A DNA stretch of 64,000 bases, taken from assembly GCA_014894395.1 (NCBI GenBank), contig JADBLO010000059.1, positions 1 to 64,000 of the forward strand, given 5' to 3'. Positions 1 to 64,000 of the stretch are shown here, piece by piece. The DNA is from Thermoplasmata archaeon (GTDB lineage Archaea > Thermoplasmatota > E2 > DHVEG-1). Numbering within the stretch: the first letter of the stretch is position 1; every line of letters begins with the position of its first letter. Made by a program: the position numbers and the translations under genes. Below the pieces are notes generated by a model. That model searched no databases, was not told the DNA's origin, and saw nothing but the letters and a program-made list of their open reading frames with translations.

Positions 1-144
1 CGTCTGATAAATGCTTCTCCTGTTGGGACGGGAGAACAATTGTTAGACAGCCTCATTTTATTAAAAAGAATTCCCGTCAATGACATACATTCATTTATTA
101 ACCTTGACGGATGTAATAAAATATATTATTTTAGAAACATTTAA
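1..144 (+). CDS. Possible 3' end of a gene cut by the window start
   Basis: Frame 1 is open from the first base for 47 codons and ends in TAA. The peptide (for example SLILLKRIPVNDIHS) has unremarkable composition and no recognised motif. Frame 3 is open for a similar short distance, so coding is not established. The TATA-like box of the next gene overlaps the stop codon. This may be non-coding. Confidence 0.25.
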   Translation, partial: RLINASPVGTGEQLLDSLILLKRIPVNDIHSFINLDGCNKIYYFRNI

Positions 145-147
145 ATG
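140..147 (+). promoter_or_regulatory. TATA box TTTAAATG with downstream Shine-Dalgarno
   Basis: GAAACATTTAAATG is an archaeal TATA-type box. A GGGGAAGG ribosome-binding sequence lies about 30 bases further on, just before the ATG of the next gene. The same TTTAAATG form recurs elsewhere in the window, for example before the 70-residue membrane protein near 59.2 kb. Confidence 0.5.
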
Positions 148-188
148 ACTATTAGCTATTCCATAAGTTATTTGGGGAAGGAAAATAT

Positions 189-1082
189 ATGAAACAAAAT
201 GAGGAATTAGGAAATAAAGGAAATTTTAAAGGGCGGTTTGTTTGGAGGCTAGCGACGATCGTCGTTGTTTTTGTCATGATTGGTAGTGGTTCAGTATGGT
301 ATCTCTCAATAGATAAATCAAATCCAGAGATTACGACAAGTAATAGAAATATCATCGCTCTTGAAGCACCGCTTTTATTACCCCTAGGGGAAAATGGGAC
401 GAGAAGCTCATTTCTCGATCAAGAAGCAGGGATATCTGCATATACAAACGTGGGAACGACAATAAATTTGACTTTGGCAAGGAATGCTTTTCGGACTATA
501 GAAAATGAATCAACAGACTATATAATCGGATCTGTGCCACTGCCAGATTATTCTGAATCAGAAGATGTCCATTGCTATGTTCACCAGGATGGCTGGATTG
601 TCTCATATTACCTAAAGACAGAACCGATAGGAAAAATATTCGACGGGGTCGACTATACAACAGATGGACAAATTACAGATACGAAACTAAATGACGGTAT
701 CGATGCAGTATGTGAGGCTGCAGCTGTAGTTCCTGGAAATATTAATTATTTTGATTTCGAATGGCCAAATGCCCAAAAAATGATGATAGTTGGTGATGCG
801 ATATGGGGTTATCCAGGAGGCCCAAACACATTTAATCTCACATTACCTACGGATTTTACCTTTTACGAACGTTCATTTTGTCATTATAGTGTAAACTCTT
901 GCAGCTATTCACAACTTTATATTAACCAACAACAAATCAGTTATGTATACCATTCGTTTAATTATGGTTCACTCTCATCATCGCAGCTTCCATCAGGCCC
1001 AACTAATATCATAAAATTAACCTCGAATTGTGGAAGCAGCCAGCAGACATCCGCGATGATCTTACTTCTCTATAAAGAATGA
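189..1082 (+). CDS. Membrane-anchored extracellular protein of unknown family
   Basis: I do not recognise this family. The 297-residue protein has a short basic N-terminus and one hydrophobic segment at about residues 19-39 (RLATIVVVFVMIGSG). That suggests a signal anchor, with the rest outside the cell. The exterior part is rich in Asn, Thr and aromatic residues, contains several N-glycosylation sequons, and has a distinctive stretch DVHCYVHQDGWIVSYYLK near residue 125. Several cysteines near the C-terminus could form disulfides. GGGGAAGG sits 7 bases before the ATG. It is followed after 46 bases by another secreted protein, so it probably belongs to a cell-surface cluster. Confidence 0.8.
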   Translation: MKQNEELGNKGNFKGRFVWRLATIVVVFVMIGSGSVWYLSIDKSNPEITTSNRNIIALEAPLLLPLGENGTRSSFLDQEAGISAYTNVGTTINLTLARNAFRTIENESTDYIIGSVPLPDYSESEDVHCYVHQDGWIVSYYLKTEPIGKIFDGVDYTTDGQITDTKLNDGIDAVCEAAAVVPGNINYFDFEWPNAQKMMIVGDAIWGYPGGPNTFNLTLPTDFTFYERSFCHYSVNSCSYSQLYINQQQISYVYHSFNYGSLSSSQLPSGPTNIIKLTSNCGSSQQTSAMILLLYKE

Positions 1083-1128
1083 TAAACTAATGAGTGACCA
1101 CAAGCGAAATAGAAAGACAAGGTGAAGC

Positions 1129-4100
1129 ATGAAGAGAGTCTTGGTTCCAATTATCGCTTTTCTTCTCATGAGTAGTCAATTGGTTTTTGTTGTTCATGCA
1201 TCCCAGATCATTATACAAAATGCGGATACTCAATGGACTACTGTGACCACTTCAAATTCGGACATGAAAAATTCAACCACAATTGTAAAATCTCGGATTA
1301 TCGCTGAATATGCAGAAACACTATATAGATATTCCTTAAGTCATTCAGTTAATCTTGATATCCTTGCCGCGTTAGTGAGTAATCGAATAATTGTTGAATA
1401 TGCAAATACATTAAAACATTATCCACTCATTCATTCTTCAATTCTCAATTTACTCATTAGTGGGGTACCACCACGTATCATTATGGAATATGCAGAAACT
1501 GCCAAAACCTTTGATTTGTCCCCTTTTAATCAAAGTCAAAATCAACCACCATATGTACCAATGAATCTCAAACAACTTACAATTCAAGGAACAGAAATAC
1601 CTGTTGGTGGCATTGTTACGAATAGAACCATTTACGTCAGAGGAACGGCCAACGATACCAATACTGACAAGGTGCGTCTTCAGATAGAATTACGGCGACT
1701 CACCGAAAACAATGGAACATTCCTAAATAAATATACACAGCAAAGCACGTTAGTGGATAGCGGAAGTCAAATTAATATTACTATTAGTGGTCTTGTTAAG
1801 GGAGACTATCACTGGCAGGCAAGAACAGTGGATCAATATGGTCTGACATCGAATTGGACCAGCTTTGGAAACAACAATAATTCAGCTCTAGATTTCTCAG
1901 TTAACATCACATCCCCACCCGATTCAATCTTTACCTACTCCCCGACATCACCACAAATCGGAGAACAAATATTTTTCAATGCAACACAATCACTAGACCC
2001 AGATGGCGGAGAAATATCATGTTCATGGCATTTTGGTGATGGTCAAGACGGATCAGGAAAAACAACAACCCATGCCTATAACCAAATAGGACAATATAAT
2101 GTGACCCTGACAGTAACCGATAATGAACAGAAAAAAAGCAATTATACGTTAAAAATACAAGTAGTGAGTGACCAGTTACAGGATTGCGTAGAAAATTTCG
2201 TACAAGAAACAAAAAGCCAAATTACCGATATAAGCAATCATGCATTACAGTCAGCTTCTGCCGCTGATTTCTTTAATGACGAAGTGAACAACGATCAAAA
2301 AGAACTCGTAAGAGAGGTCATAGACGCATTATTATCTATTGTTTTTGATTATGGTCTAGAAACTAATACAAAAGTAGGTGCTCTCTCGATATGGGATTAT
2401 TCGAAGTACCATGATATGTTTCCAACCCTTATCGATTTGATTGACACAAAGGGATGGATCGCTGGAGATGTTTTAAAAACCATTCTACAGCAATATGCCG
2501 AAGAAGTTATTTTTGATTACATTCAAAAAAATCATAAAGATTTACTTGAGAACACACAGTATAGTTATCTTGGATCATTTAGTCATCTTTTGTCAACACA
2601 AAATATGCAAAGAAGAAATACTCTGGATGCATTAAAAAACCAGGCTTTAGCAAATCTCAGTAAATTAACTCCTCAACAAATCAATTTATTTGTAAAAGAT
2701 ATTCAAAAGAGGCATACCGGAAATCTGTTTATCGATAATCTTTACTCGACTAAATCTATTTTACCAACCACCCTACAAGCGATTAGAGAACAACTTAATC
2801 AAGATGTTTTATTAATTTTAGTTAATGAACTCGGGTTACCTGCTGCTATGGTGGTTTTATCAATGATATTTGGGCCAGGAGCATCAATACTAGAAAAATG
2901 TATAAAAGTCACCTATCTTTTAAATAAAATGCGTAATGACGCAAAAATAGCATCTATAGGGGCAAACACATTATTTGATGGATTTACCGGATGCGACCTT
3001 ATTTCTCGTAACACCTGTCAAGATCTTATAAATATTAACAAGAAATCTATTCCTTCAACAGTCACTGGAAAAATCGTTTCCATTGAAAATTTTGCAAGAG
3101 GTTGGCTACGAAAACCTGTTCACTATGACGACTATCACGGGTTTTTCCCGGTAGACGTTTATTCTGTAGTGACTATAAAAAACACTGGGAATATCACAGC
3201 AACATTTGAACTTTCAGGAGTGTACACCAAGACCTATAGTTACTTGTATGATTTACCGGTTGTGATTACAGAGAAAAAAGAGGATATTGCGCCTCATCAC
3301 ACAGAGACATTGACGATTTGGTTCAAAAGAAACGGTAGTGGCGCTAATATGGACAATCAAATAGTAAATTATTATCTCCTAGGGATAAACAAAGATAATG
3401 GAGTTTATGCTGCTGATATGACAAGTAGTAAATTTGGGACAACACGAATAGTCACCAATGGAGACATTGTACCCCCGGAAGAATTAGAAAACGCCCCTAT
3501 GTATTCATATCCAATAAAATCTGAAATAACTAAACAAGAAGATATATACAATCTTAGTATCTATCTTGAAAACCCCTTTGAATTCCCTATAGATATCAAT
3601 CTTTCGCAGCAAATCCCAGATACTCTTATCATACTCTCGTCTGAGAATGGTACTATTCTAAATAACAATATTTCTTGGAATATGACCTTAGAGCCAGAGG
3701 AACACAAGGAAATCAACAGTATATTACAACCACAAGGTTCTACCGTGCAACAGGTGAATGTCTCAGGAGCTGAACTAAACATGTATGACCGTGTTCATGA
3801 TTATTGGATTGATTTTCTCTCAAATAATATTTCTTTTAACACAAACATCGCACCGGTTGCATCATTTATTTATTCTCCGTATCCTTCACGAATAAACCAA
3901 GAAGTCACCTTTAATGCCTCGTATTCCAGTGATGTAGATGGAACTATCTCTTCATATTCATGGGATTTCGGTGATTTAACACAGGCTTCTGGAAAAATAG
4001 TTCAGCATATGTATACTGATACTGGCACCTATGTTGTAACATTACAAGTAACAGATGATAAAGGAACCGTGAATAATTCATCAGAGATTATAACGATAAA

Positions 4101-4578
4101 AATGTTATCGCCACCTCAGCTCAATCAAGAATATCCTGGCAATAATTCCAATGGAAATGGACGTCCACCAAGTGATCTCCATTCAACAATATCTGATCCT
4201 ACGGGCGATTCTATGACTGTCTATCTCAGATGGATGAACCATACTGGAAAATGGGTAACTCTTCAGATCTACTTTGTTGTTGGAAATGGTACCTGTAATT
4301 TCATTCCTTCTGATAATAATTGGATATGGGGTAATACCACCTACTTCTGGAGCGTAAACGTCACCGATGGAACTTCTTGGACCAATAAAACCTATCATTA
4401 TACAACCAAGGGGAGCAGGTACGACGTCAACAACAATAATATGGTGAATTTCCAGGACGCTGGATTAGTCTGGACCCATCGTACCAGCCTTGTCCCTTAC
4501 GATGGACTCTATGATGTAAATGGCAACGGACTGGTGAACTTCCAGGACGCTGGACTGACATGGACTCATCGAGATTAA
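1129..4578 (+). CDS. Large secreted PKD-domain protein with C-terminal dockerin
   Basis: This 1149-residue protein begins with a signal peptide (about residues 1-25). Next come three related segments of the form RII-EYA-T between about residues 56 and 135. A first PKD domain lies at about 265-345 (SCSWHFGDGQDGSG), followed by a long mainly helical region (about 350-640) and beta-rich modules. A second PKD domain lies at about 910-990 (SYSWDFGDLTQASG). The last 55 residues contain two calcium-loop repeats, DVNNNNMVNFQDAGL and DVNGNGLVNFQDAGL, each followed by W-T-H-R. This is the layout of a type I-like dockerin. The next gene encodes a cohesin, so docking onto that partner is the obvious inference. 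No catalytic domain was recognised, and the helical middle has no family I can name. Confidence 0.88.
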   Translation: MKRVLVPIIAFLLMSSQLVFVVHASQIIIQNADTQWTTVTTSNSDMKNSTTIVKSRIIAEYAETLYRYSLSHSVNLDILAALVSNRIIVEYANTLKHYPLIHSSILNLLISGVPPRIIMEYAETAKTFDLSPFNQSQNQPPYVPMNLKQLTIQGTEIPVGGIVTNRTIYVRGTANDTNTDKVRLQIELRRLTENNGTFLNKYTQQSTLVDSGSQINITISGLVKGDYHWQARTVDQYGLTSNWTSFGNNNNSALDFSVNITSPPDSIFTYSPTSPQIGEQIFFNATQSLDPDGGEISCSWHFGDGQDGSGKTTTHAYNQIGQYNVTLTVTDNEQKKSNYTLKIQVVSDQLQDCVENFVQETKSQITDISNHALQSASAADFFNDEVNNDQKELVREVIDALLSIVFDYGLETNTKVGALSIWDYSKYHDMFPTLIDLIDTKGWIAGDVLKTILQQYAEEVIFDYIQKNHKDLLENTQYSYLGSFSHLLSTQNMQRRNTLDALKNQALANLSKLTPQQINLFVKDIQKRHTGNLFIDNLYSTKSILPTTLQAIREQLNQDVLLILVNELGLPAAMVVLSMIFGPGASILEKCIKVTYLLNKMRNDAKIASIGANTLFDGFTGCDLISRNTCQDLININKKSIPSTVTGKIVSIENFARGWLRKPVHYDDYHGFFPVDVYSVVTIKNTGNITATFELSGVYTKTYSYLYDLPVVITEKKEDIAPHHTETLTIWFKRNGSGANMDNQIVNYYLLGINKDNGVYAADMTSSKFGTTRIVTNGDIVPPEELENAPMYSYPIKSEITKQEDIYNLSIYLENPFEFPIDINLSQQIPDTLIILSSENGTILNNNISWNMTLEPEEHKEINSILQPQGSTVQQVNVSGAELNMYDRVHDYWIDFLSNNISFNTNIAPVASFIYSPYPSRINQEVTFNASYSSDVDGTISSYSWDFGDLTQASGKIVQHMYTDTGTYVVTLQVTDDKGTVNNSSEIITIKMLSPPQLNQEYPGNNSNGNGRPPSDLHSTISDPTGDSMTVYLRWMNHTGKWVTLQIYFVVGNGTCNFIPSDNNWIWGNTTYFWSVNVTDGTSWTNKTYHYTTKGSRYDVNNNNMVNFQDAGLVWTHRTSLVPYDGLYDVNGNGLVNFQDAGLTWTHRD

Positions 4579-4608
4579 AGAAAACAAAAGAATAACAGAG
4601 TGACTGAA

Positions 4609-5553
4609 ATGAGACAGCAAAACCCCCTCAAATCATATACCGTAGGAATCTTTACACTGATTCTCCTTACATCTTTTTTCCTTTCTTGTAGTAATACTGT
4701 TTTCGGAGAAGAAGTATCAGAAATCAACCTCATTCCCTCATCAAACCAAATCTTAGTCGGACAGGAATTTACTTTAACGCTCTCGATAAACCCAACCGAG
4801 GCAATCGGCGGCTGGTCACTTTCTCTTCGTTTCAACCAAGCACTCATCCAAGCAACCAACATCACCCCGGGAATCGACTGGACTGCATTCTTCAACCAAG
4901 GCGAGATCAATAACCTGAACGGAACAATTGCAGAGATACAGACCTGGAGCACAGGTCCGTATCCAACAACAACTCATACCCTCTGCTCCATTCGTTTCCA
5001 AGCAATTTACGCAGGTATCTGTCATCTTTCTATCGAGCAGGTGCAAGTCACCAACACATCATTTCAAACGATACCTGTTTCTTCTAAAAACACCACTGTC
5101 ACCATTGTAGAAACCTCAGGGGGAAATGACTCTCAAGGTTCAAATGAAGAGCCAGATGGGTATCTCACTGATACCGACCAAGACGGAATCTATGACACCT
5201 TCCATAATAATGAAACAGAGAACGATACTACAATACAAAAACATAACAATCGATATCTCATTGACAGCGACGGCGATGGTATCTGGGATTATTTATTTGA
5301 TCCACAGACGAAAGAAATGACGCAATACCATCCTACGAGCGAAGCAGAACAACAAGATAGCACTCCGCTTTTCATTTTAGGAAGTATTCTTGGCGTGATT
5401 CTTATTTTTTTCGTCATATTTTTACTGTTGACACGAAAGAAAAAAAATAAGTCAGCACCACTACCTCAATCCTTTGAAAGTGAAAAACTAGTAATGGAAA
5501 AAGCAACTCCGAAGAAATCTTCAACAAAGAACCCACGGAAACCAGTAAAATAA
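4609..5553 (+). CDS. Membrane-anchored cohesin-domain protein with calcium repeats
   Basis: After a signal peptide (about 30 residues) comes a cohesin-like beta-sandwich at about residues 33-165. It has the typical pattern VGQEFTLTLSINPTEAIGGWSLSLRF, then a G-x-I-x-N-x-N-G-T-I stretch, and ends near IPVSSKNTTVTI. Two acidic thrombospondin-3-like calcium repeats follow (DTDQDGIYDTF, DSDGDGIWDYLFD). One transmembrane helix (about 257-280) and a Lys-rich cytoplasmic tail complete it. The protein is therefore likely displayed on the cell surface. It lies 30 bases after the dockerin protein in the same direction. The ATG at 4609 was chosen over the in-frame GTG at 4600 because neither has a clear ribosome-binding site and ATG is more usual. 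Confidence 0.85.
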   Translation: MRQQNPLKSYTVGIFTLILLTSFFLSCSNTVFGEEVSEINLIPSSNQILVGQEFTLTLSINPTEAIGGWSLSLRFNQALIQATNITPGIDWTAFFNQGEINNLNGTIAEIQTWSTGPYPTTTHTLCSIRFQAIYAGICHLSIEQVQVTNTSFQTIPVSSKNTTVTIVETSGGNDSQGSNEEPDGYLTDTDQDGIYDTFHNNETENDTTIQKHNNRYLIDSDGDGIWDYLFDPQTKEMTQYHPTSEAEQQDSTPLFILGSILGVILIFFVIFLLLTRKKKNKSAPLPQSFESEKLVMEKATPKKSSTKNPRKPVK

Positions 5554-5564
5554 TATTCCCCATC

Positions 5565-5574
5565 TTTTTTTTTT
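5565..5574 (+). terminator. T-run terminator after cohesin gene
   Basis: A run of ten T residues begins 11 bases after the cohesin stop codon, between convergent genes. Archaeal RNA polymerase terminates at such runs without a required hairpin. Confidence 0.5.
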
Positions 5575-6667
5575 ACATTCGAGATTGGTGGAGATAGTCA
5601 TAGAGTGATTTCAGAATTTTAAAACGAGAAAGCAAAGTGAGAAGAAGGGGATGTTGTACCACGCCATGAGTGTAACTTTCTTGGGATGATTGTTCGGGTT
5701 GATCTGCGAAGATCGTATAGGATGACTGTTGCGAGATGATGCCCGATTCAACGATATCTCCACACTGTTCTATGAGAAGGGAGGAATCTTCCATGAGATG
5801 GATGTTTGCTACCTGGCTCTTTTGAAGGATGTTTTCTGATGCTTGTACGAAGGTAATAGTGTCATCGGAGAATGTGCACTGCGTAATCAGATTATTTGAT
5901 GACCCGGCAAGGTAGAGACCAAATCCTTGATTATTGCTAAACTCGCAGTTTGAGATGGTGTTGTTGTCATTGTTTGATTCTATGGCGTCGATGCCTGCAT
6001 GCGTGTTTTGAGTAAAGGTGCAAGAGGTAATTAGGTTGTTTGATGCATATTGGAGTTCGATGCCGTCGCAGTTTTTATAAAAGTTACAGGAGATGATGGT
6101 ATTGTTGTTACATTCCGATGTTGAGGCGCCCAGAAGGACGATTCCTTCGTCGTCGCAGCCTCTGAACTCGCATCCGGAAATCGTGTTTTCTGAGCTCCAG
6201 ATGGCTAGTCCGATAGGGGTGTCGTGGAACGTGCAGTCCTGTATGGTGGTGTTGCAGGCACTGATTTTTACGCAGGTTGTATAGAGTCCTGATCCTTGGT
6301 TGGTGATGTCTAGACCGCTCAGGGTGACTCCTTCTGCACTGATTCTGATGGCGTATCCGTTGTTTGCTGAGGTGGGGGAAAGAAGGGTTCGTGTTGTTCC
6401 TTCTCCTTTGAGGTGGAGTGGTTTGTTGATGGTGAGAATTTCTGTATAGGTTCCTGCAGGTAGTTGGATGGTTGAGTTTGGTTGTGCGGAATTGATGGCG
6501 TCTTGAATGGTGGTGGCAACGGCAGAAATGTCTATTACTATCTCGGTGTTAGGCACGGTGTTCTTTGATGTTGTTACTTCAGTGATTCCCGGAACAAAAA
6601 AGGTAATACTAAGAAATAATAGTGTCGTAAGAAGAGTGAGTAATCTCCTTGTATGCATTTTCTCCAT
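5573..6667 (-). CDS. Secreted right-handed beta-helix (NosD/CASH-type) repeat protein
   Basis: A signal peptide (about residues 6-30) precedes a parallel beta-helix at about residues 45-300. The repeats are Asn-, Cys- and Ile-rich, such as NTTIQDCTFHDTP, NTISGCEFRGCDDEG and NNLITSCTFTQNTHAG, one coil every 22-25 residues. An initial segment resembles polysaccharide-binding NosD-type proteins (TIQDAINSAQPNSTIQLPAGTY). The C-terminal 30 residues are hydrophobic then basic (HPLLLTLLSRFKILKSLY) and may help anchor the protein. No catalytic residues for a lyase or hydrolase were evident. The first ATG has GGAAGG just upstream, and a second ATG three codons later is also possible. The gene converges on the cohesin gene. 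Confidence 0.8.
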   Translation of the reverse strand: MEKMHTRRLLTLLTTLLFLSITFFVPGITEVTTSKNTVPNTEIVIDISAVATTIQDAINSAQPNSTIQLPAGTYTEILTINKPLHLKGEGTTRTLLSPTSANNGYAIRISAEGVTLSGLDITNQGSGLYTTCVKISACNTTIQDCTFHDTPIGLAIWSSENTISGCEFRGCDDEGIVLLGASTSECNNNTIISCNFYKNCDGIELQYASNNLITSCTFTQNTHAGIDAIESNNDNNTISNCEFSNNQGFGLYLAGSSNNLITQCTFSDDTITFVQASENILQKSQVANIHLMEDSSLLIEQCGDIVESGIISQQSSYTIFADQPEQSSQESYTHGVVQHPLLLTLLSRFKILKSLYDYLHQSRM

Positions 6668-7172
6668 TTCCTTCCATTCCTGCCATTCTATATCATGTTA
6701 AATAATGACTTGCTACTCTCTGTCATTAAACCTTTATAAAGCCTCTCGGGAAAAACGACAAAGCGGACATTTGCCACGGGTAAACAGAAAAGAAAAATGT
6801 TATCAAAACTAACGTTTATCGGGAAAATATTTTATTATGAATAAGTAATTATAAAAATTATCATTTCTGACAGATAACCTATTATAAAAATTTCGAAACA
6901 TTTTTAAATGTTAATTGTATTCATGATAACGTATATCAAAAGAAATAATGCATTATGAGATGTTTAAGAGAAGCGTATCACAAGGAGAGGAGGAAGGGAC
7001 GTTTTACGTTCTTCATATTATCCCCCTAATTTTTTCCCTTCCTTCTTTATTTTTATGACCTCGTAAAAAAAGTTGTTTTTCCACTCTCCGAATATGATAG
7101 TTTGGAAAAAGTTTTAAACGAATACCGGATTGCAGTCTCCGTAAAAATTATTTAGTGGAGGCAAACGTAGAT
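6668..7172. promoter_or_regulatory. 505-base divergent intergenic region with several TATA-like boxes
   Basis: No convincing gene is seen here. CTTTATAAAG (about 6731-6740) fits a promoter for the leftward beta-helix gene. GTTTTAAACG (about 7112-7121) fits the rightward thiolase gene, whose GTGGAGG ribosome-binding site is at 7155-7161. A third strong box, GAAACATTTTTAAATG (ending 6910), has no credible ORF at the expected distance. Only 24-36 codon frames follow it, then a run of T near 7030. Two copies of TTATAAAAATT are also present. Confidence 0.45.
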
Positions 7173-8351
7173 ATGAATGAAGCAGTCATTGTAGCAGCGC
7201 TCCGAACAGCGCAGGGAAAATTTGATGGTACCTTAAAAAGCTTTTCCGCTCCTCAACTCGGAGGAATCGTCATAAAAGAAGCCGTGAAAAAAACAGGGAT
7301 ACAACCAAAAGAAATCAATGAAGTCATCATGGGAAATGTGATCTCCGCTGGTCTAGGCCAGAATGTGGCACGACAGGCCGCTATCGCAGCAGGACTCCCG
7401 TATGAGATCGGTTGTTTTCATATTGACAAGGTCTGCGGATCGTCACTCAAGGCAGTGATTCTTGCTGCTCAAGCAATAAAACTCGGGGACGCAGACTGTA
7501 TCATCGCAGGAGGCATGGAGAGTATGACAAACTGCCCGTACATCCTTGACAAGGCGCGGTTCGGGTACCGCATCTTCGACGGGAAGATCATCGACTCTAT
7601 GGTTCATGATGGCCTCTGGGATGCGTACAATAATTTCCATATGGGGATGACCGGGGAAATCGTCGCAGAAAAATATAAAATAAGCAGGAAAGACTGCGAT
7701 GAGCTTGCCTACCAAAGCCATCAGAAAGCAGCAAAAGCAACGGAGACCGGGAAATTCAAAGACGAAATAGTCCCGGTGGAGATTAAACAAAAGAAAGGAG
7801 ATCCGATTATTTTTGCATACGATGAAGGCATCCGCAAGGATACCACCATGGAGAGTCTTGGTGCATTAAAACCATTCTTCAAAGAAGGAGGTGTGATTAC
7901 CGCGGGAAACGCCTCACAGATTACCGATGGCGCATCAGCAGTGGTCGTGATGAGCAAAGAGAAAGCAAAAAAAGAAAACCTCGAGATACTCGCGACCATC
8001 AAAGGATATGACACCACCGGAGTAAAACCAGAGTATGTCATGGAAGCACCGATCCCTGGACTCAGAAACCTGTTTAAAAAGATGAAACTCACGATTGACG
8101 ATATCGATCTTGTGGAGCATAACGAAGCGTTCTCCTCTGCCTCCGCAGCACTCATCAAAGAGATCGGCATCCCAACGGAGAAATTCAATGTCCATGGCGG
8201 CGCAATCGCCATTGGTCACCCAATCGGCAGCAGCGGGTCTCGTATACTCGTAACATTACTTCATTCGATGAAACACTATAAGAAACACCGCGGTCTTGCG
8301 ACCATCTGTCTAGGTGGTGGCCATGCGGTATCAATGATTGTGGAACGGTAG
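7173..8351 (+). CDS. Acetyl-CoA C-acetyltransferase (thiolase)
   Basis: Thiolases interconvert acetoacetyl-CoA or 3-ketoacyl-CoA with acetyl-CoA. The nucleophilic Cys is in [12 protein letters not shown] (about residue 88). The His motif is [14 protein letters not shown], and the C-terminal catalytic Cys is in ICLGGGHAV. That last motif is slightly altered from the usual CxGGGxG, with His replacing a small residue. From the ATG at 7173 the protein is 392 residues, normal for the family. This ATG has GGAGG 11 bases upstream, so the longer GTG-started frame of the ORF track, which begins inside that site, is not favoured. It is first of three genes for the C4 part of beta-oxidation. Confidence 0.93.
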
Positions 8352-8362
8352 GAGAAATTCAG

Positions 8363-9220
8363 ATGACCATAAAAAAGATAGGTATTATCGGCGCGGGAAC
8401 CATGGGTCATGGGATCGCATTGGTTGCCGCAAAAGCAGGATATGAGGTTGTTCTTCATGATATAAAAGATGAGTACGTGAAGAAAGGACTTACTTCCGTT
8501 GAGAAGTTCGTGGATAAATCCGTTGAGAAAGGAAAAATGACCCCGGATGACAAAAAAAACATCCTGGGAAAAATCCATGGAACAACAAAACTAGAAGACA
8601 TGAAAGACGCTGATGTAATCATCGAGGCAATCCTGGAAGAGGTGAAGATGAAAAAAGAGGTTTTCCAGAAACTCGATGGGATCTGCAAGAAAGAAACCAT
8701 TTTTGCTTCAAACACATCCACGATCCCTATTACGGATCTCGCTTCAGCAACAAAGCGGCCGGATCAGTTCATCGGGATGCATTTCATGAACCCGGTACCG
8801 CTGATGAAACTTGTTGAGGTCATCCGTGGATTACGCACATCCCCTGAGACAGCGACCATAATCAAGCACCTTGCAGAGAAAATGGAGAAAATCCCTATAG
8901 AAGTAAACGACGGACCAGGATTCATATCAAATCGCGTGCTGTTCGCCATGATCAACGAGGCGATGTTCTGTCTGCAGGATGGAACCGGCACCGTGCAATC
9001 CATCGATAGCGTGATGAAGCTGGGGATGAATCATCCCATGGGCCCCCTGGAGCTTGCTGATCTGATAGGACTTGATGTCAGCCTCAACATCATGAACGTC
9101 CTATATGAAGGATTCAATGATTCGAAGTACCGCCCCTGCCCGCTGCTAAAAAAAATGGTGCACGCCGGGTACCTCGGACGGAAAACCGGGAAAGGATTCT
9201 ACGACTATCCCCCGAGGTGA
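8363..9220 (+). CDS. 3-hydroxybutyryl-CoA (3-hydroxyacyl-CoA) dehydrogenase
   Basis: This is an NAD(P)-dependent oxidoreductase converting 3-hydroxyacyl-CoA to 3-ketoacyl-CoA. The Rossmann nucleotide-binding motif is at the N-terminus ([13 protein letters not shown]). The catalytic His-Asn region is [17 protein letters not shown], and the C-terminal dimerisation domain contains [12 protein letters not shown]. Its 285 residues match the short stand-alone form (Hbd type), not the long fused bacterial FadB form. It starts 11 bases after the thiolase with a GGTAGGAG ribosome-binding sequence spanning the thiolase stop, so the two are almost certainly co-transcribed. Confidence 0.94.
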
Positions 9221-9226
9221 GAACCT

Positions 9227-10006
9227 ATGAGTTATAAAGACATCATCGTTGAAAAGAAAAACGCAGTCGCAACAATCATCATGAACCGGCCACAGGTCCT
9301 CAATGCGTTAGATAAAGTAACATTGGAAGAACTCATCAACGCAGTGGAGGAGCTGGAAAACGACCCTGCCATTCACGTGGCAATACTCACAGGGGAAGAA
9401 AAAGCGTTCATCGCAGGCGCAGACATCAAACAAATGCAGCAGATGAACACGCTGCAGGCAAAAGAGTTCGCAGCACTTGGACATCGGCTTCTGCAGAACA
9501 TAGAAAACTCACGTCTTCCCTACATCGCTGCAGTCAACGGGTACGCACTTGGGGGTGGCTGTGAGGTGATGATGGCCTGTGACATTGTCCTTGCCTCTGC
9601 GAATGCAAAGATAGGTCAGCCGGAAATTAATCTTGGGATCCACCCGGGGTTCGGAGGGACGCAACGACTGCCACGGCTTGTTGGAACCATAAAAGCAAAA
9701 GAGCTGCTTCTCACCGGTGATACGATTGATGCACAGGAAGCATGTCGCATCGGCCTGGTAAACAAGGTTGTCGACCATGAGAAACTCATGGAGGAAGCGG
9801 ATAAACTCGCACAAAAAATCGCAGGGAAATCCACTGTTCAGACCGGATTTATCAAAGCACTGGTCAATAAAGGAAGTAACATTGATCTTCCATCGGCATG
9901 CGCACTTGAGATCTCTTATTTCTCCGCAAGCTTCTCCACAGAAGACCAGAAAGAAGGCATGATTGCGTTCCTGGAAAAAAGAAAACCCCTGTTTAAAGGA
10001 AAATAA
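9227..10006 (+). CDS. Enoyl-CoA hydratase / crotonase
   Basis: Crotonases add water across the double bond of enoyl-CoA, here probably crotonyl-CoA given the neighbours. The oxyanion hole and CoA-binding region is FIAGADIKQM. The two catalytic Glu regions are GYALGGGCE and QPEINLGIHPGFGGTQRLPR. The length of 259 residues is typical. GAGGTGAG lies across the stop of the preceding dehydrogenase, 7 bases before this ATG. The three genes form a tight operon covering crotonyl-CoA to acetyl-CoA. The direction of flux cannot be read from sequence. Confidence 0.94.
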   Translation: MSYKDIIVEKKNAVATIIMNRPQVLNALDKVTLEELINAVEELENDPAIHVAILTGEEKAFIAGADIKQMQQMNTLQAKEFAALGHRLLQNIENSRLPYIAAVNGYALGGGCEVMMACDIVLASANAKIGQPEINLGIHPGFGGTQRLPRLVGTIKAKELLLTGDTIDAQEACRIGLVNKVVDHEKLMEEADKLAQKIAGKSTVQTGFIKALVNKGSNIDLPSACALEISYFSASFSTEDQKEGMIAFLEKRKPLFKGK

Positions 10007-10050
10007 TCAGGAGACAACATAAAAAAAACTTCACTATATTATAAAGGATA

Positions 10051-10060
10051 CCTTTATAAA
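10051..10060 (+). promoter_or_regulatory. TATA box CTTTATAAAA
   Basis: A good archaeal TATA box lies about 40 bases before the next start codon. The predicted transcript start is near 10080, with a short leader containing GGTGA before the ATG. Confidence 0.5.
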
Positions 10061-10097
10061 AGAATTCCTTATTAGTAAATACTACTGGGTGAAAGTG

Positions 10098-11108
10098 ATG
10101 AAAACGAAACTTATTGGATTGTTAATATGTGTAATGCTGATGACCACACTTTTAGCAGTTGCAAAACCTCCACAAAAAATAGAGATTACCTCATCAACAG
10201 AAACGATGTCTACTGCATACGATGCTGATGTCCCTGTATGGGAAATCGGTGATTACTGGACATACCAGATCGATAACATTTCCATACTGTATCAACAAGA
10301 AGGCAAATTAATTAATCTGTACCTTACGATAGCAGAATTACCACTGACCGTTATCAGTACGACAGGGGACTTCTATACATTGGAGTTCCAAACATCCGTA
10401 AGCGGACTATGTAAAGTCAACGTTGATTTAGGCGACGGTCCTGTGAACCTAACAATCACCTTTTCAGACCTTGAAATCTCAGGAAACGTACTCATTGAAA
10501 AATCTACCTTAGGAATCAAGGAAGTATCTGCTGGTTTTATCAAAGGAAAATTCTTGGTCGATATCCTCGAACAACCATATATTAAGTTACCAAGTATTCT
10601 TCAAAAAATTTCAGCGAAGATAACCATGAACATGACAACAACCTTTGACACGCCCTTTTCATTGCTGACGTTTCCCTTAAGCGCAGGAATTTTTTGGAAC
10701 TTAACAGCGACAAATTTCACGATAAACGGGAAAATTCAATGTTTATGGTTTAACCTCATCAATTTCCTCAACAACATGGCCAAACTAATTGGCTATGAAT
10801 TCTTACCTCCCGAAGTTGCCGCGCTCCTTCCAATCATTGATATCAAAGAGGCATTAACCACACTTGGTCCTGGAAACGTGTTTGAAATTCCTGCCTTAGC
10901 TGATGCGTTTTTCTGCCTGAACACCGAAAATATTACGGTCCCCGCAGGAACCTATGAAGCATATAATATTACACTTATCGGAGGACTCGGTCAATGTTAC
11001 TACGCGCCCACAGCGGGAAACATGGTCAAAATAACAGGGAATTTCGAAGAAATCATCCCCTACATAACAAACATCAATATGGAGCTTCTCTCGACAAACT
11101 ACAGTTAA
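10098..11108 (+). CDS. Secreted protein of unknown function
   Basis: A signal peptide (LIGLLICVMLMTTLLAVA) is followed by about 310 residues rich in Thr, Asn and hydrophobic beta-strand pattern. The mature region begins VPVWEIGDYWTYQIDN, a phrase I associate with secreted archaeal proteins of unknown role. Several N-glycosylation sequons are present, and there is no C-terminal anchor. The ATG at 10098 was preferred to the upstream GTG because GGTGA is properly spaced from it. It lies between two acyl-CoA gene groups and has its own promoter, so functional linkage to them is doubtful. Confidence 0.75.
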   Translation: MKTKLIGLLICVMLMTTLLAVAKPPQKIEITSSTETMSTAYDADVPVWEIGDYWTYQIDNISILYQQEGKLINLYLTIAELPLTVISTTGDFYTLEFQTSVSGLCKVNVDLGDGPVNLTITFSDLEISGNVLIEKSTLGIKEVSAGFIKGKFLVDILEQPYIKLPSILQKISAKITMNMTTTFDTPFSLLTFPLSAGIFWNLTATNFTINGKIQCLWFNLINFLNNMAKLIGYEFLPPEVAALLPIIDIKEALTTLGPGNVFEIPALADAFFCLNTENITVPAGTYEAYNITLIGGLGQCYYAPTAGNMVKITGNFEEIIPYITNINMELLSTNYS

Positions 11109-11175
11109 TCTTCCTGCATAATCCTCTCTGAAGTAACAGGAGCACTCATCGCTCTCATTGAAAATTCTTTTTCAA

Positions 11176-12114
11176 TTACTTCAGAATTTTTCCTAAAATA
11201 TCATCAGCAGCGGTGTAGGGGTCAAGCTCTTTTTTAGAAATTTGATCAATGCAACAGTCCACTGTTTTTTTCAGTTTTTTTTCATCAAAGATAAAGCTCA
11301 TGAGTCGTTTGCGTATGATTTCAATGAGCTCTGCTTCGTACCGTTGTCGTCTCCGCGTGTCAAATGTCTTGCTTTTTTTAAGGTACTCTTGATGTTCGGC
11401 AATCTTAGAAGTAAGCAGCTGAATTCCTTTTTTTTGCTTCACCGAGGTCGCAACAATAGGTGTTCTATACTCAGTATGTCCCACAAGATCAAGCATGGAC
11501 TCAAGGTCCGCAACCGTCTGTTCCACACCAGGTTTATCCGCTTTATTGACCACAAAGATATCTGCTATCTCCATGAGACCTGCTTTAATCGTCTGAACAG
11601 AATCACCAAGCCCGGGAATGAGGACGACAAGAGTGGTATCAGCAATCTTCACGATATCGACTTCATCCTGGCCAACACCAACTGTTTCAATGAGGATAAC
11701 GTTCATTCCTGCGGCATCAAGGATTTCCACGACATCGTACAGAGCACTCGTTAACCCTCCCATCATCCCTCTCGTCCCCATACTGCGGATAAACACACCG
11801 CTGTCGGTTGAGAGGTCCATCATTCTGATACGGTCACCAAGTAAGGCACCGCCGCTGAACGGACTCGTGGGATCAATCGCGATGATCCCAACCTTTTTTC
11901 CTTCGGCTCGATACGCCAAGGCAAGTTCGAAAATCAAGGAGCTTTTCCCGCTCCCCATCACACCAGTGACCCCGATGATCTGGGCCTGACCCGTATACCG
12001 GTGGATCTGTTTCATTGCTTCAATAGCCTCGGGTACATCGTTCTCAACCAGGGTTATCAGCCGAGCAATCGACCGCGGATCACCGGCAATAACCTTTGCG
12101 GAAAGCTCACTCAT
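11176..12114 (-). CDS. meaB: MeaB-type GTPase, chaperone of methylmalonyl-CoA mutase
   Basis: MeaB/ArgK G3E GTPases load and protect adenosylcobalamin in methylmalonyl-CoA mutase. Visible motifs are the P-loop [10 protein letters not shown], the switch region [15 protein letters not shown], the G3-like ETVGVGQDE, and the base-specificity motif VNKAD. The usual Pro of the GxPGxGKS loop is Met here. The length of 312 residues is normal. The gene overlaps the mutase small-subunit gene by four bases (ATGA). As last of the four-gene leftward operon it sits next to its expected client. Confidence 0.94.
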
Positions 12115-12506
12115 CGTTTCACGTTCTTTTTGATATAGCTCACAATATCCTCAACCGGCGTCCCTGGTCCAAAAACCTCAGCGATCCCCGCCTTCTTCAA
12201 CCCGGGAACATCCTGCTGAGGAATGATGCCGCCGCCGACAATCAACACATCGTCCATCTGTTTTTCTTTTAACAGCAGGGCAACATCGATGAACAGCGTC
12301 ATATGGGCACCGGAGAGTAAACTCAATCCGACAACGTCAACATCTTCCTGAATAGCGGTGTTCACAATCTGTTCTGCGGTCTGATGCAGACCTGTATATA
12401 CTACTTCCATGCCAGCATCCCGGAGCGCACGGGCAACAATTTTCGCACCGCGATCATGGCCATCTAGACCTGGTTTTGCAACCAATACCCTAATTTTTTT
12501 TATCAT
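12111..12506 (-). CDS. mcmA2: Methylmalonyl-CoA mutase, B12-binding subunit
   Basis: This is a stand-alone cobalamin-binding domain of 131 residues. It has the base-off B12 signature in [12 protein letters not shown] (DxHxxG, with His as lower cobalt ligand), then the SLLSGAH and GGGIIPQQD loops that surround the cofactor tail. In archaea the mutase is commonly split this way. AAGGAG lies before the ATG. It follows the large subunit by 12 bases and overlaps meaB. Confidence 0.96.
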
Positions 12507-12518
12507 GGTTTTTTCTCC

Positions 12519-14195
12519 TTAAAAAATCGCTTGTTCTTTATACTCTCCAAACACCTCTCGTAGGACGTCGCAGGTTTCCCCTAATGTCGCATAGCTATGG
12601 ATACAATCCAGTATAAAAGGCATGAGGTTTTCGTCTCCTTCCGCTGCTTTCCGTAGCCGCTGGAGGTGGTTCTGAACCTTTGTCGCATCTCGTTCTGAAC
12701 GGAGTTTCTTCAACCGGTGTATCTGTCGTTCCTCGCCTTTCTCATCCATCTTCAGAATCGGAATCGAAGGTTCTTCATCGAGTTTGTAGCGGTTCACCCC
12801 GACAATAATTCGCTTGTTCTCATCTGTCTCCTTTTGATACCGATATGCGCTTTCAGCAATCTCCCGTTGGAAGAATCCTTTTTCAATCGCGGGGATGACT
12901 CCACCGAGCCGTTCGACCTTATCGAAATACTTGTAGGTTTCCTCCTCCATCTTCGATGTTAACCATTCGATATAATAGGAACCACCGAGCGGGTCGACGG
13001 TATCGGTGACGCCACTTTCTTCCGCGATGATCTGCTGGGTTCGTAGTGCGATCCGCACCGCTTTTTCCGAGGGTAACGCAAGAGCTTCATCCATGGAGTT
13101 GGTATGTAACGACTGTGTGCCGCCTAAGACAGCGGCGAGTGCTTGCATCGTCACCCGAACAATGTTCATTTCTGGTTGTTGCGCAGTAAGAGAACACCCT
13201 GCTGTCTGGGTATGAAACCGCATCCATAATGACCGTTGTTTTTTCGCACCAAGTTTTTTCATCTCAGATGCCCAAATCCTGCGGGCAGCCCGATATTTGG
13301 CTATCTCTTCAAAGAAATCATTGTGAGCGTTGAAAAAGAAACTAAGCCGTGGCGCAAAATCATCAATAGAAAGACCTCGTTTCATCGCAGCTTTGACGTA
13401 TTCAATCCCGTCACCTAAGGTAAACGCGAGCTCTTGAACTGCGGTCGACCCAGCTTCTCTGATATGGTACCCGCTGATGCTGATCGTATTCCATTTTGGA
13501 ATGTTTTTAAAACCATATTCAAAGGTGTCAACAATCAACCGCATGGACGGCTCCGGGGGGAAGATGTATGATTTCTGCGCAATATATTCCTTAAGGATAT
13601 CATTTTGGATGGTTCCACCGATCTTATCTTTCTTGATTCCCTGGTTCTCAGCGTTCGCGATGTACATCGCCCACACTATAGCAGCAGGACCGTTAATCGT
13701 CATCGAGGTCGTAATTTTATCTAACGGGATCCCATGAAAGAGCAACTCCATGTCGAGTAATGACGAAATCGCGACACCGCATTTCCCAAACTCGCCTCGT
13801 GCGAGCGGGTGATCGGTGTCGTACCCGTATAACGTCGGATAATCAAACGCGACACTCAACCCGGTTTCGCCATGTTCCAAGAGATAGTGATACCGCTTGT
13901 TTGTCTCTTCCGCACTCCCGAACCCAGCGAACTGACGCATCGTCCAGAGACGGCCTCGATACAGGTTCGGGTGCACGCCTCGAAGAAACGGTTCCTCTCC
14001 AGGGAACCCAACATCCTTCAGATACTCAAGATCTGCGATATCTTCCGGTGTATACAGATTTTTAATTTCAATATCGGAGAGATTCTTGAATTTCTGTTTT
14101 CTTTCAGGGTTTTCTGAAATCGCCTTGGAATATTTTTGTTTCTCCCAGTCTACTCGTTTCTTTTGTATCTGCTTGATTGTTTCTTTTTCAACCAT
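12519..14195 (-). CDS. mcmA1: Methylmalonyl-CoA mutase, large (substrate-binding) subunit
   Basis: This subunit catalyses the radical rearrangement between methylmalonyl-CoA and succinyl-CoA together with the B12 subunit downstream. The substrate TIM barrel is recognised from [54 protein letters not shown] and [15 protein letters not shown]. The length is about 559 residues, typical of the split archaeal enzyme. The ORF track starts at a TTG six codons upstream. The ATG at 14195 has GAGGAG 4-5 bases before it and is preferred. Its place behind the adenosyltransferase gene ties cofactor supply to the enzyme. Confidence 0.95.
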
Positions 14196-14215
14196 GTTGC
14201 TCCTCGCCCTCAATC

Positions 14216-14740
14216 TTACCAGTCGATACCTTTTCTACTCTGGACTCCTTTCTGATACGGATGTTTGATTTCAAGTATTTCACTCACGATGTCAGCGTGT
14301 TTGATGATCTCTGGTGATGCATAGCGACCGGTTAAAACCAGCTCTAGAGTCTCTGGTTTATTTTCAAGTAATTCGATAACATCCTTTAAAGAAATGAGAT
14401 TAAAATCAAGAGCAACATTGATTTCATCAAGGATCACCAGGTCATAGGCATCTTTTTGTATGATTTCTTTTGCATAAGCAAATCCTTTTCGTGCGAGATC
14501 AATATCCACCTGTTCTGGTTTCTCTTTGGAGACAAATTCATCACGGCCAAACTGTACCACCGTGAAATTTTTTATATGTTGTAGCGCATCAAGTTCACTG
14601 TACCTTCGTCCTTTCATAAATTGAATCATTGCGACCTTCAGCCCCTCCCCGGTCGCTCGTATACCTAAACCAATTGCAGCGGTTGTTTTCCCTTTTCCGT
14701 TACCAGTATACACGTGAATAAAACCTTTTTTTAAGGACAT
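14216..14740 (-). CDS. cobA: Corrinoid adenosyltransferase (CobA/BtuR type)
   Basis: This enzyme transfers the adenosyl group of ATP to cob(I)alamin or cob(I)yrinate a,c-diamide, making the cofactor of methylmalonyl-CoA mutase. The Walker A motif is [14 protein letters not shown] near the N-terminus. The Walker B-like region is [14 protein letters not shown], and a C-terminal [11 protein letters not shown] stretch is typical of CobA/CobO. The length is 174 residues. It is first in the operon cobA-mcmA1-mcmA2-meaB. A TATA-like sequence AAATATAATAC lies about 30 bases before the ATG, so the transcript may be almost leaderless. Confidence 0.93.
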
Positions 14741-14864
14741 GGTGAGTTTCTTTAACTTCTATCCGTATTATATTTCTTTCTTTTACAAAAACCATCTTTT
14801 TATAGGATTATCTCTATGGATATTAACAGAAACCTTTATGTTTGATGATTTGATTCCAACCCCC
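14741..14864. promoter_or_regulatory. Divergent promoter region between cobA and acyl-CoA dehydrogenase
   Basis: Leftward, AAATATAATAC (about 14766-14778, minus strand) serves cobA. Rightward, TTTTTATAGG (about 14797-14806) and a second box-like AACCTTTATG (14831-14840) precede the dehydrogenase. No Shine-Dalgarno sequence is visible before either candidate ATG of the dehydrogenase (14838, 14865). Confidence 0.45.
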
Positions 14865-16004
14865 ATGAAACTAGAACTCAACGAACAGCAAAAAATGATT
14901 CGAAACATGGTACGGGAATTCGCAGAAAAAGAGGTTGCACCGCTCGCCGCTGAACTTGATAAAAAGGGGGAGTATCCAACAAAAACACTTGAAAAAATGG
15001 CAAAACTAGGATTACTCGGCATTATTATCCCACAACAATATGGTGGAGCTGGTCTTGATACCATCAGCTATGTGACTGTCGTCGAAGAAATATCACGGAA
15101 ATGTGCCTCAACCGGTGTGATCACCTCAGTTCACAACTCACTTGCCGCCTGGCCTATCATGAAATATGGATCCGAAGAACAAAAAAAGAAATATCTCCCG
15201 ATTCTCGCAAAAGGAGAAAAAATCGGCGCGTTCGCAGGGACCGAACCAAACGCGGGTTCTGATCTAGGGGCGATGAAAACCACTGCGGTGCTCAAAGGCC
15301 ATCATTACATTATCAACGGGGACAAGACGTTTATCACCAGTGGTCCGAAAGCAGGGATTATCATCGTGTTCGCGGTGACCGATAAAAACGCGGGAACCAA
15401 GGGACTGAGCGCATTCATTATTGAAAACACATTTAAAGGATACAAGGTCGGCAGCATCTTTGATAAACTTGGTATTAACGCGTCACAAACCTCAGAGCTT
15501 CTCTTTGAAAACATGGAGGTTCCTCAGGAGAATCTTTTAGGCAAAGAAGGCGACGGGTTTAAAATCGCGTTAAGCACACTTGACGGGGGTCGAATCGGGA
15601 TTGCTGCCCAAGCGGTTGGTATTGCCCAGGCAGCACTTGATGAAAGCATCGCTTATTCCAAACAACGTGAGCAGTTCGGTAAACCCATCGCAAAATTCCA
15701 GGCGATCCAATGGATGATCGCGGATATGGCAACACGGATTGAAGCAGCACGATTCCTTGTCTATAACGCAGCCTACATAAAAGATAAAGGAGAACGATTC
15801 TCCAAAGAAGCAGCGATGGCAAAACTTTTTGCCTCAGAAACCGCGATGGAGGCGGTCATCAAGGCAGTGCAAATACATGGTGGGTACGGGTATACAAAAG
15901 AATACACGGTAGAACGATTATTCAGAGACGCAAAAATCACGGAGATTTATGAGGGTACCTCTGAAGTTCAACGTATGGTGATCTCCGCAAATCTCCTCGG
16001 ATGA
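14865..16004 (+). CDS. Acyl-CoA dehydrogenase
   Basis: This FAD enzyme oxidises acyl-CoA to enoyl-CoA and passes electrons to Etf, whose genes lie downstream. Motifs are [31 protein letters not shown], the C-terminal helical domain [19 protein letters not shown], and [30 protein letters not shown], which carries the catalytic Glu of the short-chain class. From the chosen ATG the protein is 379 residues and begins [19 protein letters not shown], matching the family N-terminus. The ORF-track start at 14739 adds a non-homologous hydrophobic stretch and overlaps the opposite promoter. ATG 14838 cannot be excluded. Confidence 0.94.
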
Positions 16005-16052
16005 TATCCTGTTTAATCGTAGTCGATAATGCATTCAGGTAGGTGAAAATAA

Positions 16053-17681
16053 ATGGGGGATTTTGAGTACGAGAAAACATATAAGGCGTGGAAATGGGAC
16101 ATCCCAAAGAAGTACAATATCGGTGCAGATGTTGTTGATAAACATGCTGCTTTAAAGAACCGCAACAAGGTGGCGCTCTACTGGGAGAACGCTGCTGGTG
16201 AAACCGCGAAGTACACGTTTGGGGATCTGAAGAACCTTTCAAACAAGTTTGGGAACGCGTTAAAAAAAATCGGGTTTAAAAAAGGAGACCGGTTTTTAAT
16301 CCGTCTTCCGAATATCCCTGCGTTTCAGATATCGTTTCTTGGTGGTGTCAAGATCGGTGCGGTACCGATTCCTTCCAGCGTCATGTTCCGTGAACACGAA
16401 ATAGAATATCGAATGAATGACAGCAGCGCAAAAGCAGTGATTACCACCCCTAAGTTTGTCAAAGAGGTTCATGCGATCAAAAAGAACTGCAAGACCCTGG
16501 AACATATTATCGTGGTTGGTGACGCACAAACAGGAGAATCCTCCTATGACGAGCTTATGAAAGGATCCTCCAGCAATCTTGATTTGGAGCCGACAAAGAG
16601 CACAGACATCGCATTCTTCTGTTACACCTCAGGTACCACTGGTAACCCCAAAGGCGCGGTGCATCTCCATCGATGGGTCCCAGGGAACGACCCCAGTGTG
16701 ATCTTCTGGCAGAATGCTCTGGAAACCGATATCGTTGCTCATACCGGGGATCTCAACTGGATTTATCCGCTGGGGAACGGATTTTTATATACCTGGCGTT
16801 GGGGGATATCCACATTTGTCTACGACGGGAAGTTCGACCCGGTGCATTGGTTTGAACTCATGGAGAAATATCGGGTGACGAACCTCGCGTCTGTTCCGAC
16901 CGCATATCGGATGTTTCTGACGATAAAAGACGCGGAGAAAACCTACGATCTCTCCGCGTTACGGCATTGTATCTCCGCTGGTGAACCCTTGAACCCTGAG
17001 GTAATCAAAGAGTGGAAACGACGGTTCGGGTTGGATGCCCATGATGGGATTGGCATGACCGAGGTGATGGTGTATCTCTCCAACATGCGAGACATGAAGA
17101 TTAAACTAGGGTCCTGTGGGAAACCACAACCCGGTCATATCTGCGCGCTTCTCGACGAAAACGGAAAACCGGTTCCTGTTGGTGAAACAGGCGTACTCGC
17201 AGTGAAGAAAACAGATCCCGGGCTTTTCAAAGAATATTGGAACAAACCAGAAAAAACACAAGAGAGCTTCAGTGGTGACTGGTTCCTCAGTGGTGATGTC
17301 CTCTATCAGGATGAAGAAGGGTACTATTGGTTCAGCGGGAGGAACGATGACCTGATCAAGGCGAGCGGGTATCGGATCTCACCGTTCGAAGTCGAATCAG
17401 CGATCATCTCCCATCCACAGGTGTTGGAATGCGCTGTGGTTGCAAGCCCTGATCCGATGCGAGGGACTATCATCAAGGCATATGTGGTGCTCCGTGACAG
17501 GAAGGACGCATCAGAAAACATGGTAAAAGAAATCCAGGAGCATACAAAGAAGGTCGCTGCTCCGTATAAATATCCGCGGGAAATCGAGTTTGTCACCGAG
17601 CTTCCAAAGACGCAGAGTGGAAAAATTAAAAGAAAGGATTTACGAGAGCTGGAAAGACAAAAGAAAGGAGTGTTGAAATGA
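16053..17681 (+). CDS. AMP-forming acyl-CoA synthetase (medium-chain/ACSM-like)
   Basis: This enzyme activates a carboxylic acid to its acyl-CoA with ATP, releasing AMP and PPi. Adenylate-forming motifs are the P-loop CYTSGTTGNPKGAVHLHR, the A5 region GIGMTEVMV, the A7/A8 hinge WFSGRNDDLIKASGYRISPFEVE, and the catalytic Lys motif LPKTQSGKIKRKDLRE. The length of 542 residues fits ACSM-like enzymes. The exact substrate (acetate to medium-chain or aromatic acid) cannot be told. AGGTGA precedes the ATG, and the 3' end overlaps etfB by four bases. The PPi made here is a potential substrate of the membrane pyrophosphatases encoded about 20 kb away. Confidence 0.92.
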   Translation: MGDFEYEKTYKAWKWDIPKKYNIGADVVDKHAALKNRNKVALYWENAAGETAKYTFGDLKNLSNKFGNALKKIGFKKGDRFLIRLPNIPAFQISFLGGVKIGAVPIPSSVMFREHEIEYRMNDSSAKAVITTPKFVKEVHAIKKNCKTLEHIIVVGDAQTGESSYDELMKGSSSNLDLEPTKSTDIAFFCYTSGTTGNPKGAVHLHRWVPGNDPSVIFWQNALETDIVAHTGDLNWIYPLGNGFLYTWRWGISTFVYDGKFDPVHWFELMEKYRVTNLASVPTAYRMFLTIKDAEKTYDLSALRHCISAGEPLNPEVIKEWKRRFGLDAHDGIGMTEVMVYLSNMRDMKIKLGSCGKPQPGHICALLDENGKPVPVGETGVLAVKKTDPGLFKEYWNKPEKTQESFSGDWFLSGDVLYQDEEGYYWFSGRNDDLIKASGYRISPFEVESAIISHPQVLECAVVASPDPMRGTIIKAYVVLRDRKDASENMVKEIQEHTKKVAAPYKYPREIEFVTELPKTQSGKIKRKDLRELERQKKGVLK

Positions 17682-18442
17682 ACATCATCGTATGTGCGAA
17701 ACAAGTGGTTGATGTCGCAGAGATAAAGGTTGATTCGTCGACTAAAAAACCGATTCTTGTTGGTGTGCCTCAGAAAATTAGTGACATGGATAAAAATGCA
17801 CTGGAAGAAGCGATCAAGGTTAAAGAAAAACACGGTGGGAAAATCACGATTCTAACGGTCGGTGCCCCCGATGCAAAGGAGCGGATGAAGGAGCTGCTTG
17901 CCATGGGTGCAGACGAAGGCGTTTTAATCCCGCCACCGGAACATGCTGATTATCATGTGATCGCTCATCTCTTAGCTGGTGCGATGAAAAAAATTGGGAG
18001 TTACGATATCATCTTCTGTGGTGAGGCATCCATTGATATGTTCTCAGGTCAGATGGGGCCACGTATCGCAGGACTGCTGAATATCCCGCAGATAACCTAT
18101 GCGCAGCAGGTGACCGTGGAACAAAATAAAGTAGTTGCAGAACGGAACCTTGGAGAGAAAGCAGTCATTATTGAATCCCCGTTTCCCGTGTTGATTACCG
18201 TGACAAAAGAAATCAATCAGCCGCGGCTCCCAAGTCTCATGGCAATCCTTGCATCATCCAGTAAACCGATTCATGAATGGCCTGCGACCGATGTGACAAC
18301 GGAGGCACTCGTGCCAAAGCTACAGACCATGGATATCAAAGGGATCCCGATGCAGCGGAAGAACATCATCTATCAAAATGACCTTGATCAATCAGTAGGA
18401 AAACTGGTTGACGAGCTTGCCAAAGTCGGAGTGTTGAGGTGA
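17678..18442 (+). CDS. etfB: Electron transfer flavoprotein, beta subunit
   Basis: EtfB binds AMP or FAD and forms the electron-carrying heterodimer with EtfA. The start MNIIVCAKQVVDVAEIKVD, the DKNALEEAIKVKE helix, the LAMGADEGVLI stretch and the VTVTKEINQPRLPSL-like loop are all characteristic. The length of 254 residues is normal. The start codon overlaps the end of the acyl-CoA synthetase gene, and its stop is directly followed by etfA. This places acyl-CoA dehydrogenase, synthetase and Etf in one likely transcription unit. Whether this Etf is of the bifurcating kind cannot be decided from the motifs seen. Confidence 0.94.
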   Translation: MNIIVCAKQVVDVAEIKVDSSTKKPILVGVPQKISDMDKNALEEAIKVKEKHGGKITILTVGAPDAKERMKELLAMGADEGVLIPPPEHADYHVIAHLLAGAMKKIGSYDIIFCGEASIDMFSGQMGPRIAGLLNIPQITYAQQVTVEQNKVVAERNLGEKAVIIESPFPVLITVTKEINQPRLPSLMAILASSSKPIHEWPATDVTTEALVPKLQTMDIKGIPMQRKNIIYQNDLDQSVGKLVDELAKVGVLR

Positions 18443-18447
18443 TTACC

Positions 18448-19398
18448 ATGGTACTCGTCTATTCTGATGAGAAGAAGTTGACCTTGGAATTACTGAATAT
18501 CGCAAGGGAACTTGCTTTAGAGCTTCATAAGAAAGTCATTGCAGTTGCCATCGGTCATGATGAGCATGCAACGGAGTACCTTGAACATGGTGCTGATCTG
18601 GTGATTGTCGCTGAGACGCCACAGCATCAGTTCAAAGCAGAGGAGTACACCAGCATCCTCCAAAGTATTATGAAAGAACATCGCAACGAGATCGTGCTTA
18701 TTGGCTCAAATAAAAATGGAAAAGAACTTGCTGGAAGGCTTGCATCAAAACTGGATGCCGGCTGCGTCATGGATTGCACGAAAGTATACATTCACGATAA
18801 GAAACTCACCACGGAACGCATCGTCTACAGCGGAAATGCAATCGCAGTTGAACAGTTCACCTCACCTCCACAGATTGTCACGATCCCTTCGAAGGTATTT
18901 GACCCGCTACCAAAGAATCCGAATCACAAAGGGGAAATCATCAAAAAGAAATTCGACAGTGAGCATTCCCCCTCAAAAATCCTGAAAGTCCAGGAGATGA
19001 AATCAGAGGGAGTAAACGTTGAGGACGCGCAAATCATTGTCTCCTGCGGCAGAGGATTCAAAAAGAAAGAAGATATCAAATTGGTCAGTGAGCTTGCGGA
19101 CGTCCTCAAAGGCAGGACCGTTGGATGCTCCCGTCCTATCGCGGCAGACCTGAAATGGCTGTCTGAGGATCATTGGATCGGACTGTCCGGTCATAAGGTA
19201 AAACCAAAGCTCTATGTCGCCTGCGGGATCTCCGGTCAGATCCAGCATATCGCAGGGATGCGTGACTCCGGTGTCATCGTCGCAATCAACAAAGACCCAG
19301 AAGCACTGATCTTTAAATCCGCTGACTACGGGATTGTCGGGGATCTCTACGAGGTTCTGCCGAAGTTGACCAGCGCGATTAAAGAAAAAATGGGGTAA
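18448..19398 (+). CDS. etfA: Electron transfer flavoprotein, alpha subunit
   Basis: EtfA carries the FAD that receives electrons from acyl-CoA dehydrogenases. The C-terminal FAD domain shows IVSCGRGFKK, GCSRPIAADLKWL, ACGISGQIQHIAGM and IVAINKDPEALIFKSADYGIVGD. The ORF-track GTG start overlaps the etfB stop. The ATG three codons later has GAGGTGA at a better distance and gives 316 residues, so it is used here. An iron-sulfur insertion, seen in some archaeal Etf proteins, is absent. Confidence 0.94.
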   Translation: MVLVYSDEKKLTLELLNIARELALELHKKVIAVAIGHDEHATEYLEHGADLVIVAETPQHQFKAEEYTSILQSIMKEHRNEIVLIGSNKNGKELAGRLASKLDAGCVMDCTKVYIHDKKLTTERIVYSGNAIAVEQFTSPPQIVTIPSKVFDPLPKNPNHKGEIIKKKFDSEHSPSKILKVQEMKSEGVNVEDAQIIVSCGRGFKKKEDIKLVSELADVLKGRTVGCSRPIAADLKWLSEDHWIGLSGHKVKPKLYVACGISGQIQHIAGMRDSGVIVAINKDPEALIFKSADYGIVGDLYEVLPKLTSAIKEKMG

Positions 19399-19427
19399 CT
19401 ATTTCAATTTCTTCACATAGAAAACAT

Positions 19428-19442
19428 GCTCAGGATCTGAGC
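19428..19442 (+). repeat. Short perfect hairpin between etfA and the DUF6125-like gene
   Basis: GCTCAG-GAT-CTGAGC is a perfect 6-base stem with a 3-base loop in a 66-base gap. It is not followed by a T-run, so a terminator role is unclear. Confidence 0.35.
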
Positions 19443-19464
19443 AGAACTCTTTACAGTGGTATGT

Positions 19465-19995
19465 ATGAGTAAAAATGACGACGTGAAGCTTCTCTCTTTA
19501 CTTCCGAAAGAAAAAATACCTGAATACATTTTTATGCAGCTGCGGAACCTTTGGACTGCTGATGGATTGTATTTCCTTGGAATCGAGGAACTCTATGGGA
19601 CAGAGGTTGCTACAAAGATTGATGCACAGGTCTGGGCGGTGATGGGAAAAATTGAGGCGCGAAAACTCAAAGAATTCCTTGGTATCACCGGGAACGATAT
19701 TCCGTCTATGATGAAAGCATTGCAGTACACCACCTGGGCACTCGACCTTGAAGACAAAGAAATCATGATAAAAAAAGACCATGCAATGATTCGGAATGTC
19801 CGCTGTCGCGTCCAAAACACACGAGTGAGTAAAGGTCTGAAAGAGTTTGGTTGCAAACCGGTTCGTTTTGGGTTCCTGAAAGCGTTTGCAAAAGAATTTA
19901 ACCCGGACATTGTTGTGAAATGTACTGTCTGTCCACCAGACAGCCACCCGGAAAACCTCTGGTGCCAATGGGAGTTCACCTATAAGGAGAAATAA
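19465..19995 (+). CDS. DUF6125-like protein, function unknown
   Basis: This soluble protein of about 176 residues has no membrane segment. The N-terminal part WTADGLYFLGIEELYGTE and the helix VWAVMGKIEARKLKEF resemble proteins I know as DUF6125. The C-terminal part contains CRVQNTRVSKG, then CTVCPPDSHP and WCQWEF, so several Cys could bind metal or a cluster. The start is uncertain: an in-frame GTG lies three codons upstream of the ATG used. It sits directly before the dehydratase homologue (3-base gap) and behind etfA, so a role in acyl-CoA handling is plausible but not shown. Confidence 0.65.
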   Translation: MSKNDDVKLLSLLPKEKIPEYIFMQLRNLWTADGLYFLGIEELYGTEVATKIDAQVWAVMGKIEARKLKEFLGITGNDIPSMMKALQYTTWALDLEDKEIMIKKDHAMIRNVRCRVQNTRVSKGLKEFGCKPVRFGFLKAFAKEFNPDIVVKCTVCPPDSHPENLWCQWEFTYKEK

Positions 19996-19998
19996 TGT

Positions 19999-21456
19999 AT
20001 GAAAACATCAAAAGAGTATAAAGAAAGCCTTCGAATGATGCGGCCGAATATTTACAAGTTCGGGGAACTCATTAAAGACGTGACAACGCATCCTGCGACA
20101 AAACGGTCGATAGAGGGTCATGCGCAGATCTTTGATGCTGCACGGAAATCAGAATATAAGGATATTCTCACGACCACTTCGCATCTCACCGGTGAACCAA
20201 TATCTCGGTATCTCTCCATTGTTCAGGGACCTGAGGATATGATCGCGAATGTCCGCATGAAACGACTTATGTTCAACCTTACCGGTACGTGCACCGGTGG
20301 TCGATGTGTTGGGTTCAACGCAATTAATGCGATGTGGGCGACGACCTACGATATTGACCAAGACCTGAGGACTGAGTATCATAAAATACTTCAGACCTGG
20401 CTTAAAGACGCTCAGAAGAAAGACATCACGCTTGCTGGTGCACTCACGGATGCGAAAGGTGATCGTTCAAAATCACCATCACAGCAATGTGACCCTGATC
20501 TAAGCCTCCATGTTGTTGAAAAAAGAAAAGATGGGATCATTGTTCGGGGTGCGAAAGTGATGATCTGTGGTGTCGCAGCAGCAAACGAGATCCTTGTCAT
20601 GCCTGGAACCGGATATAAGGAAGAAGATAAAGACTACGCGATTTCATTTGTCATCCCTCGAGACATTGAGAACCTGACGATTATTGAGACGCGACGACCA
20701 AGTGATACCCGGGAGCAAGAAGAAGGCTATGACGCTCCAGTGGATATCGGTGGTATTACCCAGGCCTATCTGTTATTTGAGGATGTGTTTGTTCCAAAAG
20801 AACGTATCTTCATGTGTGGAGAGTACGCGTATTCTCTGAAAGCAGTTATGAACTTTATTGCGTCGTATCGGGCAGCGATTGGTGGCTGTGTCGCAGGACA
20901 GGGTGACGTGATGGTTGGCGCGGCAGCACTCATGGCGCGAGCAAACGGTCTTTCTGAAAAGGTATTCAGGGAGAAACTCACGCAGATGACGATCAACAAT
21001 GAAACCACGTTTGGCATGGGTGTCGCTGCTGGTGTGCTAGGAACCAAGCATCCGTCCGGTGTTTGGATCCCAAATGCGTTACTATCCAATGTGAATAAGG
21101 TTCATGTGGCAACACTTCCCTATGAAACAAAGAGATTAGCTCAAGATATCGCTGGTGGCATCGCAGAAACTGGTTGTCTGCCCTCTTACAAGGATATTAA
21201 TGATCCGCGGTACGGGAAGCTTCTGAAGAAATATCTTCAAGCAAATTGCTCTGGTGAGACACGAGCAAAAATCGCCCGATTAATAGAATGGTTGACGATC
21301 GGTAGTGGCGTTCCCGGATGCATGCATGGTGGCGGTTCTCCAGATAGTGCGAAACTGGTTATCAACGCATCCACCGATATCGCTCATAACATCGAGCTTG
21401 CGAAACGTCTGGCGAACATCAAAGAAGATATCCAGGTAGAGACGAAGAAAAAATAA
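19999..21456 (+). CDS. Divergent 4-hydroxybutyryl-CoA dehydratase / vinylacetyl-CoA isomerase homologue
   Basis: The whole 485-residue protein follows the AbfD/HpaB flavoprotein fold. Key segments are RPNIYKFGELIKDVTTHPATK, HLTGEPISRYLSI, GALTDAKGDRSKSP, LLFEDVFVPKERIFM and LAQDIAGGIAETG. Canonical AbfD converts 4-hydroxybutyryl-CoA to crotonyl-CoA using FAD and a [4Fe-4S] cluster held by CxxxC, a His and a third Cys (ligands recalled from the literature). Here the first pair is CTGGRC (CxxxxC, residues 98 and 103). The third Cys is present (GGC, residue 297), but the His position seven residues earlier appears to be Tyr, and the Lys after the Cys is Val. The family call is firm and the reaction is not. 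AAGGAGA precedes the ATG. Confidence 0.8.
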   Translation: MKTSKEYKESLRMMRPNIYKFGELIKDVTTHPATKRSIEGHAQIFDAARKSEYKDILTTTSHLTGEPISRYLSIVQGPEDMIANVRMKRLMFNLTGTCTGGRCVGFNAINAMWATTYDIDQDLRTEYHKILQTWLKDAQKKDITLAGALTDAKGDRSKSPSQQCDPDLSLHVVEKRKDGIIVRGAKVMICGVAAANEILVMPGTGYKEEDKDYAISFVIPRDIENLTIIETRRPSDTREQEEGYDAPVDIGGITQAYLLFEDVFVPKERIFMCGEYAYSLKAVMNFIASYRAAIGGCVAGQGDVMVGAAALMARANGLSEKVFREKLTQMTINNETTFGMGVAAGVLGTKHPSGVWIPNALLSNVNKVHVATLPYETKRLAQDIAGGIAETGCLPSYKDINDPRYGKLLKKYLQANCSGETRAKIARLIEWLTIGSGVPGCMHGGGSPDSAKLVINASTDIAHNIELAKRLANIKEDIQVETKKK

Positions 21457-21464
21457 AGGAGAAA

Positions 21465-21539
21465 TGGGCCTGTTGCGATTTGAACGCAAGTCTCTAGCTC
21501 CCAAAGCTAAAAGGATGGACCAAGCTACCCTACAGGCCC
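21465..21539 (-). tRNA. tRNA-Pro (anticodon UGG)
   Basis: Read on the minus strand, the acceptor stem is GGGCCTG paired with CAGGCCC. The anticodon loop is TTTGGGA (anticodon TGG), closed by TTAGC/GCTAG. The T arm is TTGCG-TTCAAAT-CGCAA. There is no intron, and the CCA end is not encoded. It converges with the dehydratase gene nine bases away. Confidence 0.95.
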
Positions 21540-21566
21540 CAGCATACACGGTGTAACAACATATTG

Positions 21567-21583
21567 TATTTAAAAATATTTAT
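21567..21583. promoter_or_regulatory. Bidirectional A+T-rich promoter for tRNA-Pro and the CPBP gene
   Basis: On the minus strand TTTTTAAATA lies about 30 bases before the tRNA 5' end. On the plus strand the adjoining AAAATATTTATC lies about 32 bases before the CPBP protease ATG. Confidence 0.5.
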
Positions 21584-21609
21584 CTACTCAATATTGTTTT
21601 CACCGGTTC

Positions 21610-22362
21610 ATGTATTTCAATTTTAAAAAACCAACTCATCTTTTTGCACTTATCGGATTGTTGGGATCTTTATTTCTGTTCGTCGTCTACCCCCTGATCG
21701 CCGTTTTTTCATTCACACAGACTCCCTCGCTTTACACTCCATCCATGACGCCGGACCAAAAACTCACGCTAGAGATATCCCTGCTCTTTTTCCAATTTCT
21801 TTTCGTATTTGCTGGTCTCATTCTCGTTCCCTTGCTGTGGTACAAGCTCGTGAACCGGATTACTTTAAAAGAAATGTTCGCCAGGTTGAATCTTCGTAAA
21901 GAAGGATTAAATAATGCGATTCTGTGGGGATTCATTACTGTCATTGTTGCGTTTGCCATCACCATGATCATTGGTCTTGTCTACCTGTTTCTAACAAAAA
22001 CAAATCCTAACACGTTAAGCAATATTCCTGATCTTCAACAACTGTTTTCAATCACCTCATTGTACCTTATTGTAGCAATTCAACCCTTCTGCGAGGAGTT
22101 TTTCTTCAGAGGATTCCTGCTCGAAAAAATCACTAGGGTTGGTGGTACGACAATCGCGGTCGTAACAACCGCTGTTCTGTTTGGGATATCCCATCTGACC
22201 TATACCTATGCCTATACCGCAATCGTAGCGGTCGTCCTCGGATTGCTCTTTGCTCTTGTCGTCTTGAAAACAAAAAACCTTTATTCAGCGATTTTCGCTC
22301 ATACCGTCATCAACATCACGAGCCTCACCCTGTATTTTTTCGGGAAATCTTTTGGTATGTAA
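21610..22362 (+). CDS. CPBP-family intramembrane metalloprotease
   Basis: This 250-residue integral membrane protein has about eight hydrophobic segments. The CPBP (CAAX protease/bacteriocin-processing) active-site motifs are visible: EEFFFRGFLLEKI (EExxxR, about residues 160-172), then FGISHL with the second-motif His, and FAHTVINI with the third. Members cleave within membranes, and archaeal substrates are mostly unknown. No Shine-Dalgarno sequence precedes the ATG, and a TATA element about 32 bases upstream suggests a leaderless or very short leader. It is divergent from the tRNA and probably monocistronic. Confidence 0.88.
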   Translation: MYFNFKKPTHLFALIGLLGSLFLFVVYPLIAVFSFTQTPSLYTPSMTPDQKLTLEISLLFFQFLFVFAGLILVPLLWYKLVNRITLKEMFARLNLRKEGLNNAILWGFITVIVAFAITMIIGLVYLFLTKTNPNTLSNIPDLQQLFSITSLYLIVAIQPFCEEFFFRGFLLEKITRVGGTTIAVVTTAVLFGISHLTYTYAYTAIVAVVLGLLFALVVLKTKNLYSAIFAHTVINITSLTLYFFGKSFGM

Positions 22363-22419
22363 ACGTTAATTCTATAAACAGGAGATCAATCCTCTTGTAA
22401 ATAAAAAGGTGAAAGAACT

Positions 22420-22875
22420 ATGCAGAAAGAACAAACGTTTGCGATGATCAAACCTGATGCAGTCCAACGAGGGTTCATCGGAGAAATCATCAGTCGGTTT
22501 GAAAAAAAAGGAATCAAAATAGTCGCGATGAAACTCGTCGCTGTTGACCGCAAACTCGCAGAAAAACATTACGGTGTCCATAAAGGCAAACCGTTCTTTG
22601 AGCCAACCGTGAAATACATTACTTCTTCTCCTGTCGTCGCCATGGTTCTTGAAGGCGTGAATGTTATTGAGATGGTCAGAGGAATGACCGGGGTAACCGA
22701 TCCGCAGAAAGCAGCGATGGGGACCATTCGAGGAGATTATGGACAGTTCATCGGCAGAAACATTATCCATGCCTCTGATGGGAAAGACACTGCGCAGTTT
22801 GAAATCAACCTCTGGTTTCCCCCTGAAGAAATCGCACAATACAGTCGCATCGATGAGCAATGGCTTATCGAGTAA
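22420..22875 (+). CDS. ndk: Nucleoside diphosphate kinase
   Basis: Ndk transfers the gamma phosphate between nucleoside triphosphates and diphosphates through a phospho-His. The N-terminus EQTFAMIKPDAVQRGFIGEI, the ATP-site helix AEKHYGVHKGKPF and the active-site His in GRNIIHASDG are all standard. The length of 151 residues is normal. AGGTGAAAGAACT lies directly before the ATG. The 57-base gap to the CPBP gene may allow co-transcription. Confidence 0.97.
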   Translation: MQKEQTFAMIKPDAVQRGFIGEIISRFEKKGIKIVAMKLVAVDRKLAEKHYGVHKGKPFFEPTVKYITSSPVVAMVLEGVNVIEMVRGMTGVTDPQKAAMGTIRGDYGQFIGRNIIHASDGKDTAQFEINLWFPPEEIAQYSRIDEQWLIE

Positions 22876-22996
22876 GAGACTTCTTTCGTTTCTCCTGATT
22901 TTCTTCTGTTGAAAAAATCGAAGTTTTTAAATAGAAGATTGTAGTTCTTACCATTCAATAAATAGGTAAAATAAACGTTAGAGGAGAGTATGAAAT

Positions 22997-23404
22997 ATGA
23001 CAAAAGATATGATGGGTAAAGTAGCAATATGGGCATTTATCATAGGCGCACTAGTAGCACTATTAGTCGGTCTGTGGCAAGCCTACACCATTGAACAAAA
23101 CCAAATACCAGCATTCAGGACTGATATGGGCGGCTGGATCGCTTGGACATTAGCGATTATCGGTGGTATCGTAGGAATATTAGCCGTGTTAGGAAAGGGA
23201 ACTATCACCAAAGCTGAAGTTCCAGCGTTTCTCACCGCAGGTATTGCGCTACTCGTTATGTATGCAGTCTTCCAGGGCATCAACCTCGACCCATGGATCG
23301 GATCATTGTTATCCGGAGTATCCATGAGCCTGGCAATATTTATTGCCCCCGCGGTCGGCATCCTTTCAATAAAAGCAATCTGGGACATTGGGAAGGACGT
23401 TTAA
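22997..23404 (+). CDS. Small four-helix membrane protein, function unknown
   Basis: The 135-residue protein has four predicted membrane segments with short loops: AIWAFIIGALVALLVGLW, WIAWTLAIIGGIVGILAVLG, VPAFLTAGIALLVMYAVF and VSMSLAIFIAPAVGILSI. I do not recognise a named family. Gly and Ala zipper-like spacing suggests tight helix packing. A TATA box TTTTTAAATA is 65-70 bases upstream, and GAGGAG is 10 bases before the ATG, so it has its own promoter and a normal leader. It is followed by a T-run terminator. Confidence 0.75.
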   Translation: MTKDMMGKVAIWAFIIGALVALLVGLWQAYTIEQNQIPAFRTDMGGWIAWTLAIIGGIVGILAVLGKGTITKAEVPAFLTAGIALLVMYAVFQGINLDPWIGSLLSGVSMSLAIFIAPAVGILSIKAIWDIGKDV

Positions 23405-23416
23405 TCGTCCTCAATC

Positions 23417-23425
23417 TTTTTTTTT
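23417..23425 (+). terminator. T-run terminator
   Basis: Nine consecutive T residues lie just downstream of the small membrane protein stop codon. Confidence 0.5.
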
Positions 23426-23558
23426 GTATAGAAAGTATAGACTTTGTCGAGTAATGCCAGGGAAGTATAAGTTTTTATAAGATATAGTATGAACAAATAT
23501 TGTGTAATAATTTTGTGAAATAACGTCGAAATAATATTTATTAGCATCATGTCATATT

Positions 23559-23786
23559 ATGGTGCACCTGGTGCATCGTTATGGACGTAAAAAAATAAAA
23601 ATAGGGATAGCAGTAGACAAGGATGTAGTAGAAAAACTTGATGAAATTGCTAGCTCCTCTACATATTTGGATACAAGCAGATCAGAAATTATCAATGTGA
23701 TATTGAGAGCTTTTTTCAAATCCAACGTGAATCAAACAGAAAAAGCAAGAGAACTTGTCATTAGATATCGAAAAGACCTATTGTAA
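23559..23786 (+). CDS. Ribbon-helix-helix type DNA-binding protein
   Basis: A basic N-terminal strand (RKKIKIGIAVDKDVVEKLDEIA) is followed by two helices, with TSRSEIINVILRAFF matching the Arc/CopG/NikR-type fold. The 75-residue length suits a small transcription regulator that binds DNA as a dimer. A TATA-like AATATTTATT is about 21 bases before the ATG and no ribosome-binding sequence is seen, so the message may be leaderless. The start overlaps a palindrome GGTGCACC and another GGTGCA, a possible operator. No toxin gene lies next to it, so it is not an obvious antitoxin. Confidence 0.75.
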   Translation: MVHLVHRYGRKKIKIGIAVDKDVVEKLDEIASSSTYLDTSRSEIINVILRAFFKSNVNQTEKARELVIRYRKDLL

Positions 23787-23817
23787 GGGGAAGTTTCATT
23801 CAGGTATCTTATAATTT

Positions 23818-23828
23818 CCCCGAAGGGG
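23818..23828 (+). terminator. Weak terminator-like hairpin after the ribbon-helix-helix gene
   Basis: CCCC-GAA-GGGG followed by CTTTCTC lies about 30 bases after the stop. An alternative pairing of an upstream GGGGAA with TTCCCC also exists. Confidence 0.3.
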
Positions 23829-24015
23829 CTTTCTCATTATGTAACAGTGAATTCAACAGGGTCTATTTTCTTTCATAAAGCTCCCACGAACAACTCGGAG
23901 TAAATTCGGATAGTCGTTTTTTGTTTTTCTCCTAAACAAATCCCTGTAAATAGGTATTAATAGCCGATAATAAATCCCTAGTAGCTTGCGGGTACTATCT
24001 ATATCAACAGAATAC

Positions 24016-24030
24016 GGAGGTTTTTCCTCC
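24016..24030 (+). promoter_or_regulatory. GGAGG-TTTTT-CCTCC hairpin in the leader of the permease gene
   Basis: This is a perfect 5-base stem with a T5 loop, 30 bases before the permease ATG. A TATA-like CACTATAAAAAG follows it (about 24037-24048). The hairpin may therefore lie just upstream of, not in, the transcript. The rest of the 273-base gap shows only two copies of AAATCCCT and nothing else recognisable. Confidence 0.3.
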
Positions 24031-24059
24031 TTATCTCACTATAAAAAGAAGCGAAAACC

Positions 24060-26042
24060 ATGGAAAACAATGATCCTAAACCAAGCATATTGCGGAGGAT
24101 TTCAACAAAGATTATAGGTCGCCCGCGCAATATCAACGACCCTTCAATTTTTTATAAATTATCATTAATAGCATTACTGTCATGGATAGGACTTGGAGCA
24201 GACGGTCTTTCATCTTCCTCCTACGGTCCTGAGCAAGCATTCAAAGCAATCGCAGGACATACCTATCTAGCCATCTTTTTAGCGATTGCAACTGCGCTCA
24301 CAGTTTTTATCATATCGTATACCTATTCGAAAATCATTGAACAGTTCCCTCATGGTGGTGGAGGGTACATCGTTGCCACCCATACACTCGGCAAAAGTGC
24401 AGGGGTTGTCTCCGGGTCTGCCTTACTTATCGACTACGTCCTCACTATCACCGTTTCCATTGCAGCCTGTGGAGACGCTATCTTTAGTTTTTTACCTTTA
24501 GAATTCCATCAGTACAGTCTCCTATTCAAAGTCTCTTTAATTTTCATCTTGATTATTCTAAACCTTCGAGGGATTAAGGAGTCGGTGACTGTCCTTGCTC
24601 CTATCTTTCTCCTATTTATCATCACTCATATCCTCCTGTTAGGATACGGTATTTTCAGTCAAGCGTCTGCGGTTGGTACACATGTCAATCAATTTTCAAC
24701 AGGATTGGGAGGTGATCTGCAGGTAATAGGGCTCTTTGGCATCCTTGCGATTTTCCTCCGCGCCTTCTCATTAGGAGGTGGAACATATACCGGAATTGAA
24801 GCTGTCTCCAATGGTCTCCCGGTCATGAGAGAACCCAAAGTAAAGACCGGTAAACGAACTATGATGTATATGGCAATTTCCCTTGCTCTAGTGGCAGGGG
24901 TGCTTTTTATTTGCTATTTTCTTCTCGATATTCAGGCTGTACAAGGTAAGACGTTAAACGCTGTCCTTGCAACAAGACTCTTTGGCGGGTGGCCAGCAGG
25001 AATTTGGATTGCGGCAATTATTATCTTTTCTGAGGGTTTGCTCCTTTTTGTTGCAGCTCAGACCGGTTTCATTGACGGACCGCGAGTGATGGCCAACATG
25101 GCTGTCGACTCATGGTTTCCAAAGAAATTCGCCGCGTTATCAGAGCGACTCACTATGCGAAACGGTGTTTTGTTCATGGGAATTGCCGCTCTTTTTTTAA
25201 TGATTGGTACCAATGGTTCCATCTCCGCGCTCGTGGTGATGTACGCGATTAATGTGTTCCTCACGTTCTCACTCTCACAATTAGGTATGGCAAAATTTTC
25301 GATAAAAATCAGAAAAAAGAAAGAGCATTGGATACGATACCTTTTCATCTTCGTTATCGGGTTTATTCTCTGTTTTACCATCCTGATTGTTACCATCTAT
25401 GAAAAACTTTGGCAAGGTGGCTGGTTTACTCTAGTGGTTACCTTGGCTGTTGTTCTTATTTGCTATTTGATTCATAATCATTATAAAAAAATCAAAAAAG
25501 CGATGCGGAAATTCGATGAGGTATTGTTGTTATCAAGCATCCATCTTGTTGGGCATCCAAATACAAAACCGGTGAATCCGAAACACATGACCGCCGTGAT
25601 TCTAGTGACAGGGTATAATGGCTATGGGGTGAACACGTTTTTATCATTGATCAGAAGCTTTCCCGGGTTGTATAAGAATATTATTTTTGTTTCAATTGCG
25701 GAGATCGACTCAGGCTCCTTCAAAGGCGCTGAGGAAGTAGAAGCATTGAAAACATCAGTACAAAGTTCGTTACTCAAGTACGTCATTCTTGCGCAGAGAC
25801 TCGGATTCTCCGCTGACTATCGAATGGATATTGGTACTGATGTGGTAGAGACCGCGAGCCATCTCTGTGAATCCATCGCAGAAGAGTTCCCAAAAGTCAT
25901 GTTTTTCACTGCAAAACTCGTTTTCCGACATGAGACTCTCTTTCATAAATTGCTTCACAACGAAACCGCGTTTTCAGTCCAGCGTCGATTGCAATGGAAA
26001 GGTCTGCCTGTAGTTATTTTGCCTGTGCGCATTGACATATAA
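24060..26042 (+). CDS. APC-superfamily permease, KimA-like (probable K+ or amino-acid uptake)
   Basis: The 660-residue protein begins with a cytoplasmic segment and about twelve membrane helices (residues about 30-475). Helix 1 carries GLGADGLSSSSYGPEQAF and helix 2 is followed by FPHGGGGYIVATHTLG, phrases characteristic of the KimA/YdaO branch of the APC superfamily. The C-terminal 160 residues (from HMTAVILVTGYNGYGV) form a soluble USP-like domain, as in KimA. Bacterial KimA is a high-affinity K+/H+ symporter, but other members move amino acids, so the substrate is inferred. No Shine-Dalgarno sequence is present, and a TATA box about 18 bases upstream suggests a leaderless message. Confidence 0.82.
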   Translation: MENNDPKPSILRRISTKIIGRPRNINDPSIFYKLSLIALLSWIGLGADGLSSSSYGPEQAFKAIAGHTYLAIFLAIATALTVFIISYTYSKIIEQFPHGGGGYIVATHTLGKSAGVVSGSALLIDYVLTITVSIAACGDAIFSFLPLEFHQYSLLFKVSLIFILIILNLRGIKESVTVLAPIFLLFIITHILLLGYGIFSQASAVGTHVNQFSTGLGGDLQVIGLFGILAIFLRAFSLGGGTYTGIEAVSNGLPVMREPKVKTGKRTMMYMAISLALVAGVLFICYFLLDIQAVQGKTLNAVLATRLFGGWPAGIWIAAIIIFSEGLLLFVAAQTGFIDGPRVMANMAVDSWFPKKFAALSERLTMRNGVLFMGIAALFLMIGTNGSISALVVMYAINVFLTFSLSQLGMAKFSIKIRKKKEHWIRYLFIFVIGFILCFTILIVTIYEKLWQGGWFTLVVTLAVVLICYLIHNHYKKIKKAMRKFDEVLLLSSIHLVGHPNTKPVNPKHMTAVILVTGYNGYGVNTFLSLIRSFPGLYKNIIFVSIAEIDSGSFKGAEEVEALKTSVQSSLLKYVILAQRLGFSADYRMDIGTDVVETASHLCESIAEEFPKVMFFTAKLVFRHETLFHKLLHNETAFSVQRRLQWKGLPVVILPVRIDI

Positions 26043-26104
26043 AAAAAAATATATAGAAAAAAACCGCGATTATTTTTAAAAACCAACGGTTTATGAATAC
26101 TAAT

Positions 26105-26123
26105 CATTCTCCTAGCGAGAATG
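26105..26123 (+). terminator. Inverted repeat after the permease gene
   Basis: CATTCTC-CTAGC-GAGAATG is a perfect 7-base stem followed by six A residues, in the 240-base gap before the ATPase operon. Its position suits a 3' end for the permease transcript, although the T-run would be on the other strand. Nothing else is recognised in the gap apart from the ATPase promoter. Confidence 0.35.
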
Positions 26124-26250
26124 AAAAAAGCTATGTTTTAGACACAATCTAAAAAAATTGGAACGTAAGGCTTTGCTATGGAAAAATTTGACTATAGTTG
26201 AATGTAAACTAAAAAGAGATAAGATATTCGCAAATCTGTATCCAAATACT

Positions 26251-26259
26251 AATATATAG
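26251..26259 (+). promoter_or_regulatory. Promoter of the A-type ATPase operon
   Basis: AATATATAG is centred 28 bases before the ATG of ahaH. That is the usual archaeal TATA-to-start distance for a leaderless message, and no ribosome-binding sequence precedes that ATG. Confidence 0.55.
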
Positions 26260-26282
26260 TGGTTAGATTTCGGTTTGTGAAC

Positions 26283-26594
26283 ATGATACCTCTCGAAAAA
26301 ATCAAAGCAGCAGAAGCTGAGGCAAAACAAGCAATCCGCGAAGCAGATATCAAAGCAAAAAAAATAATAGATGCTGCAGAAAAGAATGTAGAAAAAGAAA
26401 AACATAGGATTATTGAATTTGCCCTGAAAAAAAATCAAAAAATGCAAGAAGATGCAGAAGCAGAAGCAAAAAAAGAGACGGTAATTATTCAGGAAAAAAG
26501 TAAAGATGAACAGGACGCGATTAAGAACAATGCAATAAAAAACATGGAAAAAGCAATTTCCTTGATTATTACTAAGATTACAAAGGAGGAATAA
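26283..26594 (+). CDS. ahaH: A-type ATP synthase subunit H (peripheral stalk)
   Basis: This 103-residue, almost entirely helical protein is full of Ala, Glu and Lys heptads (EAEAKQAIREADIKAKKIIDAA), the coiled coil that pairs with subunit E in the peripheral stalk. The ORF track starts eight codons earlier at a GTG. The ATG used here begins MIPLEKIKAAE, like family members, and lies at the right distance from the TATA box for a leaderless start. It is first of a ten-gene operon in the aha order H-I-K-E-C-F-A-B-D-G. Confidence 0.85.
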   Translation: MIPLEKIKAAEAEAKQAIREADIKAKKIIDAAEKNVEKEKHRIIEFALKKNQKMQEDAEAEAKKETVIIQEKSKDEQDAIKNNAIKNMEKAISLIITKITKEE

Positions 26595-26597
26595 CAA

Positions 26598-28619
26598 ATT
26601 CTTTTTCCATCCCTGATGAGTAAAGTAACAGTAACAGTGCATCAAGACTATATAGAAGAGATTATAACGACTCTTTATGAAACAGGGATGGTTGAGATTA
26701 TCGACATCGTAAATGATGCCCAGTCTTTTAACGATGAATCAACAGATAGAGAGCTTCTAGGTCAAGGGTTTGATACCTCCTTTGAGTTGAGATTAACACG
26801 TATTATTGATATTTTAATGAAAAGCAATAAACCACTTAAAGGCATTCGAGAACTGCTGCATCCGCAGCTGCCAGAGGTTACAGCGGTAAAAAAATGTTCG
26901 TTGAAAGAACTTTATTCTTCTTGTGATCACCTTTTTCAAGAAATTGAACCGAATATTCTTACTTGTGAAAAACAACTCAATTTCCTAGAAGAACGAAAGG
27001 TGATCCTCCTACAACAACAAGAACAGCTTGCCTATTTTAAAAATATGAAGTTTACTCTCTCAGATATAAACGATTCATCGTCGGTTCTTGTGAGAGTTGG
27101 AAAAACCACTGATCTTGCATCATTGGAAAAAGACCTAGAAAAAACGGAATTAATACTGTTTCAATCAGAATCGTATACTATCGGGAAAAAAAAGGAATGG
27201 GCGATCCTTCTTGTTGCTCATCGTTCTGAACAAGAACATGTAGAAAAAATTAGTCGAGACTTCCTGACATTATTTTCTCTTCCTCTGACTGACGAATCAC
27301 CACGACAAGCGATACAGACACTAACAGATACTCTTAAACAACTAGATGAGGAAAAACATCAGATTCTTTCTCAACTACGTTCATTAGTAGAAAAACACCT
27401 TCAGATGCTCCTTGTTCTACGAGAGCAACTCCAGCTTGAACATGTGCGTACAGAAGTATGTAAAAATTTTGGAAAAACACAGTTTACCTATCAAATTCAA
27501 GGTTGGGTTTTAGAAAAAAATGCAAATAAATTAACTACTATACTTTCCGAAACATCAAACGATCATGTCTATTGTAGTTTTGAGACACCTTCACCAAACC
27601 CTGATCACCCCCCTACCTACATAGAGACGCCTCGCTGGGGATCACTCTTTAAAACATTTGTTGATCTTTTTTCTACTCCAAAGTATAATGAGTTAAATCC
27701 AACAATATTCATTGGGATTTTCTTTATTTTATTTTTTAGTATTATGCTTGGAGATGCAGGATATGGTTTGGTTATTCTCCTGCTTTCAGTATTTGGATAT
27801 GTAAAATTTAGGAAATTTAGTCCGACTATCCGAGACTGGTCGTTTCTTGGTATCTTCCTTGGTGTTTCAACTATTATAGCGGGTTTACTCATGAATAGTT
27901 TTTTCGGAGATTTTATTCCACGATTCATTTATCAAAATCCGGAGCGGCCATTATATAGTATGACGATTCTGGGCATCCATTTTCCAATAGATGCACTGGG
28001 TGATCCTCTGACGGTTCTTACTATAGCATTATGTTGCGGTTTGATCCATCTCAACATTGGAATTTTTTTAGGTTTAATTCAATCGTTAAAACAACATGAT
28101 TATAAAACCTTTATCACCCAGCGGTTCTGTTGGATTCCGCTTCAGATTGGTGGAGGTATTTTAATAGGAGATATGATCCTTGATTGGCAGACACCCACGT
28201 TGTTATTTTATCTTGGAGGAGCCTTCACGCTAATAGGAATTATTTTATTGTTTATATCTTCGGGTCCTGTAGGTTTTTTTGGAATCACCGGATTTGTTGG
28301 TGATTGGCTTTCTTACGCCCGTCTTCTTGCTTTAGGACTTGCAACATCAGGAATGGCTCTGGCATTCAATGTGGTAGGAGATATTCTCTCGGGAATGATT
28401 CCCGTTATTGGTATAGTTATTCTTCCAATTTTTCTCGTTATTGCTCACACAGCGAATTTAGCAATTCAATCGTTAGGTGCGGGGGTTCATTCTTTACGAT
28501 TGCAATATGTTGAATTTTTTAATCGGTTTTATGAAGGCGGTGGTAGAGAATTTGCACCGTTTCATGTAAGAAGAACATATACAAAAATTGAAGATATAAA
28601 AACTGGAGATAAAATATGA
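26598..28619 (+). CDS. ahaI: A-type ATP synthase subunit I (a), probable AUU start
   Basis: This subunit forms the stator half-channel for ions. The N-terminal 330 residues are cytoplasmic and helical. The C-terminal half has about eight membrane helices, including DWLSYARLLALGLATSGMALAFN, which holds the essential Arg. The ORF track starts at ATG 26616, but a strong AAAGGAGGA ends 26 bases before that codon. Reading from ATT at 26598, eight bases after GGAGG, gives (M)LFPSLMSKVTVTV. This restores the family N-terminal pattern M-[LF]-x-P-x-x-M-S-K-V. An AUU start is therefore likely. The gene overlaps the K gene by four bases. Confidence 0.9.
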   Translation: MLFPSLMSKVTVTVHQDYIEEIITTLYETGMVEIIDIVNDAQSFNDESTDRELLGQGFDTSFELRLTRIIDILMKSNKPLKGIRELLHPQLPEVTAVKKCSLKELYSSCDHLFQEIEPNILTCEKQLNFLEERKVILLQQQEQLAYFKNMKFTLSDINDSSSVLVRVGKTTDLASLEKDLEKTELILFQSESYTIGKKKEWAILLVAHRSEQEHVEKISRDFLTLFSLPLTDESPRQAIQTLTDTLKQLDEEKHQILSQLRSLVEKHLQMLLVLREQLQLEHVRTEVCKNFGKTQFTYQIQGWVLEKNANKLTTILSETSNDHVYCSFETPSPNPDHPPTYIETPRWGSLFKTFVDLFSTPKYNELNPTIFIGIFFILFFSIMLGDAGYGLVILLLSVFGYVKFRKFSPTIRDWSFLGIFLGVSTIIAGLLMNSFFGDFIPRFIYQNPERPLYSMTILGIHFPIDALGDPLTVLTIALCCGLIHLNIGIFLGLIQSLKQHDYKTFITQRFCWIPLQIGGGILIGDMILDWQTPTLLFYLGGAFTLIGIILLFISSGPVGFFGITGFVGDWLSYARLLALGLATSGMALAFNVVGDILSGMIPVIGIVILPIFLVIAHTANLAIQSLGAGVHSLRLQYVEFFNRFYEGGGREFAPFHVRRTYTKIEDIKTGDKI

Positions 28620-29197
28620 GAAAAAAGCAAATGGTAATAGGAATTTTAATGCTAATGACACTCCTGCTTGTATCAGCAGGTATTGCGAGTGCTCAGGAAG
28701 AAACTCCTGTCTCTCAAGCAGATCAGAACAAAATATTGTTAATATTGGGGTGTGCATTTGCGATAAGTATCGCAGGGATCTCTGCTGCTATCGGACTTAC
28801 ACTGGCTGGATCTGCAGCAGTAGCTGTTACCGCTGAAAAACCTGATCTTTTCGGGAAATGTCTTGTTCTCTCGGTATTACCGATGACACAGGCAGTATAT
28901 GGCTTGCTTACCGCTATCCTGTTGATGTTAGGGGCAGGTCTCTTGGGAGGAAGTGCAAGAGCTGATATGGCTAATCCTGTTATTGGAACCGCGTCTATTT
29001 TGATTGGTCTTATTGTGGGATTAACCGGTGTTTCTGCTATAAACCAAGGAATGGTCGCCTCTGCTTCCATTAGTGCTGTGGGGAGAAACCCTGATGTCGC
29101 AGCACGTGGCATCATTTTCACTGTTCAGACAGAAACCATCGCTATCTTTGGGCTATTAGCTGGTATTTTGTTAATGACGGGGCTTGGATTACTCTAA
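28616..29197 (+). CDS. ahaK: A-type ATP synthase subunit K (proteolipid, two-hairpin form)
   Basis: The rotor-ring subunit has 193 residues, with a cleavable-looking leader (about 1-26, ending IASAQE) followed by four membrane helices in two hairpins. Hairpin 1 has VLPMTQAVYGLL with no carboxylate. Hairpin 2 has QTETIAIFGLL with the ion-binding Glu. One carboxylate per four helices is the V-type-like arrangement. The set L-x-x-T-Q in helix 2, INQG in helix 3 and E-T in helix 4 parallels the Na+ site of Enterococcus hirae NtpK (recalled), so Na+ coupling is suggested. The start overlaps the I gene. Confidence 0.93.
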   Translation: MRKKQMVIGILMLMTLLLVSAGIASAQEETPVSQADQNKILLILGCAFAISIAGISAAIGLTLAGSAAVAVTAEKPDLFGKCLVLSVLPMTQAVYGLLTAILLMLGAGLLGGSARADMANPVIGTASILIGLIVGLTGVSAINQGMVASASISAVGRNPDVAARGIIFTVQTETIAIFGLLAGILLMTGLGLL

Positions 29198-29224
29198 GGC
29201 GATTGATACTCTAGGAAGAAAACC

Positions 29225-29785
29225 ATGTCTGCAGAAAAGATAATTACTCGCATACACGACGATTCAGAAAAACAAATACGTCAGATTATTAAAAAAGCGG
29301 AGAACAACGCTGAAGAGTTAATTCAAACTGCAAAAAAAGAGGCACAACAAGAAGCAGAACGCATATTTGCTATGGGTGAGACACAAAGTGAAAACATTAA
29401 AAAGATACACATTTCGAAGGCCCATCAAGAGGCAAGACGAGAGGTAAGCAATGTAAAAGAACACATAATCGATGAGTGTTTTACCCAAGCATTCCAACGT
29501 TTATCAGAGATTCCAGATGATCATTATAAAGATATTATCACTCAACTCATAAACGAAGGAAAAAAGAAACTTGGAGATTCATGCGTAGCAATCATATCAG
29601 GAGAACGTGACAGAGAAATAGCAAAAATGGAAAAGGTTCCAGTAAAGGGAATCATCGCTGCATCTGGTGGGGTTATCTTGCAATCAGAAGATGGAAAAAT
29701 CGCTATTGATAATACCTTTGAGGGAATACTCAAACGTAAAAGAAATACAATCCGCATTGAGGTAGGACAATTATTGTTCTCATAG
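29225..29785 (+). CDS. ahaE: A-type ATP synthase subunit E
   Basis: Subunit E is the second peripheral-stalk component. Residues 1-100 form a charged coiled coil (IIKKAENNAEELIQTAKKEAQQEAERIF). The C-terminal globular part includes the typical GGVILQSEDGKIAIDNTFEGILKRKR, which binds the catalytic head. The length of 186 residues is normal. It follows subunit K by 27 bases, with AGGAAG shortly before the ATG, and precedes subunit C. Confidence 0.94.
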   Translation: MSAEKIITRIHDDSEKQIRQIIKKAENNAEELIQTAKKEAQQEAERIFAMGETQSENIKKIHISKAHQEARREVSNVKEHIIDECFTQAFQRLSEIPDDHYKDIITQLINEGKKKLGDSCVAIISGERDREIAKMEKVPVKGIIAASGGVILQSEDGKIAIDNTFEGILKRKRNTIRIEVGQLLFS

Positions 29786-29795
29786 GAGGAGGACT

Positions 29796-30920
29796 ATGCT
29801 AGAAGGGATACTAGAGCCATCATCTCCTCTGTTCTGGGGGCTTATCATTGCTCTTATCTCGTTTGTTATTGTTATTATTTCAAGGCCTTTGGCAACCTAT
29901 ATTAAATTTGTTTATCCAAATGCAAAATTTGAGGCAATCGGTAACCCATTCATCCATGAAAAAGAGCTCCTTCGTCTGATCGAGAGCAAGGATCTCACCT
30001 CTTTTAAAGATATATTAAACATATTAAAAGACTATCAGGTTGAAGGAGACGATGTTGTATCTCTACAGCGATCTTTAGATAAAGGACTTATCAAAACCGT
30101 TGAAATGATGGAAAACGATAGCTCAAAGGCATTACACCAGTTTTACACTGTGTACTACGAAAAACGCGATCTAGTTCTTATTAAAGAGTCCCTGAAAAGC
30201 ATTCTTAGTGGTACAACAAAAGACACAACATTAGCAGATAATGCGTATCTGCCACAAACCAAAGAATTGTTAAATAAATTACATGAGGCGACAAAAGAAA
30301 CCCTTGCTCCAATCTTATCTGCGTATGGATATACTGACACACTTATTCAGTTGTTGATAACAGAACCACCCGATTTTTTTAAGATAGACTTCACATTAGA
30401 TCAACATATCCTTAACAAATTCAAAGAAGTAAAAGTACCCTATAAATGTGAAAGAGCAAAGAAAAATTACTGTCAACGATTGTTAGATATTATGAACATC
30501 AAATATCTGCTTCGGGCAAAGCATATTGGGTATGATATTGATATGTGTAAAACAATGTTCCTGGGAGAGGGAACGGAGCTTGCTTTATGGAGATTTAAAC
30601 AGATGGCTGAAGCAGAAGATATCGTAAACGCGATTGCTGCACTTGAAGGAGCATCTTACTTTTCTGCATTAGATGAGAAAAAAGAAACATACATTAAAGA
30701 AGGATCTGTTCAGATATTTGAAAATACGCTTGACCGGTTGTTTCTCAAACATATAAAGGATATTTCTCTGCAGGATTATTCAACACTCGGTCCGACACTT
30801 CGATTCCTTGTGTCTAAAGAATATGAAATTCAGAATTTAAAAGTCATTGTAAAGGGATTAGATGAGCATGTGTCCACTGATGCCATAAATCGGTTTATTG
30901 TCACGGAGGCAATGACGTGA
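29796..30920 (+). CDS. ahaC: A-type ATP synthase subunit C (rotor-stalk adaptor, V-ATPase d homologue)
   Basis: Subunit C links the central stalk to the K ring. The protein is 374 residues, somewhat longer than many archaeal C subunits because of an N-terminal hydrophobic segment (FWGLIIALISFVIVIISRPLATYI). The conserved middle includes NIKYLLRAKHIGYDI, typical of V-ATPase d/A-ATPase C (usually NLKxLLRAKxxG). A strong AGGAGGA precedes the ATG. The end overlaps subunit F by four bases. The N-terminal membrane-like helix also occurs in some methanogen AhaC proteins. Confidence 0.92.
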   Translation: MLEGILEPSSPLFWGLIIALISFVIVIISRPLATYIKFVYPNAKFEAIGNPFIHEKELLRLIESKDLTSFKDILNILKDYQVEGDDVVSLQRSLDKGLIKTVEMMENDSSKALHQFYTVYYEKRDLVLIKESLKSILSGTTKDTTLADNAYLPQTKELLNKLHEATKETLAPILSAYGYTDTLIQLLITEPPDFFKIDFTLDQHILNKFKEVKVPYKCERAKKNYCQRLLDIMNIKYLLRAKHIGYDIDMCKTMFLGEGTELALWRFKQMAEAEDIVNAIAALEGASYFSALDEKKETYIKEGSVQIFENTLDRLFLKHIKDISLQDYSTLGPTLRFLVSKEYEIQNLKVIVKGLDEHVSTDAINRFIVTEAMT

Positions 30921-31237
30921 AAATCGCGGTGATAAGCGACAAGGACACGGCAGTAGGATTTCGACTTGCCGGCATACACCATGTACTTATCCCAACAGGG
31001 CAACCGTTTCCTGTCTTCCAGGATCTTATAGGTCATAAAGATATCGGGATTGTTTTTATCACAGAACCTATAGCGAATCAGATGGGAAAGCCGTTGAAAG
31101 AATATAGACTCAAAAACGATCTCCCACTCATTGTGGAAATCCCTGATAAAAAAGGACATTCAAAAGAGCAGGTCGATTTTATCTCTCATCTTATAAAACG
31201 AGCAGTTGGAGTTGATATCGAGAAAAAAGAAAAATAA
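30917..31237 (+). CDS. ahaF: A-type ATP synthase subunit F
   Basis: This small central-stalk subunit of 106 residues has the Rossmann-like start MKIAVISDKDTAVGFRLAGI and the stretch DIGIVFITEPIANQM typical of AtpF/V-ATPase F. It starts with GTG overlapping the C-subunit stop (GTGA), so translation is coupled. It is followed 15 bases later by the catalytic A subunit. Confidence 0.95.
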   Translation: MKIAVISDKDTAVGFRLAGIHHVLIPTGQPFPVFQDLIGHKDIGIVFITEPIANQMGKPLKEYRLKNDLPLIVEIPDKKGHSKEQVDFISHLIKRAVGVDIEKKEK

Positions 31238-31252
31238 AATGGAGGAACATAT

Positions 31253-33028
31253 ATGGCTCAAATTATTGGAAAAATCATACGGATCTCAGGACCAGTTATT
31301 GAAGCAGATAATATGCGCGGCGCAAAAATGAATGATGTGGTCCATGTTGGCAAAGAACGTCTTATCGGTGAAATTATTCGTTTAAACCAAGATGTTGCTA
31401 CAATGCAGGTATATGAGGATACAACGGGGTTAAAACCAGGAGAAATCGTTGAGTCAACCCAAGAGCCGTTATCAGTTGAACTTGGCCCCGGTCTAATAAC
31501 AAGCATTTATGATGGTATTCAACGACCGCTTCCCGCCATCCGAGAACATACCGGAGCATTTATCGCTCGTGGTGTCCAAGCATTTTCTCTTGATCGAAAG
31601 AAAAAATGGCTGTTCACTCCCGAGGCGCAGAAAGGAGATGCCGTCGTTGGAGGTGATGTTATTGGAGAAGTACCTGAAACCTCGCATATTCAACATAAGA
31701 TTATGGTTCCTCCATTACTTACCGGGATTATTGCATCTATTGCTTCGGAAGGCAAATATACAATTGAAGAAGAGATTGCTACCATTACAACTAACAATGG
31801 TCCTGTAAAAATAACGATGATGCAACGATGGCCGGTACGTAAAGCACGGCCGTTTATTGAGAAATATGATCCCACCGTGCCCTTGATTACTGGTCAGCGT
31901 ATCATCGATACGTTCTTCCCCATAGCGAAAGGAGGTACTGCAGCAATTCCTGGTGGTTTTGGAACAGGTAAAACCGTGATGCTTCATCAATTAGCAAAAT
32001 GGAGTGATGCTAAAATTGTTGTGTATGTAGGATGTGGTGAACGGGGCAATGAAATGACTGATGTCCTCAGAGAGTTTCCTATGTTGGAGGACCCAAGAAC
32101 TGGTGAGCCTCTTATTAACCGAACCGTCCTTATTGCGAATACCTCTAATATGCCTGTTGCTGCTCGTGATGCAAGCGTTTACACAGGGATAACTATCGCA
32201 GAGTATTATCGAGATATGGGCTACGATGTTGCGTTAATGGCCGACAGCACATCTCGATGGGCTGAGGCAATGAGAGAAATCTCGGGGAGGCTCGAAGAAA
32301 TGCCTGGAGAAGAAGGATATCCAGCGTATTTAGCATCGCGTCTCGCAGAATTTTATGAACGGGCAGGACGGGTGAAACTTCTTGGGTCGAAACATCGTGA
32401 AGGTTCAGTGTCCGTCATGGGTGCAGTATCACCCCCTGGTGGTGATTTCTCTGAACCGGTTGCTCAGAATACCCTTCGCATCGTGAAAGTCTTCTGGGCT
32501 CTTGATGCCGACCTTGCAGATAAACGACATTTCCCCTCAATTAATTGGCTAAAATCCTATTCATTGTACCTTGAGGAGGTAGGAAAATGGTGGGAACAAC
32601 AAGTTGGAAAAGATTGGCTTAACCTTATTAATCGGGCGATGGCCCTTCTTCAGAAAGAATCTGAGCTTCAAGAAATTGTGAAACTCGTTGGACCAGATGC
32701 TTTACCGCCACGAGAACGTGTTCTTTTAGAAAGCGCAAGAATGATCCGAGAACATTATCTCCAACAGAGTGCTTTCCATGAAGTTGACACGTATTGTCCT
32801 GGGAAAAAACAGTATGAAATGCTTCGACTTATGTTAAAGTTTTCAGAAAAAATTCTTGAAGCTGCAGAGAAACATGCTCATATTGACAAAATCCTTGCTC
32901 TTCCATCTCGAGAGGTTCTTGCGCGAATGGGTAAGATGGCGAACGATGAATTTGAGCAACGATTTCATCAGATTGAGGACGATTTAGAAAAAGAATTAGA
33001 TGCGCTGATAAAGGAGAAAATCGCATGA
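31253..33028 (+). CDS. ahaA: A-type ATP synthase catalytic subunit A
   Basis: Subunit A hydrolyses or makes ATP in the head. The P-loop is [14 protein letters not shown] (about residues 232-245). The A-type insertion domain is at about 115-190. The catalytic region is [20 protein letters not shown], and the [19 protein letters not shown] stretch is invariant. The length of 591 residues is typical, with no intein, although A subunits are a common intein site in archaea. GGAGG precedes the ATG, and the gene overlaps subunit B by four bases. Confidence 0.97.
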
Positions 33029-34425
33029 AGAACACCGACATTGAATATACCACAGTAACTGAGATAGCAGGCCCATTAATGGTTGTTGAAAGTATCACTG
33101 ATGTTGCGTACAATGAAATTGTAAAGATTCGAACTTCGTCTGGTGAGGAACGTACTGGTCAAGTAATTGAAGTGTTTGAAAACAAGGCTATCGTTCAAGT
33201 CTTTGAAGGAACTCGAGGGCTGGATACGAAACATACCTCTGCACGTTTCATCGGGGAGACCATGAAACTTGGTGTATCAAAAGAGATCATTGGTCGTGTC
33301 TTTGATGGGATGGGAAACCCCTTGGATCATATACCATCTATTATTTCTGAAGATCGTCGGGACATCAACGGCAAACCAATAAACCCGTACGCACGAGAGT
33401 ATCCCCAAGAGTTTATTCAGACTGGCATCTCTACCATCGATGGACTAAATACTCTTGTTCGTGGCCAGAAACTTCCGATTTTTTCAGGTTCAGGTTTGCC
33501 TCATAACGAGCTTGCTGCTCAGATAGCACGACAAGCGAAAGTTCGTGGGAACGAAGAAAAATTCGCTGTTGTCTTTTGTGCTATGGGGATTACTGCAGAG
33601 GAAGCAAACCTGTTCATTAAGGATTTTGAGAACACAGGATCACTTGAAAGAACCGTGATGTTTTTGAACCTTGCTGATGACCCAACCGTTGAACGGATTA
33701 TTCTTCCACGTATGGCCCTCACCTGCGCTGAGTACCTGGCCTTTGATCTTGATATGCACGTGTTAGTTATTCTTACAGATATGACCAACTATGCTGAAGC
33801 ACTGCGAGAAATTGCTGCCGCGCGGGAAGAAGTTCCTGGACGACGTGGATATCCGGGGTACATGTATACGGATCTCTCGATGATTTATGAGCGAGCAGGG
33901 AGAATTCAGCAGAAAAAAGGATCCATTACTCAAATTCCAATGTTGACTATGCCTGATGATGATATCACTCATCCTATCCCCGATCTCACGGGGTATATCA
34001 CCGAGGGTCAAATCGTATTAGACCGAGGGTTGCATAAGAAAAATATCTACCCACCCATCGCTGTCCTTCCTTGTCTTTCCCGGTTAATGGATCGAGGGAT
34101 TGGAAAAGATCGAACACGAGAAGACCATGCGGATGTGGCAAACCAGTTGTACGCTGCGTATGCAGAAGGACGAGATCTGCGAGATTTAGTTGCTATAGTA
34201 GGTGAAGATGCTCTCTCTGAACGAGATCAGCAATTCCTTAAATTTGCTGATCAATTTGAACAGCGGTTTGTTGCCCAAAGTTCCCATGAAAACCGAAGTA
34301 TTGAGCAAACACTCTCCATTGCTTGGGAGTTACTCTCCGCACTACCTGATTCTGAACTGAAAAAAATCGATGAAAAGTACATTAAAAAATATCATCTGAA
34401 AATAAAAGAGAAAAAGACGATATGA
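33025..34425 (+). CDS. ahaB: A-type ATP synthase regulatory subunit B
   Basis: The non-catalytic partner of A has 466 residues. The degenerate nucleotide region [19 protein letters not shown] replaces a P-loop, as expected. [18 protein letters not shown] and [29 protein letters not shown] are diagnostic of V/A-type B subunits. The start ATG overlaps the A-subunit stop and the end overlaps subunit D, showing strong translational coupling through the A-B-D block. Confidence 0.97.
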
Positions 34426-35078
34426 CCGAGCAAATCCTCGAGGATGTCAACCCGACACGCATGGATCTTTTAGAAACAAGAAAGAAACTTGCGTTAGCGA
34501 GAAAAGGTTATACCTTACTTGAAGAAAAACGAGACACCCTTGTAGAAAAACTCTTTGGAGTTATTACAAAACGTAGCACACTGAAACAAACAATCGATAC
34601 AGGTTTTCACGATGCTTTTTTCTCTTTGCTTCAAGCACAAATGCTTCTTGGCGAACAGCAGGTGAACGATGCCTCTCAGTTAACGCCGCCGGCTGGGGAA
34701 ATCGATTTAGAACCCCATAACATCATGGGGGTAAAGATTCCTAAGCTGAATAAACAGCACCTGCAACATCCAACTAAACCGCGCTACAGTTTTTTAGAAA
34801 CCTGTGCCTCCCTTGATGATGCCTATAAAAGATTCAATGACCTGCTAATTCAGATGGTTGAACTAGCTGAACTTGAAGGCATTATCAAATCCTTATCTGT
34901 TGAAATAGAGAAAACAAAAAGACGGGTTAACGTCCTTGAACATACCTTGATTCCACGGCTCCTTGCAACGATAAAGTATATTGAGATGCAGCTTGAAGAA
35001 AGAGAACGAGAGGATTTCTTCCGTAGGAAACGAATTAAAGCACTTTTAGAAGCAAAGAAGAGCAAATATGTCCATTGA
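34422..35078 (+). CDS. ahaD: A-type ATP synthase subunit D (central stalk)
   Basis: The central rotor shaft is a long antiparallel coiled coil. The N-terminal motif [29 protein letters not shown] and the C-terminal [40 protein letters not shown] are standard. The length is 218 residues. It overlaps subunit B at its start and the small membrane protein at its end. Confidence 0.96.
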
Positions 35079-35223
35079 AAATGATCCTATTCTTGGCAGG
35101 TTTTTTAATACGCCTGAAAAAAAAGCAAAATGGATCGTGTTTATAAAAATTGGGTATATCGTCTGGATTCTTTTCATGGTTCTTGGACTTTTCTCAATTC
35201 TTCTCTACTATATATTCTGGTAA
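35068..35223 (+). CDS. ahaG: AhaG-like small membrane protein at the end of the ATPase operon
   Basis: This 51-codon gene is too short for the ORF track. The ATG overlaps the last four codons of ahaD. The product begins [22 protein letters not shown], then one hydrophobic helix (GYIVWILFMVLGLFSILLYYIF) ends at the stop. Its position matches the small ahaG gene that closes the aha operon of Methanosarcina. The role of AhaG is not established, and assignment rests on position, size and topology, not on recognised residues. Confidence 0.7.
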   Translation: MSIENDPILGRFFNTPEKKAKWIVFIKIGYIVWILFMVLGLFSILLYYIFW

Positions 35224-35271
35224 TATATCAAAATAAATGTATGCAAAAGAGAGGCTGTACATTTAATTAAC

Positions 35272-35282
35272 TATATAAAATA
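35272..35282 (+). promoter_or_regulatory. TATA box of the first pyrophosphatase gene
   Basis: TATATAAAATA lies about 60 bases before the ATG. A GGGAG ribosome-binding sequence follows close to the start, giving a leader of roughly 35 bases. Confidence 0.5.
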
Positions 35283-35337
35283 CATATTGTTGTCAACACA
35301 TACAATCTAACTGAAAATTAAAAGGGAGAGCTTACGT

Positions 35338-37620
35338 ATGTTTCTTCAGGGAGCAACAGTATTTGAGGTCGCAGCACTATGGATTACTCTCCTTGTTGCC
35401 GTTTTAGGTCTTGTTTATGCCTACTTTCTTAAAAAATACGTCATGAAACAGGATGACGGCAATAAAGAAATGAAAGAAATATCAAAAGCAATTCAAGATG
35501 GTGCTGAAACATATCTACGCAGACAACTAAGAACTGTTTTCTTTGTCATCGTAATTCTAGCAATAGCGCTCTTTCTTACTGCTTATGTAGGAAAACCGGT
35601 GAACTGGGCAGGGTCAAACGAAGAATGGATGCTTGTTTCTATCGGTCGAATGCTCGCTTTCCTTATGGGCGCTGGTTTCTCTGCAAGTATTGGCTACTTT
35701 GGGATGAGGATGGCTGTGCGTGCTAATGTGCGAGTGGCACAAGCATCAAAAACAAGTTTGAAAAAGGCAGTCACTATAGGATATAGAACAGGTACGATAG
35801 TTGGGATGTTGACTGATGGTCTTGGGCTGCTTGGTGGTGCAATAATTTTTATTATCTACGACATCAATGCTCCTGAAGTTTTGCTTGGTTTCGGGTTCGG
35901 TGGTACGTTAATTGCCCTGTTCATGCGCGTAGGTGGTGGAATATTTACAAAGGCAGCAGACGTTGGTGCAGACCTCGTCGGTAAATTAGAAAAAGGAATC
36001 CCTGAGGATGATCCCCGAAACGCGGCTGTAATAGCAGATAATGTTGGTGATAATGTTGGGGATTGTGCAGGGATGGCCGCCGACATTTTTGAATCCTATG
36101 AGGTGACGATGGTTTCAGCAATGATTTTAGGCTTAGCAGCTTTTGCTGGTAACCCTCATCATCAATATGTAGCCGTGGTATTTCCGCTGTTGGTGAGAGC
36201 CATTGGTGTTGTCAGTTCCATCGTTGGTACCTACGCGGTTCGCTCAAAGACTGAAAAAGAGCATGTGATGAAGTCGATTCATCGAGGATTTAGCATTTCC
36301 GCGTTTATATCCATTGTTGGATTTATTGTTCTTGCATTCTTCTGGGTAGATACTCAAATAGCAGATGGTTGGAAGTTTGGCGTTGCAACATTATCTGGAA
36401 TCATTATGGCAGTGGTTATTAACTATCTTACCGATTATTTTACTTCAACCAAACATAAACCGGTCCAAGAAATCGCCGAATCAACGGAAACTGGTTCTGC
36501 AACGACCATCCTCAGTGGTTTAGCCACCGGAATGGAAAGCAGCGTATGGGCACTGTTCGTCATAGTTGGCGCGATGATTGCATCCGCCCTTTTATTTCCT
36601 GCTGAATCGCCCTTTCTTATAGCATATGGTGTTTCGCTTTGTGGGATAGGGATGCTTACGTTGACGGGAAATACGATCTCCATGGACTCCTTTGGTCCCA
36701 TTGTGGATAATGCAAATGGCATAGGAGAAATGACACATATGGAACCTGAGGCTCGACAGAGGCTGGCAGAAATGGATGCTGTTGGTAACACAACAAAAGC
36801 AATAACAAAAGGAATTGCTATTGGTTCAGCAGTAATCGCAGCAGTGAGTTTATTCATGGATTTCATTGTGAGGGCATCAGATGCAGGAAGTCAATTATTG
36901 CGCGTAGAGGGTGGGCAGATTACAGGTCATGTTGTTATTAGTACACCAATCTTTTTCGCAGCGTTACTCATTGGTGGGGCAATTCCCTTTCTCTTTAGCT
37001 CTATGTGTATCAGAGCAGTAGGAAGAGCCGCGAGTTTAATCGTGTTTGAGGTAAGAAAACAGTTTACAACGATAAAAGGCCTCTGGGAGGGCAAGGCCAA
37101 ACCAGATTATACGACCCCCATTGATATCTGCACCAGAGCAGCACAGAAGGAGCTTATCGGTTTAGGTTTACTTGGTATTCTTTCCCCCATTATCATTGGT
37201 TTGATTTTCAATGAGGTCGCCCTCGGAGCATTCCTTGCTGGAACAATACTTTCAGCCCAGCTGCTGGCTGTATTTATGGCAAACGCTGGGGGAGCATGGG
37301 ATAATGCTAAAAAAAGCATTGAAGCTGGAAATCATGGAGGTAAAGGGTCAGAATGTCATCGGGCCAGTATCTGTGGGGATACCGTTGGTGATCCTCTGAA
37401 GGATACCGCAGGCCCTGCGTTAAATCCCTTAGTTAAGGTCATCAATCTTATTGCAATTCTTATTGTGCCAATTGTGGTACGTTACAATTTAGGCATGCTG
37501 AAGGACCCAGTATCATTTTCTTTGGTAATTATCTGTGTTGTTTTAATGATCGTTGGTCTATCATTGGCTGTTTTGGCCAGTAAAAAACCTTCGAAAATTC
37601 AACAGATATCTGATCTATAA
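35338..37620 (+). CDS. hppA: Membrane-bound pyrophosphatase, K+-independent (probably H+-pumping)
   Basis: The integral enzyme couples PPi hydrolysis to ion export. It has about sixteen membrane helices in 760 residues. The substrate site includes [47 protein letters not shown] and [21 protein letters not shown], followed by GDTVGDPLKDTAGPALN. The cation-specificity segment reads GNTTKAITKG, with Lys and Thr at the two positions that mark K+-independent enzymes (recalled from the literature), a class that pumps H+. It has its own promoter and is followed by the CBS and antiporter genes. Confidence 0.94.
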   Translation: MFLQGATVFEVAALWITLLVAVLGLVYAYFLKKYVMKQDDGNKEMKEISKAIQDGAETYLRRQLRTVFFVIVILAIALFLTAYVGKPVNWAGSNEEWMLVSIGRMLAFLMGAGFSASIGYFGMRMAVRANVRVAQASKTSLKKAVTIGYRTGTIVGMLTDGLGLLGGAIIFIIYDINAPEVLLGFGFGGTLIALFMRVGGGIFTKAADVGADLVGKLEKGIPEDDPRNAAVIADNVGDNVGDCAGMAADIFESYEVTMVSAMILGLAAFAGNPHHQYVAVVFPLLVRAIGVVSSIVGTYAVRSKTEKEHVMKSIHRGFSISAFISIVGFIVLAFFWVDTQIADGWKFGVATLSGIIMAVVINYLTDYFTSTKHKPVQEIAESTETGSATTILSGLATGMESSVWALFVIVGAMIASALLFPAESPFLIAYGVSLCGIGMLTLTGNTISMDSFGPIVDNANGIGEMTHMEPEARQRLAEMDAVGNTTKAITKGIAIGSAVIAAVSLFMDFIVRASDAGSQLLRVEGGQITGHVVISTPIFFAALLIGGAIPFLFSSMCIRAVGRAASLIVFEVRKQFTTIKGLWEGKAKPDYTTPIDICTRAAQKELIGLGLLGILSPIIIGLIFNEVALGAFLAGTILSAQLLAVFMANAGGAWDNAKKSIEAGNHGGKGSECHRASICGDTVGDPLKDTAGPALNPLVKVINLIAILIVPIVVRYNLGMLKDPVSFSLVIICVVLMIVGLSLAVLASKKPSKIQQISDL

Positions 37621-37692
37621 GACTTCAGGGTAAAAAATCTTCCCAATTATTTTGTTTTTAATTGATAGCCATTAAATACACGATTTCTGTTT

Positions 37693-38202
37693 ATGAGCCT
37701 AATGAAAAATCGTTTAATCACCGGGTTTTATGAACTGAAAATCAAACAAGTAATTGATAAACGTATATGGGATATCCCGGTAATTGAAGAAAAAGATGAC
37801 ATTGAGAATGTATTAAAAATTTTTGGCAGACGACACCATGTTTGGGTTCTTAAAAGTCAAAAGAGTAAAGAGCTTGTTGGTGTAATTACTGAACATGATA
37901 TACTCTCGATTCTTGTACCGAAAAAATTTTCAGCCTATGGTGTCGGAATGCCTGATATTCGATCACTTCAATATGAGACGGTTACAACAGCGAAGGATCT
38001 TATGTCGACAAAAATGATTTCCTGTGGACCTGATGATACGATAAAAAATGTTCTGCAAAAAATGGCTCGATATCAAATACGTCGTCTTCCAGTAGTTGAT
38101 GGGAAAAAGTTAGTTGGAGAGATTACTCTGCATCAAATGATTCAAAGATACTATGAAGCGACTCAATACTATTCGCTCGTAGAGAATAAAAAAGAAGGTT
38201 GA
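37693..38202 (+). CDS. CBS-domain pair protein
   Basis: This 169-residue soluble protein has two CBS domains (about residues 20-90 and 100-160). ELVGVITEHDILSIL marks the first. AKDLMSTKMISCGPDDTIKNVLQKMARYQIRRLPVV-type sequence marks the second. CBS pairs sense adenine nucleotides or related ligands. The stop codon overlaps the TTG start of the cation antiporter (TTGA), so the two are translated together and the CBS protein probably regulates that transporter. No ribosome-binding sequence precedes the ATG, and a TATA-like CATTAAATACAC lies about 20 bases upstream. Confidence 0.88.
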   Translation: MSLMKNRLITGFYELKIKQVIDKRIWDIPVIEEKDDIENVLKIFGRRHHVWVLKSQKSKELVGVITEHDILSILVPKKFSAYGVGMPDIRSLQYETVTTAKDLMSTKMISCGPDDTIKNVLQKMARYQIRRLPVVDGKKLVGEITLHQMIQRYYEATQYYSLVENKKEG

Positions 38203-39407
38203 TTTTTACGGTTACGATAGTCGATATTGCTTTTTCCCTTGCTTTAGCCCTTATTATTGCACGAGTAATGGGTTATTTTTTTGATAAATTAAAACAACCG
38301 ACCGTCATTGGTGAAATCATCGCAGGGATCTTGCTTGGAGGGTTTGGTTTAGGGGTTCTCTCAGGGTTTACTTTTTCGTTCTTTGGTTTAACGATTTCTC
38401 TCCCCCAATTATCCTATACTTCTGACGAATTCCGCTTCTTCGCAGATTTAGGTATTCTTTTACTGATGTTTATTATAGGCCTGGAAACAAGTATATCTAA
38501 ACTAAAGGAGGTGGGAAAACCTACTTTTTTTGTTGCATTTGGAGGTGTTATCCTCCCTTTAATCCTAGGAAGTATTGCGGGTACTCTGTTTGGTTTTTCC
38601 TGGCAAGAAAGTATACTCATCGGTTTAATGCTTGTCGCAACCTCAATTGGCGTTACGGTAAGAACACTGGCGGATCTTCATGTCTTAAACACCAATGTTG
38701 GCATCACGGTTTTAGGCGCCGCTGTTATCGATGATGTATTGGGAATTATTGCATTTGCTCTTATTTTAGGGATTTACAATCCACTTCAGATAGGTATTAC
38801 CATAACGATTTTTTTCCTAATTTTCCTTTACCTGGGATTGAAAATCATCGATAAAGTGATGAATCTTGGAGAAAAAATCAACCTCCCGAAATCGCTCCTT
38901 AGCATTTCTCTTGCTATTTTCCTTTTCTATTCGTTTTTCGCTGATCGCTGTGGAATTACTGGGATAACAGGTGCTTTTGTCGCAGGATTATTAATTGGGC
39001 AAACCATACAATCAAAAAAAATCTCTGATGATGTGAAAGCGATAGGCTATAGTTTTTTCGTACCTTTGTTTTTTGTAGGAGTTGGGGCAAGTGTTGACCT
39101 TACTGCTTTCTTAGTTATTGGTGTTTTTTCTGTTGTTGTCATCATCGTGGGAATTATCGGTAAAATTGTTGGTTGCGGTATTGGTGCAAAACTAGCTGGC
39201 ATGTCGCTTCGCCATTCCCTACAGGTGGGGGTTGGTATGATTCCAAGGATGGAGGTTGCACTCATTATTGTTAGTATTGCCATTTCTCGCGGGCTTATCA
39301 CTGGAGACGTTGCTCATCAGATACTTGCAACAACGATTGTGACGACCATTGTTACTACGTTGATTACGCCTTTCTTACTTAAAGCTACATTTAAATATCG
39401 ATTTTGA
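38199..39407 (+). CDS. CPA2-family cation/proton antiporter
   Basis: The 402-residue membrane protein has about twelve helices in the NapA/KefB (Na_H_Exchanger) pattern. PTVIGEIIAGILLGGFGLG occurs in helix 1-2. GILLLMFIIGLETSISKLKE, AAVIDDVLGIIAFALILG (the VIDD ion-binding Asp pair) and GITGITGAFVAGLLIGQT follow. It lacks the C-terminal TrkA-N domain of KefB. The coupled CBS gene may supply regulation instead. The TTG start is within the TTGA overlap with the CBS stop. Exchanged ion (Na+ or K+) is not determinable. Confidence 0.9.
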   Translation: MIFTVTIVDIAFSLALALIIARVMGYFFDKLKQPTVIGEIIAGILLGGFGLGVLSGFTFSFFGLTISLPQLSYTSDEFRFFADLGILLLMFIIGLETSISKLKEVGKPTFFVAFGGVILPLILGSIAGTLFGFSWQESILIGLMLVATSIGVTVRTLADLHVLNTNVGITVLGAAVIDDVLGIIAFALILGIYNPLQIGITITIFFLIFLYLGLKIIDKVMNLGEKINLPKSLLSISLAIFLFYSFFADRCGITGITGAFVAGLLIGQTIQSKKISDDVKAIGYSFFVPLFFVGVGASVDLTAFLVIGVFSVVVIIVGIIGKIVGCGIGAKLAGMSLRHSLQVGVGMIPRMEVALIIVSIAISRGLITGDVAHQILATTIVTTIVTTLITPFLLKATFKYRF

Positions 39408-39564
39408 TGTAAAAAAAATCGAAAAAGAGATGAATCTAACGTCATGATTTGACGTTCTGACCTCCTCTAAGAATCGTTCTCTTTTTTCTGAGATAAAACA
39501 TTCAGTATTTAATTCATTGATATGTCTAATCCAGTAGTCTCAACATCCTTCTTTTTTGTTAACG

Positions 39565-41652
39565 TTAACCAAACAGAACAAACAATGGCAGAAATACAAG
39601 CGTTACAACTGACATTAACTTGATGAGAATGTTGAGCGATGGCCCTGAGGTATCTTTACATGGATCTCCAACGGTATCACCAATAACCGCCGCCTTATGA
39701 GCAGGCGATCCTTTTCCACCAAGATTACCTGCTTCAATGTATTTTTTTGCGTTATCCCAGGCACCACCCGCATTTGCAAGGAAAACGGCAAGCAGGAAAC
39801 CTGTTGTAATCGAACCAAGGAGAAGACCAGCAAGACCCGCAAGACCAGCTCCTTTAGGACCAACGAGACCAAACACAACTCCGATAATAATTGGAGAAAT
39901 AACCGCTAGTACACCAGGTACAATCATCTCACGTAATGCTCGTTTGGTACTGATGGTGACACATCGTTTGTAATCAGGTTTACTGTTTGGATCTGTTAAC
40001 AAGTGGAATTCTTTGAACTGGTATCGAACCTCGTCCACCATACTCCGTGCTGCTTTTCCGACCGCACCCATGGTAAGTGCAATGAAAATAAAGGGTAGCA
40101 TCGCACCGAGAAACACCCCTGCAACCAGATACGTGTTACTGATTGACAGCATCTGACTGATTTCAATATCAGAGTAGTACAGTCGCAGGGAAACCATAAA
40201 CGTGGCAATCAACGCTAGTGCAGTAACCGCTGCTGAACCAATCGCAAATCCTTTTCCCATCGCAGCAGTTGTATTTCCAACGGCATCAAGTGCTTCTGCA
40301 CGCTCTCGAACCTCTTTTCCCAGTCCCGCCATCTCAGCAATGCCTGCTGCATTATCCGCAACAGGTCCGTAACAATCAGTTGCTAGTGAGATACCAAGAA
40401 CACTCAGCATTCCCACTGCAGACAATGCAACACCATAGAACTCAGCAAATTGATATGCAAAGATCATCGCTGCGACTACCGCAAGAACAGGGATGACCGT
40501 GCTCATCATACCCGTAACCATTCCTTGGATAATAGTGGTTGCTGGACCAGTTTTTGCTGCTTCTGCGATCCCATGCACTGGTTTTTGTTTCTCTGAGGTG
40601 AAATATTCAGTGCTCAACCCGATGATAATTCCTGCAATCAAACCAGCAAGCATAGCATAATAGGGACCAAGTTCACCGTCGAGTACATACCATATTGCGA
40701 TGCCGCCAAGCACAGCTACAAGAATCGTGCTTACAAACAATCCATTTCGTAGTGCAGAGTAAACATTCCCTTTTTTCCCTGATCGGACAAACAGCATCCC
40801 TAGAATTGAGGCAAAGATACCAATTGCAGAGATCAACAAGGGAAGCATCAGTGCCTTTTCACCATACATAGTGAATGCAAATCCTCCTGCAATTGCTGCG
40901 AGCGCCATTGTAGCAATGATTGCTTCAACATAGGATTCATATAAATCTGCACCCATGCCAGCAACATCACCAACGTTGTCGCCGACGAGATCAGCGATAA
41001 CTGCAGGATTCCTTGGATCATCTTCAGGGATGTTTTCCTCGACTTTCCCCACAAGGTCTGCTCCGATGTCAGCAGATTTCGTATAGATGCCACCTCCAAC
41101 TCGTGCAAACAATGCTACTGAGGATGCGCCGAAACCAAAACCAAATAAAACATTGGTAGTTACCGCTGCATCTAAGTGAAAGAGGTCATGGAATAGAGTA
41201 TACATGCCCCATACTCCTAGAATTCCCAGACCGACAACGCAGAGCCCCATGACTGCTCCGCTGGAAAATGCGATAGATAATCCTTTATTCATATTCTTTT
41301 TTACGCCTTCTGCTGTTTTCGCATTAGCAAGTGTAGCAATCCGCATGCCGATATTTCCAGATAGCATAGATAAAATTGCACCAATAAGAAACGCAAATGC
41401 TGTACCCCAATGGAGATTGCTGTTCGGGATAAACGATGCCCCTGCTAGGATAACAGTCATGATACCTACAAAGATGATGAGTACTTTGGTTTCACTGTTT
41501 AAAAATGCAATAGCCCCTTGTCGTATCGCATGACTTATTTCCTGCATTTTTTCGTTACCTGAGCTCTCGCGACGTATCTTATACGCGAGATATCCTGCAA
41601 AAAATAAGGCAACTAATCCACTTATCAATACAACTATTGAAATGTTTTCCAT
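39565..41652 (-). CDS. hppA: Membrane-bound pyrophosphatase, K+-dependent type
   Basis: This second ion-pumping pyrophosphatase of 695 residues has the same substrate motifs as the first: [69 protein letters not shown] and [17 protein letters not shown]. The specificity segment is [10 protein letters not shown], with Ala and Gly at the marker positions of K+-dependent enzymes. That class includes Na+ pumps and some H+ pumps. The ORF-track start is 22 codons too long. ATG 41652 has GAGGTG seven bases upstream and begins [18 protein letters not shown]. It converges with the antiporter gene. Confidence 0.94.
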
Positions 41653-41829
41653 AAATGACACCTCACGACTAGCGAGAACAAGATATAGATATTTAATTAT
41701 TATGAAATTAACAAACAAACACTCATATTAAAATACCCGATGTTCTACATTCCGACGAAGATGCTCAATATTTTACTGAGAAATTGTTGTTTTTTAGTAA
41801 AACAGAGCGGTAATTGACTGGAATAGATT

Positions 41830-42546
41830 ATGAGAAAAAAGGGTAAGATTCAAAAACAAAACATGATTACCATCTTGTTAGGCAAAAGAATTATGCTTAG
41901 AAACATACAATCGTTTTTTTGTAAAAAAAACGTGATTTATAGGCTCAAGCTCCTTGTAGTTTTTGTAAGTATTGTTGCAGTGGGTGCCCTTCTTTTTCTA
42001 ACAATTCTTAACCTTTTAACACCAGATCAACAGAAATGGTATTCAGCTCTTTCTCTTGCTTATTTTCTTCCTCCTGCAGGTAAAGAAACTGTAATTCCTT
42101 TGGGATTAAGCCAAGGTTTGCCCATACTTCCCTGGTGCATTACTCTTTTTTTCTTTGATTTTCTTGTCTGTATTGGATTTCTTACTAACTGGTGGCTCCT
42201 GGAATTCCTTATTGCACATATCCCTCCATTTCCCTTTTTAGGAATAAAAAGACAAAAACCTCATTTCTATAAAAAAAAGATTTCTCTTAAACTATGGTAC
42301 GAGAAGTTGCATAAAAAAACAAAAGAGATTGAAGCTAAAAAATATGGTAAGTTGCTTCCAATTGCTTTGTTTATTTTTATGCTTGTTCCTTTTCAAGGAA
42401 CAGGTGCAATGTCAACAACAATTATTGGAACATGGTTGGGTCTTCGACAAAAAGAAACACTGTTCATTGTTTCAATAGGATCTTTTCTTTCAATTCTCTT
42501 AATTGTAGCAATCTATCTAGGTATCGTAGAAATCTGGAGAGTTTAG
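41830..42546 (+). CDS. Small multidrug-export-like (PF06695 type) membrane protein
   Basis: The 238-residue protein has a basic N-terminus and about five membrane segments. The motif PPAGKETVIPLGLSQGLP after the second helix and PFQGTGAMSTTIIGTWLGL in the next hairpin are the conserved features of the family annotated as putative small multi-drug export proteins. That name is historical, and transport of drugs is not demonstrated. Internal Met codons at positions 12 and 22 are alternative starts. It is divergent from the second pyrophosphatase and upstream of the phosphate transporter. Confidence 0.72.
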   Translation: MRKKGKIQKQNMITILLGKRIMLRNIQSFFCKKNVIYRLKLLVVFVSIVAVGALLFLTILNLLTPDQQKWYSALSLAYFLPPAGKETVIPLGLSQGLPILPWCITLFFFDFLVCIGFLTNWWLLEFLIAHIPPFPFLGIKRQKPHFYKKKISLKLWYEKLHKKTKEIEAKKYGKLLPIALFIFMLVPFQGTGAMSTTIIGTWLGLRQKETLFIVSIGSFLSILLIVAIYLGIVEIWRV

Positions 42547-42633
42547 ATAAAAGAAGCAGAATTTTTCATAATGCTTATTTACAGTTAACTGTTATCTTAC
42601 GTTTGAATATATATTTTATGGTGGAGGCATCGG

Positions 42634-43878
42634 TTGGATATAACGTTATTGCTCATCGCGGGTGGTGCGAGTGCTATCGGTTTTTACATGGCATGGAACA
42701 TAGGAGCTAATGATGTGTCCAACTCGATGGCTACCGCAGTTGGTGCCAAAGCGATAACCTTTCGACAAGCGGTTCTTATTGCAGCGGTATTAACCTTTGT
42801 AGGTGCGGTATTTGTCGGATCCCAGGTTACAGAAACAATAAAAGGAGGTATTATTGATCCCTATAAAATCGGTGATCCCTTTATTTTATTGTTAGGGTTC
42901 GTTTCTTCTCTTTTAGCAGCATCGATCTTTGTAACGCTAGCAACATGGAAAGAAATGCCGATTTCCACGACGCATGCAATCATCGGTGCCATAGTTGGTT
43001 TTGGACTTATTGCGGGCGGAAACACCTGTATCAATTGGGGGAAACTAGCGGAGATTACAGCGAGCTGGGTATTATCACCAGTTGTAGGGTGTATCATTGC
43101 CTTCATTGTGTTTAAGGTCATTGTCAAGTTGATTTTCTCCAAAGAAAATCCTGTAGAGGCTGCGAAGATAGTTGGCCCCGGGATAATTGGAGTGACCACG
43201 TTTATGATCGTTTCTTCTCTTTTCATGAAAACTAATCTTGGTGAAAGGTTAGGGATCATCGATTTACCACTTATTTTAACCATCTCCATTGTTACAGGGG
43301 TTTGCCTCGCAGGTGTGTCTACTTTTTTACTAAGACATATAATGGCGCGTACGCCATCAGAGGACTACGGAACAGTAGAACAGATATTTAGAAAACTGCA
43401 AATAATAACCTCCTGCTACGTTGCATTCTCTCATGGTGCAAACGATGTAGCAAACGCAATAGGGCCCGTAGCCGCTATCTTTTCTCTCGCAACTGAAGGA
43501 GTGGTGAATACAACGGCTGAGATTCCTACCTACTTGCTTGCTTTAGGCGGCATTGGAATAGGCGTTGGAGCAATAACATGGGGTCATAAGGTCATGAGAA
43601 CAGTTGGATATAGAATAACTAGTCTTACTAATACACGGGGCTTCTCTGTTGATTTTGCGGCTGCAACCACAGTGCTGGTAGCATCAAAGCTTGGGTTACC
43701 AATATCTACGTCTCATACTGTTATAGGGGCTGTTATTGGTGTTGGTCTAGCGAGAGGGTTAGATGCAGTAGATTTAAAAGTTATAAAGAAGATCATTTAC
43801 TCGTGGCTTCTGACTGTCCCTTCAGCGATAGCGCTCTCAGCGATAATTTTTATAGGACTTAAAGCCATATTGTATTAA
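42634..43878 (+). CDS. pit: PiT-family inorganic phosphate transporter
   Basis: The 414-residue permease has two homologous halves, each with the PiT signature: WNIGANDVSNSMATAVGAKA near the N-terminus and SHGANDVANAIGPVAAI in the second half. PiT proteins import phosphate with H+ or Na+. The start is TTG with GTGGAGG seven bases upstream, preceded by an A+T-rich TATA-like GAATATATATTTTA. The DUF47 partner begins 14 bases after the stop. Phosphate released by the two pyrophosphatases makes the location noteworthy. Confidence 0.95.
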   Translation: MDITLLLIAGGASAIGFYMAWNIGANDVSNSMATAVGAKAITFRQAVLIAAVLTFVGAVFVGSQVTETIKGGIIDPYKIGDPFILLLGFVSSLLAASIFVTLATWKEMPISTTHAIIGAIVGFGLIAGGNTCINWGKLAEITASWVLSPVVGCIIAFIVFKVIVKLIFSKENPVEAAKIVGPGIIGVTTFMIVSSLFMKTNLGERLGIIDLPLILTISIVTGVCLAGVSTFLLRHIMARTPSEDYGTVEQIFRKLQIITSCYVAFSHGANDVANAIGPVAAIFSLATEGVVNTTAEIPTYLLALGGIGIGVGAITWGHKVMRTVGYRITSLTNTRGFSVDFAAATTVLVASKLGLPISTSHTVIGAVIGVGLARGLDAVDLKVIKKIIYSWLLTVPSAIALSAIIFIGLKAILY

Positions 43879-43892
43879 AACAAGGTGAAAAC

Positions 43893-44591
43893 ATGAAAGA
43901 AGAAATGAAACACTTCAGAGCACCAATCACAGAAACCTTAAGACGAAAATCCCCTTTTAATCAATTATTAGACCACATGGGAAAAGTCAAAGAATGTATC
44001 GATATCCTTGGAGATAGTTTAATTCGATATTATAAAGGCGATTACAAAGGATTTTCAGAAATATCTGAGAATGTTTCAAGACTTGAACATGAGGCTGACC
44101 AAATCAAGGGGAATATTCGAAACCATCTCCCTACTTCCATCTTAATGCCCGTTGATAAAGGAAAGTTTTTATGGGCGTTGCGGGAGCAGGATTCCATTCT
44201 TGATCATGCAGAAAATCTCGTGCAAATGCTTGATATGCGTCATACAAAAATCCCCAAAGAGCTACAGGTTCTTTTTATTGAACATACCTGGTTAGTTATA
44301 GATACCGTAAAAGCTATGGAAGATGCAGTACAAAATATTAGAGATTTGGTTGAATCGGGTTTCGTAAAACGGGAACGAGAGCAAACAAAGAGTTACATTC
44401 ATAAGGTCCATGAATTGGAATGGGCAGCAGACCAAAAGAAGTATGATATGACAAAAGGTATTTATAAGCTTGAAAAAAAACTCGAACCTATGGATGTGTA
44501 TCATTTGTTAAAAATTGCAGATTGGGTCGACGATATTGCTGATCATGCTGAGAACGTGGCAGATTGGTTGCGGTCAATGATTGCACGATAA
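43893..44591 (+). CDS. DUF47 / PhoU-like accessory protein of PiT
   Basis: This all-helical soluble protein of 232 residues is typical of the DUF47 (PhoU_div) family. FSEISENVSRLEHEADQIKGNIRNHL and VHELEWAADQKKYDM carry the E-x-x-A/H-D metal-binding motifs, and ADWVDDIADHAENVADWL closes the second bundle. Such proteins are found next to PiT transporters across bacteria and archaea and are thought to control them. AGGTGA precedes the ATG. Confidence 0.92.
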   Translation: MKEEMKHFRAPITETLRRKSPFNQLLDHMGKVKECIDILGDSLIRYYKGDYKGFSEISENVSRLEHEADQIKGNIRNHLPTSILMPVDKGKFLWALREQDSILDHAENLVQMLDMRHTKIPKELQVLFIEHTWLVIDTVKAMEDAVQNIRDLVESGFVKREREQTKSYIHKVHELEWAADQKKYDMTKGIYKLEKKLEPMDVYHLLKIADWVDDIADHAENVADWLRSMIAR

Positions 44592-44593
44592 AT

Positions 44594-44601
44594 CTTTTTT
44601 T
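44594..44601 (+). terminator. T-run terminator after the phosphate genes
   Basis: A run of seven to eight T residues directly after the DUF47 stop separates the phosphate pair from the hydrogenase operon. Confidence 0.45.
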
Positions 44602-44677
44602 GTGAAAAAACATAATACCGGAAATTTCTAATAGTCCTAGAGATTACATCGCCTGTAAAAAAATTGAGGGTTGCTGT

Positions 44678-45115
44678 ATGGGAAAAAATCTCCCCAAGTC
44701 ATTTAAGAAAGCACTGTGGGTGTATCATTGTAATTCTGGCTCATGTAATGGATGTGACATCGAAATAATTGCAGCTCTCTGTCCTCGTTACGATGTCGAG
44801 CGATTTGGAATAAAACTTGTTGGTTCACCAAGACATGCTGATGTGTTATTAATTACTGGAGCAGTGACACGACAGCTTGCTGATAAAATAAAACGTGTAT
44901 ATGAGCAGATGCCTGATCCAAAAGCCGTAATTTGCGTAGGGAATTGTGGAAACACTGGTGATGTTTTCTATGAATCGTATAATCTGGTTGGTCCTGTTGA
45001 TCAAATCATCCCTGTTGATGTTTATATCATTGGATGTCCTCCACGACCGGAAAACATCATCTATGGAGTTGCAAAAGCATGGATGAAACTCGAAACATTA
45101 GAGGCAAAAACATGA
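44678..45115 (+). CDS. mbhJ: Membrane-bound hydrogenase small subunit (MbhJ/EchC/NuoB-like)
   Basis: This 145-residue iron-sulfur subunit holds the proximal [4Fe-4S] cluster. The Cys ligands are visible in SGSCNGCDIE, CVGNCGNTG and IIGCPPRPENI. The short length and absence of a signal peptide mark it as a group 4 (energy-converting) [NiFe] hydrogenase or complex I type, not an uptake hydrogenase. It is first in a four-gene block of tightly overlapping genes, and its stop overlaps the next ATG (ATGA). Confidence 0.92.
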   Translation: MGKNLPKSFKKALWVYHCNSGSCNGCDIEIIAALCPRYDVERFGIKLVGSPRHADVLLITGAVTRQLADKIKRVYEQMPDPKAVICVGNCGNTGDVFYESYNLVGPVDQIIPVDVYIIGCPPRPENIIYGVAKAWMKLETLEAKT

Positions 45116-45651
45116 CAAAAAAAGAGCGGTTAACTCCTGAGGAACTCATCCAATCAATAAAAGATATGTTCACTACCAATATCCAGGATGCTCGAATAGA
45201 AAAACGAACCATGGGAAAAAAGAAAACAGAATTTTATCATCTGTGGATACGACTCGATAAAACCATATTCAAAGAAGCAGTAAGGCACCTTCAAAGTCTT
45301 GATCCGGCGCTGCATTTTGCTGTCGCCTCTGGCTACGACCTTGATGATACCATTGAACTGGTCTATTCCTTCTCACTCTACCACGGAGTAAGACATCAGG
45401 AAATATCCGTGAATCTCACGGTTGCTCTCCCAAAATCAGACCCAACAATTGAAACCATTACTGATCTCATCCCTGGTTCCTTGATCTCTGAGCAAGAAAA
45501 GCAAGAAATGCTTGGAATTACTGTAAAAAACATCCCGAAAAACTCACGAGTGTTCATCGCAGATGATTTTCCCAAAGGAGTGTACGCCTGGCGACGTGAT
45601 GAAACCGGACCAAAAAAACTCATCCGCAACCTTCATAAGGTGAAATCATGA
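45112..45651 (+). CDS. mbhK: Hydrogenase subunit MbhK (NuoC/30-kDa-like)
   Basis: This soluble subunit of about 179 residues supports the large subunit. The segment SGYDLDDTIELVYSFSLYHG matches the NuoC/EchD pattern. VNLTVALPKSDPTIETITDLIPGS and a C-terminal region end in ADDFPKGVYAWRRDE, close to the usual HPxxxPLRKD. The ORF track begins upstream in a region that overlaps the small-subunit gene. The ATG here overlaps that gene's stop and is clearly the translational start. Its own stop overlaps the large subunit by four bases. Confidence 0.9.
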   Translation: MTKKERLTPEELIQSIKDMFTTNIQDARIEKRTMGKKKTEFYHLWIRLDKTIFKEAVRHLQSLDPALHFAVASGYDLDDTIELVYSFSLYHGVRHQEISVNLTVALPKSDPTIETITDLIPGSLISEQEKQEMLGITVKNIPKNSRVFIADDFPKGVYAWRRDETGPKKLIRNLHKVKS

Positions 45652-46874
45652 AGACCGCTGAGAAAACAACCTACCAACTTCCCATCGGTCCCATTCACCC
45701 CGCGTTAAAAGAACCAGTGATGTTTGAGTTTGAAGTTGACGGGGAACGCATTGTGAATGTTAATGTTCGACTTGGTCATGTTCACCGCGGCGTAGAATGG
45801 ACCGGGACCCAGAGAAATCCTATTCAAATTTTGTATCTCGCGGAGCGCATCTGCGGGATCTGTTCGTACTGCCACCCGATGGCGTTTAGCCTTGCAGTGG
45901 AACGTGTTGCCGGAATCGAGGTCCCAGAGCGTGCAGATTACCTTCGGGTGATCCATGGGGAACTCGAACGTATCTGTTCTCATATCCTCTGGGCTGGTGT
46001 CGCAGCTCATGAAATCGGTTTTGACTCTGTTTTATTCTTGACATGGCAGATGCGAGAAAAAGCATTAGATCTCACTGAATATCTCACAGGGAATCGGATC
46101 ACCAAAGGTATTACCATGATTGGCGGCGTCAGACGGGATATCACACCTGATATGCATCCGAAGATTCAGGAGACTTTACAGTATTACAAAGAAATTTTTA
46201 AAAAACTTCAACATGTGTTCTTAGATGATAAAACATTTCAGTTGCGTTGCAAAGACTGCGGCGTATTATCCAAAGAAGATGCGGTAAAGCTCTGTGCTGT
46301 TGGACCTACCGCTCGTGCATCCGGGGTGAAAAAGGATGTTCGCCTTGACCAAGGATATTTCGCGTATAGTGATCTTGATTTTGATTATATCACCCCTGAT
46401 ATTTATACGGGTGAAGTACATGGTGACGTGTATGATAGGATCGTTGTTCGTTTGCTAGAAATACAACAATCGATAGGATTGATTGAGCAATGCCTTAATC
46501 AAATGCCTGCTGGTCCTATTGTTTCTGAGCCAAAGCCGTTAAAACTTCTGGCGAAGTTGAAGAATGTGTCTGGTGAAGGAATCGGGCGGATGGAAGCACC
46601 CCGCGGAGAAGTCTTCCATTACGTGAAACTGAGTGCTCAGGATGCCCCCTATGCATGGAAGGTACGTGCGCCAACATACAACAACATCCTGCCTTGGATC
46701 CCTATGCTTACCAATCAGCAGATAGCGGATATTCCGATTGTTGCGGCGTCCACCGACCCGTGTATGTCATGCACCAACCGAGTAACGATTGTAAAAAACC
46801 AGGACACCTCATTCTTGGACAAGGAAGAGTTACATCGGATGAGTATACAAAAAACACGGAGGCTTCAGCCATGA
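45648..46874 (+). CDS. mbhL: [NiFe] hydrogenase large subunit (MbhL/EchE type)
   Basis: The catalytic subunit has 408 residues. All four NiFe-ligand Cys are present: RICGIC (Cys69, Cys72) near the N-terminus and DPCMSC (Cys372, Cys375) near the C-terminus. This argues for a true hydrogenase, because complex I and related sulfane-reductase subunits have lost some or all of them. Further motifs are GHVHRGVEW and RMEAPRGEVFHYV. A C-terminal extension after TNRVTI is consistent with processing by a maturation protease. Maturation (hyp) genes are not in the window. Confidence 0.94.
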   Translation: MKTAEKTTYQLPIGPIHPALKEPVMFEFEVDGERIVNVNVRLGHVHRGVEWTGTQRNPIQILYLAERICGICSYCHPMAFSLAVERVAGIEVPERADYLRVIHGELERICSHILWAGVAAHEIGFDSVLFLTWQMREKALDLTEYLTGNRITKGITMIGGVRRDITPDMHPKIQETLQYYKEIFKKLQHVFLDDKTFQLRCKDCGVLSKEDAVKLCAVGPTARASGVKKDVRLDQGYFAYSDLDFDYITPDIYTGEVHGDVYDRIVVRLLEIQQSIGLIEQCLNQMPAGPIVSEPKPLKLLAKLKNVSGEGIGRMEAPRGEVFHYVKLSAQDAPYAWKVRAPTYNNILPWIPMLTNQQIADIPIVAASTDPCMSCTNRVTIVKNQDTSFLDKEELHRMSIQKTRRLQP

Positions 46875-47272
46875 GATTCCCGATGATTTTCCAGTTGCTT
46901 AGGCAGTTATTTAAAAAACCGCATACGAACAAATTTCCTGTGAAATATACACCGTCGTCAACAACCAGGTTTTTTGCTGATGTTCACGATGGGAAAAAAA
47001 CCATATGTTCTCCAGTGGAAACACCGCAAGGGTTCCGAGGTAAAATCCAGTATGAAAAAGACAAATGCATTGGCTGCCAGCTCTGCCTGAAGGTCTGCCC
47101 CTCTGAAGCTATCGAATTTAAAGCTGAAGAAAAGAAGATAAAAATTTATCTTGCACGATGCACGTTTTGCTCGCAATGTAATGACGTCTGCCCAGTGAAT
47201 TGCCTGAGTATGAGCAATGAATTTTTACTTGCGGATACAGACAAGTATTCGAAGGATTTGATTGTTGAATAA
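46871..47272 (+). CDS. mbhN: Hydrogenase ferredoxin subunit MbhN (NuoI-like)
   Basis: This 133-residue protein has two [4Fe-4S] motifs, CIGCQLCLKVCPSEAI and CTFCSQCNDVCPVNCL, which pass electrons from soluble ferredoxin to the small subunit. The ORF track runs 216 bases too far upstream, inside the large-subunit gene. The ATG used overlaps the mbhL stop (ATGA). In the Pyrococcus Mbh operon this gene follows the membrane subunit mbhM. Here it directly follows mbhL and ends the first block. Confidence 0.93.
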   Translation: MRFPMIFQLLRQLFKKPHTNKFPVKYTPSSTTRFFADVHDGKKTICSPVETPQGFRGKIQYEKDKCIGCQLCLKVCPSEAIEFKAEEKKIKIYLARCTFCSQCNDVCPVNCLSMSNEFLLADTDKYSKDLIVE

Positions 47273-47470
47273 CTATTGCACAATTTCAAAATTTTTTTTG
47301 GTAATCATTACCTTGTTTACATATTCTAATTTTCAATAAAAAGGACATATTTCAGAAAATTATTCTCATCTTGATAATCACATCCTTTAAAAAAAACAAC
47401 AAGTTTAAAAAAACACTACGTTTACCATTCGCTTAACAACCAATAATTAAATAAACGTAGGGAGGCAACC

Positions 47471-47995
47471 ATGAAAAGATATGTTATCACAACCATCGTC
47501 TGTTTCATCATCTATCTTTTATTGACAACGGGTAGTGGAACTGACGTGCTAGGACTCTGGAGCTATATCGAGATGCTGTTCGGTCTCTTATTATCATTGA
47601 TTGTCGGATATGCTACACGGACCCTGTTTATCAAAGATAATTTCAGAATGCTGAACCCTGTTCGATGGTTCCTCTTTCTTGCGTATCTCATAGGACCATT
47701 TTTCGTCGCTCTTGCCAAAGCAAACCTTGACGTTGCTTACCGGGTCATCACAGGAAAAATAAACCCAGGTATTGTGAAAATTTCCCCCGGCATCCATACC
47801 GATCTAGGTATTACCCTGCTTGCCAATTCAATTACACTCACCCCTGGGACGTTAAGTGTTGATATCGACGAAGAGACCAACGACCTTTATATTCACTGGA
47901 TTAACATCGACATAAAAGCCTTAGAAAAAAAACCTGTTGATTGTAAATACATCTGCGGGAATTTCCCACAATGGATACGGAGGATTGCAGAATGA
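47471..47995 (+). CDS. mbhA: MrpE/MnhE-like antiporter subunit (MbhA)
   Basis: This first gene of the second hydrogenase block has 174 residues. Two or three membrane helices are followed by a C-terminal cytoplasmic part. The typical string ITLTPGTLSVDIDEETNDLYIHWINI identifies MnhE. GGGAGG lies before the ATG, and A+T-rich TATA-like sequences (GTTTAAAAAAACAC, AATTAAATAAAC) lie in the 198-base gap upstream. The block therefore probably has its own promoter. The gene overlaps the next by four bases. Confidence 0.93.
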   Translation: MKRYVITTIVCFIIYLLLTTGSGTDVLGLWSYIEMLFGLLLSLIVGYATRTLFIKDNFRMLNPVRWFLFLAYLIGPFFVALAKANLDVAYRVITGKINPGIVKISPGIHTDLGITLLANSITLTPGTLSVDIDEETNDLYIHWINIDIKALEKKPVDCKYICGNFPQWIRRIAE

Positions 47996-48261
47996 TTGAC
48001 CTTTTGACAACATATTTGATTGTCGTCATTGCATTGACGCTCTGTAGCATCCTTGCCTTAATTCGGGTGATACACGGACCAACCGCACCTGACCGTGTTG
48101 TCGGCGTTGACACAATCAATACAATGGTGGTTGTCGGCATGATCGCCTTTGGTGTCGCATACAGAGAAGTCATTTACATTGATGTCGCCATTGTCTATGC
48201 GCTCCTCTCTTTCATCTCAACCTTATTCATTGCCAGATATCTTGAAGGAGGCGAGTTCTAA
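47992..48261 (+). CDS. mbhB: MrpF/MnhF-like antiporter subunit (MbhB)
   Basis: This 89-residue protein has three membrane helices. RVIHGPTAPDRVVGVDTINTMVV is the MnhF/MrpF signature, and the end reads ALLSFISTLFIARYLEGG. The start chosen (ATG overlapping the mbhA stop) is seven codons shorter than the ORF-track entry. Confidence 0.92.
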   Translation: MIDLLTTYLIVVIALTLCSILALIRVIHGPTAPDRVVGVDTINTMVVVGMIAFGVAYREVIYIDVAIVYALLSFISTLFIARYLEGGEF

Positions 48262-48262
48262 A

Positions 48263-48646
48263 ATGATATTTGACATCATCATCTACCTATTCATCGGAAT
48301 CGGAATCTTTTTTAATCTTCTCGCAGGTATTGGACTCCTCCGTTTCCCTGATGTATATACCAGATTGCACGCAGGAACGAAATGCACAACATTTGGCTCT
48401 CTTTTCCTTATCGGGTCTGTCATCCTCATTGGTTTGAAACTATGGTGGGAAAAAGATACCAATGGATCAGTACTTGCGATTCATTCTACGATTGCGTTGA
48501 TCGCTATTCTGTTGACAAACCCAGTTGGCGCCCATGCGATCGCCCGCGCTGCGCATCGTAGTGGTATTCAACCAGTAGGTGCAGTCATCGATGAACTCCA
48601 AACAAAACCAGTGGAAAAAAATGAAGAAAAAACAGGAGGAGACTAA
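48263..48646 (+). CDS. mbhC: MrpG/MnhG-like antiporter subunit (MbhC)
   Basis: This 127-residue subunit has three membrane helices. IGLLRFPDVYTRLHAGTKCTTFGSLFLIG is the diagnostic MnhG motif. The ORF-track start lies 114 bases upstream in the neighbour. The ATG at 48263 is one base after the MnhF stop and is preceded by AAGGAGG. The protein ends in a charged cytoplasmic tail. Confidence 0.93.
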   Translation: MIFDIIIYLFIGIGIFFNLLAGIGLLRFPDVYTRLHAGTKCTTFGSLFLIGSVILIGLKLWWEKDTNGSVLAIHSTIALIAILLTNPVGAHAIARAAHRSGIQPVGAVIDELQTKPVEKNEEKTGGD

Positions 48647-48901
48647 ATGGGGATGGAGTTTCTTATCGCAAACATTCTTGTCTTGATTCTTACGGTCGTC
48701 GCATCCCTTGTTGCTGTGCTGCTTCGTGATCTTCTTGCTGCCGCGGTTGCTATGGCAGCAATGAGCCTGTTATTGTCGTTAGAATTCTTTATCTTGCAAG
48801 CACCCGACGTCGCCATCGCAGAAGCTGGAGTAGGTGCTTGTCTTTCCACCGCGATCGTTATTATTGCTATCAAGGGAACAAAACGCACGGAGGATGAATA
48901 A
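48647..48901 (+). CDS. mbhD: MbhD-like subunit (DUF4040; MrpA C-terminal homologue)
   Basis: This 84-residue protein has two to three membrane helices. [40 protein letters not shown] is the conserved DUF4040 segment, found at the C-terminus of MrpA or free-standing as MbhD. It begins directly after the mbhC stop, with AGGAGG just inside the previous gene. Confidence 0.93.
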
Positions 48902-48903
48902 TA

Positions 48904-49176
48904 ATGGAGAAGAGAACTATCGTGGCTGTTCTTGTTTTTGCAATTGTTGCTGTCTTCTTTTTCTTCAGTATCTTCCTGATTCACCCTTTTGGTAAACCAG
49001 GTCAGGTAAACATGGATGATCATATCATTGCAAACACCCAAAATGAGACAGGAACAAACAACGGAGTTACCTCCGTTGTTTTTGATTACCGTGGCTTTGA
49101 TACCCTTGGGGAGGCAACGATTTTATTTTCAGCTGTTGCAGGAGTGCTGATGATCTTTCGGAGGGTAAAACAATGA
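48904..49176 (+). CDS. mbhE: MbhE-like subunit
   Basis: This 90-residue protein has an N-terminal helix, an exterior loop, and a second helix near [24 protein letters not shown], the phrase shared by MbhE and the MrpA C-terminal end. It sits between mbhD and mbhF as in Pyrococcus, overlapping mbhF by four bases. Confidence 0.92.
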
Positions 49177-49649
49177 GCGGTATGTCAAAGATTGTGAAAA
49201 CCTCGGTCAACATCCTGTTTCCTCTCACTATGATTTTCGGGTTGTATGTGATTGCCCATGGTCATCTCACACCCGGTGGAGGTTTTCAAGGTGGTGCGAT
49301 TGTTGCATCCGGATGTGCCATGATTGTTGTTGCATATGGGTCAAAGTGGGTTTTTAAACAGATAAAAGAAAAACGATTATCCTCGTTTGAAAGCATCGGT
49401 GGGGTCGGTTTCATCACTGTTGCGTTATTGGGTCTTGTGTTTAGCTCTGTGTTTTTCGGTAACTTCCTTGCCGGCTCCAACCTCCTCTTTGGTACGACAC
49501 CAGCAACTGGGTCAACCGGCGCTGATTTCAACACCGGTGGAGTCCTGCCGCTAATGAATTTTGCTGTGGGGGTCAAGGTCATAGCTGGGTTATTCGTCAT
49601 TGTGTTAGTCATGGCGTACGCTAGTAGTGTTAAGGAGTGGGACACATGA
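49173..49649 (+). CDS. mbhF: MrpB/MnhB-like antiporter subunit (MbhF)
   Basis: This 158-residue protein has four membrane helices. [25 protein letters not shown] is the invariant MnhB motif, and [21 protein letters not shown] is near the C-terminus. It overlaps its neighbours on both sides by four bases. Confidence 0.95.
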
Positions 49650-50005
49650 TTGAATATATACCTTTTATCGCAGTCGTAACTATGATATTCATTGGGTTGT
49701 ACGCTGTATTATTCCGTAGGAATCTGATTAAAATTGTCATCGGCATTTCAATTATTGAGAGTGGAGTGAATCTTTTTTTAATCACGTTAGGGTATCGTGA
49801 AGGCGGTGTCGCGCCGATCTTTACAAGTTTACCTCCAGGAACAACATATCCAGCGGGAATGGTACTTCCTGTCCCTCAGGCATTAACACTCACTAGTATT
49901 GTGATAGGTGTCGCTGTTCTTGCGTTGATGCTATCGCTGGTTATGCATATTTATAGGAAATATGGCACGCTGGATGTTCGAAAGATTCGGAGGTTGAAAG
50001 AATGA
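49646..50005 (+). CDS. mbhG: MrpC/MnhC-like (NuoK-like) subunit (MbhG)
   Basis: This 119-residue protein has three membrane helices with the NuoK/MnhC pattern (RNLIKIVIGISIIESGVNLFLITLGY, carrying the membrane Glu), then PQALTLTSIVIGVAVLALML. The ORF-track GTG start is three codons longer. The ATG here overlaps the mbhF stop. It overlaps mbhH by four bases. Confidence 0.95.
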   Translation: MIEYIPFIAVVTMIFIGLYAVLFRRNLIKIVIGISIIESGVNLFLITLGYREGGVAPIFTSLPPGTTYPAGMVLPVPQALTLTSIVIGVAVLALMLSLVMHIYRKYGTLDVRKIRRLKE

Positions 50006-51567
50006 ACATCATCGACGTTCTTATCGAGCAGTCTCCTGCATTGATTATTGCGATTCCGTTGCTTGGCGCATTTCTCATGCCGCTGGTCAGTCGTATAAAC
50101 AGCACAGTACGAAATATTTTTGGTTTGCTCGTGTTGTGTCTTACCGGGTTTTTTGTTGGGATACTCGCATCTGATGTGCTTGCCAACGGTCCTCGTCTTT
50201 ACATTTTCGGTGCAAAAGATCTCGCGGTCCCCATGGTTCGTATCCTTTTTGAAGTCGATAGTATGAGCATTTTCATGGCTCTTATCACCATGGTACTTGC
50301 GTTCATCACATTGATCTACTCATGGTCGTTTATGAAAGATCATGACGGGTTAGATAAGTACTACACGCTCGTTTTATTGTTGATTACGAGTACTCTTGGG
50401 ATGGAGCTGACTGGTGATATCTTCAACTTCTTCGTATTTTTAGAAATCTCATGTATCGCCTCATGTGCACTTATTGCTTTTTGGATTTCAGAAGGCGAAG
50501 CGTTGGAAGCTGCGTTTAAGTATATTGTCGTGAGTGCGATCGGCGCACTTTTTGTTCTTTTTGCCATCGGACTGCTTTATGCACAATATAACGCGTTGAA
50601 TATCGCGACGCTTGCAAACGTGCTCAAGTACACGTTTTTGGATAAAATCATTTTAGTATTGTTACTTGTAGTTCTTGGGATGAAAGCAGGGCTTGTGCCC
50701 ATGCATATGTGGCTCCCTGATTCGTATGGACGGGCGCCTCCCTCAGTCACACTTATCATCATGGGTGCGACACTTGCAAGTTTCTATGGCGTGCTTCGCG
50801 TTATTTTCACGCTGTATGGAAACGTTTTATCAACAACGATGAGATTTTCCATTCCTCTGAATGTCCTGGTTGGGTGGATTCTTATCACACTCGCAATTAT
50901 CTCGATCATTGTCGGCGTTGCGATGGCATTGGTACAGTCTGATTTTATGCGACTCATTGGATTTAGCGCGGTCGCAGAAGTCGGGTACATGTTTCTTGCA
51001 ATCGGAGCAGGAATTGCTGCATTAGGCACCCCGTACGCGACAACAGCGTTACAAGGTGGTATCCTGCATCTGTTAAACGACGCGTTAGATATCGGACTTT
51101 TGTTCTTGGTTGCTGGTGCGGTCTATTATATCACAAAAAAACGATCATTGGATGACATCAGTGGTCTGGCCAGGAATATGAAATACACCACGGTCTTTTT
51201 CGTCATCGGGCTTCTCGCGGTTGTAGGCATGCCGCCCTTGAATGGATTTGCATCAAAATTTCTCATCTATGAGTCTGTCTATCAACTGAATCCAATCCTT
51301 TCAATCGTCGCGATCTTATGCAGCATCTTGATGCTTGCTGTTTTTGTGAAGGTGTTCTACGCGGTGTTCATGGGGCCGGAACTGCCTGCGTTTAAAAACG
51401 TCACAGAAGCACCAAGAAGTATGTTGCTTGCGATGGGTGTTGTTGCTGCACTGATGATTTTTATCGGGTTGTTTCCCAATCTTGTCATTGATGCTCTTGT
51501 GAAACCAGCAGCAGATGCGTTGTTGAACCATGCGCAATATATTGGTACGGTTGTTGGAGGGGTTTAA
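50002..51567 (+). CDS. mbhH: MrpD-like (NuoN/L-like) ion-translocating subunit (MbhH)
   Basis: This 521-residue antiporter-type subunit has about fourteen helices. Canonical features are MELTGDIFNFFVFLEISCIASCALIAFW, the Lys in GMKAGLVPMHMWLPDSYGRAPPSV, and LQGGILHLLNDALDIGLLFLVAGA. Only one such subunit is present in the cluster, as in Mbh and unlike the sulfane-reductase-type clusters with two. Confidence 0.95.
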   Translation: MNIIDVLIEQSPALIIAIPLLGAFLMPLVSRINSTVRNIFGLLVLCLTGFFVGILASDVLANGPRLYIFGAKDLAVPMVRILFEVDSMSIFMALITMVLAFITLIYSWSFMKDHDGLDKYYTLVLLLITSTLGMELTGDIFNFFVFLEISCIASCALIAFWISEGEALEAAFKYIVVSAIGALFVLFAIGLLYAQYNALNIATLANVLKYTFLDKIILVLLLVVLGMKAGLVPMHMWLPDSYGRAPPSVTLIIMGATLASFYGVLRVIFTLYGNVLSTTMRFSIPLNVLVGWILITLAIISIIVGVAMALVQSDFMRLIGFSAVAEVGYMFLAIGAGIAALGTPYATTALQGGILHLLNDALDIGLLFLVAGAVYYITKKRSLDDISGLARNMKYTTVFFVIGLLAVVGMPPLNGFASKFLIYESVYQLNPILSIVAILCSILMLAVFVKVFYAVFMGPELPAFKNVTEAPRSMLLAMGVVAALMIFIGLFPNLVIDALVKPAADALLNHAQYIGTVVGGV

Positions 51568-51569
51568 CG

Positions 51570-51905
51570 ATGTTTTCTCTTGAGAGTGGTAGTGGTTTTT
51601 GGAATCCTATCCTCTGGATTTTCATTTTCTTTATTGCGTTTCTCCTTTTTTATGGGATTAGAGGGTTTGGGAAGAGCGCCTATAAAAAAGATACGGATCA
51701 GACGAAGGCATTTCTCTCTGGGAATGAGGAATCTTCAGCGGAGGAGATGCATGTCAAGGCGAGTAACTTATACTGGGGGTTTACCACTAGTATGAAAACC
51801 GTGTATACTGAATTACGAAAGATGCATACGGGAAACGCAAGTGATTACGTTCTTTGGTTTGTCATTATCCTGGCATTCCTCTTTCTTATCATAGGGGTGA
51901 TGTAA
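51570..51905 (+). CDS. mbhI: MbhI-like small membrane subunit
   Basis: This 111-residue protein has one helix at each end and a soluble loop between (YKKDTDQTKAFLSGNEES and FTTSMKTVYTELRKMHTGNASDYVLW). This resembles MbhI, the linker between the Mrp module and the hydrogenase module of the archaeal membrane-bound hydrogenase. Identification rests mainly on position between mbhH and mbhM and on topology. It ends directly against the next ATG. Confidence 0.82.
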   Translation: MFSLESGSGFWNPILWIFIFFIAFLLFYGIRGFGKSAYKKDTDQTKAFLSGNEESSAEEMHVKASNLYWGFTTSMKTVYTELRKMHTGNASDYVLWFVIILAFLFLIIGVM

Positions 51906-52931
51906 ATGGACGTCCTCGGACTCTCTGAGCTTTTGGTGCGAATCATCCTTGGGACACTTGGTCTGGCTACGTTTGGCATTATCTTCGGTCTTTTCTACAT
52001 AGGTATTGATCGTAAGCTCTCTGCCCACATGCAAGGTCGTATCGGTCCACCATTTAGACAACCATTCAGAGATGTTGCGAAATTATTTACAAAAGAAAAC
52101 ATCATCCCGGATCATGCGATCCCATGGATATTCAATCTCAGTCCACTCATTGGACTGATCGCCACCATCTCAATTCTTCTATATCTTCCTCTTGGTGGAT
52201 TCCCGCCACTTTTTGCATCAGGTGGAGATTTGATTGTGATCCTGTACCTCTTGATTATACCCTCTCTTGCCCTGGTCATCGGTGGTTTTTCCTCAGGTTC
52301 GCCGTACGCAATTATCGGTGCTCAACGAGAAATGGCAACGATGATAGCGTATGAATTCCCCCTGGCTGTTCTTATTATCACTGTCGCATGGAATTTACTC
52401 CAAAAAGGAATCACCAATGTCTTTTCGTTTTCCACGATTGCTGCAGCACCTGTCTGGAATCAGGTTGCTGGGCCACTTGGATTTATTGGATTTGCGATAT
52501 TGCTTTTTGTTCTTCTTCTGGTAACACCAGCGGAGCTTTCCAAGATACCATTTGATTCACCAGAAGCAGAAACAGAACTCGCTGGAGGACTGCTTGTGGA
52601 ATATTCAGGGAGAAACCTTGCTATGTACTATCTCACCGACGGGGTAAAAACAGTGGTGATGGCATCAATAATTGTCGCATTATTCTTCCCGTATAATCTC
52701 TCACCTTTTATCGGTCTGGGCAGCTATACAGGTATCATCATTGATGTTTTGTTCTATCTTTTAAAAGTTTTTCTTGTGATCTTGTTCTCTGTGACCTTGA
52801 TCCGCGTTTCGATCGCGCGACTGAAAATCGATCAAATCGTGTACACCTACTGGATTCCACTGACTCTGGCAAGTCTGGTCGGATTGATTCTTGTCATGTG
52901 GGATCAAAATATTGTACAGTGGTTCAGTTAA
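51906..52931 (+). CDS. mbhM: Hydrogenase membrane-anchor subunit MbhM (NuoH/EchB-like)
   Basis: This 341-residue protein has about eight helices. RKLSAHMQGRIGPPFRQPFRDVAKLF, AQREMATMIAYEFPLAVLI and PAELSKIPFDSPEAETELAGGLLVEYSG are the invariant NuoH motifs forming the junction with the iron-sulfur arm. In this genome it ends the second block, away from mbhJKLN, which precede the Mrp genes. A T-rich stretch follows the stop. Confidence 0.95.
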   Translation: MDVLGLSELLVRIILGTLGLATFGIIFGLFYIGIDRKLSAHMQGRIGPPFRQPFRDVAKLFTKENIIPDHAIPWIFNLSPLIGLIATISILLYLPLGGFPPLFASGGDLIVILYLLIIPSLALVIGGFSSGSPYAIIGAQREMATMIAYEFPLAVLIITVAWNLLQKGITNVFSFSTIAAAPVWNQVAGPLGFIGFAILLFVLLLVTPAELSKIPFDSPEAETELAGGLLVEYSGRNLAMYYLTDGVKTVVMASIIVALFFPYNLSPFIGLGSYTGIIIDVLFYLLKVFLVILFSVTLIRVSIARLKIDQIVYTYWIPLTLASLVGLILVMWDQNIVQWFS

Positions 52932-52955
52932 AAATAAACTGATCGATGATACTAA

Positions 52956-52969
52956 TTTTTATTTTTTTT
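52956..52969 (+). terminator. T-rich terminator after the hydrogenase cluster
   Basis: TTTTTATTTTTTTT lies 25 bases after the mbhM stop, between convergent genes. Confidence 0.5.
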
Positions 52970-53025
52970 ATTGAACATTCAGATTATAAGATGTCGTTTC
53001 ATTAAGATATCTATTGGAGAAGACC

Positions 53026-54789
53026 TTACATCCCCCAGAACTTATTTGTCTTACGTTTAATATCAATGATCTTATTGAGCACGTCTTTCTCATCTTCGTT
53101 GAGGACGTCCATAAGTTTCAGTTTTTTCGCATCACTCTCAGGAAGATCGGTAAACAGAATATCTCCTCCTTTTATCTGTCTGCCCACCGTAACACCTTCA
53201 ATGGAGATAGCTACCTCTGCCCCCTGAAGCGCCTCAGATATTGCTTTATTTTCTAACTGCATACCCTTGATGTGTCCAACGGTTTTTCCGTCTTGATCAA
53301 TAAGTCTCATATCCACTTTTATTCGTCCACCAAGAACCCGCACTCCGATAACTGCAGGATGGCTGATCCGGAACACGTACTCTGGTAGGAACTTAACCAT
53401 CCCTGGGTGCGTGTAATCCTCCCTACGTTTCTTCTCCAGTTCCTCTTTCTTCCTTACCAACCATACATCATAGTTTTCGATAATTGTATAGATAACATCT
53501 TCGTTAAAAACGGTGACCTCCGTGTTTAAAAGTTCTTCTTTTGCTTCAGGTAGTATCTTTACATTAAACGCAAAAATGATTCGTTCCAAGGGATTATTTA
53601 ACGCAGATGTTTCCATGATATCCCGCCGGGAAATATTCCCGATTTCCACTTTCCTGATATTGATGCCGTGCTCTTGAGATTCTTTAACCAGGGCCTCGAG
53701 AGAGCCGATCGTATCTGCTTTAATAAACAGACCATCTTTATCAAGTTCGATATTAACTTGAGATTGACTTTTGATTTCCTGGATCAGCTCTGCCTTATCA
53801 CCATGTACGACACGCAGTGGTGCACCAGGGACGACGAGGTCAAGATTCGGAGCAGAAATTTTAATACCGCAGGCAGCATGAACCTCTTTGACGCTTTCGA
53901 ATTGTTCCCGTGGATCACGGATTTCATCCATTGGTTTTGGTTTGAGTAACGCTTTTATTTTTGTAACCAGTGGTTCGTTTCGTGTTCCAAAGATAATGGT
54001 GTCTTCTTTTTTAAGAATACCACTGTAAATGATAGCGTCTACGGTTGTTCCTAATCCAACGTCTTCTTTAACTTCAAGAACAGTTCCTTTGCCCGCACCG
54101 GTTTCACTTGTCAGTTTTTCTTCGAGGAATCGTTGTGCTAATCCAACGAGAACCATAAGCAACTCCGGTACACCTTCACCAGTTTTTGCAGATACAGGCA
54201 TGATAGGGATACTTTTACGGAAATCTTTAATGTTAAAGTACAAGTCTGATTCAAAGCCTTTATCATAGATGGTTCCAATCAATTCAAATAACTTAGTTTC
54301 GAAGAGAGTTTTGGTCATGGGACGCTGGTTTTGAATCCGGTTCATTGCGATATCATCACTGCGTTGCCAACCATTGATCGCGTCGATTTTGTTTGCTGCG
54401 ACTATAAATGGTGTTTTGTATTGACGGAGAATGGTGATGGATTCATAGGTTTGCGGCCGAAACCCTTCCTTAATATCGACGACAAGAATCGCAAGATCTG
54501 CCAGGGAACCACCACGGGTTCGTAAGGTGGTAAACGCATGATGTCCTGGTGTATCGATAAACAAGAGACCAGGTACAGAGAACTTCTTACCCCCAAGAAG
54601 ATGACCACACATCGAGTAAATCGCATCAATAGGAACTTCGGTTGCACCGATATGTTGAGTGATTGCTCCTGCTTCTCGAGCGGCAACGGTTGAGCCTCTG
54701 ATGAAATCCAACAGCGATGTTTTTCCATGGTCGACATGACCCAGTACACTGACGATGGGTTGACGGGTATGTTTAGAAAGGGTGGTCAT
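53026..54789 (-). CDS. infB: Translation initiation factor aIF5B (IF-2 type)
   Basis: This GTPase promotes subunit joining and initiator-tRNA handling. At 587 residues it is the compact archaeal form without the long eukaryotic N-terminus. GTPase motifs are GHVDHGKTSLLD (G1), TQHIGATEVP (G2), FIDTPGHHAF (G3) and ANKIDAINGW (G4). Domains II-IV follow, with SLEALVKESQEHGINIRKVEIGNISRRDI typical of aIF5B. No intein is present, although this gene often holds one in archaea. AAGGTGA precedes the ATG, and TTTTTAAAG about 45-50 bases upstream is a probable TATA box. Confidence 0.97.
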   Translation of the reverse strand: MTTLSKHTRQPIVSVLGHVDHGKTSLLDFIRGSTVAAREAGAITQHIGATEVPIDAIYSMCGHLLGGKKFSVPGLLFIDTPGHHAFTTLRTRGGSLADLAILVVDIKEGFRPQTYESITILRQYKTPFIVAANKIDAINGWQRSDDIAMNRIQNQRPMTKTLFETKLFELIGTIYDKGFESDLYFNIKDFRKSIPIMPVSAKTGEGVPELLMVLVGLAQRFLEEKLTSETGAGKGTVLEVKEDVGLGTTVDAIIYSGILKKEDTIIFGTRNEPLVTKIKALLKPKPMDEIRDPREQFESVKEVHAACGIKISAPNLDLVVPGAPLRVVHGDKAELIQEIKSQSQVNIELDKDGLFIKADTIGSLEALVKESQEHGINIRKVEIGNISRRDIMETSALNNPLERIIFAFNVKILPEAKEELLNTEVTVFNEDVIYTIIENYDVWLVRKKEELEKKRREDYTHPGMVKFLPEYVFRISHPAVIGVRVLGGRIKVDMRLIDQDGKTVGHIKGMQLENKAISEALQGAEVAISIEGVTVGRQIKGGDILFTDLPESDAKKLKLMDVLNEDEKDVLNKIIDIKRKTNKFWGM

Positions 54790-54892
54790 TGCCGTTCACC
54801 TTGTTTCAAAAGCCGTAGATAAAACATGCTTTAAAAACATATGGGTAATAAAAAAAAGAAATTTTATAATATTCTCCTGAAAAAAAAGGTTC

Positions 54893-55459
54893 TTACGGTA
54901 ATTCTAGTGTTGCGTGACGGGACCGCATCGATTCTTCGTTTTCTTTTTTGTTTTTCATGAGCTCAGCAATGATACCGTCGAGGAGAATCCATGCGCTTGC
55001 CTCAAATAAGGTTCCAAGAGGAGCGAATTGTTTCCGTTCTTTCTCAGTGCAGTCAGCTGCAAGGACGATTGCGATATCAGCAAATTTTATGATTCGCGAA
55101 TTTCTCTCCCCAGTGACGACCACAAGTTTAGCCCCTAGTTTTTTAGCTATCTCCGCGGTCATGACCGCAGGGATGGTTTCTCCTGAACCAGATACGATAA
55201 ATACGAGATCGCCTTTTTTCACTGGTGCGCCGATGGTTTCTCCGATGACAAAGGTCTGGAATCCGAGGTGTACAAGTCTGATGGCAAATGCTTTGGCGAC
55301 AAGACCGGAACGTCCTGCTCCATATACAAAAACACGGTTTGCTTTGAAAAATGATTGAATGATTTTTTTAATATCCTCTTTGGTTACCTTATCAAGGATA
55401 TCTATGGTCTTTCGTTGGATGTAATCAAGTGACCTGCGAAAAGTATCTGGGTTGTTCAT
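54893..55459 (-). CDS. hxlB: 6-phospho-3-hexuloisomerase (SIS domain)
   Basis: The 188-residue protein is a single SIS sugar-phosphate isomerase domain. VFVYGAGRSGLVAKAFAIRLVHLGF and VFIVSGSGETIPAVMTAEIAKKLGA are the typical phosphate-binding loops, and FAPLGTLFEASAWILLDGIIAELM is diagnostic of the hexuloisomerase. With hexulose-phosphate synthase it interconverts ribulose 5-phosphate and fructose 6-phosphate, which supplies pentoses in many archaea. No synthase gene is adjacent. The ATG overlaps the stop of the upstream endonuclease IV-like gene by four bases. Confidence 0.88.
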   Translation of the reverse strand: MNNPDTFRRSLDYIQRKTIDILDKVTKEDIKKIIQSFFKANRVFVYGAGRSGLVAKAFAIRLVHLGFQTFVIGETIGAPVKKGDLVFIVSGSGETIPAVMTAEIAKKLGAKLVVVTGERNSRIIKFADIAIVLAADCTEKERKQFAPLGTLFEASAWILLDGIIAELMKNKKENEESMRSRHATLELP

Positions 55460-56334
55460 TTTTTTATGACCTCAGAGAGATCTTTGTAATAGGCCGTTTC
55501 TTTGCCGGTTCTTTTCATGATCGCTTTTTCCACTTGAAGGCGGATGTAGACTGCGTCATGTTCTAGCAACGGTGATTCTGAGATGAGGGTGACGTTGAGA
55601 TTTCGGTCAAGAATAACCTCGATGAGAGGCGCCAACGGCATATCTCCTTTTTTAATCGGGACGTGGTATAACTCGTTCCCGTTTTCATAGAGGACGCCGG
55701 TGATATGGATTAGGTAGTGTCGTAACCGTAAGGGTTTGAGTTTGTCAAAGATTGCTTCGAAATCTTCTCGTTGTTTAATACACCCGTTTCCACGGGCATG
55801 AATGTGACCAAGATCGAGGACGGGGACGACTTCTTTGACGTGTTGACAGACTTCGACAATTTCATCAATGCTGCCGAAGACTTTTTGTTTCCCCATGGTT
55901 TCCATCGCAAGTTTGGTTTTAAGTTTTTGTTTTTTGAACATGCTGACAAGTTTTTTTGAGTTTTTGGTAATAAGTTTCATGGTTTTTTTCTGGCTATGCT
56001 CTGCATAAAACCCTGGGTGGATAATCAGTGTTTTTGATCCGATGTTATTAGCCATTTTCGCTGATTTCATGATTTTTTCATAACTCATGGTGATTTCGTC
56101 GCGGTCCCCAGCTAGATTCAAGTAATACGGTGCATGGACATGGATTTCGATGTCGTTTTGCTGTGCGTAATCTTTGATGAATAATGCTTCTTCTTCTGAC
56201 AGAACATATAATCCGCGGACGAATTGTATTTCAATGGCGTTTAAATCAAGACTTTTATGGGTATACACAAGTCCATCCTTGTTAGTACGTCCTTTGCAGG
56301 ATAAAGGGATGCCAGCTTGTCCGATTCGTATCAT
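55456..56334 (-). CDS. Archaeal endonuclease IV-like AP endonuclease (TIM barrel)
   Basis: The 292-residue AP2Ec/xylose-isomerase-like barrel begins MIRIGQAGIPLSCKGRTNKDGL. Metal-ligand segments are EIHVHAPYYLN, TLIIHPGFYAE, LAMETMGKQK, VPVLDLGHIHARG and LYHVPIKKGDMP. These match the Zn ligands of endonuclease IV, which cuts DNA at abasic sites. The ATG five codons inside the ORF-track frame is preferred because GGAGGA lies eight bases upstream of it. Coupling to a sugar-phosphate isomerase gene is unusual, and an alternative role as a sugar isomerase cannot be ruled out. Confidence 0.82.
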   Translation of the reverse strand: MIRIGQAGIPLSCKGRTNKDGLVYTHKSLDLNAIEIQFVRGLYVLSEEEALFIKDYAQQNDIEIHVHAPYYLNLAGDRDEITMSYEKIMKSAKMANNIGSKTLIIHPGFYAEHSQKKTMKLITKNSKKLVSMFKKQKLKTKLAMETMGKQKVFGSIDEIVEVCQHVKEVVPVLDLGHIHARGNGCIKQREDFEAIFDKLKPLRLRHYLIHITGVLYENGNELYHVPIKKGDMPLAPLIEVILDRNLNVTLISESPLLEHDAVYIRLQVEKAIMKRTGKETAYYKDLSEVIKK

Positions 56335-56395
56335 TTTATCTTCCTCCATTTTCGTTTCAATGAACGAATGGTTGTCCTTGTTGATAAAAAATATA

Positions 56396-56653
56396 TTATG
56401 CGAGTTCCTCCAAACGACTCAGGATATTCCAGATGAGAGTTCGTCCATGTAGTGGAATATTTGGATCGTTTGCGAGTTCGTCAAGAATTGAGGTTGCAGA
56501 GGCAACACGGAGGTCAATAGGGTCGTCTGGTTTTCTCAGGATTTGTTTGACTTCTTCGGCCCCTCGTCTGATGTTTCTTGGGATAGAGTTATCCTCACTA
56601 ATCATATTTAAACCATCACAAATCTGATCGATTTTTTTATTATCATCGGGCAT
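56396..56653 (-). CDS. UPF0147 family protein
   Basis: This 85-residue helical protein has the conserved archaeal UPF0147 text: NSIPRNIRRGAEEVKQIL and DLRVASATSILDELANDPNIPLHGRTLIWNILSRLE. The function is unknown. It lies between the Hef and endonuclease IV-like genes, all leftward, with gaps of about 55-60 bases. Confidence 0.93.
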   Translation of the reverse strand: MPDDNKKIDQICDGLNMISEDNSIPRNIRRGAEEVKQILRKPDDPIDLRVASATSILDELANDPNIPLHGRTLIWNILSRLEELA

Positions 56654-56708
56654 AAATAGTCACCCCTAGACTTGACGGTAATCACAAAGTGAGATAAAAA
56701 TATTTGGG

Positions 56709-58973
56709 CTAGTCTTTGAGATACTCTGCGTTGAGTATTTTGAGGATATCTGCAGCGATGTTCTTCCCTATCCCCTGGATCTGGCAGAGGTCGTCTTCAG
56801 ATGCGTTGGCAAGAGATCTGATGCTGCCGAAGTGCTGCAGGAGACGTTGTGCAAGAACTGCTGAAATGTTTGGGAGACCTTCGACGAGGAATTGTTGATG
56901 TTCAGAAATAGTTTTTGCTGTTTTTTCTCCACGTATGGCGATTGCCTTATCTCCTTCTCTTTGTTCCCGTTGAGCCATGACGGCAAGGAAGTCTGCGGTT
57001 TCTTGCGGGGTATGGGTGGTGATGATAGGGATGCCGAAGTCTACGATGATTGAGACAAGGCTGCCGAAGATCGCGTTATGGCTAATGTTTCTCTTGGTAA
57101 GAAGGCCATCTCCTTCAACAAGTAACAGTGGTCTGGAGTATGCGGTTCGAAGGTTTTTCATTTGGACAAATAGTTTTCCATCGATAAGTGAATTGAGGAA
57201 ATCATCTACGGTTTTTCGTTCGACGCCGATGCGGGAGGAGATGATGTAGTCTCCAACGTCGAGTTGTTGAGGTTCAACGATGATGTCTTTTTGTGAGAGG
57301 AATCGCATGACGGGGGAGCGAGATTCTCGGTGGTCAACGATGATTTTGACGTCGGTTTTTTTTGAGTATTCGTCGAGTTTTTTTTGGTTTTCTTGGTGAA
57401 GCGCAGTGTGGTAGACAGCAGCAGGGTCATGGAGTTTTTTACGGAGTGCAGTTCTGAGTATTTCGAGTTCACTGTGCATCCTACGTTCTTTTTGTCGACT
57501 GGACCAGTAGTATGCTTCGTCTGGTGTTCCTTTGGCGATAAGAATAATGACTTTCCCTGCCATTTGCCGTGCGGTTCTGCCTTTCCGTTGGATGGTACGT
57601 ATCTCTGAGGGAACAGGTTCGTAGAAGACCACAAGGTCTGTTGAGGGGATATCAAGTCCCTCTTCAGCTACAGAGGTTGCGATGAGGACGTTGTATTCAT
57701 CTTTTTTGAATCTTCTGATGATATCGATTTGTTCTTTTTGTGTGAGTCCTTTATCGTTTTCTCTTCCAGCTTGTCCAATGAATCGAACTGGTCTTGCAAT
57801 CGGAATTTTTTCAAGTTGTTTGAGGACATAAAGGGAGGTGTCTCGATAGTGGGTGAAGACGATGATTTTTGATTCTTTCTTGAGGGTGAGTTGTTCTGTG
57901 ACGATAGTGACGATTTCTTGGATTTTTGGATGTTCAATTTTGAGAGCTTTGACATAGGCGATTGCTTCGAGGACGTTAGGGTCTTTCATGATGTCTCGGG
58001 AGGCTTTGCTTCCTCCTTTTGAACTTGCCTCAGTTGCCATGCGGGAAACGTAGTGGCTAAGGGCGTTGACTCCTTGAGTTTGAAGAAGTTCAATGGCGTG
58101 TGCAAGTTTCATGGCCGCGTTTTGCGCAGAGGCTGCTTTGAACAGGGTTTGTGATGGTTGCGGGTTGGAACGCAGTTCTAATTGTATTTTTTGTTGGACT
58201 TCTAAGAGTTTTTTTCTGTTGATAAGTGCCAATGAAGCTGAATCAAGGACGCCGATGCTTTTTAGGATGCTAAGCCGTTCAGCGAGTGCTTTTCTAAGGA
58301 GTTGGAGAGTGTAGTTGAATTCGGGGGGGAGTAATATCTCTCTCCATTTGATGTCGAGGTCATGTACGTAGGGTCTGACGTCCTGGTCTATTTTTGTTCG
58401 TATCTCAATGTTGGTGATTTCTAGGTTTTTGCAGACTTCTAGGATTTCTGAAAGGTTATTTCCTGGAGATGCTGTCATGCCAAGGCTGTGTCGTTCGCTT
58501 TGTTGTTTCTTGAACATGTCTGCAATGAAGACGTATGAGTAGTTTCCTGCCGCGCGGTGTGCCTCGTCAAAAATAATACGAGATGTTTTGGCTAGATCGT
58601 AACGTCTTGCAATCAGGTCGTTTTCGATAACTTGCGGGGTGGAGACAATGATTCGTTTGCTGTTCCAGAGTTCTATTCTTTTTTCCGGGGGGACTTCACC
58701 GGTGAAGACCGCGACGGCATCGTCAAGGGTAAGAAGGTCGGTAAGAGACTGTGCGTGTTGGTTCACGAGCGGTTTTGTCGGGGAGAGAAATAGGATATTG
58801 TTGTCATTTTTTGCGAGTTCTTTTGCGATAACGAGCAGTGCGATGATGGTTTTTCCCATGCCGGTGGGAATCACGACCAGGGTACTTGCGTTCGCTGCAG
58901 AGTTTGCGATATTGTACTGATACTCTCGTCGTTCTACGGAATTTGGTTTGATAAAGTCGTGCTGGATGTACAC
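56709..58973 (-). CDS. hef: Hef-type fork-structure helicase/nuclease (FANCM/XPF family)
   Basis: This protein remodels and cuts stalled replication forks. The N-terminal SF2 helicase (about residues 1-480) has PTGMGKTIIALL (motif I), FDEAHRAAGNYSY (II) and QRKGRTARQM (VI). The XPF/ERCC4 nuclease (about 545-650) has VDHRESRSPVM and the catalytic VERKTVDDF. Tandem helix-hairpin-helix motifs end the protein (VEGLPNISAVLAQRLLQHFG, IQGIGKNIAADILKIL). The 754 residues and intact motifs in both halves indicate a full-length enzyme. Euryarchaeal Hef is the expected form, and crenarchaea keep only the short nuclease. Confidence 0.95.
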   Translation of the reverse strand: MYIQHDFIKPNSVERREYQYNIANSAANASTLVVIPTGMGKTIIALLVIAKELAKNDNNILFLSPTKPLVNQHAQSLTDLLTLDDAVAVFTGEVPPEKRIELWNSKRIIVSTPQVIENDLIARRYDLAKTSRIIFDEAHRAAGNYSYVFIADMFKKQQSERHSLGMTASPGNNLSEILEVCKNLEITNIEIRTKIDQDVRPYVHDLDIKWREILLPPEFNYTLQLLRKALAERLSILKSIGVLDSASLALINRKKLLEVQQKIQLELRSNPQPSQTLFKAASAQNAAMKLAHAIELLQTQGVNALSHYVSRMATEASSKGGSKASRDIMKDPNVLEAIAYVKALKIEHPKIQEIVTIVTEQLTLKKESKIIVFTHYRDTSLYVLKQLEKIPIARPVRFIGQAGRENDKGLTQKEQIDIIRRFKKDEYNVLIATSVAEEGLDIPSTDLVVFYEPVPSEIRTIQRKGRTARQMAGKVIILIAKGTPDEAYYWSSRQKERRMHSELEILRTALRKKLHDPAAVYHTALHQENQKKLDEYSKKTDVKIIVDHRESRSPVMRFLSQKDIIVEPQQLDVGDYIISSRIGVERKTVDDFLNSLIDGKLFVQMKNLRTAYSRPLLLVEGDGLLTKRNISHNAIFGSLVSIIVDFGIPIITTHTPQETADFLAVMAQREQREGDKAIAIRGEKTAKTISEHQQFLVEGLPNISAVLAQRLLQHFGSIRSLANASEDDLCQIQGIGKNIAADILKILNAEYLKD

Positions 58974-59024
58974 AGAATTGACATGGAATCAGAGTTTTTG
59001 TATGTTTGGGGGAAGTTTATATGA

Positions 59025-59097
59025 TGACCACTCAGCTCGCCCATTTCTCAGCATGTTGCAGCACTCAGTGTGAGATAGTTTTTCATCATTGTGGTCA
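59025..59097 (-). ncRNA. C/D box guide sRNA (predicted 2'-O-methylation guide)
   Basis: On the minus strand the order is: terminal stem TGACCAC, C box ATGATGA, 14-base spacer AAAACTATCTCACA, D' box CTGA, 10-base linker, C' box ATGCTGA, 12-base spacer GAAATGGGCGAG, D box CTGA, and closing stem GTGGTCA. The stem pairs perfectly over 7 bases, the C'-D spacing is the archaeal norm of 12, and all four boxes are in order. Applying the D+5 rule, the D guide would target CUCGCCCAUUUC in rRNA or tRNA, methylating the fifth base (C). The target is not identified. It lies in the gap upstream of hef, possibly within its leader. Confidence 0.8.
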
Positions 59098-59161
59098 GTT
59101 GTTCTCATGGCGTGGGAATTTTTAATTGTTTCTGCTGGGGTGTAAAGAAGGTTTCCAAATG

Positions 59162-59169
59162 TTTAAATG
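59162..59169 (+). promoter_or_regulatory. TATA box TTTAAATG of the small membrane protein
   Basis: TTTAAATG is centred 21-24 bases before two adjacent ATG codons with no ribosome-binding sequence, the layout of a leaderless message. Confidence 0.45.
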
Positions 59170-59186
59170 AATTAAAGTGATTCTCA

Positions 59187-59399
59187 ATGATGGTGGCAAT
59201 GGAGTTCCTTTCGATTTCAGTTCCGTTGTGGGCGGTTTTTCTGATTTTGTTGATCGTGTTGATTCTTATCTGGCAGTTTTTACGGTTTACGTTGCGGCTG
59301 TTGTTGTTTTTTGTGTTGTTTTTTGTGTTGTTGATAGGGCTGGATATCATTGGAGTTTTTAGTTGGATCCAAGATAATATTCTTTCGTCGTTTCTATAG
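59187..59399 (+). CDS. Small two-helix membrane protein, function unknown
   Basis: This 70-residue protein consists of two long hydrophobic helices (VPLWAVFLILLIVLILIWQFL and LRLLLFFVLFFVLLIGLDIIGVF) with a short basic turn and an amphipathic end. The promoter placement supports it as a real gene, while the overlapping 110-residue frame on the other strand is low-complexity (Asn/Lys-rich) and probably a shadow. I recognise no family. It is the only rightward gene between hef and pus10 and converges on ksgA. Confidence 0.55.
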   Translation: MMVAMEFLSISVPLWAVFLILLIVLILIWQFLRFTLRLLLFFVLFFVLLIGLDIIGVFSWIQDNILSSFL

Positions 59400-59421
59400 A
59401 TGAAAAAATGGAAAACAAGCC

Positions 59422-60168
59422 TTATTTTAGGTGCCACAAAACATTGCTCAGTTCCCCGATCTGCGCAGGGGTGAGTTCCTCGACTCGCTGATCAAGATAC
59501 GGGAGTTGCTCGAGGTCTCCATACAATGCCTTAATCGTATATCTGATCTTTTTTCTCCGATGGTTAAACAACTGTTTCGTGAGCTCAAAAAAAAACCGCT
59601 CATTTTCAACATTGAACATGGGTTTCTCGCAAGGGGTAAGTTCGACAATGGAGGAATCGACTTTAGGTGCTGGAGAAAAGCAGCTTCGGGAGACGTCTTC
59701 CAAAATCCGACAATGTGCCTTATAGGAGACACCGACGGTGAGACGTGAATATTCCTTTTTTCCAGGGAGTGCTACGAGGCGCTCAGCGAAATCTTTCTGA
59801 TAAATCAGAATGGCCGTTGAAAAGGAAGATTCCAGGAATTTAAAGGTGATCGGTGACGATATCTCAAAAGGGAGGTTTGAGACGATCTTCGTAAACCGCG
59901 GAAGTGTCTGGAAATCAACAGAAAGAGCATCTCCAGAAATCAAGGTCACGTTCTCCGGAAGTGCTGTCTTCAATTTGTCCACAAGTCGTTGGTCGATTTC
60001 TATAGCGATTACTTGTTTTGCTTTCTGTGCTAATAAACGAGTAATGACTCCTTTTCCAGGACCAATCTCGAGAACAATGTCATCTTTTGTAATCTTCGCG
60101 TATTCAACCTCTCGGCGGGCAACTGACAGATCAATAAGAAAGTGCTGCCCAAAACGTTGTTTTACCAT
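59422..60168 (-). CDS. ksgA: 16S rRNA adenine dimethyltransferase (KsgA/Dim1)
   Basis: This SAM-dependent enzyme dimethylates two adjacent adenines at the 3' end of 16S rRNA. The motifs are FGQHFLIDLSVAR, VLEIGPGKGVITRLLA (SAM site) and SNLPFEISSPITFKFL, where the usual NLPY is NLPF. At 248 residues it is short but has the full methyltransferase core and a C-terminal helical part. It closes the operon pus10-rpl21e-rpoF-DUF655-ksgA, a classic archaeal arrangement, with a 4-base gap to the DUF655 gene. Confidence 0.94.
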   Translation of the reverse strand: MVKQRFGQHFLIDLSVARREVEYAKITKDDIVLEIGPGKGVITRLLAQKAKQVIAIEIDQRLVDKLKTALPENVTLISGDALSVDFQTLPRFTKIVSNLPFEISSPITFKFLESSFSTAILIYQKDFAERLVALPGKKEYSRLTVGVSYKAHCRILEDVSRSCFSPAPKVDSSIVELTPCEKPMFNVENERFFFELTKQLFNHRRKKIRYTIKALYGDLEQLPYLDQRVEELTPAQIGELSNVLWHLK

Positions 60169-60172
60169 TCTC

Positions 60173-60754
60173 TCAGTATTGTTGGTCCCGTGTCAACGGC
60201 AGGCGGGTGAAAATACGATATTTCTGATTCGGATCAGTTAACTCTAACTCGATACGTTTGGAGATAAGTTTATCTGGTGATCTCAGGAAGTCAATACGGT
60301 CTTGCATCTCCTTGAAGGTGGTGAATGGTTTCTTTTTTCGTTCATCAAGGATTTCTATCATCATCTTCTTCCCTAAACCAGGGAGGAGCTCAAGGACATG
60401 GTATCTCGTTGAGATGGCGGATGCCTCGTTGAAGAATTTAACATACCGTGCTTCATTATTATGAACAATATCTAATAGTACGTACGGGAGTTCCCCATGT
60501 GCAGTCGAGGTGAGATCCTCAAAATTGACGCGCCCTTTGATTTTCTCAATTTTGGTTCGCATCGTTGGGTCTTTGCCGACATAGATACGTTCACCAGTGG
60601 TGAATGCCGCATCTCGCTTCGGTATCAATTCAAGAAATGTGTACTGGCTTTCCCCGATGCCGTAGACCACCGGGTTTCTCTTAAACGCAGGGAGATCCCC
60701 GCGTCCTTTTGCCAAATAATCTAAGACATAGACATAATCTTCCACGCTAACCAA
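60173..60754 (-). CDS. DUF655 family nucleic-acid-binding protein
   Basis: The 193-residue protein has an N-terminal OB-like half (VEDYVYVLDYLAKGRGDLPA, YTFLELIPKRDAAFTTGERIYVG). A C-terminal helix-hairpin-helix half (LLPGLGKKMMIEILDERKKKPFTTFKEMQDRI) follows. The family is archaeal, conserved between rpoF and ksgA, and of unproven function, probably RNA-related. The start is TTG in the ORF track, and a GTG three codons later (giving VEDYVYV) is an equally good choice given the G-rich ribosome-binding region upstream. Confidence 0.92.
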   Translation of the reverse strand: MVSVEDYVYVLDYLAKGRGDLPAFKRNPVVYGIGESQYTFLELIPKRDAAFTTGERIYVGKDPTMRTKIEKIKGRVNFEDLTSTAHGELPYVLLDIVHNNEARYVKFFNEASAISTRYHVLELLPGLGKKMMIEILDERKKKPFTTFKEMQDRIDFLRSPDKLISKRIELELTDPNQKYRIFTRLPLTRDQQY

Positions 60755-60763
60755 CCCCCACCA

Positions 60764-61108
60764 CTATTCAACAGAATGTTTTTTTACGATCTCCAGGACG
60801 TTTTTAATTTCTTTATCATTAGGCGTATAACGCTCTTTGGCAAAAATAGCTTTCACATCATCCTCAGTATTAGGAAGTATGTCCGCTATTTTGTACGCAT
60901 GAATTTCTTCGATATGATCAAGTTTCATTAACTCAGTGATTAAATCCTTGGTTTGTTTCGCAGTAAGTTTTGCAAATTTCTCTGCGTGCTCCAAGGCGAT
61001 TCTCTGCTCATAAAGGAGCTCTTTTCGTTCCTTACTGATTTTCTTAAGTATGTTTTTTACTTCTGCTAGGGAAACAATTTTACCGATTTTTTCTGTTGAA
61101 GTTTCCAT
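60764..61108 (-). CDS. rpoF: DNA-directed RNA polymerase subunit F (Rpb4 homologue)
   Basis: RpoF pairs with RpoE to form the stalk of archaeal RNA polymerase. The 114-residue protein shows the family pattern: SLAEVKNILKKISKERKELLYEQRIALEHAEKFAKL, then the HRDC-like ILPNTEDDVKAIFAKERYTPNDKEIKNVLEIV. It directly follows the L21e gene with no gap and precedes DUF655. Confidence 0.94.
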   Translation of the reverse strand: METSTEKIGKIVSLAEVKNILKKISKERKELLYEQRIALEHAEKFAKLTAKQTKDLITELMKLDHIEEIHAYKIADILPNTEDDVKAIFAKERYTPNDKEIKNVLEIVKKHSVE

Positions 61109-61402
61109 TTACGTTACTCTCCCCAAATGCTCTGGCAGCACAATGAGTGTTTTATGTTTCTTACCAACCGTGATACCAACGAGGTAGGCGTCGCCTTGCA
61201 TGCCTTCAATTTTTCCGGTACGTCCTTGGAACCGTGGATGCGGCATGCCTTTGTGCACCGCAGAGTCGATGTCAATGCTGACGCTAGCTCCAACTTCAAA
61301 TTGTTGTAGTGCTCTCGTTATAGAGGAAACACCGCGCGTTCGCGGTTTTTTTCTCATGATGTATCTGCTTTTACTTCGTGTTCCTTTTGATCGTTTCACC
61401 AT
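61109..61402 (-). CDS. rpl21e: 50S ribosomal protein L21e
   Basis: This 97-residue basic protein has the standard archaeal/eukaryotic L21e sequence: GTRSKSRYIMRKKPRTRG, VGASVSIDIDSAVHKGMPHPRFQGRTGKI and GITVGKKHKTLIVLPEHL. Its stop abuts the rpoF ATG, and it lies 6 bases after pus10. Confidence 0.97.
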   Translation of the reverse strand: MVKRSKGTRSKSRYIMRKKPRTRGVSSITRALQQFEVGASVSIDIDSAVHKGMPHPRFQGRTGKIEGMQGDAYLVGITVGKKHKTLIVLPEHLGRVT

Positions 61403-61408
61403 ATTTTG

Positions 61409-62623
61409 TTATTCCCCCTTGACATCAATTACATCGAGTTCTTTGACTTTGCAGGGAATGCCTATGAGTTCACTCAGGTTCGGTTGGGTTTTGTTGTCAT
61501 CGCCAGAAACGAATTCCTTTATATAGGTGCCGGATTCGGTTTCAAGGGTTAATCTGGCTATGATGCCCTCTACCGATTCAATGGTGCAGTTGTATATTGT
61601 GCGTTCTCTAATCTTGTTGGCCCGGCGATGAGCCACTCGAGTTGGTGTCAACTGCTTTATGAGTTTACCCTGTAATGTCTGAGCCACCTTTATAAGTTTT
61701 TCTTTATTCAAAGGTTGGGTTGCTTCAAGGGTGACTCGGTAGGTTTTTCTGAATTCTGCTGCTTTGATACGTGCGATTTCGTCTCTGGCGGAGAACCGCA
61801 GGCAGGTGATTTCGACTTTGTTTTTTGTGGTCTGGTTTGTCTCTTTTTCTAGCAGTATAAGGTTGATGTTTCTTATTTTTGGGTTTTTGATTTCAAGAAC
61901 GAACGGTCGTCCGGATCCTAGCATAAGGGCGTCGATGTCTTCTCGTCCGCTCCCATGGAATGATTCGTCGGTTCCTTTGGTGAGTTCCAAGGCCTTCTGA
62001 GCGACGAGCTCTTCAACCGTGGTTTCATACAGTTTTCCGGTATAGTTACATTTCTTGCACCCTTTACCGCGACAGATCTGACATGGCCATTTCGTTTGAG
62101 GGATTCCTCTCTGGAGTTTCTTATATCTTCCATAGATGAATAACGAGGTTATTTGAAGAGAGACGATGTCGTAGGTGGTGTCGATTACCGCCATGATTTC
62201 AGGATTTGGGATATCAACAGTTTTCCCGAGTTGTGGTTCGAGGATTTTTCCGATTTCTCTGTTGATTTCCATCTTGATGGGTTCAGCATCCTCTAGTTTC
62301 AGATGTTTCCAGAGGCGTTGTTCTTTTTCTTGAATGTCTTCGTCTATTTTTGAGCCGACGAGGAAGGTTTCAAACTCGTAATCTTTGACGGCGTCAGCGA
62401 TTAATTTGGTGAAATGAGGGATTTCATCAATGAGTCCTTCGCACAGCCAACAGTCATGTGTTGCTGTCTTCTCTGTACGGTGCAGTTGTTTTCTGATGAA
62501 TTGCCCTTTCTGCGAGTTGGTACCATCTTTGATTTCTTTTCTGAATAATCTCCCGAAACAAGAGTCGCAGAGTCGGTACTCATGCAGGAGTTGTTCTGCT
62601 TGTTTCAATGTTTCGCCCTTCAT
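61409..62623 (-). CDS. pus10: tRNA pseudouridine synthase Pus10
   Basis: Pus10 makes pseudouridine 54 and 55 in the T loop of archaeal tRNAs. The N-terminal zinc-binding and THUMP region shows CDSCFGRLF and CWLCEGL. A second Cys cluster is CQICRGKGCKKCNYTGK, just before the catalytic domain. The catalytic Asp is in GREDIDALMLGSGRPFVLEI. C-terminal motifs include TPTRVAHRRANKIRERTIY and GTYIKEFVSGDD. The length of 404 residues is normal. No ribosome-binding site precedes the ATG, and GTTTAAAC 29 bases upstream suggests a leaderless message. Confidence 0.95.
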   Translation of the reverse strand: MKGETLKQAEQLLHEYRLCDSCFGRLFRKEIKDGTNSQKGQFIRKQLHRTEKTATHDCWLCEGLIDEIPHFTKLIADAVKDYEFETFLVGSKIDEDIQEKEQRLWKHLKLEDAEPIKMEINREIGKILEPQLGKTVDIPNPEIMAVIDTTYDIVSLQITSLFIYGRYKKLQRGIPQTKWPCQICRGKGCKKCNYTGKLYETTVEELVAQKALELTKGTDESFHGSGREDIDALMLGSGRPFVLEIKNPKIRNINLILLEKETNQTTKNKVEITCLRFSARDEIARIKAAEFRKTYRVTLEATQPLNKEKLIKVAQTLQGKLIKQLTPTRVAHRRANKIRERTIYNCTIESVEGIIARLTLETESGTYIKEFVSGDDNKTQPNLSELIGIPCKVKELDVIDVKGE

Positions 62624-62647
62624 TGAGGATGCTGAATGTCATGAGTT

Positions 62648-62655
62648 GTTTAAAC
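62648..62655 (-). promoter_or_regulatory. TATA box of the pus10-L21e-rpoF operon
   Basis: GTTTAAAC (in AAACGTTTAAAC) is centred 29 bases before the pus10 ATG, which lacks a Shine-Dalgarno sequence. Confidence 0.5.
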
Positions 62656-62692
62656 GTTTCCATTCAGCAGGTTATGATTGAACGGGGGGGCG

Positions 62693-62716
62693 CTAATTAG
62701 CCAATTCTAATTAGCC
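62693..62716. repeat. Two direct copies of CTAATTAGCC
   Basis: CTAATTAGCC occurs twice, separated by four bases, between the pus10 promoter and the IS200-like unit. Each copy contains the palindrome CTAATTAG. A related AATTAGCTAGCT lies beyond the other side of the element (about 63359-63370). Confidence 0.55.
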
Positions 62717-62734
62717 GTTACTTTCATAAACTAT

Positions 62735-62752
62735 ACATGCTTAAAAGCATGT
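62735..62752. repeat. Perfect palindrome, candidate right-end hairpin of the IS200-like unit
   Basis: ACATGCTT-AA-AAGCATGT forms an 8-base stem, 42 bases downstream of the transposase stop. Subterminal hairpins of this kind are what TnpA of IS200/IS605 elements recognises at element ends. Confidence 0.5.
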
Positions 62753-62794
62753 GCGTTTTAGATGGAAATGGGGCGCGCGAAAAATCATGTTAAT

Positions 62795-63310
62795 CTACAT
62801 CCAATCTGTCAAGTTCAAAGGTTTTGTTGTTGATGGTTTCTTTGTTTCGTACTGATGACGTTGGTATTTTACATAGTCATAGTCCTCATCAGTCCAATGT
62901 TTCTTCTGTTGTCGTTCGATGTAATATTTCATGGAATCGTTGGTGAACCATCCGATGAATTCATGGAAGTACCCATCGTGCCAGAACGAATCACCCCAGA
63001 GTTTATCCTTAATCTCATCCCAACATTCTGCGCAGATTTTCTTTGAGCTGTATCCTTTAAAACATTGGACGAGATAGGGAACCATATATTTCATGGTGTT
63101 TCCGACAAACACATGGTCATGGTCAGGTCCAAAGTCATGGGCATGATAAATCAAACCCAATTTTTCAGCAATCTCCCGATACGCCTGGTCACAGACTGCT
63201 TGAACTTTTTTGCTTTCAAAAACATCTCGCCTATATTTCGGTGTGAATTAGAAGTGGATGTTACTGCTTCCAATCGTCGACCGACTGCGGACTAAACCCA
63301 TGTTCGACAT
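62795..63310 (-). pseudogene. tnpA: IS200-family transposase TnpA with an in-frame stop
   Basis: The ORF track shows only the 3' two thirds. Reading upstream in the same frame gives a start MSNMGLVRSRSTIGSSNIHF, then TAA (63248-63250), then FTPKYRRDVFESKKVQAVCDQAYREI, continuous with the track protein. The stop falls inside the conserved first beta strand, where most relatives have an aromatic or polar residue. The HUH motif is present (GPDHDHVFVGN), as are FWHDGYF and the candidate catalytic Tyr in KYYIERQQKKHW. With the stop removed it would have about 171 residues. One base change to TAT or TAC would restore it, so the inactivation looks recent. Confidence 0.8.
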
Positions 63311-63378
63311 TTTTCATGCATCTCCGAAAATTTTTTGAAAGCTTATGTTAATACACAAAATTAGCTAGCTCTCTTTTT

Positions 63379-63406
63379 TGGAGAGACACTTTTGTCCGTC
63401 TCTCCA
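63379..63406. repeat. Inverted repeat, candidate left-end hairpin or insulating terminator
   Basis: TGGAGAGAC-(10 bases)-GTCTCTCCA is a perfect 9-base stem flanked by TTTTT on the left and TTTT on the right, about 70 bases upstream of tnpA. In IS200 elements the left-end stem-loop also blocks incoming transcription. Confidence 0.5.
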
Positions 63407-63652
63407 TTTTCAAAATGTCTTAAAACTACTAAAAATCTATCGCAATTCATCTTACAGCTAAAGCAGTGAGTGTTCTTGCGATAATTTCAATAAACCCAAT
63501 GGAGAAGATTGGATGATTGCACTATAAAGTTATAATATTTGAAGCGACAATACCCCCTATGACCTTGGCATAGATAAGCAGGCTTTGGAAAAAAGATACG
63601 TCGTCGGTATCTTTTTAATAAATCCCGACAGACGGGGGAGGTGAAAGAAAGG

Positions 63653-64000
63653 ATGAAGAGAATAAAAACAATACTGACTACCGCAATTGTGGTTATCGCA
63701 TTTTTGACACTCGCCTTATCCCCTTTGACAATAGCGGTATCACCAGCAAAAGCAATCACAACTACAGACACTATCACGATTTGTATTACGATTGGGAGAC
63801 AAACCACTGAGAAAGAGATGTCTCTTAGCGTAATCAAATCAGTCATGGACATCGGCGCATCATGCAAAAAAGACTTCCTGACAATATACGACAAACAAAA
63901 AACGTCAGAAGAAGTAGCACAAGCATTTGAAAATGTTCAACCGTTTTTCCAAGCAATGATAGATAACGACTTAACGGATAAAACAGTTGATGAGTTCAAC
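63653..64000 (+). CDS. Secreted protein, 5' part only (cut by the window end)
   Basis: This frame is absent from the ORF track because it runs off the window. GGAGGTGA lies eight bases before the ATG, and TTTTTAATAAATC (about 63612-63624) is a candidate TATA element. The first 35 residues are a clear signal peptide (ILTTAIVVIAFLTLALSPLTIAVSPAKA). The mature part starts ITTTDTITICITIGRQTTEKEMSLSVIKS and is helical and acidic to the window edge (116 codons seen). I recognise no family. The overlapping leftward 135-residue ORF is its shadow. Confidence 0.8.
   Translation, partial: MKRIKTILTTAIVVIAFLTLALSPLTIAVSPAKAITTTDTITICITIGRQTTEKEMSLSVIKSVMDIGASCKKDFLTIYDKQKTSEEVAQAFENVQPFFQAMIDNDLTDKTVDEFN

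Follow-up and report, generated by a model that had tools for sequence, protein, structure and literature searches.

The Start of Subunit I in the Window

At which codon does translation of subunit I of an archaeal A-type ATPase begin, when neither ATG, GTG nor TTG stands where its Shine-Dalgarno (SD) sequence would place the start? The question is raised by a contig of a Thermoplasmata archaeon (JADBLO010000059.1), of which positions 1 to 64,000 were analysed, the whole stretch of 64,000 nucleotides being called the window here. Between the stop of the preceding atpH-like gene and position 26616 the window holds no in-frame ATG, GTG or TTG. The atpH stop, TAA (26592-26594), is followed by CAA (26595-26597), by ATT and then by CTT TTT CCA TCC CTG up to the first ATG (table 1; junction letters ACAAAGGAGGAATAACAAATTCTTTTTCCATCCCTGATGAGT), and translation across the junction reads Q-I-L-F-P-S-L-M-S-K-V-T-V. 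The SD lies within the final codons of atpH (K E E stop), and its duplex with AUCACCUCCU is worth -10.0 kcal/mol. Functional SD-to-start spacing in the genomes studied is about 5-11 nt, a range that includes the 8 nt to ATT and is far exceeded by the 26 nt to ATG; thus, a near-cognate codon occupies the working distance and no canonical start is found there. Both distances, like the coordinates, had been given correctly in the first-pass annotation, which took the in-frame ATT as the start codon of subunit I. The identity of the gene is well supported: its product matches PF01496 (V_ATPase_I, E=1.5e-33, 116.2 bits against a curated cut-off of 30.7), has 8wci chain P as its closest solved relative (E=2.3e-50), and is encoded among ATPase genes in the order H-I-K-E-C-F-A-B-D. 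The atpH-like ORF is without a Pfam match and was identified from position, length and an arrangement conserved across the family.

Table 1. Features of the atpH-atpI Junction and the ATPase Operon in the Window
Feature	Position	Strand	Remarks
atpH-like gene (A-type ATPase H subunit)	26283..26594	+	ATG start; TAA stop 3 nt before ATT
Shine-Dalgarno AAAGGAGGA	26582..26590	+	Core GGAGG at 26585-26589; 8 nt before ATT
AUU start codon, subunit I gene	26598..26600	+	Family conservation, SD spacing, blind ortholog test
LFPSL codons, translated N-terminus ahead of first ATG	26601..26615	+	Coding signature, 31 species
First in-frame ATG, internal Met (residue 7)	26616..26618	+	26 nt past the end of AAAGGAGGA
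atpI/ahaI, A-type ATPase subunit I, 673 aa from AUU	26598..28619	+	PF01496, structural match
Remaining operon: K, E, C, F, A, B, D	28616..35078	+	Starts all ATG or GTG in the window
Note.—The final base of AAAGGAGGA is the reference point for SD distances.

Conservation of the Start Codon

We compared this junction across the family of the window genome in Candidatus Thermoplasmatota, whose members include SG8-52-3, SM1-50, and M9B1D, described as Marine Benthic Group D (MBG-D) or Thermoprofundales (PMC6461988). The family forms a single clade (support 100/100), and the start region of atpI is readable in 31 of its species; nearly all genomes compared are metagenome assemblies. The homologous start codon is ATA in 19 of the 31 and ATT in the other 12, while ATG, GTG, TTG, and ATC occur in none, so that a near-cognate codon is conserved to the exclusion of canonical ones in every species. 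An assembly error at the start codon was ruled out, the same state being found in 31 separate genomes. Elsewhere in the order and class, families mostly have ATG at the homologous codon, have it a codon earlier (f2), or use TTG (f5, f7). The alignment of the junction, together with the SD spacing, therefore bears out the ATT start suggested for the window and extends it: the non-canonical start is family-wide, ATA is more frequent than ATT, and G and C are avoided at the third base.

Outside the family, one further genome (G042, family f4; L124 / G042:C30) begins atpI with ATA behind GGAGGG, an SD of -11.4 kcal/mol. Given its distance from the family in the tree, this may be an independent switch, and so a second origin of ATA. 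Within the family, seven genomes (G002, G005-G008, G010, G025; L114-L120) carry a divergent subunit I of about 27% identity with an ATG start (e.g. MFKPQEM), which suggests that the ATPase was replaced among some members of the window's own genus as well as in two further genera.

The pattern of change at the start codon is itself informative. Along the family tree the third base changed about 8-9 times from A to T or back, and G or C never arose. The same genomes show 11 A/G third-base changes at Lys codon 9 of atpI, and ATC turns up in every one of the gene's 16 conserved Ile columns, in 1 to 9 species each, with 4-14 changes. The probability of finding no ATC at the start is about 0.001 with the species taken as independent, a value that their relatedness makes optimistic. 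Judged from these comparisons, selection against AUG at the atpI start codon would be the natural reading.

Is the segment between ATT and the first ATG in fact protein? Among the 31 species, codon positions 1-2 of Phe and Pro and position 2 of Leu are invariant, while third-base variation is seen in Leu, Phe, and Pro, amounting to about 9, 3, and 6 changes respectively; the Leu codons include CTT, TTA, CTA, CTC, and TTG. Change in Leu-Phe-Pro is thus almost only silent, which argues that the segment is translated. A lack of conservation of LFPSL in relatives had been named beforehand as an observation that would count against the ATT start; we find instead that I-L-F-P is kept in nearly all 31 species, mostly through synonymous change, and that almost every outgroup has ATG at the start codon or beside it. 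Translation from ATG 26616, with an incidental reading of LFPSL upstream, is accordingly very improbable. That ATG is invariant in the family (Met in 31/31), and it is the one that annotation tools would pick; yet it lies too far from the SD, the equivalent Met is internal in most relatives that start with ATG, and these have their ATG at the upstream place. Still more improbable is a fusion of H and I in which the upstream residues would arise by read-through of the atpH stop. In 23 of 30 family genomes the stop shares the reading frame of subunit I, as such a fusion would need, but in the other seven (L010, L015, L021, L024, L033, L039, L112; gaps of 2, 4, and 5 nt) it is out of frame with ATA/ATT and the SD kept, so that the segment is not a read-through product, unless frameshifting is added.

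Strength of the Initiation Signals

Every one of the 30 family junctions for which upstream sequence exists has its SD 7-11 nt from ATA/ATT, the distance also used by genes with ATG. It is a strong SD: the median energy is -9.5 kcal/mol ahead of ATA/ATT (n=31, including G042) against -5.75 ahead of ATG (n=26), although the associated significance (Mann-Whitney p=1.3e-7) overstates the independent evidence, since the contrast is largely one evolutionary event. Nor is this strength unique to atpI, given that the operon genes A, B, and F of the family have equally strong SDs, yet start with ATG. No signal of unusual mRNA structure was found at the atpI start, and the two CAU-anticodon tRNAs of G009, a genome assembled as a single contig, show nothing odd that would indicate an altered initiator.

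Elsewhere in the family operons, ATG is the start codon almost throughout for H, K, E, F, A, B, and D. Subunit C is different, with TTG in 19 of 25 genomes, GTG in 2, and ATG in 4, the window included. In two f2 loci (L076 9116, L083 2652) subunit C has CTG behind GGAGG where an ortholog has ATG, making these possible CTG starts. A blind test, in which the codon aligned with an ortholog's SD-supported ATG was flagged whenever the family gene lacked a canonical start, was run over 377 family ORFs (73 from the window's own genome, 212 from family loci, 92 from G009); nearly all flags fell on atpI, the remainder being alignment slips or single unclear cases.

The Weak Start as a Proposed Fixed Limiter

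Why would a family retain such a start in a core enzyme? We favour a model, with a probability of roughly 0.6, in which the weak start of atpI acts as a fixed translational limiter, while the strong SD and coupling to atpH would together yield a limited, H-linked supply of subunit I. The initiator Met-tRNA, with its normal CAU anticodon, would read AUU or AUA through a mismatch at the third position, and subunit I would thus still begin with Met. The weak codon would lower initiation, and the archaeal factor aIF1 would be expected to proofread it; this factor makes initiation complexes less stable when the codon is not AUG (PMC6237735), and its gene was found in 38 of the 40 genomes searched. 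The strong SD, along with ribosomes arriving from the atpH stop, would then restore enough initiation. In Haloferax, very short intergenic gaps permit termination-reinitiation, which a gap of about 20 nt abolishes (PMC10666635), and the H-I gap measures 2-5 nt in all 30 family genomes. On balance, subunit I, a large membrane protein present once per complex, would be limited and made largely in step with atpH. Because the non-AUG start is kept in all 31 readable species, the weak codon probably helps to set the amount of subunit I.

Several observations temper this model. The strong SD may compensate for the weak codon, and could do so fully, leaving no net limitation. The SD contrast is mainly one event, with G042 as sole candidate for a second origin, and the seven genomes with a divergent, ATG-started subunit I indicate that family ribosomes need no AUH codon for that function. 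The first-pass annotation had gone further, proposing that AUU could set the one-per-complex level of subunit I. This stoichiometric reading is only partly supported: the single-copy subunits I and C both have weak starts, but F and D, also single-copy, use ATG.

Conserved near-cognate starts are already known from bacteria. In Escherichia coli, the AUU start of pcnB, encoding poly(A) polymerase I, keeps its level low (Binns and Masters 2002, cited in PMC9764084). The role proposed for atpI resembles this fixed, limiting type by analogy, including the AUU codon, yet pcnB is bacterial, has a poor ribosome-binding site where atpI has a strong SD, and belongs to no operon for a multi-subunit enzyme. 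The near-cognate start of infC, encoding IF3, is likewise a conserved Ile-type codon, ATT in E. coli and ATC in Streptomyces (PMC5472188). In Streptomyces sigR, GTC (32 of 34) or GTT (2) follows a conserved AGGAGGTG (PMC5472188), so that, as in atpI, a near-cognate codon is kept across species with a variable third base and a strongly conserved SD.

These last two systems invite a regulatory explanation, namely that initiation at AUA/AUU responds to aIF1/aIF1A activity or to growth state, much as IF3 acts on infC and sigR. The sigR-like pattern, with a varying third base and both the near-cognate codon and the strong SD retained, speaks for it, and we regard it as the most credible competitor, though an unlikely one. 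This ATPase has no link to translation factors, and aIF1 itself has an ordinary ATG start in G009, which leaves no infC-like loop on a fidelity factor; an autoregulated factor of the infC type was rejected as a description of this locus on the same grounds, the product being subunit I. As for sigR, it encodes a bacterial stress sigma factor, is repressed by IF3 and is known from one genus, while the atpI start spans a whole archaeal family. Less likely again is that the start carries no meaning, ATG being dispensable in a lineage of relaxed habit with strong SDs, where drift would keep a non-AUG codon. Such a habit would agree with the excess of near-cognates behind orphan SDs in G009, Pfam-identified enzymes included (see below). 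Drift, however, would often yield ATG or ATC, and neither occurs in 31 species, even though A/G third-base changes are frequent nearby and each conserved Ile column has ATC; besides, systematic non-AUG starts in the blind set are essentially those of atpI, and a restrictive genome-wide pattern gives no family excess. The fixed limiter thus remains our preferred explanation.

Near-Cognate Starts beyond atpI

In G009, near-cognate codons stand behind SDs that lack a canonical start in 45 of 141 cases, against 17 expected (p=8e-10), and, over 0.5 Mb of sequence from the genome that holds the window, in 17 of 57, against 7.3 expected (p=5e-4). No such excess was seen in class outgroups, E. coli, or a Lactobacillus plasmid, all small samples, and the strict pattern GGAGGTG-5nt-ATH-AAR shows no genome-wide family excess over the reversed control, with tiny counts. 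Among the G009 cases are conserved enzymes identified by Pfam, in which ATT, ATA, CTG or ACG comes after a strong SD and the next canonical codon is 17-94 codons further in: SIR2 (L235:6687-7421), AhpC/TSA (L236:12333-12812), PTPS (L201:15731-16168), ketopantoate reductase (L235:1562-2506), dihydroorotate dehydrogenase (CTG; L184:5958-6863), and Cdc6 (ACG; L166:12878-14131). For dihydroorotate dehydrogenase and MTHFR, the GTG of an ortholog aligns with the near-cognate codon of G009. The tRNA-Ile2 agmatidine synthetase TiaS also has an N-terminus without a canonical start, both in the window's own genome (contig 10, L258:12376-13743) and in G009 (674704-676068), the next canonical start lying 20 and 218 codons in, respectively. 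It may begin with ATC/ATT, preceded by a GGTGA/GGGAG motif and standing before the conserved Trp, or with a GTG displaced by one base from the reading frame, forward in one genome and backward in the other. We entertain, as a tentative and rather doubtful proposal, that MBG-D may tolerate near-cognates broadly (AUU, AUA, AUC, CUG, and ACG behind strong SDs, in perhaps 1-2% of genes of some species), with the AUA/AUU of atpI fixed across the family by selection against AUG and AUC.

Implications

The aha/atp operon of the window family agrees with those of other A-type ATPases in gene order (H I K E C F A B D) and gene families; outgroups start subunit I mostly with ATG, or a neighbouring ATG, and in a few cases TTG, whereas this family uses AUU or AUA. 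The start codons named in a 2020 archaeal review are limited to AUG, GUG, and UUG, and no archaeal AUU or AUA start was found in the literature searched, whose coverage was incomplete; the archaeal instance thus appears to be new. Annotation pipelines restricted to ATG, GTG, and TTG would truncate subunit I. If our reading holds, atpI would apparently provide the first conserved start other than AUG, GUG or UUG in archaea, and a case in which selection throughout a family keeps the start codon of a core energy enzyme weak, and it would offer a natural system in which to approach both the handling of near-cognate codons by the archaeal ribosome and aIF1 and the stoichiometry of the ATP synthase.
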